Of a DNA stretch of 45,431 nucleotides, positions 1 to 45,431 are shown piece by piece. Location of the stretch: assembly GCA_002686595.1 (NCBI GenBank), contig NYXZ01000074.1, positions 1 to 45,431 on the forward strand, read 5' to 3'. Position 1 is the first letter of the stretch; every line of letters begins with the position of its first letter. The stretch is from Planctomycetota bacterium. Its GTDB lineage: Bacteria > Planctomycetota > UBA1135 > GCA-002686595. Below the pieces are notes generated by a model, which saw nothing but the letters and a program-made list of their open reading frames with translations, was not told where the DNA came from and searched no databases. The position numbers and the translations under genes were made by a program.

Positions 1-1302
1 ACCACGGCCACGCCCGCTTCCACGCGCCGCGACTTCTTGGCCAAGGCTGCCGCAGTAGCGGGCACGACGGCCCTGGGCGCCTACGCCTCCGCCGCCAAGC
101 GCACCGCCGACTTGCCCCAGGATCGCGCCCGCGGCTCAATCCCCACCGACCGCCCGATCCGCATGGGCATCATCGGCACCGGTGGCATGGGCGGCGGCCA
201 CATCAACGCGGTTATTTCTCTGACGGAGAAGGGGCGCACAGATGCGCGCATCGTCGCCGTCTCGGATGTTTGCAAGCCGCGCCTGGACAATGCCCGCAAG
301 GTGGCGGCCGATCGCCAGGGAATCGATGTAGCCAGCTACCGCGACTACACAGACTTGCTGGCCCGCGGTGACATCGATGCGGTCTTGATCGCCTCTCCTG
401 AACACTGGCACGCCCAGATGGCCGAGGATGCCATCGCCAGTGGCAAGGATGTCTACCTTGAGAAGCCCATGACCCTGCGCCTGGACGATGCCCTGCGCCT
501 GCGCGCACTGATGGATGCCAACCCCCACATGCGCCTGCAGGTCGGCACCCAATACATGATGGATGGTAAATACCGCTCCGCCAAAAAACTGATCGCCGAG
601 GGCGCCATCGGTCATGCGACCTTCAGCCAAACCAGCTATTGCCGCAACTCAATCGGAGGCGAGTGGCTCTACGGCATCGACGAAAACGTGGCGCCCGGCG
701 AGATGCTCGACTGGGAAGCCTGGTGCGGCCCCTTGGGGCTCCAGCCCTGGGACACGGAGGTCTACCACCGCTGGCGGCGCTACAGCAAGTTCTCAACGGG
801 CATCATCGGCGACCTGCTCGTACACCAGATGACGCCCCTGCTCTACGCCTTGGATGTGGGCTGGCCCGTGCGCGTGACCGCCTCGGGTGGTCACTACATC
901 GACAAGGCCATGGACAACCACGACCAGGTCAACCTGACCGTGGAGTTTGAGAAGGAACACACCATGATCGTCGCCGGCTCAACTTGTAATGAGCAGGGCC
1001 TGGAGGTCATGGTGCGCGGCCACGAAGCCAACCTTTACCTCGGAGGCAACGACTGCGTGCTGCGCCCGGAACGCATCTTCGTCGACGACATCGACGCCAA
1101 GACCTACAACTCGCCGGGCGTCAACTCCCAGGACGAGTTGCGCCTCGACTGGCTGAATGCGGTGCGAACACGGCAGATGAACATCAGCACCGTGGAGCTA
1201 GCCTCACGCATCATGGTGATCGTAGACCTGGCCACGCGTTCAATCTGGGAGGGCAGCGCCTTCACCTTTGACCCGGCGACCCTCAAGGTCAGCCGCGCCT
1301 GA
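1..1302 (+). CDS. Exported Gfo/Idh/MocA family oxidoreductase (5' partial)
   Basis: The protein should be an NAD(P)-dependent sugar or polyol oxidoreductase exported by the Tat route. The reading frame is open from base 1. The first codons spell T-R-R-D-F-L followed by an Ala-rich hydrophobic stretch, a twin-arginine signal (the two Arg codons are at 25-30). The true start therefore lies upstream of the window; a TTG at 37 is only an internal codon. A Rossmann motif G-T-G-G-M-G follows the signal. The family signature E-K-P (VYLEKPM, catalytic Lys codon at 463-465) is intact, and the C-terminal alpha/beta domain is complete. The stop is at 1300-1302, nine bases before apbE, so the genes are probably co-transcribed. 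The substrate cannot be read from the sequence. Exported Gfo/Idh/MocA enzymes in Planctomycetota and Bacteroidota are often linked to 3-keto-sugar formation. Confidence 0.9.
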   Translation, partial: TTATPASTRRDFLAKAAAVAGTTALGAYASAAKRTADLPQDRARGSIPTDRPIRMGIIGTGGMGGGHINAVISLTEKGRTDARIVAVSDVCKPRLDNARKVAADRQGIDVASYRDYTDLLARGDIDAVLIASPEHWHAQMAEDAIASGKDVYLEKPMTLRLDDALRLRALMDANPHMRLQVGTQYMMDGKYRSAKKLIAEGAIGHATFSQTSYCRNSIGGEWLYGIDENVAPGEMLDWEAWCGPLGLQPWDTEVYHRWRRYSKFSTGIIGDLLVHQMTPLLYALDVGWPVRVTASGGHYIDKAMDNHDQVNLTVEFEKEHTMIVAGSTCNEQGLEVMVRGHEANLYLGGNDCVLRPERIFVDDIDAKTYNSPGVNSQDELRLDWLNAVRTRQMNISTVELASRIMVIVDLATRSIWEGSAFTFDPATLKVSRA

Positions 1303-1311
1303 CATACGAGC

Positions 1312-2181
1312 TTGATCACCGCGCACCCGACCGCGCTGCGCCTGGCCGTCATGGCCATGGGAACGCGCTTCGAACTGGTCCTGCCCAGCGAGGGGGACCG
1401 CTCCACAGCTGATCTGCGGGCAGCCGGCGAGGCGGCTCTGTTAGAGATCGAGGAGGCCGACAAACGCCTCTCCCTGTTCCGGGCAGACAGCCTGCTGTCC
1501 CTGGTCAACCGCAGGGCCTTCGCGCGCCCGGTGGGCCTGGACGGTGAGACGCTCGAGCTGCTCACCCTGGCCCTAGGCGTCTATTCAAAAAGCCGCGGCG
1601 TCTTCGACATCACCGTCGCCCCCCTGATGGGGGCGCGCGGCCTCCACGGGGCTGGCAGCAGTGCCGCCCCGGGCAGACGAGTAGCGGGGTCCGGCGCAAT
1701 CATCCTGGATCAACGGGCGGGCAGCGTGCGCTTCACGGACCCGGCCTGTGCCCTGGACCTGGGCGCCATCGCCAAGGGGCATGCCCTTGATCTAGCGGCG
1801 CGCTCCCTGGGCGAGGAAGGTGTGCAGAGGGCTCTGCTCCACGGCGGCACCAGCACGGTCCTGGCCCTGGCACCGCCGGAAGGTCAGGACGCCTGGCGCA
1901 TCAGCCTGGCCCAGGCCCCAGATGCCGCGCCCGTCGAGCTTTGCCAGGGCGCCCTCTCCGTCTCCAGCGGCGCGGGCCGCCTGGCGCCGGACGGCTCGGG
2001 CCATGTCCTCGATCCGCGCACGGGCCAGGCCGTGGCCACCGATGCTTTCAGCGCCGTACTAGCCCCCTCTGCAACTCTGGCCGACGCCTGGTCGACGGCC
2101 CTGTTGGTCGAACCGGATCTGGACCTGGGATCCAGCCCGATCTCCCCCATTCAAACCACGGCGCTTACCACGACCACCTGA
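1312..2181 (+). CDS. apbE: FAD:protein FMN transferase ApbE
   Basis: ApbE attaches FMN covalently to Thr or Ser of exported redox proteins, using FAD as donor and Mg2+. The 289-residue frame shows the family landmarks in order: M-G-T-R-F near the N-terminus, F-D-I-T-V-A-P-L, L-D-L-G-A-I-A-K-G-H-A-L-D (normally LGGIAKGYAVD), the Ser-Gly stretch S-V-S-S-G-A-G-R, H-V-L-D-P-R-T-G, and A-D-A-W-S-T-A-L near the C-terminus. The start is a TTG nine bases after the previous stop; an in-frame ATG at 1351 is the alternative. No signal peptide or lipobox is visible at either start, which is unusual for a periplasmic ApbE. Its place between two exported oxidoreductase genes suggests an electron-transfer role for the operon. 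No obvious flavinylation target domain is seen nearby. Confidence 0.9.
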   Translation: MITAHPTALRLAVMAMGTRFELVLPSEGDRSTADLRAAGEAALLEIEEADKRLSLFRADSLLSLVNRRAFARPVGLDGETLELLTLALGVYSKSRGVFDITVAPLMGARGLHGAGSSAAPGRRVAGSGAIILDQRAGSVRFTDPACALDLGAIAKGHALDLAARSLGEEGVQRALLHGGTSTVLALAPPEGQDAWRISLAQAPDAAPVELCQGALSVSSGAGRLAPDGSGHVLDPRTGQAVATDAFSAVLAPSATLADAWSTALLVEPDLDLGSSPISPIQTTALTTTT

Positions 2182-2214
2182 TATTGTCACCCACCTGACA
2201 CTGTCCACCACCTC
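2174..2214. repeat. 17-bp tandem repeat between apbE and the next gene
   Basis: CCACCT recurs at 2174, 2191 and 2208, an exact period of 17 bases. The first two units share CCACCTGAyAyTGTC and the third is partial. The array begins in the last codons of apbE, contains its TGA stop (2179-2181), and ends just before the ATG at 2218. It may be slippage, or it may affect translation of the downstream gene, which has no Shine-Dalgarno sequence. Confidence 0.6.
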
Positions 2215-2217
2215 ACC

Positions 2218-3456
2218 ATGTCCCACACTTCTCGGCGCGCCTTCCTACGCACCCTAGCCGGTGGAGCAGCCGCCTCCGCCATCACACCACGCTTCCTGTG
2301 GGCCGCCCCGCCCCTGCGCCTGGAGGAGCCCCTGACCGCCGCCGTCCTCGGCGCCGGTCGCCAGGGACGAGCCATCTTGAGCGAGCTGTCCAAGATCGAC
2401 GGCCTCCAGATTGTGGCGGTCTGCGACCCCAAGGAATCGCGGCGCCGTTCCGGATTGCGCCGCGCCCGGGGGGCAGAGGGTTTTTCCGATCACCGGGCAG
2501 CCCTCGACAAGAAACCCGACTTGGCATTCGTCGCCACGCCCAGCCATCTCCACAAAGCCGTGGCCGGGGATGCCCTGGCGGCGGACTGCCATGTGTACTG
2601 CGAGGCGCCATTGGCCACCACCGTCGCCGACTGCCAGGCCCTGGCCAGCGCCGCCCGCGAAAGCACTCGTGTCTTCCACACGGGCATGTTGGGGCGCACC
2701 AATCCCATCTACAAACTGGCCCGTTCATTCGTACGCGGCGGCGCCATCCGGGACATCACCGGCCTGCGCGCCCAGCACAACAGGAAAACCAGTTGGCGTG
2801 CCCCGGCCAACACTCCCGCGGAAGAGGCCGCCCTCAACTGGCGTCTCGACCCGACCGTGTCCATTGGCTTGGAAGGCGAATGGGGTACACATCAGTTCGA
2901 TGTGGCCCACTGGTTCCTGGGCGCCTATCCCACCGCGGTCAGCGGCAACGGCTCCATCCAGATGCACCGAGACGGGCGCGAGGTTTTCGATACGGTCACG
3001 CTTGAGCTGGCCTTTCCCGGCGAACGCCGCCTGACCTACGGAGCGACACTGGCCAACTCATTCGAAGACACTTATGAACTCTTCCAGGGCACCATGGGAA
3101 CGGTCAAGTTGGCCCATACTGCTGGCTGGCTGTTCAAGGAGGCCGACGCCGCCACCCAGGGCTGGGAGGTCTACGCCAACCGCCAGCACTTCCACAACGA
3201 GGCGGGCATCACGCTCATCGCCGACGCCACCAAACTGGCGGCCCAGGACAAACTGAAGGACGGCGTGGGGCTGCCGTCGCCGCCGCTCTTTTACGGCCTC
3301 GAGAGTTTCCTGAAGAGTGTCAGCGAGGATGCCCCGGTGACCTGTAGCGCTGACGAGGGACTGCGCGCCGCCGTGGTGGGCATCAAAGCCCACGAGGCCG
3401 TCACCAGCGGTACGACCGTCGCCATTGACCCCGACCTGCTGAAAAGCCGTGGCTAG
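2218..3456 (+). CDS. Exported Gfo/Idh/MocA-like protein lacking the EKP lysine
   Basis: This 412-residue protein starts with a clear Tat signal, S-R-R-A-F-L then a hydrophobic A-G-G-A-A-A-S-A segment and an Ala-Pro cleavage region. The Rossmann motif G-A-G-R-Q-G is present. Where the family has E-K-P, this protein reads C-E-A-P-L-A, with Ala130 (codon 2605-2607) in place of the catalytic lysine. It may therefore not be a standard dehydrogenase and could use another base or have a binding role. The rest of the C-terminal domain looks intact, for example W-G-T-H-Q-F-D-V-A-H-W. ATG at 2218 is the natural start because it places the Tat motif at residues 5-10. Its last codons overlap the next gene by 8 bases, so the two products are probably made together and may be partners. 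Confidence 0.88.
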   Translation: MSHTSRRAFLRTLAGGAAASAITPRFLWAAPPLRLEEPLTAAVLGAGRQGRAILSELSKIDGLQIVAVCDPKESRRRSGLRRARGAEGFSDHRAALDKKPDLAFVATPSHLHKAVAGDALAADCHVYCEAPLATTVADCQALASAARESTRVFHTGMLGRTNPIYKLARSFVRGGAIRDITGLRAQHNRKTSWRAPANTPAEEAALNWRLDPTVSIGLEGEWGTHQFDVAHWFLGAYPTAVSGNGSIQMHRDGREVFDTVTLELAFPGERRLTYGATLANSFEDTYELFQGTMGTVKLAHTAGWLFKEADAATQGWEVYANRQHFHNEAGITLIADATKLAAQDKLKDGVGLPSPPLFYGLESFLKSVSEDAPVTCSADEGLRAAVVGIKAHEAVTSGTTVAIDPDLLKSRG

Positions 3457-4216
3457 CTCCCCCCTGCGTCGCCTGCCCCTGGGTACGCGCCTGGGGCTGA
3501 GTGCCTTGGCCCTTGTCACCCTGGCGGGCCTGTGGGCATCCGCCACGCACCTGCGTCACCACCACTCCGCCAAGGACGGCCGCGCAGGAATGTCGCTGGA
3601 GGATTTGACCGCCTCCTACCACGGCATCGACAGCCCCGCGCCCCTGGTCGACTCCTTGGCTGGCGGACATCCCACGGACTTGCTGCCGGAGGAGCGCGCC
3701 TTGCTCCTGGATTGGCTGAACGGCGACCAACTCAGCGCGGGCTACGACAATCCCGATCTAGGAGACATGACACCAGCGGAGCTCATTGACGCCGCCTGCC
3801 TGCCCTGCCACGCCCGGGGCGCGCCGGCTACCCTGGCCGACAACATCGGCGATCGAGTCCCCCTCGAATACTGGGACGACATCGAGCGCATCGCCTTCTC
3901 CCGCGTCGTGGCTCCGGTGCCCGCGGAGATCATGATCACCTCCGCTCACACCCACGCCCTTTCCATGTCCATGCTGGCCCTCGTAATCGGAGCCATCTTC
4001 CACTTCACCCGCTGGTCACGCCCCCTGCGCGGCTTTCTCTCGGGACTCTGTGGCCTGGCCCTGCTCGTAGATTTCGCCTGCTGGGTGCTATCCCGGGAAA
4101 CAGCGGAACTCGTAATCGTGCTAGCGGCTTCCGGCGCGGCCTATGGCCTTTCCCTGGCAGCCATGTTGATCTTGATCATGGCCGACCTGTGGCTGGCGCA
4201 AGCCGACCAACCCTGA
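3449..4216 (+). CDS. Membrane protein with a single CXXCH haem c motif
   Basis: This 255-residue protein begins at a GTG overlapping the 3' end of the preceding oxidoreductase gene by 8 bases. Residues about 12-30 form an N-terminal membrane anchor, followed by a soluble exported part containing C-L-P-C-H-A, a c-type haem motif, at about residues 117-122. After A-H-T-H-A-L-S-M-S come three hydrophobic helices to the end (about 168-188, 195-215 and 222-247). The layout of a short periplasmic haem segment followed by a His-rich first helix resembles a conserved but unnamed family I associate with Planctomycetota. The translational overlap suggests it passes electrons from the exported oxidoreductase into the membrane; that is inference. 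If the motif does not bind haem, it would be a plain membrane protein of unknown function. Confidence 0.75.
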   Translation: MASSPLRRLPLGTRLGLSALALVTLAGLWASATHLRHHHSAKDGRAGMSLEDLTASYHGIDSPAPLVDSLAGGHPTDLLPEERALLLDWLNGDQLSAGYDNPDLGDMTPAELIDAACLPCHARGAPATLADNIGDRVPLEYWDDIERIAFSRVVAPVPAEIMITSAHTHALSMSMLALVIGAIFHFTRWSRPLRGFLSGLCGLALLVDFACWVLSRETAELVIVLAASGAAYGLSLAAMLILIMADLWLAQADQP

Positions 4217-4252
4217 GCTGAAGCGGCTCACCGTCAGCGACATCCTCAAGGG

Positions 4253-5890
4253 TCACGGGCAGAAGTGCAGCCGCAGACCATCGGTCAAGTTGTAACCAAC
4301 ACCCGCCGCCACTGGATCGCGATACCAGAACTGGAAGAACCAGGTGCTGCCCGGAGTGATTTGCGCGCTGGCCTGGGGCGGACTGGCGTAGTCAACCAGG
4401 TGGGAAGCCGCGCCGCTGCCGGTGGACACGACCTGTAGGCGGTAAACGCCGCCCGCCACACAGCGGTTGCCCTCACCAAAGGGGATCTGACTGGCAAGTG
4501 GACCGTAGTAGAAGAGGCCGAACTGCGTCGGGGGCAGGTCGACGGCTACCAGGCGCAAATTGTTGGCGGCGATGCTGAGGCTGTTCTGGTGATAGAGACT
4601 GGCACCGGGCCCAACTGAGTTTGGAGTCAGGGGACAGTAGGAAGTTGCCGCATCCGCCGGACAGCCCACGGTCATGATCTGCACCTTGCCCGTGCCGCTC
4701 CAGTAAGGGGGCCAGACTGATCCACCGGGAGAGGAACCGATGAAATCAGGATAACCGTCACCGTTGACATCTCCGCCGCCGGCCACCGCCCAGCCAAAGT
4801 TCTGCGAGCCATCCTGTGTCACCAGGGTTGAGCCCGCGGCACCGGAGTAGAGCATGTAGCGATAGCGATAGGCCTCCCCGGCAAGCACATCCATCACTCC
4901 ATCCTGATCCACATCCCCGGCCGCGGCGACAGAGCATCCCAGCATGGAGTCGCAACTCCCATCCCAGCGTTGAAGATTACTGCCGCTGGCACCGGAGAGC
5001 AGATCAACTCGCCCGGGCTCCCAACAGTGCAAAGAGCCGTGGCCACGGGAGCCCACGAGGAAGTCGCCGGCCCCATCCCCGTCCATGTCACCCACGCCCG
5101 CCAGAGACCACCCGAGTTCGCTGGCTTCGTTGCTTCCATCGACCGTGTACAACAGGGCCCCGCCGGCGCCGGAATAAACAAATAGCTTGCCCTGATCCGG
5201 CAGCCAACCGCCCCCGTCCCAACTCGGCGCGCCCGTGGCCAAGTCCGCCACCCCATCGAAATCCACATCCCCGATGTCGGCCACGCTGTGCCCCATGTTG
5301 TAGGCACCGCTGGTCAGCGAACGGACCAAGGCTCCCGACGCACCGTCGTAAACATAGACCGTCTTGGCATCCGGCGCGCCGCCGGCTATGTCAGCCACGC
5401 CATCTCCCGACCAGTCACCCATGGCACACACGGATGCTCCAAACCGACCGGGGTGCTGGGCCTCAAAGAGCAACGCGCCACTCACGCCGGAGAAGACCTT
5501 CACCCGCCCGCCGCCGGGAGCGCCAACGAGGATCTCCCCCACTCCGTCGAGGTCGAGATCCGGAGCACCAGCAACGGCATAGCCCAACTCGCGTCCCGGC
5601 GCCGCACCCTGAAAGGTGTGCAACAGAACACCGCTCGTGCCGCTGTAGACCAACGCCCGCCCGGCGTCCGCGCCTCCATTGTCATCTCCCGGGCAACCCA
5701 CAATCCAATCTTGATTCCCATCGCCATCGAGGTCATCCAGAAAAGCCACGGCCCAACCAAAGGCGTCGTCCAGCGTCGGACTGGTGGCCTCGAAGAGCAC
5801 GGTCTGGGAACTGGCGGAATGGGACAGGGCGAGCAGCGCGCAAGCCGACAGGGCGTATCTCAGAGAGGAGGCCATGGCATTGTTCTTCAT
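4253..5890 (-). CDS. Secreted FG-GAP/VCBS beta-propeller protein
   Basis: The 545-residue product has a signal peptide (M-K-N-N-A-M-A-S-S then a Leu/Ala-rich core ending S-A-S-S-Q-T). Seven FG-GAP blades follow, each with a calcium loop of the D-x-D-x-D-G type and a hydrophobic strand: DLDGDGNQDWIVG, DLDLDGVGEILVG, DWSGDGVADIAGG, DVDFDGVADLATG, DMDGDGAGDFLVG, DVDQDGVMDVLAG and DVNGDGYPDFIGS. Seven blades make a closed integrin-alpha-like propeller. The last ~130 residues form a separate domain starting Y-C-P-L-T-P-N-S-V-G and ending in F-C-P. The next gene ends in the same kind of domain. It is probably an adhesion or surface protein. Start ATG at 5890; Met6 (5875) is an alternative that still leaves a signal peptide. 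Confidence 0.88.
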   Translation of the reverse strand: MKNNAMASSLRYALSACALLALSHSASSQTVLFEATSPTLDDAFGWAVAFLDDLDGDGNQDWIVGCPGDDNGGADAGRALVYSGTSGVLLHTFQGAAPGRELGYAVAGAPDLDLDGVGEILVGAPGGGRVKVFSGVSGALLFEAQHPGRFGASVCAMGDWSGDGVADIAGGAPDAKTVYVYDGASGALVRSLTSGAYNMGHSVADIGDVDFDGVADLATGAPSWDGGGWLPDQGKLFVYSGAGGALLYTVDGSNEASELGWSLAGVGDMDGDGAGDFLVGSRGHGSLHCWEPGRVDLLSGASGSNLQRWDGSCDSMLGCSVAAAGDVDQDGVMDVLAGEAYRYRYMLYSGAAGSTLVTQDGSQNFGWAVAGGGDVNGDGYPDFIGSSPGGSVWPPYWSGTGKVQIMTVGCPADAATSYCPLTPNSVGPGASLYHQNSLSIAANNLRLVAVDLPPTQFGLFYYGPLASQIPFGEGNRCVAGGVYRLQVVSTGSGAASHLVDYASPPQASAQITPGSTWFFQFWYRDPVAAGVGYNLTDGLRLHFCP

Positions 5891-5986
5891 TTCGGCACCA
5901 GGAGAAAGACGTGCCCCCAGCCTAGCACATCGTCTGAAATCGCCGGGTCATTGCCGCCGGGGCGCCACTGGAAGGCCCCTGATAGC

Positions 5987-6027
5987 GCCAGGGCCGCTCC
6001 CCGGCAAAAGCGGGGGGCGGCCCTGGC
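5987..6027. terminator. Strong GC hairpin between two beta-propeller genes
   Basis: The arms GCCAGGGCCGCTCCCCGGC and GCGGGGGGCGGCCCTGGC flank an AAAA loop and pair over about 18 bp with one G-U pair and one bulged base. It sits 22 bases beyond the stop of the 6049-7647 gene on the minus strand, so it could end that transcript. No T-run follows on either strand, so it is not a canonical intrinsic terminator and may instead protect an mRNA end. Confidence 0.5.
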
Positions 6028-6048
6028 AGCAAGAACAGGGGGAAGGCG

Positions 6049-7647
6049 TTAGGGGCAGAAGGTAATGCTCAGCGCCTGGGTGAAGTTTTGCGCGCCAGCT
6101 CCGGCGGCCGAATCCTGGTACATAAACTGGAAGTGGATCGTAGCTCCGGGGAGATAGAGGCCGGATGGGGTTTGGGGTAGCGAGGCATCCAGGTCGAGAG
6201 CCAGGCTGGCATAACCACCTTGGCTGATTGCCTGGGGCGCGGCCAAGCGTGCCATGCGCCCGCCGATGCACAGATAGCCTGCACTGTAGGGAAGCATGAC
6301 GCGATCAGTGCCTGCAAAGAAAACACCCGACTGCCCCGGGGGACAATCAGCGGCGTACAGGGCGAGATCATCAGCGGCGATGCTCGTCGCTCCCACGCTG
6401 GTCAAGACAGCCGCCTGGCCAGTGGAGTTGGGCGTTGCCTGGCAATAGGACTCGGTGACGCGCCCGAAGAAACTGACGAAGCCGGCGGCGTGGCTGGAGC
6501 TATCGCCCGAGAGTTCGGGCCCGCCGATCAGCGCTCGACCATCACAGGCCGCCAGGGCCTTGCCGAACTTGCCCTCGGGGGCACTGGCCTGCAGCATGTC
6601 CGTGTATTCCCAACCGCGGACGGTGCGCTGGTAGCGATAGACCGCCCCGCCCCCACTGGAAAGGGGAGCGCCCACCAGCAACCGATCACCGTCCAGGGCA
6701 ACCGAGGCACCAAATCCGTCATCATGGACGCCCGCCGGTGAGAAGAGAGTGGCCTGTTTCGGGATGCCCACATCGTTGACCGAGTAGATGTGCACTGATC
6801 CGCCCAAGGCCACGGGCGAGGTGACGCCCCGTGAACCAATCACCAAGACTTCCTCGTCCATGTCCACGGCTTGCCCGAACTTGCGATAGTCCGCGTTGTC
6901 ACCCGGGCCCTCGGGCGTGATCACCTGCAGCTGGCCATAGGATGAACCAAACAGGCCAAAGACATAGACCGCCCCCGAGGTGGACGAAATCCAGTTTTCA
7001 TGAGGGGCTCCCACGGCCAGGCGTACACCGTCAGGGGCAATGGCCACCGCCGATCCAAAGCGCCCGAGAGTTTGCTCATCCCAGGGGGTGAGCACTTCGC
7101 CAGCCTGCCAGCCCGCGGAGTTCCGGCGCATGATCACCGCGCTCCCGTTGCGTGTATCCGACATGGGCGCACCCACAACGGCAACCGTCTCTGACTGGGT
7201 GGCGGCCATGGCCAGGGAATCACCGATCAACTGCTGGCCAGGAAACTGATCCCGGTCGATGGTCGCCGTGTGTAGCCAGGCTCCAGCTTGCTGTTCGAAT
7301 ACCGCCACCTGGCGGCCATGACTACCCCCGACGAGCAGCGTCTCCCCGAGCAGGTCAACACTGGCTCCGAAAGTTCCCCCGGCGAAAGACTGCGGACATT
7401 GAATGGTGGCTTCGTGTTGCCACAGTCCCGCCACATCGCGGTACAGGGACACCTCTCCATCCCCACCGTCTTCATACCATTCCTCCGGGCTACCGATGGC
7501 CGCCAGCTCGCCGTCCATGCTGACGGCGCGGCCAAACCCCCATTGCCCGCCATTGCCAGGGTCGAGCACCTCTTGCGGGTCACACTGGCCATGCACGAAT
7601 GGCGCCATGCAGGAAAGGGTCAAGACGATCGTAGTTATTCTTCGCAT
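6049..7647 (-). CDS. Secreted FG-GAP-type beta-propeller protein
   Basis: I start this gene at ATG 7647 (M-R-R-I-T-T-I-V-L...), which gives a signal peptide ending F-V-H-G-Q and has GGAG seven bases upstream. The longer upstream reading has no such features. The 532-residue protein contains about seven repeats of the form F-G-x-x-V-x-x-D-G-x-x-x-x-V-G-A-P (for example FGSAVAIAPDGVRLAVGAP and FGASVALDGDRLLVGAP). This is FG-GAP repeat architecture without the D-x-D-x-D-G calcium loops of its neighbour. The C-terminus carries the same terminal domain, starting Y-C-Q-A-T-P-N-S-T-G and ending F-C-P. The two genes are tandem on the same strand with 158 bases between them. The role is probably extracellular; the ligand is unknown. 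Confidence 0.85.
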   Translation of the reverse strand: MRRITTIVLTLSCMAPFVHGQCDPQEVLDPGNGGQWGFGRAVSMDGELAAIGSPEEWYEDGGDGEVSLYRDVAGLWQHEATIQCPQSFAGGTFGASVDLLGETLLVGGSHGRQVAVFEQQAGAWLHTATIDRDQFPGQQLIGDSLAMAATQSETVAVVGAPMSDTRNGSAVIMRRNSAGWQAGEVLTPWDEQTLGRFGSAVAIAPDGVRLAVGAPHENWISSTSGAVYVFGLFGSSYGQLQVITPEGPGDNADYRKFGQAVDMDEEVLVIGSRGVTSPVALGGSVHIYSVNDVGIPKQATLFSPAGVHDDGFGASVALDGDRLLVGAPLSSGGGAVYRYQRTVRGWEYTDMLQASAPEGKFGKALAACDGRALIGGPELSGDSSSHAAGFVSFFGRVTESYCQATPNSTGQAAVLTSVGATSIAADDLALYAADCPPGQSGVFFAGTDRVMLPYSAGYLCIGGRMARLAAPQAISQGGYASLALDLDASLPQTPSGLYLPGATIHFQFMYQDSAAGAGAQNFTQALSITFCP

Positions 7648-7949
7648 ATCTATGTCTCCAGGGTACTTGGCTTTGTGAAACGCCATAAGAGGCGCCCTCT
7701 GAATTGAGGTTCCTGAGCTAGGCACCCCCCGTTGACGGCGTTACAGGCGGTCTCCAACGGGCCCGGGAAGCTGGCGTCGTTCTGCCTCGCAAGCGCACAA
7801 CCACTTGTGCGCTTTCACACCGACAGAGGGGGCGCACCACCCTTGGCGCGGCTCAGCAGGCGGGTGCGCCCAAAATGCGCGGTTCCTCGGATGCCGAGGG
7901 GATAACTCGTTTTTTCACGAGCTGGGCTGGCAACATCCCCTCGACCAAC
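7648..7949. other. Intergenic region with three inverted repeats
   Basis: I see no gene in these ~300 bases. They contain three inverted repeats: GGGCGCACC at 7830-7838 with GGTGCGCCC at 7863-7871; CCTCGG/CCGAGG at 7885-7899 with a 3-base loop; and CTCGT/ACGAG at 7906-7921 with a T-rich loop. The region is upstream of the minus-strand gene starting at 7647 and downstream of the EamA gene, so it may combine transcript-end structures and a promoter. I could not pick out a convincing -35/-10 pair. Confidence 0.5.
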
Positions 7950-8873
7950 TCACCGCAGACCGGGTCCGGGCGCATCTTCTGTTTCCCCATGGCCTGCGCC
8001 CATGGGGAGCTTGAGTATGCCCGCAACGATTACCATTCCCCCGAGGAGCGCGGCGGGTGGCGGGGTTTCTGCTAGGAACATCCAGGCCAGGAGAATGCCA
8101 AGGGCCGATTCGCCCAGCAGCGTGACCGACACCGTGGTGGCGCGCAGGTAACGCAAAGACCAGTTGTAGGCGGAGTGGCCTAGTAGTTGGGGGACGAGGG
8201 CCAAGGCGATCAACCAGCCGTAGGTGGCGGGGCTCCAGCCCAGTAGTTGTTGACCGGTGAGGGCGCAGGCCAAAAGCAGGAAGATGCTCGCTGATCCGTA
8301 ACAGGCGGCCAGGTAGGCGGCGATGGGCAGTTGGGGGCGCAGGCGCCGCCCCAACAAGATGTAGACGGCGGCCAGCACCGCCCCACCCAGGGCCAGGCCA
8401 TCGCCGAACAGGGCATCGCTCGAGATGTCCAAATCGCCGGCGCCGATTAGGACCGCGCCGAAGAAGGCCAGACCGATGCCACGCCATGTGCGGCGGTCGA
8501 CACGGTCATGGGTGATGAGCGGCGTCAGCAGGGCAGCCCAAAGGGGAACCGTGTTCACCAGCAGCAAGCTCGAGGCGATGTTCGTGTGGGAGAGGGAGCT
8601 GATCCAGGTCAGGAAGTGCAGGGCCAGGGCGAGGCCGGAGGCGAGCAGGCAGAGGACCGCGGGACGGGACAGGGCTGCCATGGCTCGTAGTCCTGCGCGT
8701 CCCACCCAAGGCAGGACTACTAGCGTGGCCAGGGCCAAACGCCAGGCGGCCTGGACCAGGGCCGGCGCCTCATCCGAGAGACGCACGAAGAGGGAGCCCG
8801 TGGCCACGGCGCACACGCCAATAAAGAGGACCAAAGCCGGCGGCACCCGGGGGCGTTCCGCCGGCGCCACCAT
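7950..8873 (-). CDS. EamA/DMT superfamily transporter
   Basis: This is a 307-residue integral membrane protein of the drug/metabolite transporter superfamily. About ten hydrophobic helices fall into two five-helix EamA repeats, each opening with a typical segment (first repeat: F-I-G-V-C-A-V-A-T-G-S-L-F-V-R, then P-A-L-V-Q-A-A-W-R). The second repeat has the usual L-L-G-E-S-A-L-G-I-L-L-A-W-M-F-L-A-E-T-P motif near the end. Such proteins export metabolites or amino acids, but the substrate cannot be predicted. Its ATG (8871-8873) overlaps the TGA of the lipid-kinase gene by one base, a classic translational-coupling arrangement, so the two are almost certainly co-transcribed. Confidence 0.92.
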   Translation of the reverse strand: MVAPAERPRVPPALVLFIGVCAVATGSLFVRLSDEAPALVQAAWRLALATLVVLPWVGRAGLRAMAALSRPAVLCLLASGLALALHFLTWISSLSHTNIASSLLLVNTVPLWAALLTPLITHDRVDRRTWRGIGLAFFGAVLIGAGDLDISSDALFGDGLALGGAVLAAVYILLGRRLRPQLPIAAYLAACYGSASIFLLLACALTGQQLLGWSPATYGWLIALALVPQLLGHSAYNWSLRYLRATTVSVTLLGESALGILLAWMFLAETPPPAALLGGMVIVAGILKLPMGAGHGETEDAPGPGLR

Positions 8874-9748
8874 CAGGCCAACAGGCGCAAGGCTCCGGGC
8901 AGGACCCGCGCCTCCACGCTCCGGGCCGGGAGAATCTCGCCGTCCAGGACCAGATAGGAGCCGGCATCCAGCTCCAACGAGAAACCAGCCACCTGCCTGT
9001 AGTCCACCAGAGGTGAGTTCACATGTTTGCCCTTGAAGACCGCCAGCAACATGCCGAGCAGTTTGAAACGCCCCGCTGCTCGCACCAGCACCAAGTCAAC
9101 CAGACCGTCATCCAGCTTGGCGCTGGGAGCCATCATCATGCCCGACCCCACGAAGCGCGTGATACAAGCCGTCCCCATCAACCACTCGCCTGCCACGCCA
9201 TCGATGGCCACGGCCGGGTAGCTCAGGCGCCAGCGACATATCTCCCGCAGGGCGGCCAAGGTATAGCGCGTGCCGCCCAGGAAACGCATGGGTTCCGAGC
9301 GCCGGTTGATCTCCGCCACGGCGCCCCAACCGAGCACATTCATGGAGTGCATGGCTTGGCCGTCAACGGTCAGGTGCAAGAGGTCAAGCGAGCGCGTCTC
9401 CCCGGCCAGGAGCCGCGCCGTGGCCCGGGCCTCATCCGCCATGTCGAGCTCGACGGCCAACGAGTTGCCGGAACCTGCCGGCAGCAGGCCCAGGGCCGGC
9501 CGCTCTTCCGGGGCCCGTTCCATCAAGCCCTCCACCACCTCCAAAACGGTCCCATCGCCGCCCACGGCCACGACGCTGGTCACCCCCGCCAGGTCGGCCG
9601 TCGCCACATGCTCGCGCCCGTGTCCCGCCCGTTCTGTCAGGAGCTCCCGCACCGTGCCGCCGGCCGCCTCGATGCGGTCCTTGGCCCGTCCCGCGACTTG
9701 CCGCGCGCGCCGGCCACCGGCAATGGGATTGATGATGAGCAGCTGCAT
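8873..9748 (-). CDS. Diacylglycerol kinase family lipid kinase (YegS/BmrU-like)
   Basis: The 291-residue protein has the DAGK catalytic-domain landmarks: N-P-I-A-G-G near the N-terminus, V-G-G-D-G-T at about 62-67 (nucleotide binding), and G-L-L-P-A-G-S-G-N-S-L-A about 30 residues later. The C-terminal half has the beta-sandwich pattern ending in L-D-G-E-I-L-P. Members phosphorylate diacylglycerol, sphingoid or related lipids at the cytoplasmic face of the membrane. The start is ATG at 9748, three bases after the stop of the molybdopterin oxidoreductase gene, and its stop overlaps the start of the EamA gene. Tight spacing puts it in one transcription unit with the redox complex, although no functional link is evident. 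Confidence 0.9.
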   Translation of the reverse strand: MQLLIINPIAGGRRARQVAGRAKDRIEAAGGTVRELLTERAGHGREHVATADLAGVTSVVAVGGDGTVLEVVEGLMERAPEERPALGLLPAGSGNSLAVELDMADEARATARLLAGETRSLDLLHLTVDGQAMHSMNVLGWGAVAEINRRSEPMRFLGGTRYTLAALREICRWRLSYPAVAIDGVAGEWLMGTACITRFVGSGMMMAPSAKLDDGLVDLVLVRAAGRFKLLGMLLAVFKGKHVNSPLVDYRQVAGFSLELDAGSYLVLDGEILPARSVEARVLPGALRLLA

Positions 9749-9751
9749 GCC

Positions 9752-12490
9752 TCAATCATCCAATCGATAGGCCTCCGCCGTCGGTTTCAGCGGCCGATTG
9801 AGCCACAGGGGACGGCGCAACCCGCCGGGGCCGGGGGCCGGCGTGGTCTTGGCTTTCCATTCCTCGTAGACGCGGCGCGAGGCGGCCGTGTCGACGAAGA
9901 TGTCTCCATAGCGATCGCCTTCTTGTATCGGCCCCACGGTCACCTTCTGGTGCCAACAATGCATGCCGCTGACCGGATCCGGCTGCACGGGGAAGGTCAT
10001 GTTCTGGTTCACACCGACCTCGTCCCACCAGACTCGCTCCGTGTTCGGATCAGCACTGGAGAAAGCCTTGGCGCCCTGGCGTTGGCGCATCAAGAAGGTA
10101 CTGCCTTGGCGCTCAATCTCGACCGTGGACGAGGCCGCCTTTTGGCCGCCGACGGAATCGAAGAGCCGCCAACGGCCCAGGTGATGGGAGCAAGCCACCA
10201 CGCCCGGATGAATGCCCTCGGTCACCCAGACGCGCAACACGAAATAGCCGATGGCCGTACTGACCCGCGCCAACCCCTTGTTCGTCAGCCCCAGGGCCTC
10301 TGCGTCCACCGGGTGAACCCAGAGTGGATTCGTGTGGGCGATTTCGCCGAGCCACGGCGCATTGCCGGAGCGCGTGTGGATCAAGACCGGCAGGCGAAAG
10401 GTCGGAATCAGAGTGCGCTCCCCGGCCGCTTCATCGAGCTCACTCCAATGCACATGGGAACGCACATAAGCGGGCAGTGAATCCTGGCCGTAGCCCCATT
10501 CCTCAAGCGTTTTCGAACGCAGTTCGAGTTTCTTGCTGGGTGTCGGCAGACCAACTCGCGGAGTGCCGTCACCGGTATCGATGCCCTGCTCAGCTTCGGC
10601 CTCGAAGCGTTCCTGACCGGCGTAGGGCACGGCGAAGGCGCCCCGCGAACGCATGTACTCAAGGGGACTCTGGTTCGCCGCGGCCGCCGCCTCCGGCAGG
10701 CCGGGCACTCCGTTCTCGAAGACATCCGCCCAGTACTCGTCCATGGAGATCGGCTCGCCTGGTTTCTCCTTCGATTCGAACCAGCGCCGGATGCCCAGCT
10801 CCCCGTCGGGATCGATGGCCCAACTGAGGGCGATCCAAAACTCCGCTTCCTCCCAGACTTCCCCCGGGTTGGCGGTACGGCTATCACCGCCGCCGCGGCC
10901 CTCCAGTTCATTGAAGCGCCGGATGACCGGCTGGCGGAAACCGATCCAGCTGGCCGCGTGGGTCTCCTGACTCATCACATCATGGCGCTCCGGGGCCAGG
11001 CCCATGGGCAGGATGTAGTCGGCCCATTGGGCCGACTCGCACCAGATGGGAGTCAGGGCCACATGGCAGCCAACGCTCTCCTCGTTCTCCAGCATCTCGA
11101 TCCAACTGGCCCCGTCGGGATTGGTCCAGACCGGGTTGTAGACACGAGTGAAATAGGTGTCGATACGCCGCTCTTGGTCGCGCACGAGATGCGGCAACAG
11201 GAAACTCATTTCGTAATGGGCCAAGGGCCACTCGCGCGGCCAGAGCAACTCATTCCAGCGCCCGTGGGGCGGCGGGTTCTCGCTCGGCTTGGGCACGAAC
11301 TTGTCCCAAGAGTTGGGGTTCAGACCTCCGGGGCGACCAAAGCTGCCGGTGAGCACATGTAGCAGCACCAGGGCACGGGCCACCTGCCAGCCCCCCAGGT
11401 TGCCGCTGGCGGTGTTGCGCCACAGGTGGCTGGCGAACTTGCCTTGGGCCCCTTCGATTTCGTCAGCCAGAATCGAAACGGCGTCTGCTGAGATGCGGCA
11501 TTCCTCGGCCACGAACTCCGGCGTGAATTGGCTGTAGTGTTCGGCGAGCAGCTCCAGGAAGCGATCGAAGTCCGCCGCCTCGCCTTCCTCCGCGGCCGCG
11601 GGATCCAATAGCAAGGCGGCCTCCTCCCAGTTTGTCCAACGCCGGATGAAGTCGCGGTCCAGAGCATTGCGCAGGATCAACTCGCGGGCCACGGCGAGCA
11701 GAAGGGCCGCTTCGCTCCCGGGCCAAGGGGAAATCCAATGATCCGCCCGCGAGGCCGTGTTCGAGAGGCGCGTGTCCAGCACCGCCAAGCGGGCCCCCCG
11801 ATCCATGGACTCGACAATGCGTTGGGCGTGGGGATTGAAGTAGTGACCGGTCTCCAAGTGCGCCGAGAGCAACAGGACAAAACGCGCCTGCGAGTAGTCG
11901 GGTGACGGACGGTCCGCTCCACACCACAGCGAGTAGCCAACCCGCGCCGCCCCGGAGCAGACATTGGTATGGCTGTTGTGGCCGTCAATGCCCCAAGCCG
12001 CCAGGGTACGCAGGGCGAAGTGGTCCTCGCCCGGACGACCCACATGGTACATGAGCTCGTCGTGGCGCTGCTCCTTGAGGGCCTGGGCGATGCGTCCGCC
12101 GATGTCTTCCAGGGCCGTCTCCCAGGAGACCTCCTCGAAGCGGCCTGCGCCGCGTTTTCCGACCCGGCGCAGGGGATGCAAGATGCGCTCCGGATCCTTG
12201 ACCTGATTGATGGTCGCGGGTCCCTTGGCACAGGTGCGGCCGCGGCTGCCGGGGTGGACCGGGTTGCCCTCGAAGCGCTCGATGACTCCGGTTTCCTTAT
12301 CGACAAAAGCCACCAAGCCACAGGCCGATTCGCAGTTGAAGCAAATGGTCGGAATGCAACGGTAGTGGCGCTCGTTCTTCTCCGGCCAGCTGGTGGCATC
12401 GAGTTCAGTCCAGTCACCCCACTGTTCAAAGGGCGGGCCGGTTTCCAGTTCCCAGGGGCTGGTGCGACCTTGTTGTTCGTTGTTCGTCAC
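9752..12490 (-). CDS. Molybdopterin oxidoreductase catalytic subunit, cytoplasmic type
   Basis: I choose GTG at 12490 (V-T-N-N-E-Q-Q), eight bases after the stop of the FeS/NrfD gene. Longer readings would overlap that gene with low-complexity Pro/Arg sequence. The 912-residue protein has a [4Fe-4S] motif (Cys50, 53, 57 and 87), the partner segment G-R-T-C-A-K-G, and T-N-V-C-S-G-A with Cys178 at the position where Psr/Phs/Arr-type enzymes carry the Mo-ligand cysteine. A C-terminal molydopterin-binding domain follows (H-T-N-P-L-W-V-H-P-V-D-A). No Tat signal is present, so the enzyme should face the cytoplasm, as in SoeABC-type sulfite dehydrogenases and unlike PsrA or DmsA. The substrate is not resolved: sulfite, formate or another oxyanion are all possible. 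It surely works with the adjacent membrane subunit. Confidence 0.88.
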   Translation of the reverse strand: MTNNEQQGRTSPWELETGPPFEQWGDWTELDATSWPEKNERHYRCIPTICFNCESACGLVAFVDKETGVIERFEGNPVHPGSRGRTCAKGPATINQVKDPERILHPLRRVGKRGAGRFEEVSWETALEDIGGRIAQALKEQRHDELMYHVGRPGEDHFALRTLAAWGIDGHNSHTNVCSGAARVGYSLWCGADRPSPDYSQARFVLLLSAHLETGHYFNPHAQRIVESMDRGARLAVLDTRLSNTASRADHWISPWPGSEAALLLAVARELILRNALDRDFIRRWTNWEEAALLLDPAAAEEGEAADFDRFLELLAEHYSQFTPEFVAEECRISADAVSILADEIEGAQGKFASHLWRNTASGNLGGWQVARALVLLHVLTGSFGRPGGLNPNSWDKFVPKPSENPPPHGRWNELLWPREWPLAHYEMSFLLPHLVRDQERRIDTYFTRVYNPVWTNPDGASWIEMLENEESVGCHVALTPIWCESAQWADYILPMGLAPERHDVMSQETHAASWIGFRQPVIRRFNELEGRGGGDSRTANPGEVWEEAEFWIALSWAIDPDGELGIRRWFESKEKPGEPISMDEYWADVFENGVPGLPEAAAAANQSPLEYMRSRGAFAVPYAGQERFEAEAEQGIDTGDGTPRVGLPTPSKKLELRSKTLEEWGYGQDSLPAYVRSHVHWSELDEAAGERTLIPTFRLPVLIHTRSGNAPWLGEIAHTNPLWVHPVDAEALGLTNKGLARVSTAIGYFVLRVWVTEGIHPGVVACSHHLGRWRLFDSVGGQKAASSTVEIERQGSTFLMRQRQGAKAFSSADPNTERVWWDEVGVNQNMTFPVQPDPVSGMHCWHQKVTVGPIQEGDRYGDIFVDTAASRRVYEEWKAKTTPAPGPGGLRRPLWLNRPLKPTAEAYRLDD

Positions 12491-12498
12491 GGGATTGT

Positions 12499-14055
12499 TC
12501 AGCTGATGGGGATGGACTGGCCGGCGCGAATAAACAGGTCCTCTTCCGATGCGAGCCCCACGAGCGTCAACAGCGCAGCCACCAGCAGCAGACCTCCGGC
12601 GCCGGGGAAGAAGAGCAGGACGAACAGGGGCGCCAGCACACCGAGTTGCAGGCCCAGCAGGCGATGGCGACGGGCCAGGGGGCCGCGGGACAGGAGAGCC
12701 TGGGCCCGGGCGCATTCCTCGCCGCGGGCAGCGGGATCATGGCGCCCGTGGTCATGGACGAAGGTCAGCAGGCCGTGGAGCACCAGGGCCAGGATCAGGA
12801 TGAAGCGCGTGGCCTGGAACTGCAGCTCGGAAACGTCGAGGACGCCGCATACCAAAGCCATGTTCATGGCGGCTCCAGCCAGAGTTGCCTGGACCACGAG
12901 ATGGGGCGCAAGCAGGCGGTGTGACCAGTAGGGTCGCCCCTTGGCCTGGCCGAGCAGCCAGGCCGTGTAGGCGGCGGTCAGGATTGCCGCGCAGGCTGTT
13001 GGAATCGCCAGCCAGCCCCCCACTGATTCAATCGCGCCCAAGCCCGACAACAGATAGGGCAGCAGCAACAGACCGTAGGCGCCCAGGACCAGGGAACCGC
13101 GGGCGATCCAGGAACGCATGTTCGGGCGTCGCATGATCAGCAGGAAGCGATCCGGGCGTTTCAAGTCGGCCACCAACAACACGGCGGTCAGGAGCAAGAA
13201 GCAGAGTGACAGGAGGGGCACGGCCAGCGTGCCGGGCCCCTGGGCCTCGCCCCCCAGGAGCAGGGGCAGCCCAGCCAGGAAGATGCCGGCCGCCAGGGAC
13301 TTGGTAAAGAGATAGGCGGAGACCTTGGTTCCCCAGGTGAGGGCGCGGGGCACATCGTAGGTCGTGCGGGCCGCATCCTCCCCCGCGCCGCGGGCCCGTT
13401 GCTCGGCGGCCCTGAAGAGTTCCGCGTCCAGGCGCGGGCCGGGCACCTGCTGGGACCACAGGAAACCGTTTGCGGCGCTGGTTGTCAGGGGCTCGAGGCC
13501 AGCGGCAGCGGCCTTGCGGTAAACCACATTCGGCCCCGTTCCGGCTTCCGGTTTGCGCACGGAGAGTTCACCCTCGCCGGCCTCTTGCACGAGCTGCGCC
13601 ACGCGGCTTTGCTCGTCTTCGAAGTCACCGGGGACAATGGCCTCGGTGGGACACACCACGGCACAGGCCGGAGCCAGCCCCGATTCCAGGCGATGGGCAC
13701 AGAAGTGACACTTGGAGGCCGTGCCCCGGGCCGGATCAATGTGCAAGGCATCATAGGGACAGGCCTGCATGCACCCCTTGCAACCGATGCAATAGCGGTG
13801 GTCCAAATCCACGATACCGTCGGGCCGCTTGGTCAAGGCCGCCGTGGGACAGATCTCCACACATGGCGGTTGGCTGCATTGATTGCAGCGCAACACGGTA
13901 AAACTGCGTCGCACATCGGGAAAGCGCCCGCTTTCGGTGTACTTGACCCAGGTGCGGAAGCTCCCCAGGGAGACATCGTTCTCCGACTTGCAGGCCACCG
14001 TACAGGCGTGGCAGCCGATGCAACGGGCCTTGTCTAGTATGAAACCGAGACGCAC
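12499..14055 (-). CDS. Fused four-cluster ferredoxin and NrfD-type membrane subunit
   Basis: The 518-residue protein joins two subunits that are separate in DmsABC and PsrABC. Residues 1-~190 are a DmsB/NrfC-like ferredoxin with four [4Fe-4S] motifs: C12-I-G-C-H-A-C-T-V-A-C; C-N-Q-C-S-Q-P-P-C-V-E-I-C-P; C-I-G-C-K-G-C-M-Q-A-C-P; and C-H-F-C followed eleven residues later by C-A-V-V-C-P. From about residue 225 to the end there are about eight membrane helices of the NrfD/PsrC type, starting A-Y-L-F-T-K-S-L-A-A-G-I-F. The start is GTG at 14055. It would pass electrons between the molybdenum subunit encoded 8 bases downstream and the quinone pool. FeS-NrfD fusions exist in other bacteria; here the missing Tat signal implies a cytoplasmic ferredoxin part. 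Confidence 0.9.
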   Translation of the reverse strand: MRLGFILDKARCIGCHACTVACKSENDVSLGSFRTWVKYTESGRFPDVRRSFTVLRCNQCSQPPCVEICPTAALTKRPDGIVDLDHRYCIGCKGCMQACPYDALHIDPARGTASKCHFCAHRLESGLAPACAVVCPTEAIVPGDFEDEQSRVAQLVQEAGEGELSVRKPEAGTGPNVVYRKAAAAGLEPLTTSAANGFLWSQQVPGPRLDAELFRAAEQRARGAGEDAARTTYDVPRALTWGTKVSAYLFTKSLAAGIFLAGLPLLLGGEAQGPGTLAVPLLSLCFLLLTAVLLVADLKRPDRFLLIMRRPNMRSWIARGSLVLGAYGLLLLPYLLSGLGAIESVGGWLAIPTACAAILTAAYTAWLLGQAKGRPYWSHRLLAPHLVVQATLAGAAMNMALVCGVLDVSELQFQATRFILILALVLHGLLTFVHDHGRHDPAARGEECARAQALLSRGPLARRHRLLGLQLGVLAPLFVLLFFPGAGGLLLVAALLTLVGLASEEDLFIRAGQSIPIS

Positions 14056-14111
14056 GCTGGCAGCCTAACGGCGCGGGGACTGGCCCACCAGACAGTAGGC
14101 GCGGCGCGAGC

Positions 14112-14840
14112 TCAGCGCAGGGGCAGGCGCAGGATGCTGCCGGCCCTGAACACGCCGCCGTCGAAGTGGCCGACGACCGGATCATCGCCGAGAATCAGCA
14201 CATGGCTGTGGTTGCGATCACCGAAGTGGGTCAGGACGCCGCCCAGACCATCGGCGAAAAAACCCACCACCAAGCCGTGTTCGTGGCTGGAGGCCAACCG
14301 GAAAGGATCATTCTCCGGAGGCAACTCATCTGCGGCGTAGGGGCACATGCCGTTGAGCACGTGCAGCTCCAGGCCGTCGATGCCTCCTTCGACTTCAAAG
14401 GGGAAGGGTCCTTTTTCCGGCAATCCAACTGTCGACGCCAGGCCACAGATGTGCTCCTCCAACTCCTCCATGTCCATGTCCCGAGGCAACTGGCTCTCCG
14501 ACCAGGCTTCGACCGTGGTCACGGCCAGCAGCGTTGCCTTCTCACCCGCCGGCACACCGGAGGCCGTCACACATTCGGCGGGTCCGGTCACTCGCCCGAT
14601 CCACACGATTCCATTGCGCACCAGGATCTCCCCGGTCAAGCCAGCCACGGCGCCGATGCCCCAGGTGCCGGGACGGGAGGCGGCCTCCGCCAGATCCACG
14701 CGCCCTTCGGTTTGCCCGCCGCGCAGGACGGTCTTCAGTTCGCCCCAACTCTGCAGCGGTTCATCCCAGCCCTCGTTGGTGCTGGCGCATGAGGCGCTGA
14801 TGGCGAGAAACAGGACGGCGATGGCATTCTTGAAGTTCAT
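14112..14840 (-). CDS. Lipoprotein with an acetolactate decarboxylase-like domain
   Basis: I start at ATG 14840 (M-N-F-K-N-A-I-A-V-L-F-L-A-I-S-A-S-C), which gives a lipobox I-S-A-S-C and has AAGGG upstream. The upstream reading would add a basic, non-signal stretch. The 242-residue product continues with W-G-I-G-A-V-A-G-L-T-G-E-I-L-V-R-N-G, resembling the L-G-T-x-x-x-L-D-G-E-x-x-x-x-D-G strand of alpha-acetolactate decarboxylase. It ends with H-S-H-V-L-I-L followed by G-H-F-D-G-G and a final L-R-L-P. The histidines could form the metal site of that fold. A lipidated, exported BudA-like protein would not make acetoin in the cytoplasm, so its substrate is open. The family call rests on pattern memory alone. 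Confidence 0.55.
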   Translation of the reverse strand: MNFKNAIAVLFLAISASCASTNEGWDEPLQSWGELKTVLRGGQTEGRVDLAEAASRPGTWGIGAVAGLTGEILVRNGIVWIGRVTGPAECVTASGVPAGEKATLLAVTTVEAWSESQLPRDMDMEELEEHICGLASTVGLPEKGPFPFEVEGGIDGLELHVLNGMCPYAADELPPENDPFRLASSHEHGLVVGFFADGLGGVLTHFGDRNHSHVLILGDDPVVGHFDGGVFRAGSILRLPLR

Positions 14841-14986
14841 CGTAGTTGCGCCCTTAGGGCGGCGGGTGTGCTGACGGACTTGGAAACGGGGTCTGGAACG
14901 CAGCATTGAACAGCAGCGGGGTTGGATCTGGCAAGCCCCCGGCCCCTCCTCGGCTGTTCGGACTGTGTGAATTGGCCGGCGACGCC

Positions 14987-17900
14987 CTATTTCAACAACT
15001 GCACTTCACTGAAGCCGAGCTTGTTGGCCCCTACAGCGCCGTCAATCGCCTCCAGAATCCGCAGCTCGATCTCGCGCACCTTGACGGGTTTGGCGAAGCG
15101 TAGCTCGGTCTTGCGCAGAACATGGGGATCCATCTCGACCTGATAGGTGTCGCGACCATTGACCACCACCTCGAAACGCTTCACACGGGCCAAGGCCTTC
15201 TCATGGAGCCGCGGCCAGGCGTGGCATAACAGCATGCGCCCAGCACGAGTTGAGCGTCGCAACTTGATGCTCAGGGTCGGAGCCCCGTCAGTGGCGGCGC
15301 ACTCCCAGCGCGTGGAATGCAGCCCGTCAAAAGCCTGGGCCGCCTCATAGCCGCCACCGAATTTGCTGGAAGCGGCGAAACTGGCCTGGGCGCGATCGAG
15401 CAGACACAGATCCCTATCAGCGGCGTACTCAAGGGCCGCTGGGGGAAAGGCCCCCTCCAGAGACACGGCCACAACCGCTGAGTTCACCACAACTTGCTCT
15501 GGTACATATCCTTCGCGTTCAGGTTCGCGCAACAACCCCAGGCGCATGCTGAACTCGTGCTTGCCGGTTTTCTCCAACTCGAGCTGGGCATCGATGCGCT
15601 GGACCCCCAGGGGTCTGGTGGCGTCAACCTCCACCCGCTCTCTGACCTGGGCCTCGGCTTCGCCAGGTTGCTTGACCAAGAACTCAGCAAAGGCCACCCG
15701 CGGGCCGCGGCCGCGCTCACCGGACCACTCGAACTCAGCCAAGGTCTTGGAGCCAAAACCGGTCAGAAAAACAACCGTTGGACTCTTGGCGAGCACACGG
15801 AAGTGCGCTCCTGTTTCCGCGGACTCCGCCAGATGCAGCCTCTCGTCTGGATTCCGCTTGCCACCAGTGCTGGGCGACGTGGCCCGTTCCAGGAACAAGA
15901 GGGCCAGAAGCGTGTCCACGAGTGTGTTATCACCGTACCAACCCCCTTCCGCCTGCTGTGAACGCAACAGGTAGCCAGCTCCGGTGTCATACCAATCAAC
16001 GCCGCCTACGATCCTCTTCCTGAGCAAGCTGCCCAGGCGTTCCATGCCATAGATATGGAAGTAGTGGTGCCCCCCGCCAGGGTTCTTGGACCAGGTCATA
16101 TTGCGTTCGATCCAAGCCAAGCCACCGGCGATGCCCGCGTCGGCCTTGCGCTTGAGATGCGTTTCAAGCTTGTCCCCCAACGCTTCCCCGGCCAGGTGCA
16201 GAATAGTGATCCCGGCACTGGTCATGGACCCGCGATAGCCTGATTGCGGGCGGTAGCTGAAGGCGGCCGTCTTGATGCGCCCCCGCAAGGGGTGGTCCCA
16301 GGTGTCCTCTTGACCTAGGCACTGCAGGGCCCCGAGAACGAGACGCCGCCAAGTGCGCGTCGGCACGGCCACGCCGCGCTCACCGGCGGCATGAAAAGCC
16401 AAAACGGCATAAAGTGTCGTGGAGAGATCGTCCGGCAGCGCCGATCCGTTTGGATGTATCGGATAACCGACCAGCCCGGAACCAGATTGGAAATCAACTA
16501 GGCGTTCCACATCACCGGCGAGCAACTCAAGATCCCGATCAGCCATCAGGGCACAGAGCGCCAAGATGCGACAGGAGAGCGAATAGGTGTGATCCGCCGG
16601 GCGCGAGCGCACGAATCCCATGGCGCGCTGAATCACCGGGTGGGACCCTGGCACGCCACACTTGAGTAGGGTGTAAACCGCATAGGCCGTGTGCCCCGCG
16701 CCGTATTCCGGGTGATTGCCCCAGGAGCCATCCGCGTACTGTCGCTCGATCAGGAACTTCACGCCGCGGTCGATCGCTTCGTTGACGGCCTGCTTGTCCA
16801 CACTATCCCAGGCCTGCATGCCAAAGGCCCAGGCACCACCATCATTCACGACCTTGGCCAGGATGTGATTGGTTCCCGGGGCAAGCTGCAGCGTGACACC
16901 ATCATCCGAAGTATTCAGGCTGCGAGCCACGGCACTTTCCAACAGCAGCTGACCATTCAGCCACAGGCGCAGGCCATCGTCGCTGCCCAACTGCAACGCC
17001 ATCTCCCCGGCCTCATCCATCTCAAGTACACGATAGAGATAGGCACAGCTCTTGGCATTCCAATCTCCCGGCGCCCCCTCTGGCTTGAGCGCCGCATTGA
17101 GGTCAATCGTCCCCACATCCAAGGCCAGTGGCTGTCCCAGACCCGGCACCTGCCGCCATGTCATGGCGCCCAGTTTGCCGCGGTGCTCGCGGTCGAGCTT
17201 GGCCTGGGGAGCGCCGGCCTTCATCGAGGCCAGGTAGCGTTCGATGACTGTCGTTTCCCCCATGTTCCCGGGCCCGGCACCGTAGGCAAAGGGCCCGATG
17301 GCGTACCAGGGCCCCCACTCCTGGCCCGGCTTGTGATTTGGATCGTCCGTCGCCACCGGCGCCGGTGCAGCGGGGAACATCGGCTCCTCTCTGGTGAGTG
17401 CAGCCTGGCGATGGAATCGATTCTTGATCACCTTGCGTGACAGGACCTGCTCGAAGATGCTGACCTCCCGCAAGCGGCCGTGGTGCAGGAAGTCCTCATT
17501 GCTGTCGCGGTAACCAGCCAGGACCACTGGAGCAGCCCCAGGGTAGAGAATGTCACCACTTTGGGCGGTGCTCGTCACATCGAGCTCCCCGTTCACATAC
17601 AGACGCATCACCTCCCCGTCAAAGCTGCCGACGAGGTTGTACAGACGACCGAGCTCATACTCGAACTCGCTGTTCAAGTAGGTCATGACCCCGTCACCAT
17701 CGTCAGTCCCGGTGGATGACAAGCCCAGGTAGAAATGCTGCTTGCCGTAACCCAACACCCAGCCTTTCTCCATTCCACCGTTGTCCTGTAGCACCGAGAC
17801 CACGCCTCCATAGGCGTGGGCCGTGTTGATCGAAAACCAAACGGAAACCGTTAGCTCGCGGGTGGGCAGGAAGTCACGAACAGCACTCAGGTCGTCCGCC

Positions 17901-18154
17901 ACCACGGCGCGGTCATCCAGGCCATCGAAGAACAGACTCCCGCCTCCGGAATCGGCGACTTCCAGCGGCTTGCCGCTGATCTGGGCGGCCGGACCGGCGC
18001 TCCCCACCAGCCGCTCGCCTTCCAAACTCTCGCCGTTGAAGCGCCAAGCCAGCACGGGCTCATCCTGACCACCGGTGGCCTCGCCGGACGCGAGGCTTGG
18101 GCCGAGAGCGGTGAACAGCAGGGACAGGATAAAAATAGGTGATTGGCCAAGCAT
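14987..18154 (-). CDS. Secreted LamG / alpha-toroid / discoidin-like mosaic protein
   Basis: ATG at 18154 gives M-L-G-Q-S-P-I-F-I-L-S-L-L-F-T-A-L-G, a signal peptide; the GTG at 18196 would add a charged lead. The 1055-residue protein shows four parts. About 33-255 is a LamG/concanavalin-like domain (L-F-F-D-G-L-D-D-R-A-V-V; R-L-Y-V-N-G-E-L-D). About 290-465 is a PA14-like beta-sandwich (L-G-S-D-D-G-L-R-L-W-L-N-G). About 470-770 is an alpha-alpha toroid of the prenyltransferase/squalene-cyclase repeat type (F-L-I-E-R-Q-Y-A-D-G-S-W-G; S-Q-Q-A-E-G-G-W-Y-G-D). The last ~125 residues look like an F5/8 discoidin domain (A-F-D-G-L-H-S-T-R-W). The toroid motifs match secreted planctomycetal proteins, not real terpene cyclases. 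Its role is probably carbohydrate binding or scaffolding outside the cell. Confidence 0.8.
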   Translation of the reverse strand: MLGQSPIFILSLLFTALGPSLASGEATGGQDEPVLAWRFNGESLEGERLVGSAGPAAQISGKPLEVADSGGGSLFFDGLDDRAVVADDLSAVRDFLPTRELTVSVWFSINTAHAYGGVVSVLQDNGGMEKGWVLGYGKQHFYLGLSSTGTDDGDGVMTYLNSEFEYELGRLYNLVGSFDGEVMRLYVNGELDVTSTAQSGDILYPGAAPVVLAGYRDSNEDFLHHGRLREVSIFEQVLSRKVIKNRFHRQAALTREEPMFPAAPAPVATDDPNHKPGQEWGPWYAIGPFAYGAGPGNMGETTVIERYLASMKAGAPQAKLDREHRGKLGAMTWRQVPGLGQPLALDVGTIDLNAALKPEGAPGDWNAKSCAYLYRVLEMDEAGEMALQLGSDDGLRLWLNGQLLLESAVARSLNTSDDGVTLQLAPGTNHILAKVVNDGGAWAFGMQAWDSVDKQAVNEAIDRGVKFLIERQYADGSWGNHPEYGAGHTAYAVYTLLKCGVPGSHPVIQRAMGFVRSRPADHTYSLSCRILALCALMADRDLELLAGDVERLVDFQSGSGLVGYPIHPNGSALPDDLSTTLYAVLAFHAAGERGVAVPTRTWRRLVLGALQCLGQEDTWDHPLRGRIKTAAFSYRPQSGYRGSMTSAGITILHLAGEALGDKLETHLKRKADAGIAGGLAWIERNMTWSKNPGGGHHYFHIYGMERLGSLLRKRIVGGVDWYDTGAGYLLRSQQAEGGWYGDNTLVDTLLALLFLERATSPSTGGKRNPDERLHLAESAETGAHFRVLAKSPTVVFLTGFGSKTLAEFEWSGERGRGPRVAFAEFLVKQPGEAEAQVRERVEVDATRPLGVQRIDAQLELEKTGKHEFSMRLGLLREPEREGYVPEQVVVNSAVVAVSLEGAFPPAALEYAADRDLCLLDRAQASFAASSKFGGGYEAAQAFDGLHSTRWECAATDGAPTLSIKLRRSTRAGRMLLCHAWPRLHEKALARVKRFEVVVNGRDTYQVEMDPHVLRKTELRFAKPVKVREIELRILEAIDGAVGANKLGFSEVQLLK

Positions 18155-18231
18155 GGGGGGGGGCGCCGATCTTAGCCCGACATCTGGTTCACGCACAAGG
18201 AAGGCGCTACACGCCCGCGTGCCGTGCTGCC

Positions 18232-18237
18232 TATAAT
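18232..18237 (+). promoter_or_regulatory. Consensus -10 hexamer TATAAT close to a start codon
   Basis: A perfect TATAAT sits 7 bases before the ATG at 18245, in a 90-bp divergent gap in GC-rich DNA. No convincing -35 box is seen. If it is used, transcription would begin at or next to the ATG, giving a leaderless mRNA. Confidence 0.35.
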
Positions 18238-18244
18238 GTGTGCC

Positions 18245-18781
18245 ATGCCTAGATTCACTTTTGCTTTGCCCCTAGCCCTGGCGATCGCCTGCAACTCAAC
18301 ACCTCCGGTTTCCTCGGACGAGGAGGCCTCACCCGGACGGGGCCCCGAGCAACTCGCGATCCTGAAATCCCTTGAAGGGAAGTGGGTCTCCGCCGACGGT
18401 TCCGAGGGCGACGGCTCAGAGGGTGAAGGCCCGCGCTATGAAATCATCGCCAATGGCAGCGCGGTGATGGAAACGGTCTTCGAAGGCCAGCCCCATGAAA
18501 TGGTGACGCTCTTCACGCTCGCAGGTGACGATTTGGTCCTGACACACTTCTGCGCCTTGGGCAATCAGCCCTACATGCGCGCTAGGTCCAGCGCGGGTAC
18601 AGATGAAATCGTATTCGATTACGTCAGCGCCGGGGACCTCTCCTCACTGGACGAAATGCACATGCACGACGCGCGCTACAGCTTCCCCGGGCCTGACCAA
18701 TTGGAAACCGCTTGGACCCTGTGGGCCGGCGGCGCCCCCCAAGACGTTCACAGCTCCAGCCTGGTCCGCGCAAACCCCTGA
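18245..18781 (+). CDS. Small lipoprotein of unknown function
   Basis: I start at ATG 18245 (M-P-R-F-T-F-A-L-P-L-A-L-A-I-A-C-N-S); in-frame starts also exist at 18236 (ATG) and 18224 (GTG). The N-terminus is a lipoprotein signal ending A-I-A-C. The ~178-residue product then has L-K-S-L-E-G-K-W-V-S and a run of strands including M-E-T-V-F-E-G-Q-P-H-E-M-V-T, D-L-V-L-T-H-F-C-A-L-G-N-Q-P and M-H-M-H-D-A. I have seen this pattern in short lipocalin-like or DUF1579-like bacterial proteins, but it has no known function. It is divergent from the mosaic-protein gene and convergent with the S1 gene, seven bases from its stop. Confidence 0.75.
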   Translation: MPRFTFALPLALAIACNSTPPVSSDEEASPGRGPEQLAILKSLEGKWVSADGSEGDGSEGEGPRYEIIANGSAVMETVFEGQPHEMVTLFTLAGDDLVLTHFCALGNQPYMRARSSAGTDEIVFDYVSAGDLSSLDEMHMHDARYSFPGPDQLETAWTLWAGGAPQDVHSSSLVRANP

Positions 18782-18788
18782 TCGGTTG

Positions 18789-19994
18789 TTACTTGTCGCC
18801 GTCTTCCATGGCGCGCCGCAACAGGGCGCCCAGGTTGGTGCCGGCCTTCTGATGCGAGCCCTCATCGAGGACCTGGTCGATCACATCTGACTCGACGGCC
18901 TCATCTGAGCCCAGCACTGCGCCGCGACTGTCCAGGCGCGACAGCGAAATACGCCGCGCTCCGCTGTCTAGTTTCTGCACGCGAACGGCGACCTCTTCCC
19001 CCATCTTCAGTACATCCGATGCGCTGCGCACGCGCCCCGAGCCCAGCTGCGAAACATGGAGCAGGCCATCCACTCCCGGCTCCAGTTCGATGAAGGCGCC
19101 GAAGTCCGCCAGGCGCTGGACCGTGCCGGTGACAATGCTGTCCACCGGATGTCGATCAGCGAAACCATCCCAGGGATCAGCCTCCAGTTGTTTCATGCCG
19201 AGACCGATGCGCTTGCCGCCATCTGAGATCTCCAACACCTGCACCTCAACCTCTTGGCCGACCTTGAGGGCTTCCTCCGGGTGCTCAAGACGCTTGTGTG
19301 AAATGTTGGAGACGTGCATCAAGCCTTCGATCCCGCCGATATCCACGAAGGCGCCGTAGTTCTCCAGGCGTGACACCTTGCCGCGCAGCACGCTGCCCGG
19401 GGACAGCGTTCCCAGCGCCTCCTCGCGCTTGGCCGCCGCCTCTACCTCCAGCACCTTGCGCCGCGACAGCACGATGCGCTTGCGCCCGCGGTCGATTTCA
19501 GTCACCTCGCAGACCAGGGCCTGGCCCGCATAGGCGGCCAGGTCGTCCACGCGCCCGATGGCGATCTGCGAAGCCGGCATGAAGGCCGACACGGAACCGA
19601 TCTTCAGCTCCAGCCCGCCCTTGTTCATGCCCGTGCAGGTGGCCTTGGCCAGCGAACCGACTTCCATCTCCTCCCAGGCCGCAATGGCCTTGGCTTCCTT
19701 CATCGAAAGCAGGTTCAGGTCGCCGTCCTTGCCGACTAGGGACACCTTGACGCGCTGCCCCACGGCCGGGGCCTCATCGAACTCCGCCAGGGGCACTACA
19801 CCCTCATTGCGCGGGCCGAGCTCCACGAAGACATCACCGCCGGTGACACCCACCACAACGCCGTCCTGCAGCTTGGAGTCTCCTTGAGGTTTCCCGGAGA
19901 GGGGCGCTCCGATGTCCTGGAGGTTGACTCCATCCAGGGAGGCGGCGATTTCGGCTTCCAGGCTGTCCTGGGATTGTTCGGGGTCGGGGATCAT
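18789..19994 (-). CDS. rpsA: Ribosomal protein S1-like protein with four S1 domains
   Basis: The 401-residue protein has four S1 OB-fold RNA-binding domains at about 42-100, 110-180, 195-265 and 282-352. The third and fourth are the most typical (G-K-V-S-R-L-E-N-Y-G-A-F-V-D-I; G-T-V-Q-R-L-A-D-F-G-A-F-I-E-L, each followed by G-L-x-H-V-S). A short acidic N-terminus and a variable C-terminus flank them. Six-domain S1 is the E. coli form; four-domain versions are common in other phyla and bind mRNA on the 30S subunit or regulate translation. ATG at 19994 is the start. It lies 87 bases downstream of the AlbA_2 gene on the same strand and may be read from that operon. The gene name is by homology; a non-ribosomal S1 protein is possible. 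Confidence 0.85.
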   Translation of the reverse strand: MIPDPEQSQDSLEAEIAASLDGVNLQDIGAPLSGKPQGDSKLQDGVVVGVTGGDVFVELGPRNEGVVPLAEFDEAPAVGQRVKVSLVGKDGDLNLLSMKEAKAIAAWEEMEVGSLAKATCTGMNKGGLELKIGSVSAFMPASQIAIGRVDDLAAYAGQALVCEVTEIDRGRKRIVLSRRKVLEVEAAAKREEALGTLSPGSVLRGKVSRLENYGAFVDIGGIEGLMHVSNISHKRLEHPEEALKVGQEVEVQVLEISDGGKRIGLGMKQLEADPWDGFADRHPVDSIVTGTVQRLADFGAFIELEPGVDGLLHVSQLGSGRVRSASDVLKMGEEVAVRVQKLDSGARRISLSRLDSRGAVLGSDEAVESDVIDQVLDEGSHQKAGTNLGALLRRAMEDGDK

Positions 19995-20081
19995 TGTTCT
20001 GGCTGGATGGCAGGGCCGGGGATTTCGGGCAGCATTCTACACGGAATTGCGCTCCCGGTGGGAATCCAGAAACAAACAGCC

Positions 20082-20714
20082 TCAGGCCAAGAAGCGATAA
20101 CCGGCGGGGCTGAGCCAATAGTCGCCGTCCTCGCGGATCATAATCAGGCCGTTCTCCTCCAGTTGCACCAAGGCGCGCTTGGCGTTTTGCTTACCCATGT
20201 GGGCCGTGCGCGCCACCGCCGCCAGGCGTGCCGGGCGTTCGCGCAGGATGGCCCGCAACAGGCGCTGGTGCTTGTCTTCCAGGCGGTGGGTGCGCGGGTC
20301 GGAGTACTTCAAGGCGCGGCTCTCCGCCCCGTCCGCCCGCCGCGTCGAGCTTCCATCGCGCACGAACACCACATCTTCCCCGGCTGCCCCCCAGACTGCC
20401 ACCGGACGCTGGATGCTGGGCTCCACGCGGATGTCCAACACACTGTTCCCCTCGGGCCGCGTTTCGTTGGCCGTCCATTCAACATCTCCCACCAAGAGGT
20501 CCCTGACGACTCTCTTGATTTGCTCAAGAACCACTTGCGGATCTGCCAAGCCCACCGGCTCCCCGCTGTCGGAGATGCCCACGCGCAACAGCCCCCCACA
20601 ACCGTTGGCGAAAGAGCAGATGGTCGCCGCCACCCGTTCGTCCTTCGGGAGCACTACCTTCCACTCCAGCTCGGGCCCCTCACTAACACCACGCTTCGAG
20701 TTGCGGCGCCCCAT
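20082..20714 (-). CDS. AlbA_2 (Schlafen-type) domain protein with C-terminal winged helix
   Basis: The 210-residue protein begins with the AlbA_2 pattern E-W-K-V-V-L-P, A-A-T-I-C-S-F-A-N-G-C-G-G-L-L-R-V-G-I-S-D, then P-V-G-L-A-D, with a second strand set ending V-F-V-R-D-G-S-S-T-R-R-A. This matches the PF04326-type domain, once called a divergent AAA-4 domain and linked to nucleic acid binding. Residues about 145-205 form a winged helix-turn-helix (R-L-A-A-V-A-R-T-A-H-M-G-K-Q-N-A-K-R-A-L). A regulator or RNA-processing role is likely. The ATG at 20714 overlaps the stop of the sulfatase gene by one base, so it is translationally coupled. The S1 gene follows it. Confidence 0.8.
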   Translation of the reverse strand: MGRRNSKRGVSEGPELEWKVVLPKDERVAATICSFANGCGGLLRVGISDSGEPVGLADPQVVLEQIKRVVRDLLVGDVEWTANETRPEGNSVLDIRVEPSIQRPVAVWGAAGEDVVFVRDGSSTRRADGAESRALKYSDPRTHRLEDKHQRLLRAILRERPARLAAVARTAHMGKQNAKRALVQLEENGLIMIREDGDYWLSPAGYRFLA

Positions 20715-22204
20715 CAGTCCCCGGCTTCGCCCCCTGCCCCGTCATCACCCACATAACCCAACCCGCGCAGCACTTCGCGCTCCGCATCTGACAGCTCGAC
20801 GCGGGCACCCGGCGCGGAATACTGCCGCTGCAACAGAAGCTCGGCGGCACGCAGGTTATCCGTCAACTCCTCGACGCGCCCGGCCTCAGCTGGCGCTCGA
20901 TCCCGTTGCTCACGCCGATCCTCAAGCCAGGAGAAAAGCTGCGCCGCCCCGGGCGTGCCAGTCAACTCCGGCGCGCCGGACGATTCGTGCGCGCCGGTTC
21001 CACCGGGCGCCGACAGGATCAGTTTGTCCGCTCCCTCTCGCCAACTGGACAGGGGCGGTCCCCAAAAATTGCCGTGGGCCAAAACTGAACGGTGCTCAAC
21101 CGCCCCCACCCCCGCGGCCCGCACGAGCGGCACCAGACTATGCCCCGTGAACTGTTCCGGCGCCGCGATATCCGTCAACTCACAAAGAGTGGGCCCCACA
21201 TCCACATGCCCCACTCCGGCGCTCACGCGGCCCGGTTCCAGGCGCCCGTCAAAACGCATGATGAGCGGAATGTGCGTCAGCTCGGAATAGAGCGTGTGCC
21301 CGTGCTCAAAGCCCCCGTGATCCCAGAACTCCTCGCCGTGATCGCTGGTCAAGACCTGGAGCGTATCCCCCGCCAGACCGAGCTCGCTGAGCCCATCGAA
21401 GAGCCGCCCCACCTGGCCATCCGTATAGGCCACTTCCCCGTCGTAGAGCTTCTCCGCGCGCTTGATGATGTGCCGATTGATTTCCAGTTGGCCTGCACGC
21501 AGCCGAATCATCTGTTCCCGCGTCCCGAAGATGTGATCGCCACTCTCGCGATCCTGCGCAGCAGCGAAACGGCGGCGGAACGGCTGGGGCGGGTCGTAGA
21601 CCGCATGGGTATCGAAGTAGTGCACGAGCAGAAAGAAGGGCTCGTCACCGCGTTCCGCCAGCCAGGCCAGGGCCGCATCCGTGGTGTCCTGCGCCGAACG
21701 CACCTTCAAGTTGCTCTCGAAGTGCTGGGCGTCGAGGTGTTCGAACTCGCGGGTCAGCCCGAAGGTGCGATCCAGGAAGGCCACATTGACGATGGCTCCA
21801 GTGACATAGCCTCGCTCGCGGAAGACCGATGCCAAGGTGCGCACCTGGGGGTCGAGGGCGGTGAAGTTGGGCAGGAAACCACCGGCGCCGTGCTGCAGCG
21901 GGTAAAGGGAAGTCAGCAGGGAGGCCGTGGCCGGCAGGGTCCAGGGGGCGTGGGACGACGCGTTCTCGAAGACCACGCCCTGCTCGGCGAAGGCGTCGAT
22001 ATAGGGAGTCAATCCCTGCTGCTCGCCATAGGTGCCCAGCTTGTCCGCGCGCAGGGTGTCAATGATCACCAGCAGAACGCTCGGCTGGTCGGGTTGGCCG
22101 CCGCAGGCCGCAGCCTGCCACAGGGAGAGGATTGCGAGGCCGCGCAAGCCACGGACCAATGCCCCGGGCTTTTTATCGCTCTGCCCGCTGAGTGCCCGCT
22201 TCAT
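20714..22204 (-). CDS. Sulfatase-fold hydrolase with Thr at the formylglycine position
   Basis: The 496-residue protein has the alkaline-phosphatase/sulfatase fold: L-L-V-I-I-D-T-L-R-A-D (metal Asp49), G-L-T-P-Y-I-D-A-F-A-E-Q-G, V-L-T-S-D-H-G-E-E-F-W-D-H-G, and H-T-L-Y-S-E-L-T-H-I-P-L. The activating motif C/S-x-P-S/A-R is replaced by P-W-T-L-P-A-T (Thr89), as in phosphoglycerol-transferase-like members that use a direct Thr nucleophile. It is therefore better read as a phosphohydrolase or phosphotransferase than a true sulfatase. The N-terminus has a hydrophobic segment and A-A-A-C-G-G, a possible lipobox. It starts 4 bases inside the end of the GT39-TPR gene (ATGA) and overlaps the AlbA_2 start. 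Confidence 0.85.
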   Translation of the reverse strand: MKRALSGQSDKKPGALVRGLRGLAILSLWQAAACGGQPDQPSVLLVIIDTLRADKLGTYGEQQGLTPYIDAFAEQGVVFENASSHAPWTLPATASLLTSLYPLQHGAGGFLPNFTALDPQVRTLASVFRERGYVTGAIVNVAFLDRTFGLTREFEHLDAQHFESNLKVRSAQDTTDAALAWLAERGDEPFFLLVHYFDTHAVYDPPQPFRRRFAAAQDRESGDHIFGTREQMIRLRAGQLEINRHIIKRAEKLYDGEVAYTDGQVGRLFDGLSELGLAGDTLQVLTSDHGEEFWDHGGFEHGHTLYSELTHIPLIMRFDGRLEPGRVSAGVGHVDVGPTLCELTDIAAPEQFTGHSLVPLVRAAGVGAVEHRSVLAHGNFWGPPLSSWREGADKLILSAPGGTGAHESSGAPELTGTPGAAQLFSWLEDRREQRDRAPAEAGRVEELTDNLRAAELLLQRQYSAPGARVELSDAEREVLRGLGYVGDDGAGGEAGD

Positions 22205-24456
22205 CGCGGGGCGCTCCGTTGTGGTTGGTTGTTATTGTATAGCTCCATGGTGGCGCGCAGGGCCGCGGCTCGCCGCGTCTTGCCAGTGGATACGGCTAAC
22301 TGTAAAGCCCGTTGGATTGTGGCCCGAGCCGCGGCGAAGTCGCCCCGCTCGGCCTGGGCCGCCGCCAGGGTAGCGAGCCAGCTCGGCTTTTCACCCCCCG
22401 CAGCGAGCACCTCGCGCGCCAGAGCCTCGGCCCGCTCCCCATCGCGCACCTCCTCGCTGGTGCAAGTGGCCAACAACCAGGCCAACTCGTGGCGATGTTC
22501 CAGGCTCGCCGGCTCCAACTCCACGGCCCGGGCAAGGTGCTGGACCGCCGCCCCCGGAGCGCCGCTCTCCAGCAGGGTGGCCGCCAGCAGCTTGTGGGTG
22601 GCCACCGAGGCCGGGTCGGCCTCCAACAAGACGCGCCAGTGACCAACCGCCGCCTCCAGCCGCCCGGCGCGCCGCAGGGCCAGGGCCAGGTTGTGGCGGA
22701 AATCAAGGCGTCCAGGATCCAGGCCCAGGGCCGCCTCCAGGTGCTCCAGGCCCTCGCTCAGCCGCCCGCTGTCCAGCAACAGGCCGCCGTAGTTGGTCAG
22801 GGCTCCGCCGTGGCGCGGATCTCCGGCCAGGGTGGCCCGATAGTGTTCCTCGGCCTGCTGCAACTGGCCCGCCGCAGCCGCCTGGAGCGCGAGGCTATAG
22901 TGCACATCCGGGGCGTTGGGAGATGCCCGCAGAGCCGCCTTGAACTCCCGGGCCGCGGCGGCTGAAGCGCCGGCCCTTTCCAGGGCATGACCTCGGTCCA
23001 TGTGCCATTTGGCGCGGTTCACGACCTGGCGCAGGGGGTCGTTGCTGGCCAAGGACAACAACAGGCCAAAGGCCAGCAGGGACGCCGCTGCCGCCCCGGC
23101 GCGTTTGGCCCGGAACAGGTGCCAGGTACCCACGGCGGCCTGGCCGGTGAACAGGGCGAGGATTGGCAAGACCGGCAGTCGATAGCGGGCGGCGGCGAAG
23201 AACGGCAGCACCGACAGGAACCAGACAACGAGCAAGCCGGCGCACCACGGGACCATGGGATGGCGCGCGCCACGGCGCAGGAGAACCTGCGCCAGCCCCA
23301 AGATGGCCGCGGCCAAATAAAATGGAAACGGCCCCGGCAGGCGTGAGAGCAGAGACGAGGCGTCACGCTCCAAGGCCAGCACCTTGTTGTGGGAGATCTC
23401 CGCCGGGCCCCAAAAGAGGGCTGCCTTGCGACCGGTGAGGGCCAGGAAATCGCCGGGGGATGTGGTGGCGAACTCAATGGCCTCAGCGGTGAAGATGGAC
23501 GAGGCGGCCCGGTGATCCAGGGGGCGTCCCTCGCGGCGTTCGAGGGCGCGCAGGATGGCGGGATAGTCGTAGAAGTTATCGAAGGTTCCCAGGTCCGGGA
23601 TTTCATTGCCGATCAGGCCCGTGGCACGGGGATGGTTGCCCAACAGGAGGTTGAGGCCCGCGTTGGCGGAGATCAGAACCGGTTCGCCCGAGCGGGCGAT
23701 GTTGCGCGCCGTAGCCGGTGCCAGGGCCAGGGCCGTGCCCAAGAGCACGGCTGCCAGGGAGATTGGGCGCGCAGGGGCTCGCTTGCCCGCGATGCCAGCG
23801 CCGACGACGGCGCTCTGGCGGCGCTGCACCCACAGCATCCAGAATAAAAGTGGCGGGAGGCCCAGCAGAATGTTGGAGCGCACCAGGGCCGTGAGCCCCA
23901 GGACGAGGCCCATAAGTGATGCCCGGCGCCAGGTCGGGGCGGCTGCCCAGCGTTCGCAAATCACGGCCAGGAGCAGGAGCAGGAACATTAGGAGGGCCGG
24001 CTCGTGGAGCTCCATCTCGAAGTAGAGCGGCACCCAATGGGTGACGAACAGGGCTGCTGCCCAGAGGCCGGCGGCGGGGCTCAGAAAACGCCGGGCGAGC
24101 AGGAAGAGCAGGCCCGCACTCGTGAGGCCGAGCAGGGCTTGGACGAGGCGTGGGGCCAGGTAGCTGCCGTCGGTCGCTGCGTAGATCGCCGCCAGAAACC
24201 AGGGATAGCCCGGCGGCCGCAGGCAGGGGCTTTCGGCGATCCCCGGATCCGGCAGGTGCTCCGGGGGCGTCCAGTCGGCCAACACCAGGGAGCGCGCCCA
24301 GTAGTCGTTGAAGCCCGCGTCGATGGCCGGATAGGCGAAATCAGGGGCCTCCAGGGCCTCAAGGAGGTGTCCGACCCGCAGGCCAGCCCCCAGGAGCAGG
24401 ATGGCCAGGAGCAGGAGGCCCTCCCGGCTTTTCGCCCATTGCACAAGACGCGCCAT
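22201..24456 (-). CDS. GT39-type membrane glycosyltransferase with TPR tail
   Basis: I start at ATG 24456 (M-A-R-L-V-Q-W-A-K-S-R-E-G), 93 bases from the divergent HIT gene. The longer reading would run antisense over that gene. The 751-residue protein has about 460 residues of membrane helices of the PMT_2/ArnT type, with an acidic first periplasmic loop (D-A-G-F-N-D-Y-W-A-R). About 470-751 is a cytoplasmic or periplasmic block of TPR repeats (A-A-R-E-F-K-A-A-L-R-A-S-P-N-A-P; L-E-H-L-E-A-A-L-G-L-D-P-G; A-V-Q-H-L-A-R-A-V-E-L-E-P). Such enzymes transfer sugars from polyprenyl-phosphate donors to proteins or glycolipids. Its 4-base overlap with the sulfatase-like gene suggests joint action on cell-envelope glycans. 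Confidence 0.85.
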   Translation of the reverse strand: MARLVQWAKSREGLLLLAILLLGAGLRVGHLLEALEAPDFAYPAIDAGFNDYWARSLVLADWTPPEHLPDPGIAESPCLRPPGYPWFLAAIYAATDGSYLAPRLVQALLGLTSAGLLFLLARRFLSPAAGLWAAALFVTHWVPLYFEMELHEPALLMFLLLLLAVICERWAAAPTWRRASLMGLVLGLTALVRSNILLGLPPLLFWMLWVQRRQSAVVGAGIAGKRAPARPISLAAVLLGTALALAPATARNIARSGEPVLISANAGLNLLLGNHPRATGLIGNEIPDLGTFDNFYDYPAILRALERREGRPLDHRAASSIFTAEAIEFATTSPGDFLALTGRKAALFWGPAEISHNKVLALERDASSLLSRLPGPFPFYLAAAILGLAQVLLRRGARHPMVPWCAGLLVVWFLSVLPFFAAARYRLPVLPILALFTGQAAVGTWHLFRAKRAGAAAASLLAFGLLLSLASNDPLRQVVNRAKWHMDRGHALERAGASAAAAREFKAALRASPNAPDVHYSLALQAAAAGQLQQAEEHYRATLAGDPRHGGALTNYGGLLLDSGRLSEGLEHLEAALGLDPGRLDFRHNLALALRRAGRLEAAVGHWRVLLEADPASVATHKLLAATLLESGAPGAAVQHLARAVELEPASLEHRHELAWLLATCTSEEVRDGERAEALAREVLAAGGEKPSWLATLAAAQAERGDFAAARATIQRALQLAVSTGKTRRAAALRATMELYNNNQPQRSAPR

Positions 24457-24476
24457 GGCAGGGAAGGTACAGGAGA

Positions 24477-24494
24477 CTCCCCACCGGCGGGGAG
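24477..24494. promoter_or_regulatory. Inverted repeat in a divergent promoter region
   Basis: CTCCCC (24477-24482) and GGGGAG (24489-24494) form a perfect 6-bp inverted repeat with a 6-base spacer, between the GT39-TPR gene and the HIT gene. It could be an operator for either gene. GC bias makes such pairs common, so support is weak. Confidence 0.25.
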
Positions 24495-24535
24495 CGGACG
24501 CTAGGCTTTTCCCTGGTGGCTGCGGACGGCCGCCC

Positions 24536-24540
24536 GGAGG
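24536..24540 (+). promoter_or_regulatory. Shine-Dalgarno of the HIT gene
   Basis: GGAGG lies 9 bases before the ATG at 24550. It is one of few clear Shine-Dalgarno sequences in the window and supports this start. Confidence 0.7.
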
Positions 24541-24549
24541 CCGATTGAT

Positions 24550-24906
24550 ATGACCCACGATTTCTACTGCGACGAAGTGCTCAGCGGACGCACCAGCGTG
24601 ACCATCGTGCGCCAGAGTGAGCGCGTCCTGGCCTTTCACCACACGCGCCCCTTCTGGCCCGTGCACATCGTGGTCATTCCGCGCTTCCATGTGCCCTCCT
24701 TGACGGACCTCGGGGATGCCGATCCGTCGATCCTGGGAGAGTTGCTCGAGGTCGTGCGGGAGGTGGCGGCCGAGGTCACCGCCGAACACGGGGCCTGTCG
24801 CGTGCTGACCAACCTGGGCGCTTACCAGGATTCCAAGCACCTGCACTTCCATATTAATAGTGGCACCCCCCTTATTAATAGTGGCGCCACCCTCGGCGAG
24901 GCCTGA
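24550..24906 (+). CDS. HIT family nucleotide-binding protein
   Basis: The 118-residue protein carries the histidine-triad motif H-L-H-F-H (His97, 99, 101) after N-L-G-A-Y-Q-D-S-K, and an earlier V-V-I-P-R-F-H strand typical of HIT hydrolases. Members hydrolyse nucleoside phosphoramidates, ADP-ribose or dinucleotide tetraphosphates. The C-terminus reads I-N-S-G-T-P-L-I-N-S-G-A-T-L, an in-frame duplication of seven codons that is unusual for the family. The start is supported by GGAGG. The next gene begins 8 bases after the stop, so they probably form an operon. Confidence 0.9.
   Translation: MTHDFYCDEVLSGRTSVTIVRQSERVLAFHHTRPFWPVHIVVIPRFHVPSLTDLGDADPSILGELLEVVREVAAEVTAEHGACRVLTNLGAYQDSKHLHFHINSGTPLINSGATLGEA
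24853..24894. repeat. In-frame 21-bp tandem duplication at the end of the HIT gene
   Basis: TATTAATAGTGGC occurs at 24852-24864 and again at 24873-24885, exactly 21 bases apart. It encodes I-N-S-G-T-P-L then I-N-S-G-A-T-L. The AT-rich core is unlike the surrounding DNA. Confidence 0.85.
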
Positions 24907-24914
24907 ATCAACCC

Positions 24915-26006
24915 ATGGATACCGTCACCTCATCCGATGCCTGGCGCGTGGCGGCCATGTTCGCCATCGATGGCCAACTGACCGCCATCGAGCCCCACGA
25001 CCGGGGGCATATCCACCGCACCTTCATCTCCACCTGGGAGCAGGAAGGCGGGACGCGCCGTTTTCTGCACCAGCGCATGAATGACCATGTGTTCACGGAC
25101 ATTCCGGCCCTGATGCACAATGTGGAACTGGTCACCGGCCACCTGAAGGCCCGGGCGGTGCGCGCCGAAAGGGCCTTTCAAACCCTGGCCCTGGTGCCCA
25201 CGCGCTTGGGCCGCCCCTTCCTCGTGGACCAGAGCGGACCCTGGCGTACCTATGATTATGTGGAGAACACCGAGTCCTTCGACCGCTGCCGCGGTCCACA
25301 ACAGGCCCACCAGGCAGCCCTGGCATTCGGGCACTTCCAGGCCGAGCTCCGCGAGCTCGATGTGGGGCATCTGCGGGAGACGATCCCGAATTTCTTCAGT
25401 TCCCCCCAGCGCCTGATCCAGTTCGAGGACGCCCTGGCCAGCGACCCCCGTGGACGAGTGGGGCTGGCGGCGGAAGAGGTGCGCTTCGCCCTGGCGCGGC
25501 GGGACACCGTGGGGATCTTCGAACAGCGCTTGGAATCCGGGGCCTTTCCCCGCCGCGTGGTGCACGGTGACACCAAGCTCAACAACGTGCTTTTCGAAAA
25601 CGGTACGGATCGTGCGGTCTGCGTGGTGGACCTGGACACCTGCATGCCCGCCTGGTCCCTCTATGATTTCGGAGACCTGGTGCGCTTCACAGCGGCCTTG
25701 AGCAGCGAGGACGAAACCGACCTGGACAAAGTGGGCGTGGACCTGGAGATCTACCGCGCCCTGGGCAGCGGCTATCTCGAGGCCACCAGTTCGTTTTTGA
25801 GCGCGGAAGAAGTCGCGCTGATGCCCACCGCCGCCCGCCTGGTGACCTTCACCATCGGCCTGCGCTTCCTGACGGACTACCTCTCCGGCGACACCTACTT
25901 CCGCACGACGCGGGAACATCAGAATCTGGACCGGGCCCGTGTCCAGTTCGCCCAGGTGCGCTTCCTGGAGAAGGCGGCGGGAAAAATCGACCTGCGGCGG
26001 GCCTGA
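24915..26006 (+). CDS. NahK-like N-acetylhexosamine kinase (APH fold)
   Basis: The 363-residue protein has the aminoglycoside-phosphotransferase/choline-kinase fold. The N-terminus has Q-R-M-N-D-H-V-F-T-D-I-P-A-L-M-H-N-V-E-L-V-T, close to the NahK pattern of N-acetylhexosamine 1-kinases. The catalytic loop reads V-V-H-G-D-T-K-L-N-N-V-L-F and the metal-binding segment V-V-D-L-D-T-C-M-P followed by Y-D-F-G-D-L. These enzymes phosphorylate GlcNAc or GalNAc at C1 for entry into UDP-sugar metabolism. Substrate specificity cannot be settled here, so it may also be a related phosphotransferase. The ATG is 8 bases after the HIT gene stop. Confidence 0.8.
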   Translation: MDTVTSSDAWRVAAMFAIDGQLTAIEPHDRGHIHRTFISTWEQEGGTRRFLHQRMNDHVFTDIPALMHNVELVTGHLKARAVRAERAFQTLALVPTRLGRPFLVDQSGPWRTYDYVENTESFDRCRGPQQAHQAALAFGHFQAELRELDVGHLRETIPNFFSSPQRLIQFEDALASDPRGRVGLAAEEVRFALARRDTVGIFEQRLESGAFPRRVVHGDTKLNNVLFENGTDRAVCVVDLDTCMPAWSLYDFGDLVRFTAALSSEDETDLDKVGVDLEIYRALGSGYLEATSSFLSAEEVALMPTAARLVTFTIGLRFLTDYLSGDTYFRTTREHQNLDRARVQFAQVRFLEKAAGKIDLRRA

Positions 26007-26090
26007 GGGGCCATACAGGGCCTTCCATGCCACCCCGGTAGCCGTTTTTGGTGGTGTCCTCAAGGAACTCGCACTTTGCGGACGACGATC

Positions 26091-26116
26091 GAAACCCAGG
26101 GCTTGGCATGGGTTTC
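26091..26116. promoter_or_regulatory. Perfect 8-bp inverted repeat upstream of the EF-hand gene
   Basis: GAAACCCA (26091-26098) and TGGGTTTC (26109-26116) are exact inverted copies with a 10-base spacer, about 70 bases before the ATG at 26185. It may be a protein-binding site or an RNA hairpin. No matching promoter boxes were found. Confidence 0.3.
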
Positions 26117-26184
26117 CTATTCTGTCCGGGGCAGCTCCCCCGGAGAACCGTCTACACTGGCACCTGACACCAGCCCACAAAACC

Positions 26185-27156
26185 ATGAAGATTCTCAGCT
26201 CCACTCTACTCTGTGCCCTGCTCGCCACCGCCTTCGCCCTGCCCGCCACGGCCCAGGATCGCGAGGCCCTGCGCCAGCGCTTCGATGCCAACGGCGATGG
26301 CGTACTCGACAAGACCGAACAGGCCGCCGCCCGGGCCGCCGTGAAGCGCCGCTTGGCTGGCCGCGATGGTCAAAAGCCCGGTGCCAACGACTCCGGCAAG
26401 GGCAAGGCCCAACAGGGAGCCAGCAGAGGGCGCCGGGGAATCGATCCCGACAGCCGCCTCAACATCTTCGACCTCAACGGTGATGGTTTCCTCAGCGAGA
26501 GCGAAAAGGCCGCCGGCCGCTCGCGCTGGAAGGAATGGGCCGATGCCCGCACGCCGAACCAGGAGGGCAACCAAGGCCAAGCCGGCCAGGGAGCTCGCCC
26601 CCAGCGCCCGGGTCAGCGAAATGGCCGCCGCCAGCAAGGCGCCGCCTCCGGGCAGCAACATGGCCACCAAGGTTCCGGCCAGCCCATCCCCCCGGGTAGC
26701 CGCCTGGCCCTCTTTGATCAAAACGGCGACGGCTTCCTGAGTGAAGGCGAGAAGGCCGCTGGCCGCGCTCGGCTAGACAATGCTGACTTCGGCCCTGGTG
26801 GCGATGACGGCCCCAACAAGCAACGGGGCCAACATGTCAAAAAGGGCCAGTCCCTCAACGGCCCCCTGAAGCGCTTCGACCAAAACTGCGACGGCAAGCT
26901 CAGCGAAGCTGAACGCACCAAAGCACGCAAGACAGTCCAAAACCTGCGGGGCGACAGGCGCGGCCCGATCAAGGGCGCCGACCGCGGCAAGCGCCGTCTG
27001 GATCAACTGACCCCCGAACAGCGGGCACAACTGCGCCAGCGCGCCCAGCAAAGCAATCAACTTCAAAACCGCCGCCGTTTCATGCAGCGCCAGAAGGCCA
27101 AGGGACAGCGTGGCGGCCAGCGGCAAGAAGCTCGCGGCCAGCGTCGGGAAAAGTAG
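26185..27156 (+). CDS. Secreted EF-hand repeat protein
   Basis: ATG at 26185 gives M-K-I-L-S-S-T-L-L-C-A-L-L-A-T-A-F-A-L-P-A-T-A-Q, a clean signal peptide; the frame runs open upstream but without such a start. The 323-residue protein has four EF-hand loops: D-A-N-G-D-G-V-L-D-K-T-E (residue 34), D-L-N-G-D-G-F-L-S-E-S-E, D-Q-N-G-D-G-F-L-S-E-G-E and D-Q-N-C-D-G-K-L-S-E-A-E. Between them are Gln/Gly/Arg/Lys-rich linkers, and the C-terminus is strongly basic. Probable calcium-binding exported protein. No Shine-Dalgarno sequence precedes it. Similar EF-hand proteins are frequent in Planctomycetota. It ends before a strong terminator. Confidence 0.85.
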   Translation: MKILSSTLLCALLATAFALPATAQDREALRQRFDANGDGVLDKTEQAAARAAVKRRLAGRDGQKPGANDSGKGKAQQGASRGRRGIDPDSRLNIFDLNGDGFLSESEKAAGRSRWKEWADARTPNQEGNQGQAGQGARPQRPGQRNGRRQQGAASGQQHGHQGSGQPIPPGSRLALFDQNGDGFLSEGEKAAGRARLDNADFGPGGDDGPNKQRGQHVKKGQSLNGPLKRFDQNCDGKLSEAERTKARKTVQNLRGDRRGPIKGADRGKRRLDQLTPEQRAQLRQRAQQSNQLQNRRRFMQRQKAKGQRGGQRQEARGQRREK

Positions 27157-27204
27157 CAGCACCAAAAACACCACCTAGCATTGGTGGCAAGAATGTACTC
27201 CGAG

Positions 27205-27243
27205 AAAATGGGGTCCGGCTGAGGAGCCGGGCTCCATTTTTTT
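27205..27243 (+). terminator. Rho-independent terminator after the EF-hand gene
   Basis: AAATGGGGTCCGGCT (27206-27220) pairs with AGCCGGGCTCCATTT (27225-27239) over 15 bp with two G-U pairs and a GAGG loop. Seven T residues run 27237-27243. On the minus strand it is followed by only four T, so it may also weakly stop transcripts from the convergent side. Confidence 0.85.
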
Positions 27244-27356
27244 GTGCCAATGAAACCGGGGTGTGTGCCTTGCGTTCGCTCCACGCCAACGGGGATCTAG
27301 CGCGCCCAACAACTGCGCCGACACTACCTCCGCAACTCCCTCGCGCGCCTAATCGC

Positions 27357-28391
27357 TCATCGATTGCGATGGCTCTTGTGGCAGGCCACACAGGCGGCCT
27401 TCAGGCGGTCCATGATGGCCACCGGGCTTTTCGTCGTGGGCCTTTCAGTAGTGGACGCCCCGCCACCACTGCCCAAGACAAGAGCCAGGGCTTCGGCATC
27501 GGCCCGCGTCTCCTCCATGAGCTGGCGCATATTCGCTGGGTACAGGGCCAACTCATCCGAAACAGCTGCGGAGGCGTAGAGGTCCGCCAACTGCCGCGCC
27601 TCGTTCCGTGGATCGATGTCCGGGTGGGCCGGGTCAATGCGCCAGTCCCCCTTGGAGAGCAGCGCCAGGCGATCCCAGACGCGGGAGGTTTCCACCATGA
27701 TCGCGCGGAAGCCGGCGAAGTGATGGGCAGCGGGAAAGGCGAAGCCAGCTGCCGCGCTTTCGGCGGCCGCCGGCAGCTGGGCGCTGGCGATGGTCGCATA
27801 GAGACCCGCGTACTTGGTGGAGGTGCCCATCCACTGGCGCATTTCCGCTAGAGCCTGGGTGCGATCGATGCCGTCCAGCACCAAGCGTCCCACGGCGGCG
27901 GCGGCCGGCCCGCGGTGACGGCCGTGGAAGCAGTGCACGAAGAAGGGGGCTTCCAACTCGCGAAAGGTCTTGGCCAGAGCCAGCAACTCGTCCTCGGTAA
28001 TGCCCTTGTACTGGATCGGGATGTGCACATAGCGCATGCCCAACTGCGCCGCCGTGGCCGAGTCCGGCACTTTGCCGTCCACGCTGACAATGGTCTTCAC
28101 GCCCCGCAGCGCGAGGGCTTCCAAAGCCGCGCTAGTCGCGGGCTCGCCCCCTGAAATGATGTTGGGGCTCAGGGTGAAGAGGTTGTGCAGGCTCGGATGC
28201 TCCTCGCCCTCCATCTCCGCCAGCTCCAGGGACAGGGAAGCTTCCAGGGCGTTTACTCCAGCCGGGAGCGGCCGGGCGGCAAGTGGCTGGCCGGCGTCGT
28301 CCCCGGGCCCCGGGGCCGAGATACAGGCGGCGACGCCCCAGGCGATGAGGAACAGGACGAGGGAGAGGGCGGTGGAGAGATGGCGGCGCAT
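27357..28391 (-). CDS. Lipoprotein fusing a dual-specificity-like phosphatase and a cytochrome c'-like domain
   Basis: I start at ATG 28391 (M-R-R-H-L-S-T-A-L-S-L-V-L-F-L-I-A-W-G-V-A-A-C), which gives a lipobox with Cys23. The 344-residue protein has a cysteine-phosphatase domain at about 75-200 with V-H-C-F-H-G-R-H-R-G, the H-C-x5-R loop (Cys154, Arg160), and an upstream N-I-I-S-G-G-E strand. The last ~130 residues look helical and end in A-C-V-A-C-H-K-S-H-R, a c-type haem motif at Cys334, Cys337 and His338, placed as in cytochrome c'. No domain pair of this kind comes to mind. It would sit on the outside of the membrane and could act on phosphate esters in response to redox or gas ligands; that is inference. 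Confidence 0.7.
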   Translation of the reverse strand: MRRHLSTALSLVLFLIAWGVAACISAPGPGDDAGQPLAARPLPAGVNALEASLSLELAEMEGEEHPSLHNLFTLSPNIISGGEPATSAALEALALRGVKTIVSVDGKVPDSATAAQLGMRYVHIPIQYKGITEDELLALAKTFRELEAPFFVHCFHGRHRGPAAAAVGRLVLDGIDRTQALAEMRQWMGTSTKYAGLYATIASAQLPAAAESAAAGFAFPAAHHFAGFRAIMVETSRVWDRLALLSKGDWRIDPAHPDIDPRNEARQLADLYASAAVSDELALYPANMRQLMEETRADAEALALVLGSGGGASTTERPTTKSPVAIMDRLKAACVACHKSHRNR

Positions 28392-28571
28392 GTGAGGGCG
28401 GAGGGGGTGCTGATGGGAGGCGGGCTTGGAGCAGACCTCCAATGCAAGTAGCGGACCGGGCGGGACGGCGCCCTGGGCGGCATTTCCGGGCCGGGGGCTC
28501 CGACCCACAACCGAACGGGGCCACTCAATCGTTACGGGGCGGTTACGCAGGGCAAACAGAAGCCGGCCGGA
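28392..28571. other. Gene-free stretch before a MITE-like element
   Basis: I see no gene, repeat or clear promoter here. It is G-rich upstream sequence of the phosphatase-cytochrome gene. Confidence 0.5.
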
Positions 28572-28575
28572 CTAG

Positions 28576-28675
28576 GAGCCCATTGACATACTCCCTACTA
28601 CGGCTTCGCCATCAACGTCGCTGCGGCGTCAGCGTCGATGACTTCGCCTCGCGACGGGGCTTTTTCAACGGACTC
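28576..28675. mobile_element. MITE-like element, copy 1
   Basis: A 100-bp element flanked on both sides by CTAG (28572-28575 and 28676-28679), as expected from a 4-base target duplication. The ends are imperfect inverted repeats: GAGCCCATTGACATAC at the left and, on the other strand, GAGTCCGTTGAAAAAG at the right. No coding frame is present. The interior shares blocks with copy 2 (42292-42415), including GTCGCGAGGCG and CTGACGCCGC. The right CTAG supplies the TAG stop of the 28676-30004 gene. It is a non-autonomous element whose transposase source is not in this window; target CTAG and end style suggest an IS5-like origin, which is inference. Confidence 0.65.
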
Positions 28676-30004
28676 CTAGAAGACCCGCGAGACGCCCGGC
28701 ACCGCCACCGGGTAGCGGCCGTCCGGCCCCGGCAGCACCTGCGGATTGGCATCCCAGGCGTAGGCCGTTGGCGACAAATCCACCTCGGAGTTCAGGGCCT
28801 CTTCCCATTTCACGATCTTGCCCGAGTAGCTGGCCATGCGCCCCATGATCGCCGTCAGCGTGGCCTCGGCTCCGTTCTGCGCCTCGTTGTAGGGCGTGTC
28901 CGTGCGGATCGCCCGGAAGAGGTCATCGTGTTCCCGTTGATAGGGGTCGGGCCGCTCAGCTTCAAAGGCCCATTGCCCCTGGGCCGTTTGCATGGAGGCG
29001 CCGCCGATGTGGCTCGTGCCCAAGGTCCCGTGGGCGTGCTCGGAAACCTGGGTCCAGGTGCCGGGCATGTGGCGGCATTGGCTGAGCATCTTGGTGCCAC
29101 CGGCGTAGGTGTACTCAACCATGTGATGATCGAAGATCTCGCCGTGCTCCGCTCCCCGCCGCACCAGGCGCCCGCCCTGCCCCTGGGCCGTCGCCGGCGG
29201 GCCACCCATGATCCAGTTGCCCACATCCAAGTTGTGAATGTGCTGTTCCACAATGTGATCGCCGCAGAGCCAGTTGAAGTAGTACCAGTTGCGCATCTGA
29301 TACTGCATCTCGCTCATGTCCGCTCGACGGGGCTTGACCCATACGCCGGCACTGTTCCAGTAAACGCGCAGTAGCTGAAGTTGGCCCAACTGCCCCTCTC
29401 GAATGCGGCGCACGGTCTCTTGATATCCCACATCATGGTGGCGCTGCAGGCCGACGCCGACCTTCAGGTTGCGCGTCTTGGCCGCTTGGGCGGCGGCCAA
29501 AACGCGGCGAATGCCCGGTCCGTCAACGGCCAGGGGCTTCTCCATGAAGACATGCTTGCCCTGGGCGATGGCGTGTTCGAAGTGAATGGGGCGGAAGCCC
29601 GGGGGAGTGGCCAGGATGACCAGGTCGATGTCCTGTTCCATGGCCCGCTGATAGGCGTCAAAGCCCACGAAACAGTTTTCATCCGGGACGCGCACCGAAT
29701 CCGTGTGACGCTCCATGAGCGCCCGGCGAGAACCGGCCAGGCGATCTGCGAAGGCGTCGGCCATGGCCACCAGTTCCACCGGACCCTCAGTGGAAAGGGC
29801 CTGATTGGCCGCCCCGGTGCCGCGCCCGCCGCAGCCGACGAGGGCGATGCGCAATGTGTCCATGGAGCGGGGCGCGGCCAGTTCCGCCGCCAGGACGCCG
29901 GTGACATTCTTGCAGCCCGGGGTCAGGGCGGCGGCCCCTCCCGCGATGGCGGCGCTGGATCCGACTAGGAATGAACGACGACTGGAGATGCGCTGGCGAT
30001 TCAT
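28676..30004 (-). CDS. Exported Gfo/Idh/MocA family oxidoreductase
   Basis: The 442-residue protein begins with a Tat signal, I-S-S-R-R-S-F-L-V-G then an Ala-rich segment, possibly ending in a lipobox-like L-T-P-G-C. The Rossmann motif is V-G-C-G-G-R-G and the signature M-E-K-P-L-A is intact, so this copy keeps the catalytic lysine that the 2218-3456 protein lacks. The C-terminal domain has V-E-Q-H-I-H-N-L-D-V-G-N-W, the pattern seen in many planctomycetal members. The substrate is probably a sugar or glycoside, in the periplasm. Its stop TAG (28676-28678) lies in the CTAG flank of MITE-like copy 1. The ATG at 30004 has no Shine-Dalgarno sequence. Confidence 0.9.
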   Translation of the reverse strand: MNRQRISSRRSFLVGSSAAIAGGAAALTPGCKNVTGVLAAELAAPRSMDTLRIALVGCGGRGTGAANQALSTEGPVELVAMADAFADRLAGSRRALMERHTDSVRVPDENCFVGFDAYQRAMEQDIDLVILATPPGFRPIHFEHAIAQGKHVFMEKPLAVDGPGIRRVLAAAQAAKTRNLKVGVGLQRHHDVGYQETVRRIREGQLGQLQLLRVYWNSAGVWVKPRRADMSEMQYQMRNWYYFNWLCGDHIVEQHIHNLDVGNWIMGGPPATAQGQGGRLVRRGAEHGEIFDHHMVEYTYAGGTKMLSQCRHMPGTWTQVSEHAHGTLGTSHIGGASMQTAQGQWAFEAERPDPYQREHDDLFRAIRTDTPYNEAQNGAEATLTAIMGRMASYSGKIVKWEEALNSEVDLSPTAYAWDANPQVLPGPDGRYPVAVPGVSRVF

Positions 30005-30156
30005 GGGGGTGTTGCTGGGTTACGGGAGGCGAGCCGCCCACCCAGCTTAGCGCCGACCCTGGCAACTCCACAGGCAGGCTCCCAGTATCTGTGTGCCTAT
30101 TCGGTCTAGTCGGCGGAGCGCCCCCACCCCATGCACCTCACCGCCGTCGGCGCGTG

Positions 30157-30165
30157 CTATCATCT
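30157..30165 (+). promoter_or_regulatory. Candidate extended -10 promoter of the GlnRS operon
   Basis: TGCTATCAT fits an extended -10 (TGn followed by TATCAT) about 65 bases before the GlnRS ATG at 30230. No -35 is obvious, as expected for extended -10 promoters. Confidence 0.3.
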
Positions 30166-30229
30166 CGCCCGCTGTGCCGCGCAGCGTCAGCTCGAACAGC
30201 GGCCGCGGCCGCATTCGCCCCCACCAGCC

Positions 30230-31966
30230 ATGAGCACCAAACCCCATAATAGCCCGACCGAGGAGTCTGTCGCCAGCGCCAACTTCATCGTCACAGCGGT
30301 GACTGAAGATGTGGAGGCCGGCCAGAACGGAGGAGCCGTACACACGCGCTTCCCGCCGGAACCCAACGGCTACTTGCACATTGGCCACGCCAAGGCCATG
30401 TGGCTGAACTACACGCTAGCCCAGCGCTTCGGAGGCAAGTTCAACCTGCGCTTCGACGACACAAACCCCGCCAAGGAGGACGAGGAGTTCGTGGACGCCA
30501 TCCAGGCCGACGCCCAATGGCTAGGGTGTGATTGGGAGGAGCGCCTGTGCTTCGCTTCGGACTACTTCGAGACGCTCTACGGCTATGCCCAAGAACTGAT
30601 CCGGGCGGGCCTGGCCTATGTCTGCGACCTCTCGCCGGAGGACACCCAGGAATACCGCGGCACGGGTAGCAAAAGCGGACGCAACAGCCCCTTCAGGGAG
30701 CGTTCGATCGAGGAGAATCTGGACCTCTTCGCGCGCATGCGGGCCGGGGAGTTCGCCGACGGCAGCCGCACCTTGAAGGCCAAGATCGACATGGCCGCCG
30801 CCAACATGTATCTGCGCGACCCGGTCATGTACCGCATCCTGCGCGCCCATCACCACCGCACCGGGGATGAATGGTGCATCTATCCGACCTACGACTTCAC
30901 CCACGGCCAGAGTGACGCCATCGAGGGCATCACCCACTCCTGCTGTTCCCTGGAGTTCGAGATCCATCGCCCGCTCTACGAATGGTACCTGCAGCACCTG
31001 CCGGTCCCCTCCCAACCTAGGCAAATCGAGTTTGCGCGCTTGAATCTGACCTACACCGTGCTCAGCAAGCGCAAGCTGATCAAGCTCGTGGAGGGCGGCC
31101 ATGTCAGCGGCTGGGACGACCCGCGCATGCTCAGCTTGTGCGGCCTGCGCCGCCGGGGCTACACACCTGAAGCCATCCATACTTTCCTGGACCAGGTCGG
31201 CGTGGCGAAGTTCAACAGCACGGTGGACATGGTCCAGTTGGAAAACGCCCTGCGCAACGACCTCAATCAGCGTGCGGAACGGCGCATGGCAGTCCTGCAC
31301 CCGCTGAAGGTCGTCATCACCAACTTCCCGGAAAACCACACCGAGGAACTGACGGCGATCAACAACCCCGAGGACGCAAACGCCGGAACGCGCACAATCC
31401 CCCTGACGCGTGAAATCTACATCGAACGCAACGACTTCCGGATGGAGGCTCCGCGCAAGTATTTCCGGCTAGCCCCCGGCCGGGAGGTGCGGCTGCGTTA
31501 CGGCTATTGCATCACATGTACAGAAGTGGTGACCGATCCGGAAAGCGGCGAGGTCAGCGAGTTGCGCTGCACCTATGACCCGCAAACCGGTGGCGGACAG
31601 ACGCCCGATGGGCGCAAGGTCAAGGGCATCATTCACTGGGTTTCGGCCACGGCCTCTCACACAGCCGAAGTGCGCCTCTACGACCACCTCTTCGCCGTGC
31701 CCTTCCCGGAGAAGAACGAGCCGGGCACGGAGGAAGCCGGCCTGACATTTCTCGACCGCCTGAACCCCAACTCCCTTGAGGTGCTCGCCACCTGCAAGCT
31801 GGAACCCAGCCTGGCCACGGCCCAGCCCGGCGAGTGCTTCCAGTTCGAACGCCTGGGGTACTTCTGCGTGGATAGCGTGGACAGCTCCCCGGGCCAGCCG
31901 GTTTTCAATCGCTCGGTGTCCCTGCGGGACGCCTGGGCCCGCATCGAAAAACAACGCAAACAATGA
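30230..31966 (+). CDS. glnS: Glutaminyl-tRNA synthetase
   Basis: The enzyme charges tRNA-Gln with glutamine. ATG at 30230 gives a 578-residue protein (E. coli enzyme: 554). It has [16 protein letters not shown] with the HIGH motif at residues 50-53, F-D-D-T-N-P, and the KMSKS-like [11 protein letters not shown], then the C-terminal beta-barrel anticodon-binding half. Starting further upstream would add a basic stretch without homology. Bacterial GlnRS genes are patchy and considered transferred from eukaryotes; most bacteria use the amidotransferase route. Its TGA overlaps the ATG of the next gene by four bases (ATGA), coupling an aminoacyl-tRNA synthetase to two exported lipoproteins. Confidence 0.96.
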
Positions 31967-33189
31967 ACTCCCGCATCCTGTGGGCGAGTGGCCTCTTGGC
32001 CCTCGGCCTGAGCGTCGGCTGTCTGCTGACACCGCCGACCAAGCCAACTATCGGCTGGTGGAAGGGCAACACCCATACCCACACGCTCTGGAGTGACGGC
32101 GATGGAGCCCCGGAGTTCGCCGCCCATTGGTACGCCGCCCGCGACTACGACTTCCTGGTGCTCTCCGACCACAACATCCTCTCCCGTGGAGAACGCTGGT
32201 TCCCGGTGGAGGAGTCCGGACGGTTGACGCCACAGCGGGTCGCGCAACTCGGACAGCTCTTCGGTCCAGGTTGGGTACAGGAACGCACGGTAGCAGGGCG
32301 ACGGGAAATGCGCCTCAAGACCCTGGCCGAGCTCCGCACTTGGTTCACGGGCTCCAACGAACTGCTTTTCATCCAGGGAGAAGAGATCACCGATTCCTTT
32401 GAGCGCCGGCCAGTCCATGTCAACGGCCTCAACACGGTTGAGTTGATTGACCCACCCCATGGCACCAGCGTGCTCGACACGATGCAAAACATCGTCGACG
32501 CCGTGGCGGAACAGTCCGAGCGACTGGGGCAGCCGATGCTGGCCCATATCAATCACCCGAACTTCGGTTGGGGCATCCGTCCAGAAGAACTTGCGCAACT
32601 GCGCGGGGCAGCCTACTTCGAGGTCTACAACGGACATCCCGGGGTGCGCAACTGGGGCGATGACACCCACCCCGGCACGGAGAGCATCTGGGACTTCGCC
32701 AACACCATGCGCCTGGGTGAGCTGGACCTTTCACCCCTGTATGCGGTGGCCACGGATGACTCCCACCACTACTTCGAGCTGGCCCTCACGCAATCCAACC
32801 CCGGTGCCGGCTGGATCATGGTGCGCGCTCCGGAACTCACGCCGGACGCCATCATCAACGCCATGGGCCGCGGAGACTTCTACGCATCCAGCGGTGTCAC
32901 GCTCAACGACATCCAGCGCGATGCGGAGAAACTCGTAGTGGACATCGCCTGTGAGGAGGGCGTGACCTACCGCACGGAGTTCATCGGCACGCGCCGCGCA
33001 GCCGGAGGCCCCAATGCCATCGGCCCCATCGGTGAAACCCTGGCCACCAGCCACACCAACCCCGCGGTTTACGATTTCGTCGGTGACGAGATGTTTGTGC
33101 GGGCCAAGGTCACTTCCTCCCGCCCCCACCCAGCACCATTCACTGCCGGCGACATGGAAAGCGCCTGGACACAGCCCTGTTTGCCGTGA
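31963..33189 (+). CDS. PHP-domain-like metal-dependent hydrolase lipoprotein
   Basis: The 408-residue product opens with a lipoprotein signal (L-A-L-G-L-S-V-G-C). The PHP-type metal motifs follow: [12 protein letters not shown] (His-x-His), then D-F-L-V-L-S-D-H-N, and later I-N-H-P-N-F and A-T-D-D-S-H-H. These fit a trinuclear phosphoesterase or related amidohydrolase on the outside of the membrane. Members in Planctomycetota are often annotated only as hypothetical PHP proteins, and the substrate is unknown. It overlaps GlnRS by 4 bases at its start and the next gene by 4 bases (GTGA) at its end, so all three are co-translated. Confidence 0.82.
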
Positions 33190-34181
33190 GTAGGACCAGG
33201 CACCATCATGCGCCCGCGCGAGCCCGGTTGATCTGGTTGGTCTGGTTGGCCTGGCCGCTTTTTGCCTTGGTAGCGTGCTCGGCCACACCCGACCCCGCCC
33301 CCACCGACCGGCCCTATGCACTTGTCCTCGGCACCGCCCAGGACGCGGGCCTGCCACAGTTGGGCTGCCGCGCCCTGTGCTGCGAAGCGGCCCGGGCCGA
33401 CGCCAGCTTGCGCCGCTTGGTGTCGTCAGTCCTGATCGTTGATCCGCGCACTGACCAACGCTGGCTGCTCGATGCCTCCCCGGATCTGGCAGAGCAAGTC
33501 GAACTGGCCCGCGAACACGCGGCCCCCACCGCCCCCGGGCGACCGGCACTCTTCGCGGGCATTTTTCTGACCCACGCCCACCTGGGACATTACACGGGGC
33601 TGGCCGAGCTCGGCCGTGAAGCCTATGGCTCTGAAGCGACCCCGGTTTGGGGCACCGAATCCCTGGTCAGCTTCATCGAGGGCAACGGACCCTGGAGCCT
33701 GCTGGTCTCGGCGGGCCACATCGAGACGCGCATCCTGCCCCCCGGCAACACGATCGAGTTGGCGCCGGAGCTGACCATTTCATCCATCCCCGTGCCGCAC
33801 CGGGATGAGTTCTCCGACACGGTGGCCTATCGGGTCCAAGGCCCCGGAGGCGCCCTGCTCTACTTGCCAGACATCGACCAATGGGAACGCTGGCCATTGC
33901 CCATTGAGTCTGTGCTGGTTGATGTGGAGCACGCTCTGCTGGACGGCACTTTCTTCTCCGCCGACGAGTTGCCCGGCCGCTCCATCGCGGACATTCCCCA
34001 CCCGCTGATCAGCGAATCGATCCGACGCTTCTCCGACTTGCCGCGCCGTGAACGAGCCAAGATCCACTTCACACACCTCAATCACTCCAACCCGGCGGCC
34101 ACACCACACAGCCCTGCCCAAGGCGCCATCCTGCGCGCCGGCATGGACATCGCCACCGGCGGAATGCTGCTGCCGCTCTAG
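33186..34181 (+). CDS. PqqB-like metallo-beta-lactamase-fold lipoprotein
   Basis: The GTG at 33186 overlaps the previous TGA. The 331-residue protein has a signal with lipobox L-V-A-C (F-A-L-V-A-C-S-A-T-P). It then reads L-V-L-G-T-A-Q-D-A-G-L-P-Q-L-G-C, the PqqB-type N-terminus, and F-L-T-H-A-H-L-G-H-Y-T-G-L, an MBL H-x-H-x-x-H metal motif with Gly where many members have Asp. Later motifs are P-V-P-H-R-D-E-F-S-D-T and H-F-T-H-L-N-H-S-N-P. PQQ synthesis would need other pqq genes, which are absent here, and a lipidated exported PqqB is not normal. It is more likely a separate hydrolase of the same family. Confidence 0.8.
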   Translation: MSRTRHHHAPARARLIWLVWLAWPLFALVACSATPDPAPTDRPYALVLGTAQDAGLPQLGCRALCCEAARADASLRRLVSSVLIVDPRTDQRWLLDASPDLAEQVELAREHAAPTAPGRPALFAGIFLTHAHLGHYTGLAELGREAYGSEATPVWGTESLVSFIEGNGPWSLLVSAGHIETRILPPGNTIELAPELTISSIPVPHRDEFSDTVAYRVQGPGGALLYLPDIDQWERWPLPIESVLVDVEHALLDGTFFSADELPGRSIADIPHPLISESIRRFSDLPRRERAKIHFTHLNHSNPAATPHSPAQGAILRAGMDIATGGMLLPL

Positions 34182-34193
34182 CCGAGATTGAGG

Positions 34194-36209
34194 TCAGGGC
34201 AAGGGCATCAGATAGATGTCCTTGAAGTGAATCTCCGCGCCCTCTGACTGCAGGCAGATCTTGCCCGGCACCTCCTGGCAGTCCCAGGCGTAGTTGAGCA
34301 CTTCGCCATTTACGCGCAGCACGCAGTGCCCCTGCCAGAGCGTGATCTCATAGGTGTTCCATTCGCCAATGGGACGCTCATTGGTGTCGGTGCGCGCCGT
34401 GTTGCGCCCATTCGTGCGTTCCTCCGCGACCTTCATGGGCATTTTGTCGATGTTCCAGAAGTCACCGGCCGCCCCGCTCTGTAGCTGGGCCTCGATGCTC
34501 CGCGGCCAGACCTTGTCGGGCCCGATCTGCCTCAGCAGCACTCCGCTGTTTCCGGCCTGCTTCGTAATTGGATTGAAACGCCAGTTGAGACGCAGGGTGA
34601 AGTTGGTGTAATTGGCTTTGGTGCGCAGGTAGCCGATGGGACGCCCCTTGCAGATCAGGACACCTTCATCCGTAACCTGCCACACATCCTGCGGCTGGCC
34701 CTTATCCAACAGGAAGTGGGTCCAGCCCGTCAGATCGCGACCATTGAATAGCGCCTGCTCGCGGTCGCCCCGCGCATCGAGACTGCGCACCCGCAGGTTG
34801 CGGTACCAGACATCATCGCCGTGGTCCTGCAGCACGATATGGCCCGCGGGCGACATGCCGAAGTCGGGCATGGAGCTGAACTTGCTCCCGGTCTTGAGGC
34901 TCCGCCAACGCTCGCTGTTCAAGTCGTAGGACAGGACGCGCGATCCGTTCAGCCAATGCTCAACACGGTTTCCGACGACAACGATACGCCCCCGGTTCCA
35001 ACTGCCAACCTCCGCCAGGCGCTTGCCCTTACAGGGAATCAGGCCATAGAGCGCAGCCGCGCCAGTCAGCGGACTGCGCCCATCGCCATGGAGTTCGTCA
35101 TCCAACACCTGGTACTCCGGCCCGGTCTCCCAGCTGTTGTTGTGGTCCTCGGTGACGCGATAAAAAACCCCGCTGTTGGCTCCTGGCGCAACGCGCCAGT
35201 CGAACTCGAACTCAAAATCCCGAAAGGACCGCTCACTTATGATGTCTCCACCGCCACCCTGGGCCACCTTGCGCAGCGCGCCGTCCTCGATCGCCCAACC
35301 CTGCTCGGGAAAAGCATCCCGTCGAAAACCGCGCCAACCCGCACTCGTCGCACCATCGAACAGCAACTCCCAGCCCGCCTCGCGCTCAGCTGCCGTGAGT
35401 TGATTTGGTTGGCGGTGGCCGCTGCGCACCTGGCCCGTGGCCGCCCATTGCGTCCCGCGCACGATCAACTCCCGCAGGGCAGGATCGCGATGAGATGCCT
35501 GCGTCGCTTCAACTCCCGGCCAGACATGCCCGAGGGGCGTATGAAATATGCGTCCCTGGCCAAACTCCTTGACGATCGCCATGGGTTCGCGGCGGCCAGT
35601 GCCACCGCTCTCCTTCGCTGACACCGCCGAGGCCAGGATGCGGTAGTCCGTTCCGTGCATGTGCACGAGGTTGTGGTAGAGCTCGTCAGGATGGCCGAGC
35701 AGCGGCGGCAGATCGCGGGTGATTGGGTGCTGGCGATCACCGATCTCCACATTGAATGCGTGGAAGGCCCCGTGCCCCGTGCCCTCGCGCCAACAGAGCG
35801 CGACCATCTCCTCGTACTCCGTCCAGCCGTTGAAAGCGTTGTTGGCGGCGTGAATGACGCTGACACCGAGGCCCTCGCGCACCGCCTGCAAAAAGGTACG
35901 CTCCGCCGCCGCTCCCCAACGGGGTCCGTTGTAGTCGAGGACGACGGCCCGGTAAGCGGAAAGCCCCTGGGCATCGGCCAGGTCGCGGGCCGGATCATTG
36001 GTGATGGTGACATTGAAGTAACCGCTCTCGGTCAACATCTCCGCCAGTGATGGGCCGGTCCACTGCCACCAGTGATTGTTGGCACCGCTGACCACCAGCA
36101 CAGGAATCAACTCGCCCTCCGGAGAACTGGAGCTGGCGCAAGGCAAGGCGCGGCCGGGGAGCACAAACAGGACGGCTAGGACGAGGGCTGCAATCTTGAT
36201 CTGGGACAT
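34194..36209 (-). CDS. Secreted ThuA and double DUF1080 protein (3-keto-glycoside-type hydrolase)
   Basis: ATG at 36209 gives M-S-Q-I-K-I-A-A-L-V-L-A-V-L-F-V-L-P-G-R-A-L-P-C, a signal peptide; an upstream reading would run antisense through the symporter gene. The 671-residue protein has a ThuA domain at about 30-270 (V-L-V-V-S-G-A-N-N-H; A-V-V-L-D-Y-N-G-P; V-I-H-A-A-N-N-A-F). Two DUF1080/3-keto-disaccharide hydrolase domains follow, about 285-480 (W-E-L-L-F-D-G-A-T-S-A-G-W) and 495-670 (A-L-F-N-G-R-D-L-T-G-W-T). In other bacteria ThuA/ThuB-type enzymes and DUF1080 proteins oxidise and cleave glycosides via 3-keto sugars. Its product could feed, or be fed by, the exported Gfo/Idh/MocA enzymes here. 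Confidence 0.85.
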   Translation of the reverse strand: MSQIKIAALVLAVLFVLPGRALPCASSSSPEGELIPVLVVSGANNHWWQWTGPSLAEMLTESGYFNVTITNDPARDLADAQGLSAYRAVVLDYNGPRWGAAAERTFLQAVREGLGVSVIHAANNAFNGWTEYEEMVALCWREGTGHGAFHAFNVEIGDRQHPITRDLPPLLGHPDELYHNLVHMHGTDYRILASAVSAKESGGTGRREPMAIVKEFGQGRIFHTPLGHVWPGVEATQASHRDPALRELIVRGTQWAATGQVRSGHRQPNQLTAAEREAGWELLFDGATSAGWRGFRRDAFPEQGWAIEDGALRKVAQGGGGDIISERSFRDFEFEFDWRVAPGANSGVFYRVTEDHNNSWETGPEYQVLDDELHGDGRSPLTGAAALYGLIPCKGKRLAEVGSWNRGRIVVVGNRVEHWLNGSRVLSYDLNSERWRSLKTGSKFSSMPDFGMSPAGHIVLQDHGDDVWYRNLRVRSLDARGDREQALFNGRDLTGWTHFLLDKGQPQDVWQVTDEGVLICKGRPIGYLRTKANYTNFTLRLNWRFNPITKQAGNSGVLLRQIGPDKVWPRSIEAQLQSGAAGDFWNIDKMPMKVAEERTNGRNTARTDTNERPIGEWNTYEITLWQGHCVLRVNGEVLNYAWDCQEVPGKICLQSEGAEIHFKDIYLMPLP

Positions 36210-36296
36210 GGCTGGGGATGGGGGTAGGGTCAGGGGCGCTCTACCGCAGTGTAACGAGCTAGGCAGCCAGCACCCCAAGGCCTTAACCTGACCACC

Positions 36297-38417
36297 TTGG
36301 ATCCCTTCCTCTACCAATACGCCATCGGCGGGACCGTTTTCGCCATCGGTCTGATTTACGCAGGGCGCTCTGGCTACCTGGGCCTGCGGGGACGCGGCCT
36401 GCGCAACTTGCTCGTGGCCCTCGGGGGCCTTGCCGCCTGCGCCGCCCTGCAGGGCTGGTTGCAATACGGCGAGATGACCGTTGCCGAGCCGGTCCCCTTC
36501 AGCGGCGCAACACCCACCACGCCAACAACCATCGGCACGGGCCTCGACTACGCTGTGATGGGCGCCTACTTCCTGGCCATCTTGGCCATCGGCACCTGGT
36601 TCGGCCGCGGCCAACGCTCGACCCGGGATTTCTTCTTCGGCGGTCAACGCTTCTCCTGGTGGCTGATCGCCTTCAGCCTGCTTGCCACCACCATCGGCTC
36701 CTACAGTTTCGTCAAGTACAGCAAGGTGGCCTACAGCTTCGGCCTGGCCAGCAGCCAGACCTATCTGAACGACTGGTTCTGGATGCCGCTGTTCCTCTTT
36801 GGCTGGCTGCCGATTCTCTACTTCTCACGCCTGACTTCGATCCCCGAATACTTCGAGCGCCGCTTCGGCAGGCCCGCCCGGCGCCTGGCCACGGCCCTCT
36901 TGCTGCTCTACTTGGTCGGCTACGTGGGCGTCAACCTGTTCACCATGGGCAAGGCCCTGCACTACCTGCTCGGCTGGCCGGTGCTGGCAGCCGCCGCCGG
37001 CGTTGCTGCTATTTCCGCCACCTATGTCACCGCCGGAGGCCAGACCAGCGTCATCATGACCGACCTCTTCCAGGGCGTCATGCTGCTGGTAGTTGGCCTG
37101 GGCCTGCTCGTGCTAGGCGCCCTGGCCCTGGGCGGCTTCGAGCCCCTCTGGGAGCACCTGCCGCGTTCACACCGCAGCGCCTTTGCCTCCTTTAATGAGG
37201 ACCCGTCCTACAACAGTGTCGGCATCTTCTGGCAGGACGCCATGGCCAACTCGGCCATGTTCTACTTCCTCAACCAGGGCATCTTGATGCGTTTCATGGC
37301 GGCGCGCTCGGTGGAAGAGGGGCGCAAGGCCGCCACGGCCGTGCTGCTGGTCCTGATGCCCGTGGCGGCAGTGGTGGTGGCCTCCGGCGGTTGGGTCGGA
37401 CGCTCCCTGGAACACGCCGGTCTGCTGCCGCCGGGCATGGATCCGGCCAAGGTCTTCTTCATCACCGCTGACTTCCTCGCCAGACCGGGCGTCTTCGGGT
37501 TGGTCATGGCCGCCCTGACCGCAGCCCTGATGTCCACGGTGGATACCCTGATCACCGCCGTCTCCGCCATCGTGGTCAACGATGTAATCCAGCCCCTGCG
37601 CCCAGCCGCCACGGAGAGCCAACTGCTGAAGGCCGCCCGCTGGACCGCCCTGGCCGTGACCGTTGTGGGGGTCGGCCTGGTCCCGATCTTCTCCATGTTC
37701 GACTCCATCTACGCCGCCCATGGAGCCTTCACCGCGGCCGTCACGCCACCGCTGGTCGTGGCCCTGCTCTTGGGCGTCTTCTGGAAACGCTTCACCGCCG
37801 CCGCCGCCCTGGCCACCATGGGCGGCGGCGCCTTGGCCATCTTGGCCTCCATTCTGTACCCGGCCCTGGTCGCACCCTTTGCCCAGGGTGTGCCCGCCGT
37901 GGAGATCGGTGACGGCCTGCTGGAGGGCGCGCGCCAGTACAAGTACATGCGCGCCTGTTACGGGCTGTGCGTCAGCGCTGCCATCGGCATCGCCGTCACG
38001 CTTGTCACGCGCCCAGACAAGACCCGCGACCTGAACGGCCTGGTGTGGGGCACGGTTGCCGCCGCCTTGGCTCGCTACAAGGGCAGAGCGGGCACGGAAC
38101 AGGAGAGCGCCTGGACAACCGTAACCGTGCGCCGCCGCGCACAACCCGTCGAGCACACGGACAGCGGCCTGCCGCGCCTGCGGGTTTCCGCGGCCCTGGC
38201 TAGCGCCCTCGCTGCCACCACCGGCGACCTGCTCTACATCTCCGATCGCCGCCGCTTCCTCGGCGGCCTGCGCTCTGGCCATGTGTTGATCGACGCCATC
38301 CAGACCGCCGGCTCCCCAACCGAAGGGCCATGGATTGAACTCGATGATGAGACCGCTGCCTCAGTCGTCGCCCCCGGCCGCGAAGATCTGCTGTTGCGGG
38401 CCCGCCGTCTCTATTGA
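36297..38417 (+). CDS. Sodium:solute symporter (SSS family) with cytoplasmic tail
   Basis: The 706-residue protein has the SSS core of about 13-14 helices, with the family segment R-S-T-R-D-F-F-F-G-G-Q-R-F-S-W-W-L-I-A-F-S-L-L-A-T and later L-M-S-T-V-D-T-L-I-T-A-V-S-A-I-V-V-N-D, the usual sodium-site region. An extra ~65 residues form an N-terminal helix pair, and about 130 residues of hydrophilic C-terminal tail follow the last helix. The substrate is not decidable; members carry sugars, nucleosides or organic acids. The start is a TTG at 36297 (M-D-P-F-L-Y-Q), with a nearby in-frame CTG as another option. It is divergent from the ThuA-DUF1080 gene with 87 bases between, so a shared sugar-related role is plausible. 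Confidence 0.92.
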   Translation: MDPFLYQYAIGGTVFAIGLIYAGRSGYLGLRGRGLRNLLVALGGLAACAALQGWLQYGEMTVAEPVPFSGATPTTPTTIGTGLDYAVMGAYFLAILAIGTWFGRGQRSTRDFFFGGQRFSWWLIAFSLLATTIGSYSFVKYSKVAYSFGLASSQTYLNDWFWMPLFLFGWLPILYFSRLTSIPEYFERRFGRPARRLATALLLLYLVGYVGVNLFTMGKALHYLLGWPVLAAAAGVAAISATYVTAGGQTSVIMTDLFQGVMLLVVGLGLLVLGALALGGFEPLWEHLPRSHRSAFASFNEDPSYNSVGIFWQDAMANSAMFYFLNQGILMRFMAARSVEEGRKAATAVLLVLMPVAAVVVASGGWVGRSLEHAGLLPPGMDPAKVFFITADFLARPGVFGLVMAALTAALMSTVDTLITAVSAIVVNDVIQPLRPAATESQLLKAARWTALAVTVVGVGLVPIFSMFDSIYAAHGAFTAAVTPPLVVALLLGVFWKRFTAAAALATMGGGALAILASILYPALVAPFAQGVPAVEIGDGLLEGARQYKYMRACYGLCVSAAIGIAVTLVTRPDKTRDLNGLVWGTVAAALARYKGRAGTEQESAWTTVTVRRRAQPVEHTDSGLPRLRVSAALASALAATTGDLLYISDRRRFLGGLRSGHVLIDAIQTAGSPTEGPWIELDDETAASVVAPGREDLLLRARRLY

Positions 38418-38508
38418 TACTCCCCCCTGGTACCCCCCCCGCTGATTCTCCCCAAAGTGGCCGCTCATCGGGCATCATGCCGGACCGTCCCTGCCAGAGC
38501 CCAGCACC

Positions 38509-39501
38509 ATGACACAAGCAACTCACACACCCGCGCACATCCGCGACTTCATCGACACGCACTACCGCCACTTCAACGCCGCCGCCCTGCGCGACGCGGC
38601 CCGCGGTTGGGTGGAGCTACTTGAACGCGGTGACAAGATGTTTCTCCCCCTAGCCGGCGCCATGAGCACCGCCGAGCTCGGCATTTCCCTGGCCGAGATG
38701 ATCCGCCAGGGCAAGGTACACGCCATCTGTTGCACCGGCGCCAACCTGGAGGAAGATGTCTTCAACTTGGTCGCCCATGAACACTACGAGCGACTGCCCA
38801 ACTACCGCGACCTCAGTCCAGCCGACGAGCAGGCCCTGCTCAAGCGGCATCTGAACCGGGTCACGGACACCTGCATTCCAGAGGAAGAGGCCCTGCGGCG
38901 CATAGAGTCTCATGTACTCGCCCGCTGGCAGGCCGCCGACGCCGCCGGTGAAGCGCGTTATCCCCAGGAGTTCCTCTTTGAACTGCTGCTTTCCGGTGAA
39001 CTGGAGCAGTACTACCAAATCGACCCACGCCACTCCTGGCTCTTGGCAGCTGCCCAGGCAGACCTGCCGATCTTCGTCCCGGGCTGGGAGGACTCCACCC
39101 TAGGCAACATGTATGTGGCCGCCCAAATCCGCGGCGACCTCACCCGTCCCCACACCGTGCGAGCTGGAACCGAGACCATGCGCCGCCTGGTTGCCTGGTA
39201 CCAGGAACAGACCGCCACCGGCGGCCTTGGCTTCTTCCAAATCGGCGGAGGAATCGCCGGCGATTTCCCGATCTGCGTCGTGCCTCTTATCAAACAGGAT
39301 CTCGAAACGGATGTGCGCGTCTGGTCCTACTTCTGCCAGATCAGCGACAGCACGACATCCTATGGTTCCTACTCAGGGGCGGTTCCCAACGAGAAGATCA
39401 CCTGGGGCAAGCTCGACCCCAACACGCCGAAGTTCATCATCGAATCAGATGCAACGATTGTGGCTCCGCTTGTCTTCCAGTACGTGCTGGCGGCAGACTG
39501 A
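38509..39501 (+). CDS. Deoxyhypusine synthase-like / homospermidine-synthase-type enzyme
   Basis: The 330-residue protein has the family pattern from I-C-C-T-G-A-N-L-E-E-D-V-F-N to E-D-S-T-L-G-N-M and G-G-G-I-A-G-D-F-P. The catalytic lysine equivalent appears in I-T-W-G-K-L (Lys301), matching the W-G-K-I of eukaryotic DHS that forms the imine with aminobutyl from spermidine. Bacteria have no eIF5A; known bacterial members act as homospermidine synthases or related aminobutyl transferases. It probably makes homospermidine or modifies an unknown acceptor. The gene stands alone, 91 bases after the symporter and convergent with the EEP gene. Confidence 0.88.
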   Translation: MTQATHTPAHIRDFIDTHYRHFNAAALRDAARGWVELLERGDKMFLPLAGAMSTAELGISLAEMIRQGKVHAICCTGANLEEDVFNLVAHEHYERLPNYRDLSPADEQALLKRHLNRVTDTCIPEEEALRRIESHVLARWQAADAAGEARYPQEFLFELLLSGELEQYYQIDPRHSWLLAAAQADLPIFVPGWEDSTLGNMYVAAQIRGDLTRPHTVRAGTETMRRLVAWYQEQTATGGLGFFQIGGGIAGDFPICVVPLIKQDLETDVRVWSYFCQISDSTTSYGSYSGAVPNEKITWGKLDPNTPKFIIESDATIVAPLVFQYVLAAD

Positions 39502-39573
39502 CCCTGGCAAAACGGCTGGCATTGTGCGGCTTGGCCCGGGAGGCCCAGGGGACTTTCGCAGAGAGCGGACGGA

Positions 39574-41466
39574 TCAGTCCCCGTAGGAGCCGTCCGGCAG
39601 GACCCGAGGCAGCCGCCAACGGGAATCGGATAGCAGGCTCCAGACGGCAGGATCTCCGCTCTGCAACTCATCCGGCGTGGTCAAGCGCCACTCATCTGCG
39701 ATCTCCCGCGCGCGCCCGGCGTAGCTTTGGCCGCCGAGCTTGGTGATCAATGTCCAGTAACTGTATTCGGCAACCTGGCAGCGGTAGTCACAAGTGCGGT
39801 CGTAGTAGGAGTACCAGGCCCCGGCGGGATAACGGCGTGGCATTCGTCGGTGGTAGCCGCCGCGGGCCAGGTCCATGGCTTGGGCTAACCTGGAGCCGCG
39901 CTCGAAGCCAAAGACCTCGGGGTAGGTCGCGGCCCAACCAAAACTGACCAGATGCCAGACCTCCTCCAAAGTGGCGTCAAAGCCCTTGGCTAAACTGCTT
40001 CCGGCCGGGTGGGTTTCCCGTCCGTACAAGTCCTGAATCAGCCGGTGCCCCGCCCGTTCGAACTGACGCTGGTCGAGCCGCTCCAGTTCCCTATCGCTGC
40101 CGGCCATCACGAGCAGGGCTCCGTGCTCGCGCAAGGCCGCCAGTACGCGCTTGTCATCCGCCTCCCCATCCTCATCGTTGTCGATGTATTGGGCTAGCAC
40201 ATGCAGCGCGTGCAGTAGCTTTTCCTCGCTGACGGTCTCCATGGCGATGACATCGATGCCAAAGGCGCTCCCCCATTTGGTGAACAACTGCTCCCGCGCC
40301 CAAGCCAGACGCCCTGGCAGGGGACCTACAGTTGGCGCCTCAAGCACGGGTACGGCCACCAACTCCAACTCCACCTCCACGGCCAGGTGATCGCTGAGAT
40401 CGATCACCGGCGTAACGCTCCCGTCATCCTCAGCGATTTCACCGAAGGGACGCTCTTCGTCACTCAACACAAAACGCCGCACGCTCGCGCGCCTAACCAC
40501 AAACGGCTGTCGCCCTTGCCCGTCCGCGCGCAGCAGGCAGTAGTCAATGGAGTGACTGCGCGACCGCCGGCCATCATTAAAGAAACGCCGCAGGGTGTTA
40601 TGGGAGACCGCCGTGGCCCCGGACTCGGGCTCGGTTTCCTCCGCGGCAATCCAGGCATCCACAACCGGCTGTCCAGTAGTGCCCAGGCTCTCCAGCATGA
40701 ACTCGTGGCGCGCGGGCGATTCCCGTGAGGTGTTGAAATCACCGGCAATCAAACACGGCATCGCCGCCGGACCGGCGAGACCCTCGCGCTCGGCCAGGGC
40801 TTCGCCCAACGCTGCGATCTGCAGCTTGCGATTAGCTTCCGTTTCCTCGCCGCCGCCGGCGTGCAGGTGGGTGGTCACCAAGCCGATCGTCCGTCCGGCC
40901 AGTTTCACATCACACATCACAAAGCCCTTGGAGGTGAAGTTGTCGTAACCCTGCGTCGGCGCAAAGGCCACTTGCTCGACCCGCTCCAAGGGATAGCGAG
41001 AGAGAATCACCAGGCCCGAACCGAGGAAGGTCCGCTCCACATCACCTCGCAGCGTGCGGTCGGCTCCCATGACGCCGTGGGGGAAGCCCGCGTCCCGTAT
41101 GAGTTGCCGGGCCATCCCATCATCCCAGACTTCCTGCAACACGACCACATCCATGCCTGCCCGGGCCAAGCGTGACAGCTCCTCCGAGATGAACTCCACC
41201 CGCCGCTGATCGTCGGCATAGGTTCCGCCCAGGCCGAACATGGTCTTGCCGAACAGATGCACATTCCAAGTCAAGATGCGCAGGGAGTCATCCTCGGGCT
41301 GGATCCCGGCCAGCGGCCCCTCCCGTGCTCCCTGGGCCGCCTGGGACCCCTGGGCCGCCTGGGCCGCCCATGCCATGGACTGGCCGAGCACGAGCGCCAG
41401 AACAACACCCACCAGCGCCCCCCAACCCCTGCGCCGTGACCGCTCTTTTCCGTCAGTGATAATCAT
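39574..41466 (-). CDS. Exported EEP nuclease/sphingomyelinase-like protein with an extra C-terminal domain
   Basis: ATG at 41466 gives M-I-I-T-D-G-K-E-R-S-R-R-R-G-W-G-A-L then a Leu/Val core ending A-W-A-A-Q-A, an export signal. An Ala/Gln/Gly-rich linker follows (A-A-Q-G-S-Q-A-A-Q-G). The EEP domain at about 60-350 shows L-T-W-N-V-H-L-F-G, D-V-V-V-L-Q-E-V-W, T-T-H-L-H-A-G, I-A-G-D-F-N-T and D-L-S-D-H-L-A-V. About the last 240 residues are a separate conserved domain: Y-I-D-N-D-E-D-G-E-A-D-D (calcium-like loop), D-A-T-L-E-E-V-W-H-L, A-W-Y-S-Y-Y-D-R-T-C-D-Y-R-C and final L-P-D-G-S-Y. I recall this domain in other exported proteins, but it has no described role. Confidence 0.82.
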   Translation of the reverse strand: MIITDGKERSRRRGWGALVGVVLALVLGQSMAWAAQAAQGSQAAQGAREGPLAGIQPEDDSLRILTWNVHLFGKTMFGLGGTYADDQRRVEFISEELSRLARAGMDVVVLQEVWDDGMARQLIRDAGFPHGVMGADRTLRGDVERTFLGSGLVILSRYPLERVEQVAFAPTQGYDNFTSKGFVMCDVKLAGRTIGLVTTHLHAGGGEETEANRKLQIAALGEALAEREGLAGPAAMPCLIAGDFNTSRESPARHEFMLESLGTTGQPVVDAWIAAEETEPESGATAVSHNTLRRFFNDGRRSRSHSIDYCLLRADGQGRQPFVVRRASVRRFVLSDEERPFGEIAEDDGSVTPVIDLSDHLAVEVELELVAVPVLEAPTVGPLPGRLAWAREQLFTKWGSAFGIDVIAMETVSEEKLLHALHVLAQYIDNDEDGEADDKRVLAALREHGALLVMAGSDRELERLDQRQFERAGHRLIQDLYGRETHPAGSSLAKGFDATLEEVWHLVSFGWAATYPEVFGFERGSRLAQAMDLARGGYHRRMPRRYPAGAWYSYYDRTCDYRCQVAEYSYWTLITKLGGQSYAGRAREIADEWRLTTPDELQSGDPAVWSLLSDSRWRLPRVLPDGSYGD

Positions 41467-41491
41467 GTTCCCGTTGGCTGCCCCCGGGGCT

Positions 41492-41497
41492 GATAAT
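41492..41497 (+). promoter_or_regulatory. Possible -10 element in a divergent gap
   Basis: GATAAT lies in the 90-bp gap between the EEP gene and the broken lipoprotein gene, about 60 bases before the ATG at 41557. No good -35 is seen. Confidence 0.2.
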
Positions 41498-41556
41498 ACA
41501 CCTCCCCCCGCCAACCTCGCGTCCCGAAATCCGAGCAGCCCACACCCACTCCAGCC

Positions 41557-42288
41557 ATGCTACGTCCCATTCTGATCCTGCTGCCGCTGCTGGCCTGTTC
41601 CAGTCCCGGCCCGACACCTCTCCCGACTGCTGGCCAAGCCGACATCTTCGATGCCTTCCGGCAGGCACTCGGCCAGTCTTCGTTTCACGGCCCAACCCAA
41701 CGACTGATCTTTCACGCCGTCCTCCGCGGCCTTTTTGAGGACGGCGTCCGAGATGATGTGATCGGACGGTTGACGCGCACCGACCAAGCCACGGGCATGC
41801 CCTATTCATTTGTCTACGCCTGTCCCGTATGCATGCCCGCCTTCAATGCCCTGCGCGTCTACGCCCAACGACCGGAGTTCTACGGCGACAAACAGGGCGC
41901 GACGACCTTCGGCCCAGGCCTGTCCGACTAACTGCGCCAACAACTTCTGTCAGCAGACGGCTCCACCCATCGCGGCGCCGTAAACCAACTCATCGGCGGA
42001 TGGCTGCGTGAGCACATCGACAGCATGCGCCTGACGGATACGGAACTCGCAGCCCTGGACAAGGAGTTGGAACGCCTCAGCGAACGTGGCCTGGCCCAAC
42101 TACGGTCCTATCTCCACGGTCTCCCAGACACAATCCTCAACAGCCCGGACCTGCCCGCCTCAACGGTCGAGTACTTCTCTGCCGCCGCCGAGGTGTACGC
42201 CGGCTGGGAGACCTGCCCTAGCTGCGACGGCGCCAGCGACGCCTGCACTCCCCAAGCCCCCGCCATGCTGGGTAGCTCCGAGCGCTGA
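41557..42288 (+). pseudogene. Broken lipoprotein gene with an in-frame TAA
   Basis: A single reading frame from ATG 41557 (M-L-R-P-I-L-I-L-L-P-L-L-A-C-S-S, lipobox L-L-A-C) is interrupted by TAA at 41929-41931 after G-P-G-L-S-D. The same frame then runs on to TGA at 42286-42288, about 119 more codons (L-R-Q-Q-L-L-S... C-P-S-C-D-G-A-S-D-A-C). Both halves share composition and together would make about 243 residues. The first half has Y-A-C-P-V-C-M-P-A-F (Cys89, Cys92), the second another C-P-S-C. It is likely a nonsense-mutated gene of an unnamed conserved lipoprotein family. UAA is not decoded as selenocysteine or pyrrolysine. A sequencing error is possible. Confidence 0.75.
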
Positions 42289-42291
42289 CGG

Positions 42292-42415
42292 GAGTCCGTT
42301 GAAAAAGTCTCGTCGCGAGGCGCAGCCAGCGGCGGCGAGCCTGACGCCGCCCCGGCGTCGATGGCACTAGCGGCGACGACGGCAGCGCCGTAGCAGGGAG
42401 TTCGTCAACGGGCTC
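42292..42415. mobile_element. MITE-like element, copy 2
   Basis: A 124-bp relative of copy 1, in opposite orientation to its neighbouring minus-strand gene. The left end is GAGTCCGTTGAAAAAG. The right end, read on the other strand, is GAGCCCGTTGACGAAC. CTAG flanks only the right side (42416-42419), where it supplies the TAG stop of ftcD; the left flank is ACGG, so the target duplication is lost or was never made. The element starts three bases after the stop of the broken lipoprotein gene. The interior is GC-rich with no coding frame and is 24 bases longer than copy 1. Confidence 0.65.
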
Positions 42416-44098
42416 CTAGAGCTTGGCCCGCACAGCATCCAAGATGCGCGCCTCCCGCTCCCGGGCCTTGTCTTCCAGTTCCCGCGCTCGCTCGCAGAAG
42501 TCCTTGGCCGCTTCCTTGTCAGTCAGGTCCTTGGCGTTGATGGCCACATTCAAGCCGGCACCGAGCACCGCCGAGCGCGCACAGAGAGCGCCGACGCCAG
42601 CATCAGAAGCGGAAGCCGCCAGTCCGTCCTGTGCCATGGCGGCGATGACTTCCATGGATTCCAACGCCACGGCCATCACCTCCAGGGGCACCTCGATGGC
42701 TCCCGTGGTTGCGGCCTGGATAGCCTGCGCGCGCGCCGCCTGTTCCTCTGCGCTGCCCTTGGGCAGACCGAAGGCATCCATGATGCGATTGAAGGCCGCC
42801 GTATCTTCGTCGACGAGGGCCAACAGTCGCCCGTGACAGGCCTTGCCCCGTTCCGCCCAATCGCTGAACTCCGACCAACGCTCGTCCCAACCGCGCTTGT
42901 GGCTGGACAGGTTGGCGACCATCGTTCCCAAGGCTGCCCCCAGCGCTCCCAGGGCCGCCGCCACCGAGCCCCCGCCCGGTGCCACGGATTCGGAGGCGGT
43001 CTCGTGCACGAATCCCTCTAGGGTGTTGTCCACCAAGCGCCGCTGCCCGCCGGCGGCCAGCACGTACTCGATGATCTTCTTGTCGGGATCAAAAGGGGCC
43101 AACTCGTCGAGCCCCATGGACTTGACCGCGATCTTGATCAACTCCCCATCGCTCACACCCAGGGAACGCTGCTGCTTGGTCAAGTAATACCGGCCCGCAT
43201 CGAGCATGGCCTCCAGGGGAATCAGGCCCACCAACTCCGAGCCGGTGACGCGCACGCCGCGGGCCCGCGCCCGTTCACAGCACTCATCGAAGGCCGCGTG
43301 GGCTGAAGTCACTGAGATGTTCGTCAGATTCATGGAGATCTGCGCCACGCCGTACTCCTCGATAAACCAGCCGATGCCCTTCACACACTTGAGCGAACCG
43401 GGCAGCCAGACCGCATCCCCCTGGGCATCACGCACGATCTCGCCGGTCAGGGGATTGCCCTCGCGTTTGATGCGGCCCTTCTCCCGCACATCAAAGGCGA
43501 TGGCGTTGGCCCGCCGCGTCGAGGTCGTGTTGAGGTTTACATTGTAGGCCACCAAGAAATCACGGGCGCTGACAGCCGTGGCACCAGCGCGCGCATTAAA
43601 AACAGAGGGACCGAAATCCGGGCCCCAAGCCGGGTCCGCCAGCTTTTCCTCCAAGCCCTCGTATTCGCCGGCGCGCACCTTGGCCAGATTGCGCCGCCCT
43701 TCCTCGCGCGCCGCGTGCTCGTAGCAGTAAACGGTCAAGCCGACCTCCTCCCCCAAGCGCCGCGCCAGTTCATGGGCATGGGCCACGGTCTCCTCCATGG
43801 TGACGCCGCGAATCGGCACCAGGGGGCAGACATCCATGGCGCCGAAGCGCGGGTGCTCGCCGCTGTGCTTGGTCATGTCAATCAACTCCGCCGCCTTGGC
43901 GCCGGCCCGCACCGCCGCCTCGATGACCGCCTGCGGTTCACCGGCGATGGTGACCACGGTGCGATTGGTGGCTCGCCCGGGATCGACATCCAAGAGACGC
44001 ACCCCATCCACGGACTCCGCCGCGTCAGTGATCTGGCGGATAATGGCCATGTCGCGGCCTTCGCTGAAATTCGGTACACACTCGATAAGTCGATCCAT
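42416..44098 (-). CDS. ftcD: Bifunctional glutamate formimidoyltransferase / formimidoyl-THF cyclodeaminase
   Basis: The 560-residue protein joins the two histidine-degradation folate enzymes. Residues about 1-300 are the formiminotransferase (E-C-V-P-N-F-S-E-G; D-M-T-K-H-S-G-E-H-P-R-F-G, with His82 at the position of the known catalytic histidine). Residues about 365-560 are the cyclodeaminase (A-P-G-G-G-S-V-A-A-A-L-G-A-L-G-A-A-L-G and D-E-D-T-A-A-F-N). They transfer the formimino group from formiminoglutamate to tetrahydrofolate and release ammonia. ATG at 44098 (M-D-R-L-I-E-C-V-P-N) is the natural start. Its TAG stop lies in CTAG abutting MITE-like copy 2. No other hut genes are in view. 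Confidence 0.95.
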   Translation of the reverse strand: MDRLIECVPNFSEGRDMAIIRQITDAAESVDGVRLLDVDPGRATNRTVVTIAGEPQAVIEAAVRAGAKAAELIDMTKHSGEHPRFGAMDVCPLVPIRGVTMEETVAHAHELARRLGEEVGLTVYCYEHAAREEGRRNLAKVRAGEYEGLEEKLADPAWGPDFGPSVFNARAGATAVSARDFLVAYNVNLNTTSTRRANAIAFDVREKGRIKREGNPLTGEIVRDAQGDAVWLPGSLKCVKGIGWFIEEYGVAQISMNLTNISVTSAHAAFDECCERARARGVRVTGSELVGLIPLEAMLDAGRYYLTKQQRSLGVSDGELIKIAVKSMGLDELAPFDPDKKIIEYVLAAGGQRRLVDNTLEGFVHETASESVAPGGGSVAAALGALGAALGTMVANLSSHKRGWDERWSEFSDWAERGKACHGRLLALVDEDTAAFNRIMDAFGLPKGSAEEQAARAQAIQAATTGAIEVPLEVMAVALESMEVIAAMAQDGLAASASDAGVGALCARSAVLGAGLNVAINAKDLTDKEAAKDFCERARELEDKAREREARILDAVRAKL

Positions 44099-44280
44099 GG
44101 CGCTATTCCTGCTCGCGGGTAAGGTCCAAAAGGCGCGACCATGATGCCCCCATTAAAGCACCCCGTCGAGGGCCCAGCTCAGCTCCGAGCCACGCCGCCC
44201 CTCCAAGCCCCTCCTCCGGCGCCCGGACGACTTCCGGTTTTCCGTTGTCCACGCGGCACCCGATCCCCCATGCTGTTTCC

Positions 44281-44862
44281 ATGAAGCGCCTACTCTTCGC
44301 CGGCTTCCTCGGCGGCCTCGTGGCCTGGATTTGGGGAGCCCTGATTTGGATGGCCCTCGGCCTGCACCTGCCAGCCATCAACAGTTTTGCCGATGCCACC
44401 GCCATCAACTCCGCCCTGGCGGCCGCCGACGGCCAGGGCACCTCCGGCATGTACTGGGTGCCCGGCATGAAACACAGGCCGGAGATGACCGAGGAGGAAC
44501 AAGCCGCCGCCCGGGAAGAGTGGATGGACGAGGCCAGCGCTGGCCCCTACGCCATCGTCTACCTGCATCCGCGAGGTGTGAACGCCCATTCCATGCACTA
44601 CCTGTGGAAAGGCCTCCTGCTGGAAATCTGCGCCGCCACCCTGGCCGCCTGGATCCTGTCCCTGGCCTGCGCCGGAAGATCCCTGCCCTACCTAAAGCGC
44701 GTGGCGGTGGTGGCAGGCCTGGGCGCCTTCGCCGCCATAGTCGCCCCGCTCCTCGGCTGGAACTACATGCACTTCCCCATCAACTGGACCCTGCACCTGG
44801 TCTTCGACCACATCACCACCTGGACCGTGGCGGCCCTAGCCATCGCCTGGCGCATCCGCTGA
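44281..44862 (+). CDS. Small membrane protein of unknown function
   Basis: ATG at 44281 (M-K-R-L-L-F-A-G-F-L-G-G-L-V) is chosen over 44245 because it begins right at the first membrane helix. The 193-residue protein has about four helices, at 5-25, 115-135, 145-165 and 172-190. The soluble loop between the first two contains M-Y-W-V-P-G-M-K and an acidic helix E-E-E-Q-A-A-A-R-E-E-W-M-D-E. A histidine cluster (L-H-P-R-G-V-N-A-H-S-M-H-Y) precedes the second helix and another (Y-M-H-F-P; L-H-L-V-F-D-H) the last. I do not recognise the family. Its 3' end is copied in the tandem duplication downstream. Confidence 0.7.
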   Translation: MKRLLFAGFLGGLVAWIWGALIWMALGLHLPAINSFADATAINSALAAADGQGTSGMYWVPGMKHRPEMTEEEQAAAREEWMDEASAGPYAIVYLHPRGVNAHSMHYLWKGLLLEICAATLAAWILSLACAGRSLPYLKRVAVVAGLGAFAAIVAPLLGWNYMHFPINWTLHLVFDHITTWTVAALAIAWRIR

Positions 44863-45043
44863 AGCTCCCCGCAAAGGCTTGGTGGCCAGCCATTCTCCAG
44901 GCCTCCAGCCGGATCGGCTGAGCCCCGCACCCGGCCCGCGACCACATCACCACCTGGACCGTGGCGGCCCTAGCCAGCGCCTGGCGCATCCGCTGAAGCT
45001 CCCCGCAAAGGCTCGGTGGCCAGCCATTCTCCAGGCCTCCAGC
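44805..45043. repeat. 105-bp duplication of the membrane-protein gene's 3' end
   Basis: 44805-44909 and 44939-45043 are near-identical 105-bp copies, a period of 134 bases. The first copy covers the last ~19 codons, the TGA stop and 47 bases beyond. Visible differences are catcgcc to cagcgcc and cttgg to ctcgg. The 29-base spacer is unrelated. It shows a recent partial duplication. Confidence 0.85.
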
Positions 45044-45203
45044 AGGCCTCAGGAAGAAGCGCCCCACGGGGCAACCAGTCCAAGGCCACAGGCCACCCTC
45101 CCCCTTGTACAACCGCGGAATCTGCTGGCTGACCACATGTGATGGCGGCCTCACCACCGATTTCCAGGGCCGATTCCGCCCCCTTGGACTAAACTCCCCG
45201 GTC
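45044..45203. other. Gene-free stretch before a truncated iorA-like gene
   Basis: Together with the duplicated copy this makes about 340 bases without a gene. Apart from the repeat I see only GC-rich sequence and no clear promoter or terminator. Confidence 0.5.
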
Positions 45204-45347
45204 ATGTCCTCAGGCGAAACACCAGAGCACCCGCTGCTCAGCGAGGAAGCGGGCCGCGTCGAGCTCCTGCTCGGCAATGAGGCCATCGTGCGAGGCGCCA
45301 TCGAGGCCGGCGTCGGCTTCGCCTGCGGCTACCCCGGCACGCCCTGA
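45204..45347 (+). CDS. iorA: Start of an indolepyruvate:ferredoxin oxidoreductase alpha subunit (truncated)
   Basis: Forty-seven residues from ATG 45204 read through L-L-L-G-N-E-A-I-V-R-G-A-I-E-A-G-V and A-C-G-Y-P-G-T-P. This is the classic N-terminus of IorA or a related 2-oxoacid:ferredoxin oxidoreductase alpha subunit, whose thiamine-binding domain normally continues P-S-S-E. Here TGA (45345-45347) follows immediately. The rest of the ~600-residue enzyme is missing and the sequence changes into an inverted gene fragment at GATC (45346-45349). The stop is therefore probably an artefact of the junction and not a natural end. Confidence 0.6.
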   Translation: MSSGETPEHPLLSEEAGRVELLLGNEAIVRGAIEAGVGFACGYPGTP

Positions 45348-45409
45348 TCAACCACCACGAATTTGTCGGTGTACTCTTGCTGCAGCTTGATGATGTGCTC
45401 GAAAACCAT
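45346..45409 (-). CDS. Fragment of a small conserved protein (5' end only)
   Basis: On the minus strand, ATG at 45409 encodes M-V-F-E-H-I-I-K-L-Q-Q-E-Y-T-D-K-F-V-V-V-D and then runs into the reverse of the iorA-like gene. An in-frame TAA six bases upstream fixes the start. AAGGG abuts the ATG. The pattern resembles a short planctomycetal protein (E-H-x-x-K-L-x-x-x-Y-T-D-K-Y-V-V-V-D) of unknown role. Its 3' part is missing at the GATC junction, so this is a fragment joined tail-to-tail with iorA. Confidence 0.4.
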
Positions 45410-45431
45410 CCCTTAATGCCTGTCTGCGTGA

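Follow-up and report, generated by a model that had tools for sequence, protein, structure and literature searches.

A family of CTAG-flanked miniature elements at the 3′ ends of genes in a planctomycete genome

The short repeat described here, present in roughly 100 copies in a planctomycete MAG (3.38 Mb in 150 contigs, 86% complete), is a MITE, and it very probably inserts at CTAG, survives on the 3′ side of genes and is moved by a DUF772/IS1182-like transposase. Its copies are short, non-coding and numerous, and they have terminal inverted repeats, a target site duplication and ends in common with an autonomous element. An earlier note on this DNA had proposed a MITE-like element, a view borne out by a multicopy non-coding family with CTAGGAGYCCRTTGA ends and by full-length relatives in other genomes.

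One copy lies in the window, that is, the whole stretch of 45,431 nucleotides that was analysed (Table 1). Its letters run CTAGGAGCCCATTGAC ... TTCAACGGACTCCTAG, with two CTAG tetranucleotides enclosing 100 bp, and both ends match exactly the degenerate pattern of a 15-bp imperfect terminal inverted repeat, CTAGGAGYCCRTTGA. The minus strand forms a single long hairpin (-54.7 kcal/mol, z = -6.5). The sequence and the pattern match confirm what the earlier note had described, namely a 100-bp non-coding element with CTAG on both sides and imperfect inverted ends, the right-hand CTAG containing the TAG stop of an exported oxidoreductase gene. The same note had placed a relative of the element at the stop of ftcD; this second copy is real, with a decayed left outer end. 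In the case of the oxidoreductase, 11 orthologs terminate at the same point or within 3 residues of it. A free CTAG stands at the ortholog stop in four relatives: in L062 and L071 it falls at the identical residue, and in L064 and L068 it follows in register after alignments that stop 3 and 2 residues short.

Table 1. Positions in the window of the two family copies and of the genes that end in their boundary CTAGs
Feature	Position	Strand	Basis
MITE copy, 100 bp non-coding plus CTAG at each end	28572..28679		Sequence, own-genome matches, hairpin
Left terminal inverted repeat CTAGGAGCCCATTGA	28572..28586	+	Exact match to CTAGGAGYCCRTTGA; CTAG is the presumed target duplication
Right terminal inverted repeat CTAGGAGTCCGTTGA	28665..28679	-	Exact match to CTAGGAGYCCRTTGA
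CTAG giving the TAG stop of the Gfo/Idh/MocA oxidoreductase	28676..28679	-	Sequence; free CTAG at the orthologous stop in four relatives
Exported Gfo/Idh/MocA-family oxidoreductase, full length	28676..30004	-	Pfam PF01408/PF22725; C-terminus aligns with orthologs to the end
Second family copy, right end intact, left outer end decayed (ACGG for CTAG)	42288..42419		End pattern
CTAG giving the TAG stop of ftcD	42416..42419	-	L228 ortholog ends in a free CTAG
ftcD, glutamate formiminotransferase/cyclodeaminase	42416..44098	-	Pfam FTCD_N, FTCD, FTCD_C

Searching the host genome and its relatives, as the earlier note had proposed, showed that the family recurs far beyond chance. The window element has 65 blast matches in its own genome, where the end pattern is found 204 times at up to 2 mismatches (37 times for a reversed control pattern) and 138 times at 1 mismatch (4 for the controls). 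Element statistics were drawn from 322 kb fetched around these ends, not from the whole genome. Within it, 68 complete elements could be paired, ranging from 68 to 243 bp with length classes near 70, 114 and 179 bp; no coding capacity was seen in any of them, and some stand in tandem with one CTAG in common. Among 81 genomes of the host's family, a similar end at 1 mismatch is present in 61, many at control level, and the end is abundant in G000, G001, G012, G093 and G023. Across the phylum, a 19-base end pattern is present in 22 of 392 sampled genomes.

Several structural variants were also observed. Head-to-tail arrays (L013, L014, L025 and L027, on G000 contigs C74, C16, C132 and C4) have neighbours joined by one CTAG-like joint, often changed by 1-2 bases (CTCCTGGAG, CTCCAGGAG, CTCCTAGAGGAG), and a minimal form of 41 bp, CTAGGAGTCCGTTGAAAGGGAGTTCTTCAACGGGTCCCTAG, consists almost only of the two ends (L148, G000:C81:11199-11239). 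The sequence CTAGCAGYCCGTTGAAAAA has several copies in planctomycete genomes of other families (G137, G169, G258, G280, G337 and G400). The repeats lie no more than about 150 bp from the ends of many contigs, for example C53, C72, C74 and C76 among others in G001, and C4, C11, C15, C16 and C117 in G000; the elements probably fragment MAG assemblies.

Tabulating the four bases next to each complete copy, as the earlier note had advised, revealed CTAG on both sides in 37/68. Departures from this are mostly one-sided and look like mutation. A longer target duplication finds no clear extension at 5 or 6 bp (base matches in 18 and 17 of 37). CTAG thus behaves as the insertion target, with one copy left on each side, an outcome that is the same in sequence whether the full 4 bp or only the TA is duplicated.

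The boundary CTAG is very often a stop codon. By gene calls from a codon model for which the fetched stretches (83% coding) served as training set, it forms the TAG stop of a gene in 38 of the 68 complete copies (56%), one case being TTAG, and 5 of the 68 have a stop on both sides. Of 82 unoccupied non-coding CTAGs in those stretches, only 16 lie at stops (odds ratio 5.2, p = 3.6e-6). The association holds without strict masking of possible element remnants (background 40/144, p = 8e-5) and is robust to gene-score thresholds from 25 to 100. It was repeated in a second genome, G012, from a sister genus (15/29 elements at stops versus 7/32 free sites, p = 0.015). No excess was seen in G093, G064, G020, G050 and G023, with 4/20 of their few sampled copies at stops. 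None of the 68 complete copies lies inside a called gene, where most free CTAGs in the same DNA are found. When the flanks of each of the five double-stop sites are rejoined with only one CTAG between them, that palindrome stops both convergent genes.

Proteins that end at an element appear complete. The end points of orthologs of 14 such genes, in relatives without the element, differ in most cases by no more than a few residues, and free CTAGs stand at 15 of the 59 ortholog stops counted. From their recognisable C-termini, we take the 14 to include adenosylhomocysteinase-, glutamate dehydrogenase-, TypA- and IspH-like genes. For instance, 4 of 5 relatives of the adenosylhomocysteinase-like gene (C129) end in TACTAG with no element. 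All of these comparisons are cross-genus, with a DNA identity to the relatives of only about 70%, and none offers an empty site from the same species. In L210, where a syntenic empty site was sought for the convergent pair on C142, the orthologs do not form a neighbouring convergent pair. Judged from sequence, these proteins are intact, and empty sites occur in some cases. The proposal that an insertion duplicating a CTAG at a stop leaves the gene intact is therefore upheld by C-termini that coincide with those of orthologs or lie close to them, and some ortholog stops, across genera, do have an empty CTAG.

A likely source of the transposase was found in relatives, whose ends are often CTAGCAGYCCGTTGA, one base off the host ends (CTAGCAG versus CTAGGAG in the host). 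In G061, a 1497-bp element has CTAGCAGYCCGTTGA-type ends and encodes a 387-aa transposase; versions of 1484 and 1471 bp occur in G072 and G014, and a shortened one of 1221 bp in G020. The transposase matches DUF772 (PF05598, E = 4.5e-20, 71.9 bits against a cut-off of 23.1), with a weak DDE match. Its nearest model is that of the IS1182 family (NCBIfam NF033551), but the score of 164.4 bits is below the cut-off of 270, and we call the enzyme IS1182-like, a label short of established family membership. A DUF772 search of eight genomes carrying the ends (three at moderate counts) found none in the element's own genome, which is 86% complete, and no insertion sequence with CTAGGAG ends. The host does contain a transposase remnant (C47:12697-13023) with a degenerate end, CAGGCTGTTGAAAAAG, upstream. 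Thus, of the earlier suggestion that a transposase gene might share the terminal repeats, what stands is full-length elements of about 1.5 kb in sister genera with nearly the same ends; those ends are CTAGCAG rather than CTAGGAG, and the host has only a remnant. The shared ends suggest that an IS1182-like enzyme may mobilise the MITEs in trans.

Other observations concern these transposase genes. At L183 (G000:C47:12670-14120), a remnant made up of residues 1-60 and 205-255 forms an in-frame fusion with the 483-aa ORF that follows. At L122 (G014:C232), a broken copy of the insertion sequence, the transposase reading frame ends in the element's own boundary CTAG, as in IS481-family transposases of Leifsonia xyli, whose own stop lies inside a duplicated NCTAGN (PMC2516522). 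IS630-type DDE_3 and DDE_Tnp_1 genes were considered as movers and rejected; none of their three loci in the host genome has the family ends.

We propose the following mechanism. The element would be a DNA transposon of the non-autonomous type, dependent for its movement on a DUF772/IS1182-like DDE transposase that acts in trans and recognises ends of the form CTAG(G/C)AGYCCRTTGA. The enzyme would insert it at the palindrome CTAG and leave one copy per side, duplicating either 4 bp or the central TA. Where the CTAG spans a stop (C-TAG), the gene would retain its own complete stop, and two convergent genes with one common CTAG would each receive their own. Intragenic insertions would be lost, leaving survivors concentrated at gene 3′ ends, where most of the available CTAGs would be stops. 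In this scheme, the cause of the 3′ bias would be selection, and the exact duplication length may be either of the two.

The 3′ bias can be separated from the stops themselves, with the caveat that this split is exploratory, as the 3′ zone and its 50-bp limit were picked after the stop result was known. The zone, which comprises stops and positions no more than 50 bp from a gene 3′ end, takes in 57/68 elements but only 22/82 free non-coding CTAGs (p = 1.4e-12). Within this zone, the share at stops is the same for elements (38/57) as for free CTAGs (16/22; p = 0.79). Because this share equals background, no recognition of stop codons is required, and CTAG targeting together with the 3′ bias is enough to account for the association. 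The earlier idea of a safe-insertion preference at stop codons is accordingly retained as a strong enrichment, repeated in a second genome, and given up as a preference for stops as such.

The strongest competitor adds to CTAG targeting and selection an active preference of the transposition machinery for gene 3′ ends or stops, which might arise, for example, from transcription termination, from converging transcription or from a host factor. The concentration in the 3′ zone would fit this, as would the occupation of five common convergent stops. Copies with perfect inner repeats are at stops as frequently as the remaining copies (10/16), unlike what slow purging would leave, although this speaks only against slow purging, and a fast loss of harmful insertions yields the same picture. 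The background-level share at stops inside the 3′ zone counts against it, as does the lack of excess at stops in the small samples from five other genomes. On balance we regard such active targeting as unlikely, though deserving more weight than the other alternatives. Its bolder form, in which a transposase or host factor steers insertion to gene 3′ ends and, combined with CTAG targeting, makes a harmless-by-design element able to reach about 100 copies in a gene-dense genome, is slightly more doubtful still.

Selection might instead have kept the hairpins as transcription terminators or mRNA 3′ ends. The strong fold and 3′ location of the element are in keeping with such a role, and one terminator-like stem with a T run is present at 28646-28660. 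However, copies are evenly oriented relative to the gene (22 to 20), and almost no compensatory changes were seen (3/32 pairs and 0/27), with an unfavourable covariation term; a directional terminator or a conserved RNA role is therefore not supported. Rfam has no family near threshold, and we consider this explanation improbable.

More improbable again is that insertion creates the stops, with the element truncating genes and its own CTAG or a TGA serving as the new stop. Read in one frame, the CTAGGAGYCCRTTGA end does contain a TAG; read in another, it has a TGA at +15. At a few sides, the stop does lie 15 bp into the element. Truncation would be expected to make about one side in three stop at the boundary, but the frame test gave 43 boundary stops versus 8 further inside (p = 8e-14). 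Moreover, the C-termini match orthologs to the last residue or a few residues from it, and the terminal 25 codons are mostly coding by score, so that stop creation is already disfavoured. Least credible of all is the view of the elements as REPIN-like, with a Y1 (RAYT) transposase as their mover and CTAG as part of the repeat, for although the elements are palindromic, extragenic and close to gene ends, and GTAG-tagged REPs likewise supply TAG stops (PMC3733652), Y1_Tnp (PF01797) has no match in the host's own 86% complete genome, relatives with the same kind of ends encode a DDE-type DUF772 transposase, CTAG is found at some empty orthologous sites, and the outer tetranucleotide is CTAG with no GTAG tag at the repeat foot.

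Comparable cases have been reported. TnRErm46/ISRe46 of Rhodococcus equi likewise has CTAG as its target, and the genes it targets take their stops from its repeat; it differs in being a large autonomous resistance transposon with TGTTGCGGGTCATGACGTTG ends, not a MITE family, and the excerpted text of that report contains no genome-wide statistics (PMC6794481). MITEPsy1 of Pseudomonas syringae is closer in form, being 100 nt long with terminal repeats and a 4-nt duplication of CTAG or YTAA. Its repeats, GGAAGGTCTGAAAAAGCC, are unrelated, its proposed source is ISPsy2, and no stop association appears in the excerpts of that paper (PMC3189936). GTAG-tagged REPs, known in Planctomycetes too, are short palindromic sequences whose termini often give flanking ORFs a TAG stop, but they are 20-40 bp long, linked to Y1 RAYTs and end in GTAG rather than in a duplicated CTAG (PMC3733652). 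Given these precedents and the IS481 elements mentioned above, the kind of event is already known. Insertion that supplies a stop is therefore not peculiar to these elements; the present family is new, its statistics are unusually clear, and such a scale is rarely seen in the open-licence literature.

For annotators, these elements are a warning that the end of a gene in genomes of this kind may also be the border of an element, and that the repeats cause breaks in assemblies. When a palindromic target that contains a stop is duplicated, even convergent genes with a common stop both keep one. The family offers a large and clean natural data set on how a mobile element multiplies cheaply in a gene-dense genome.
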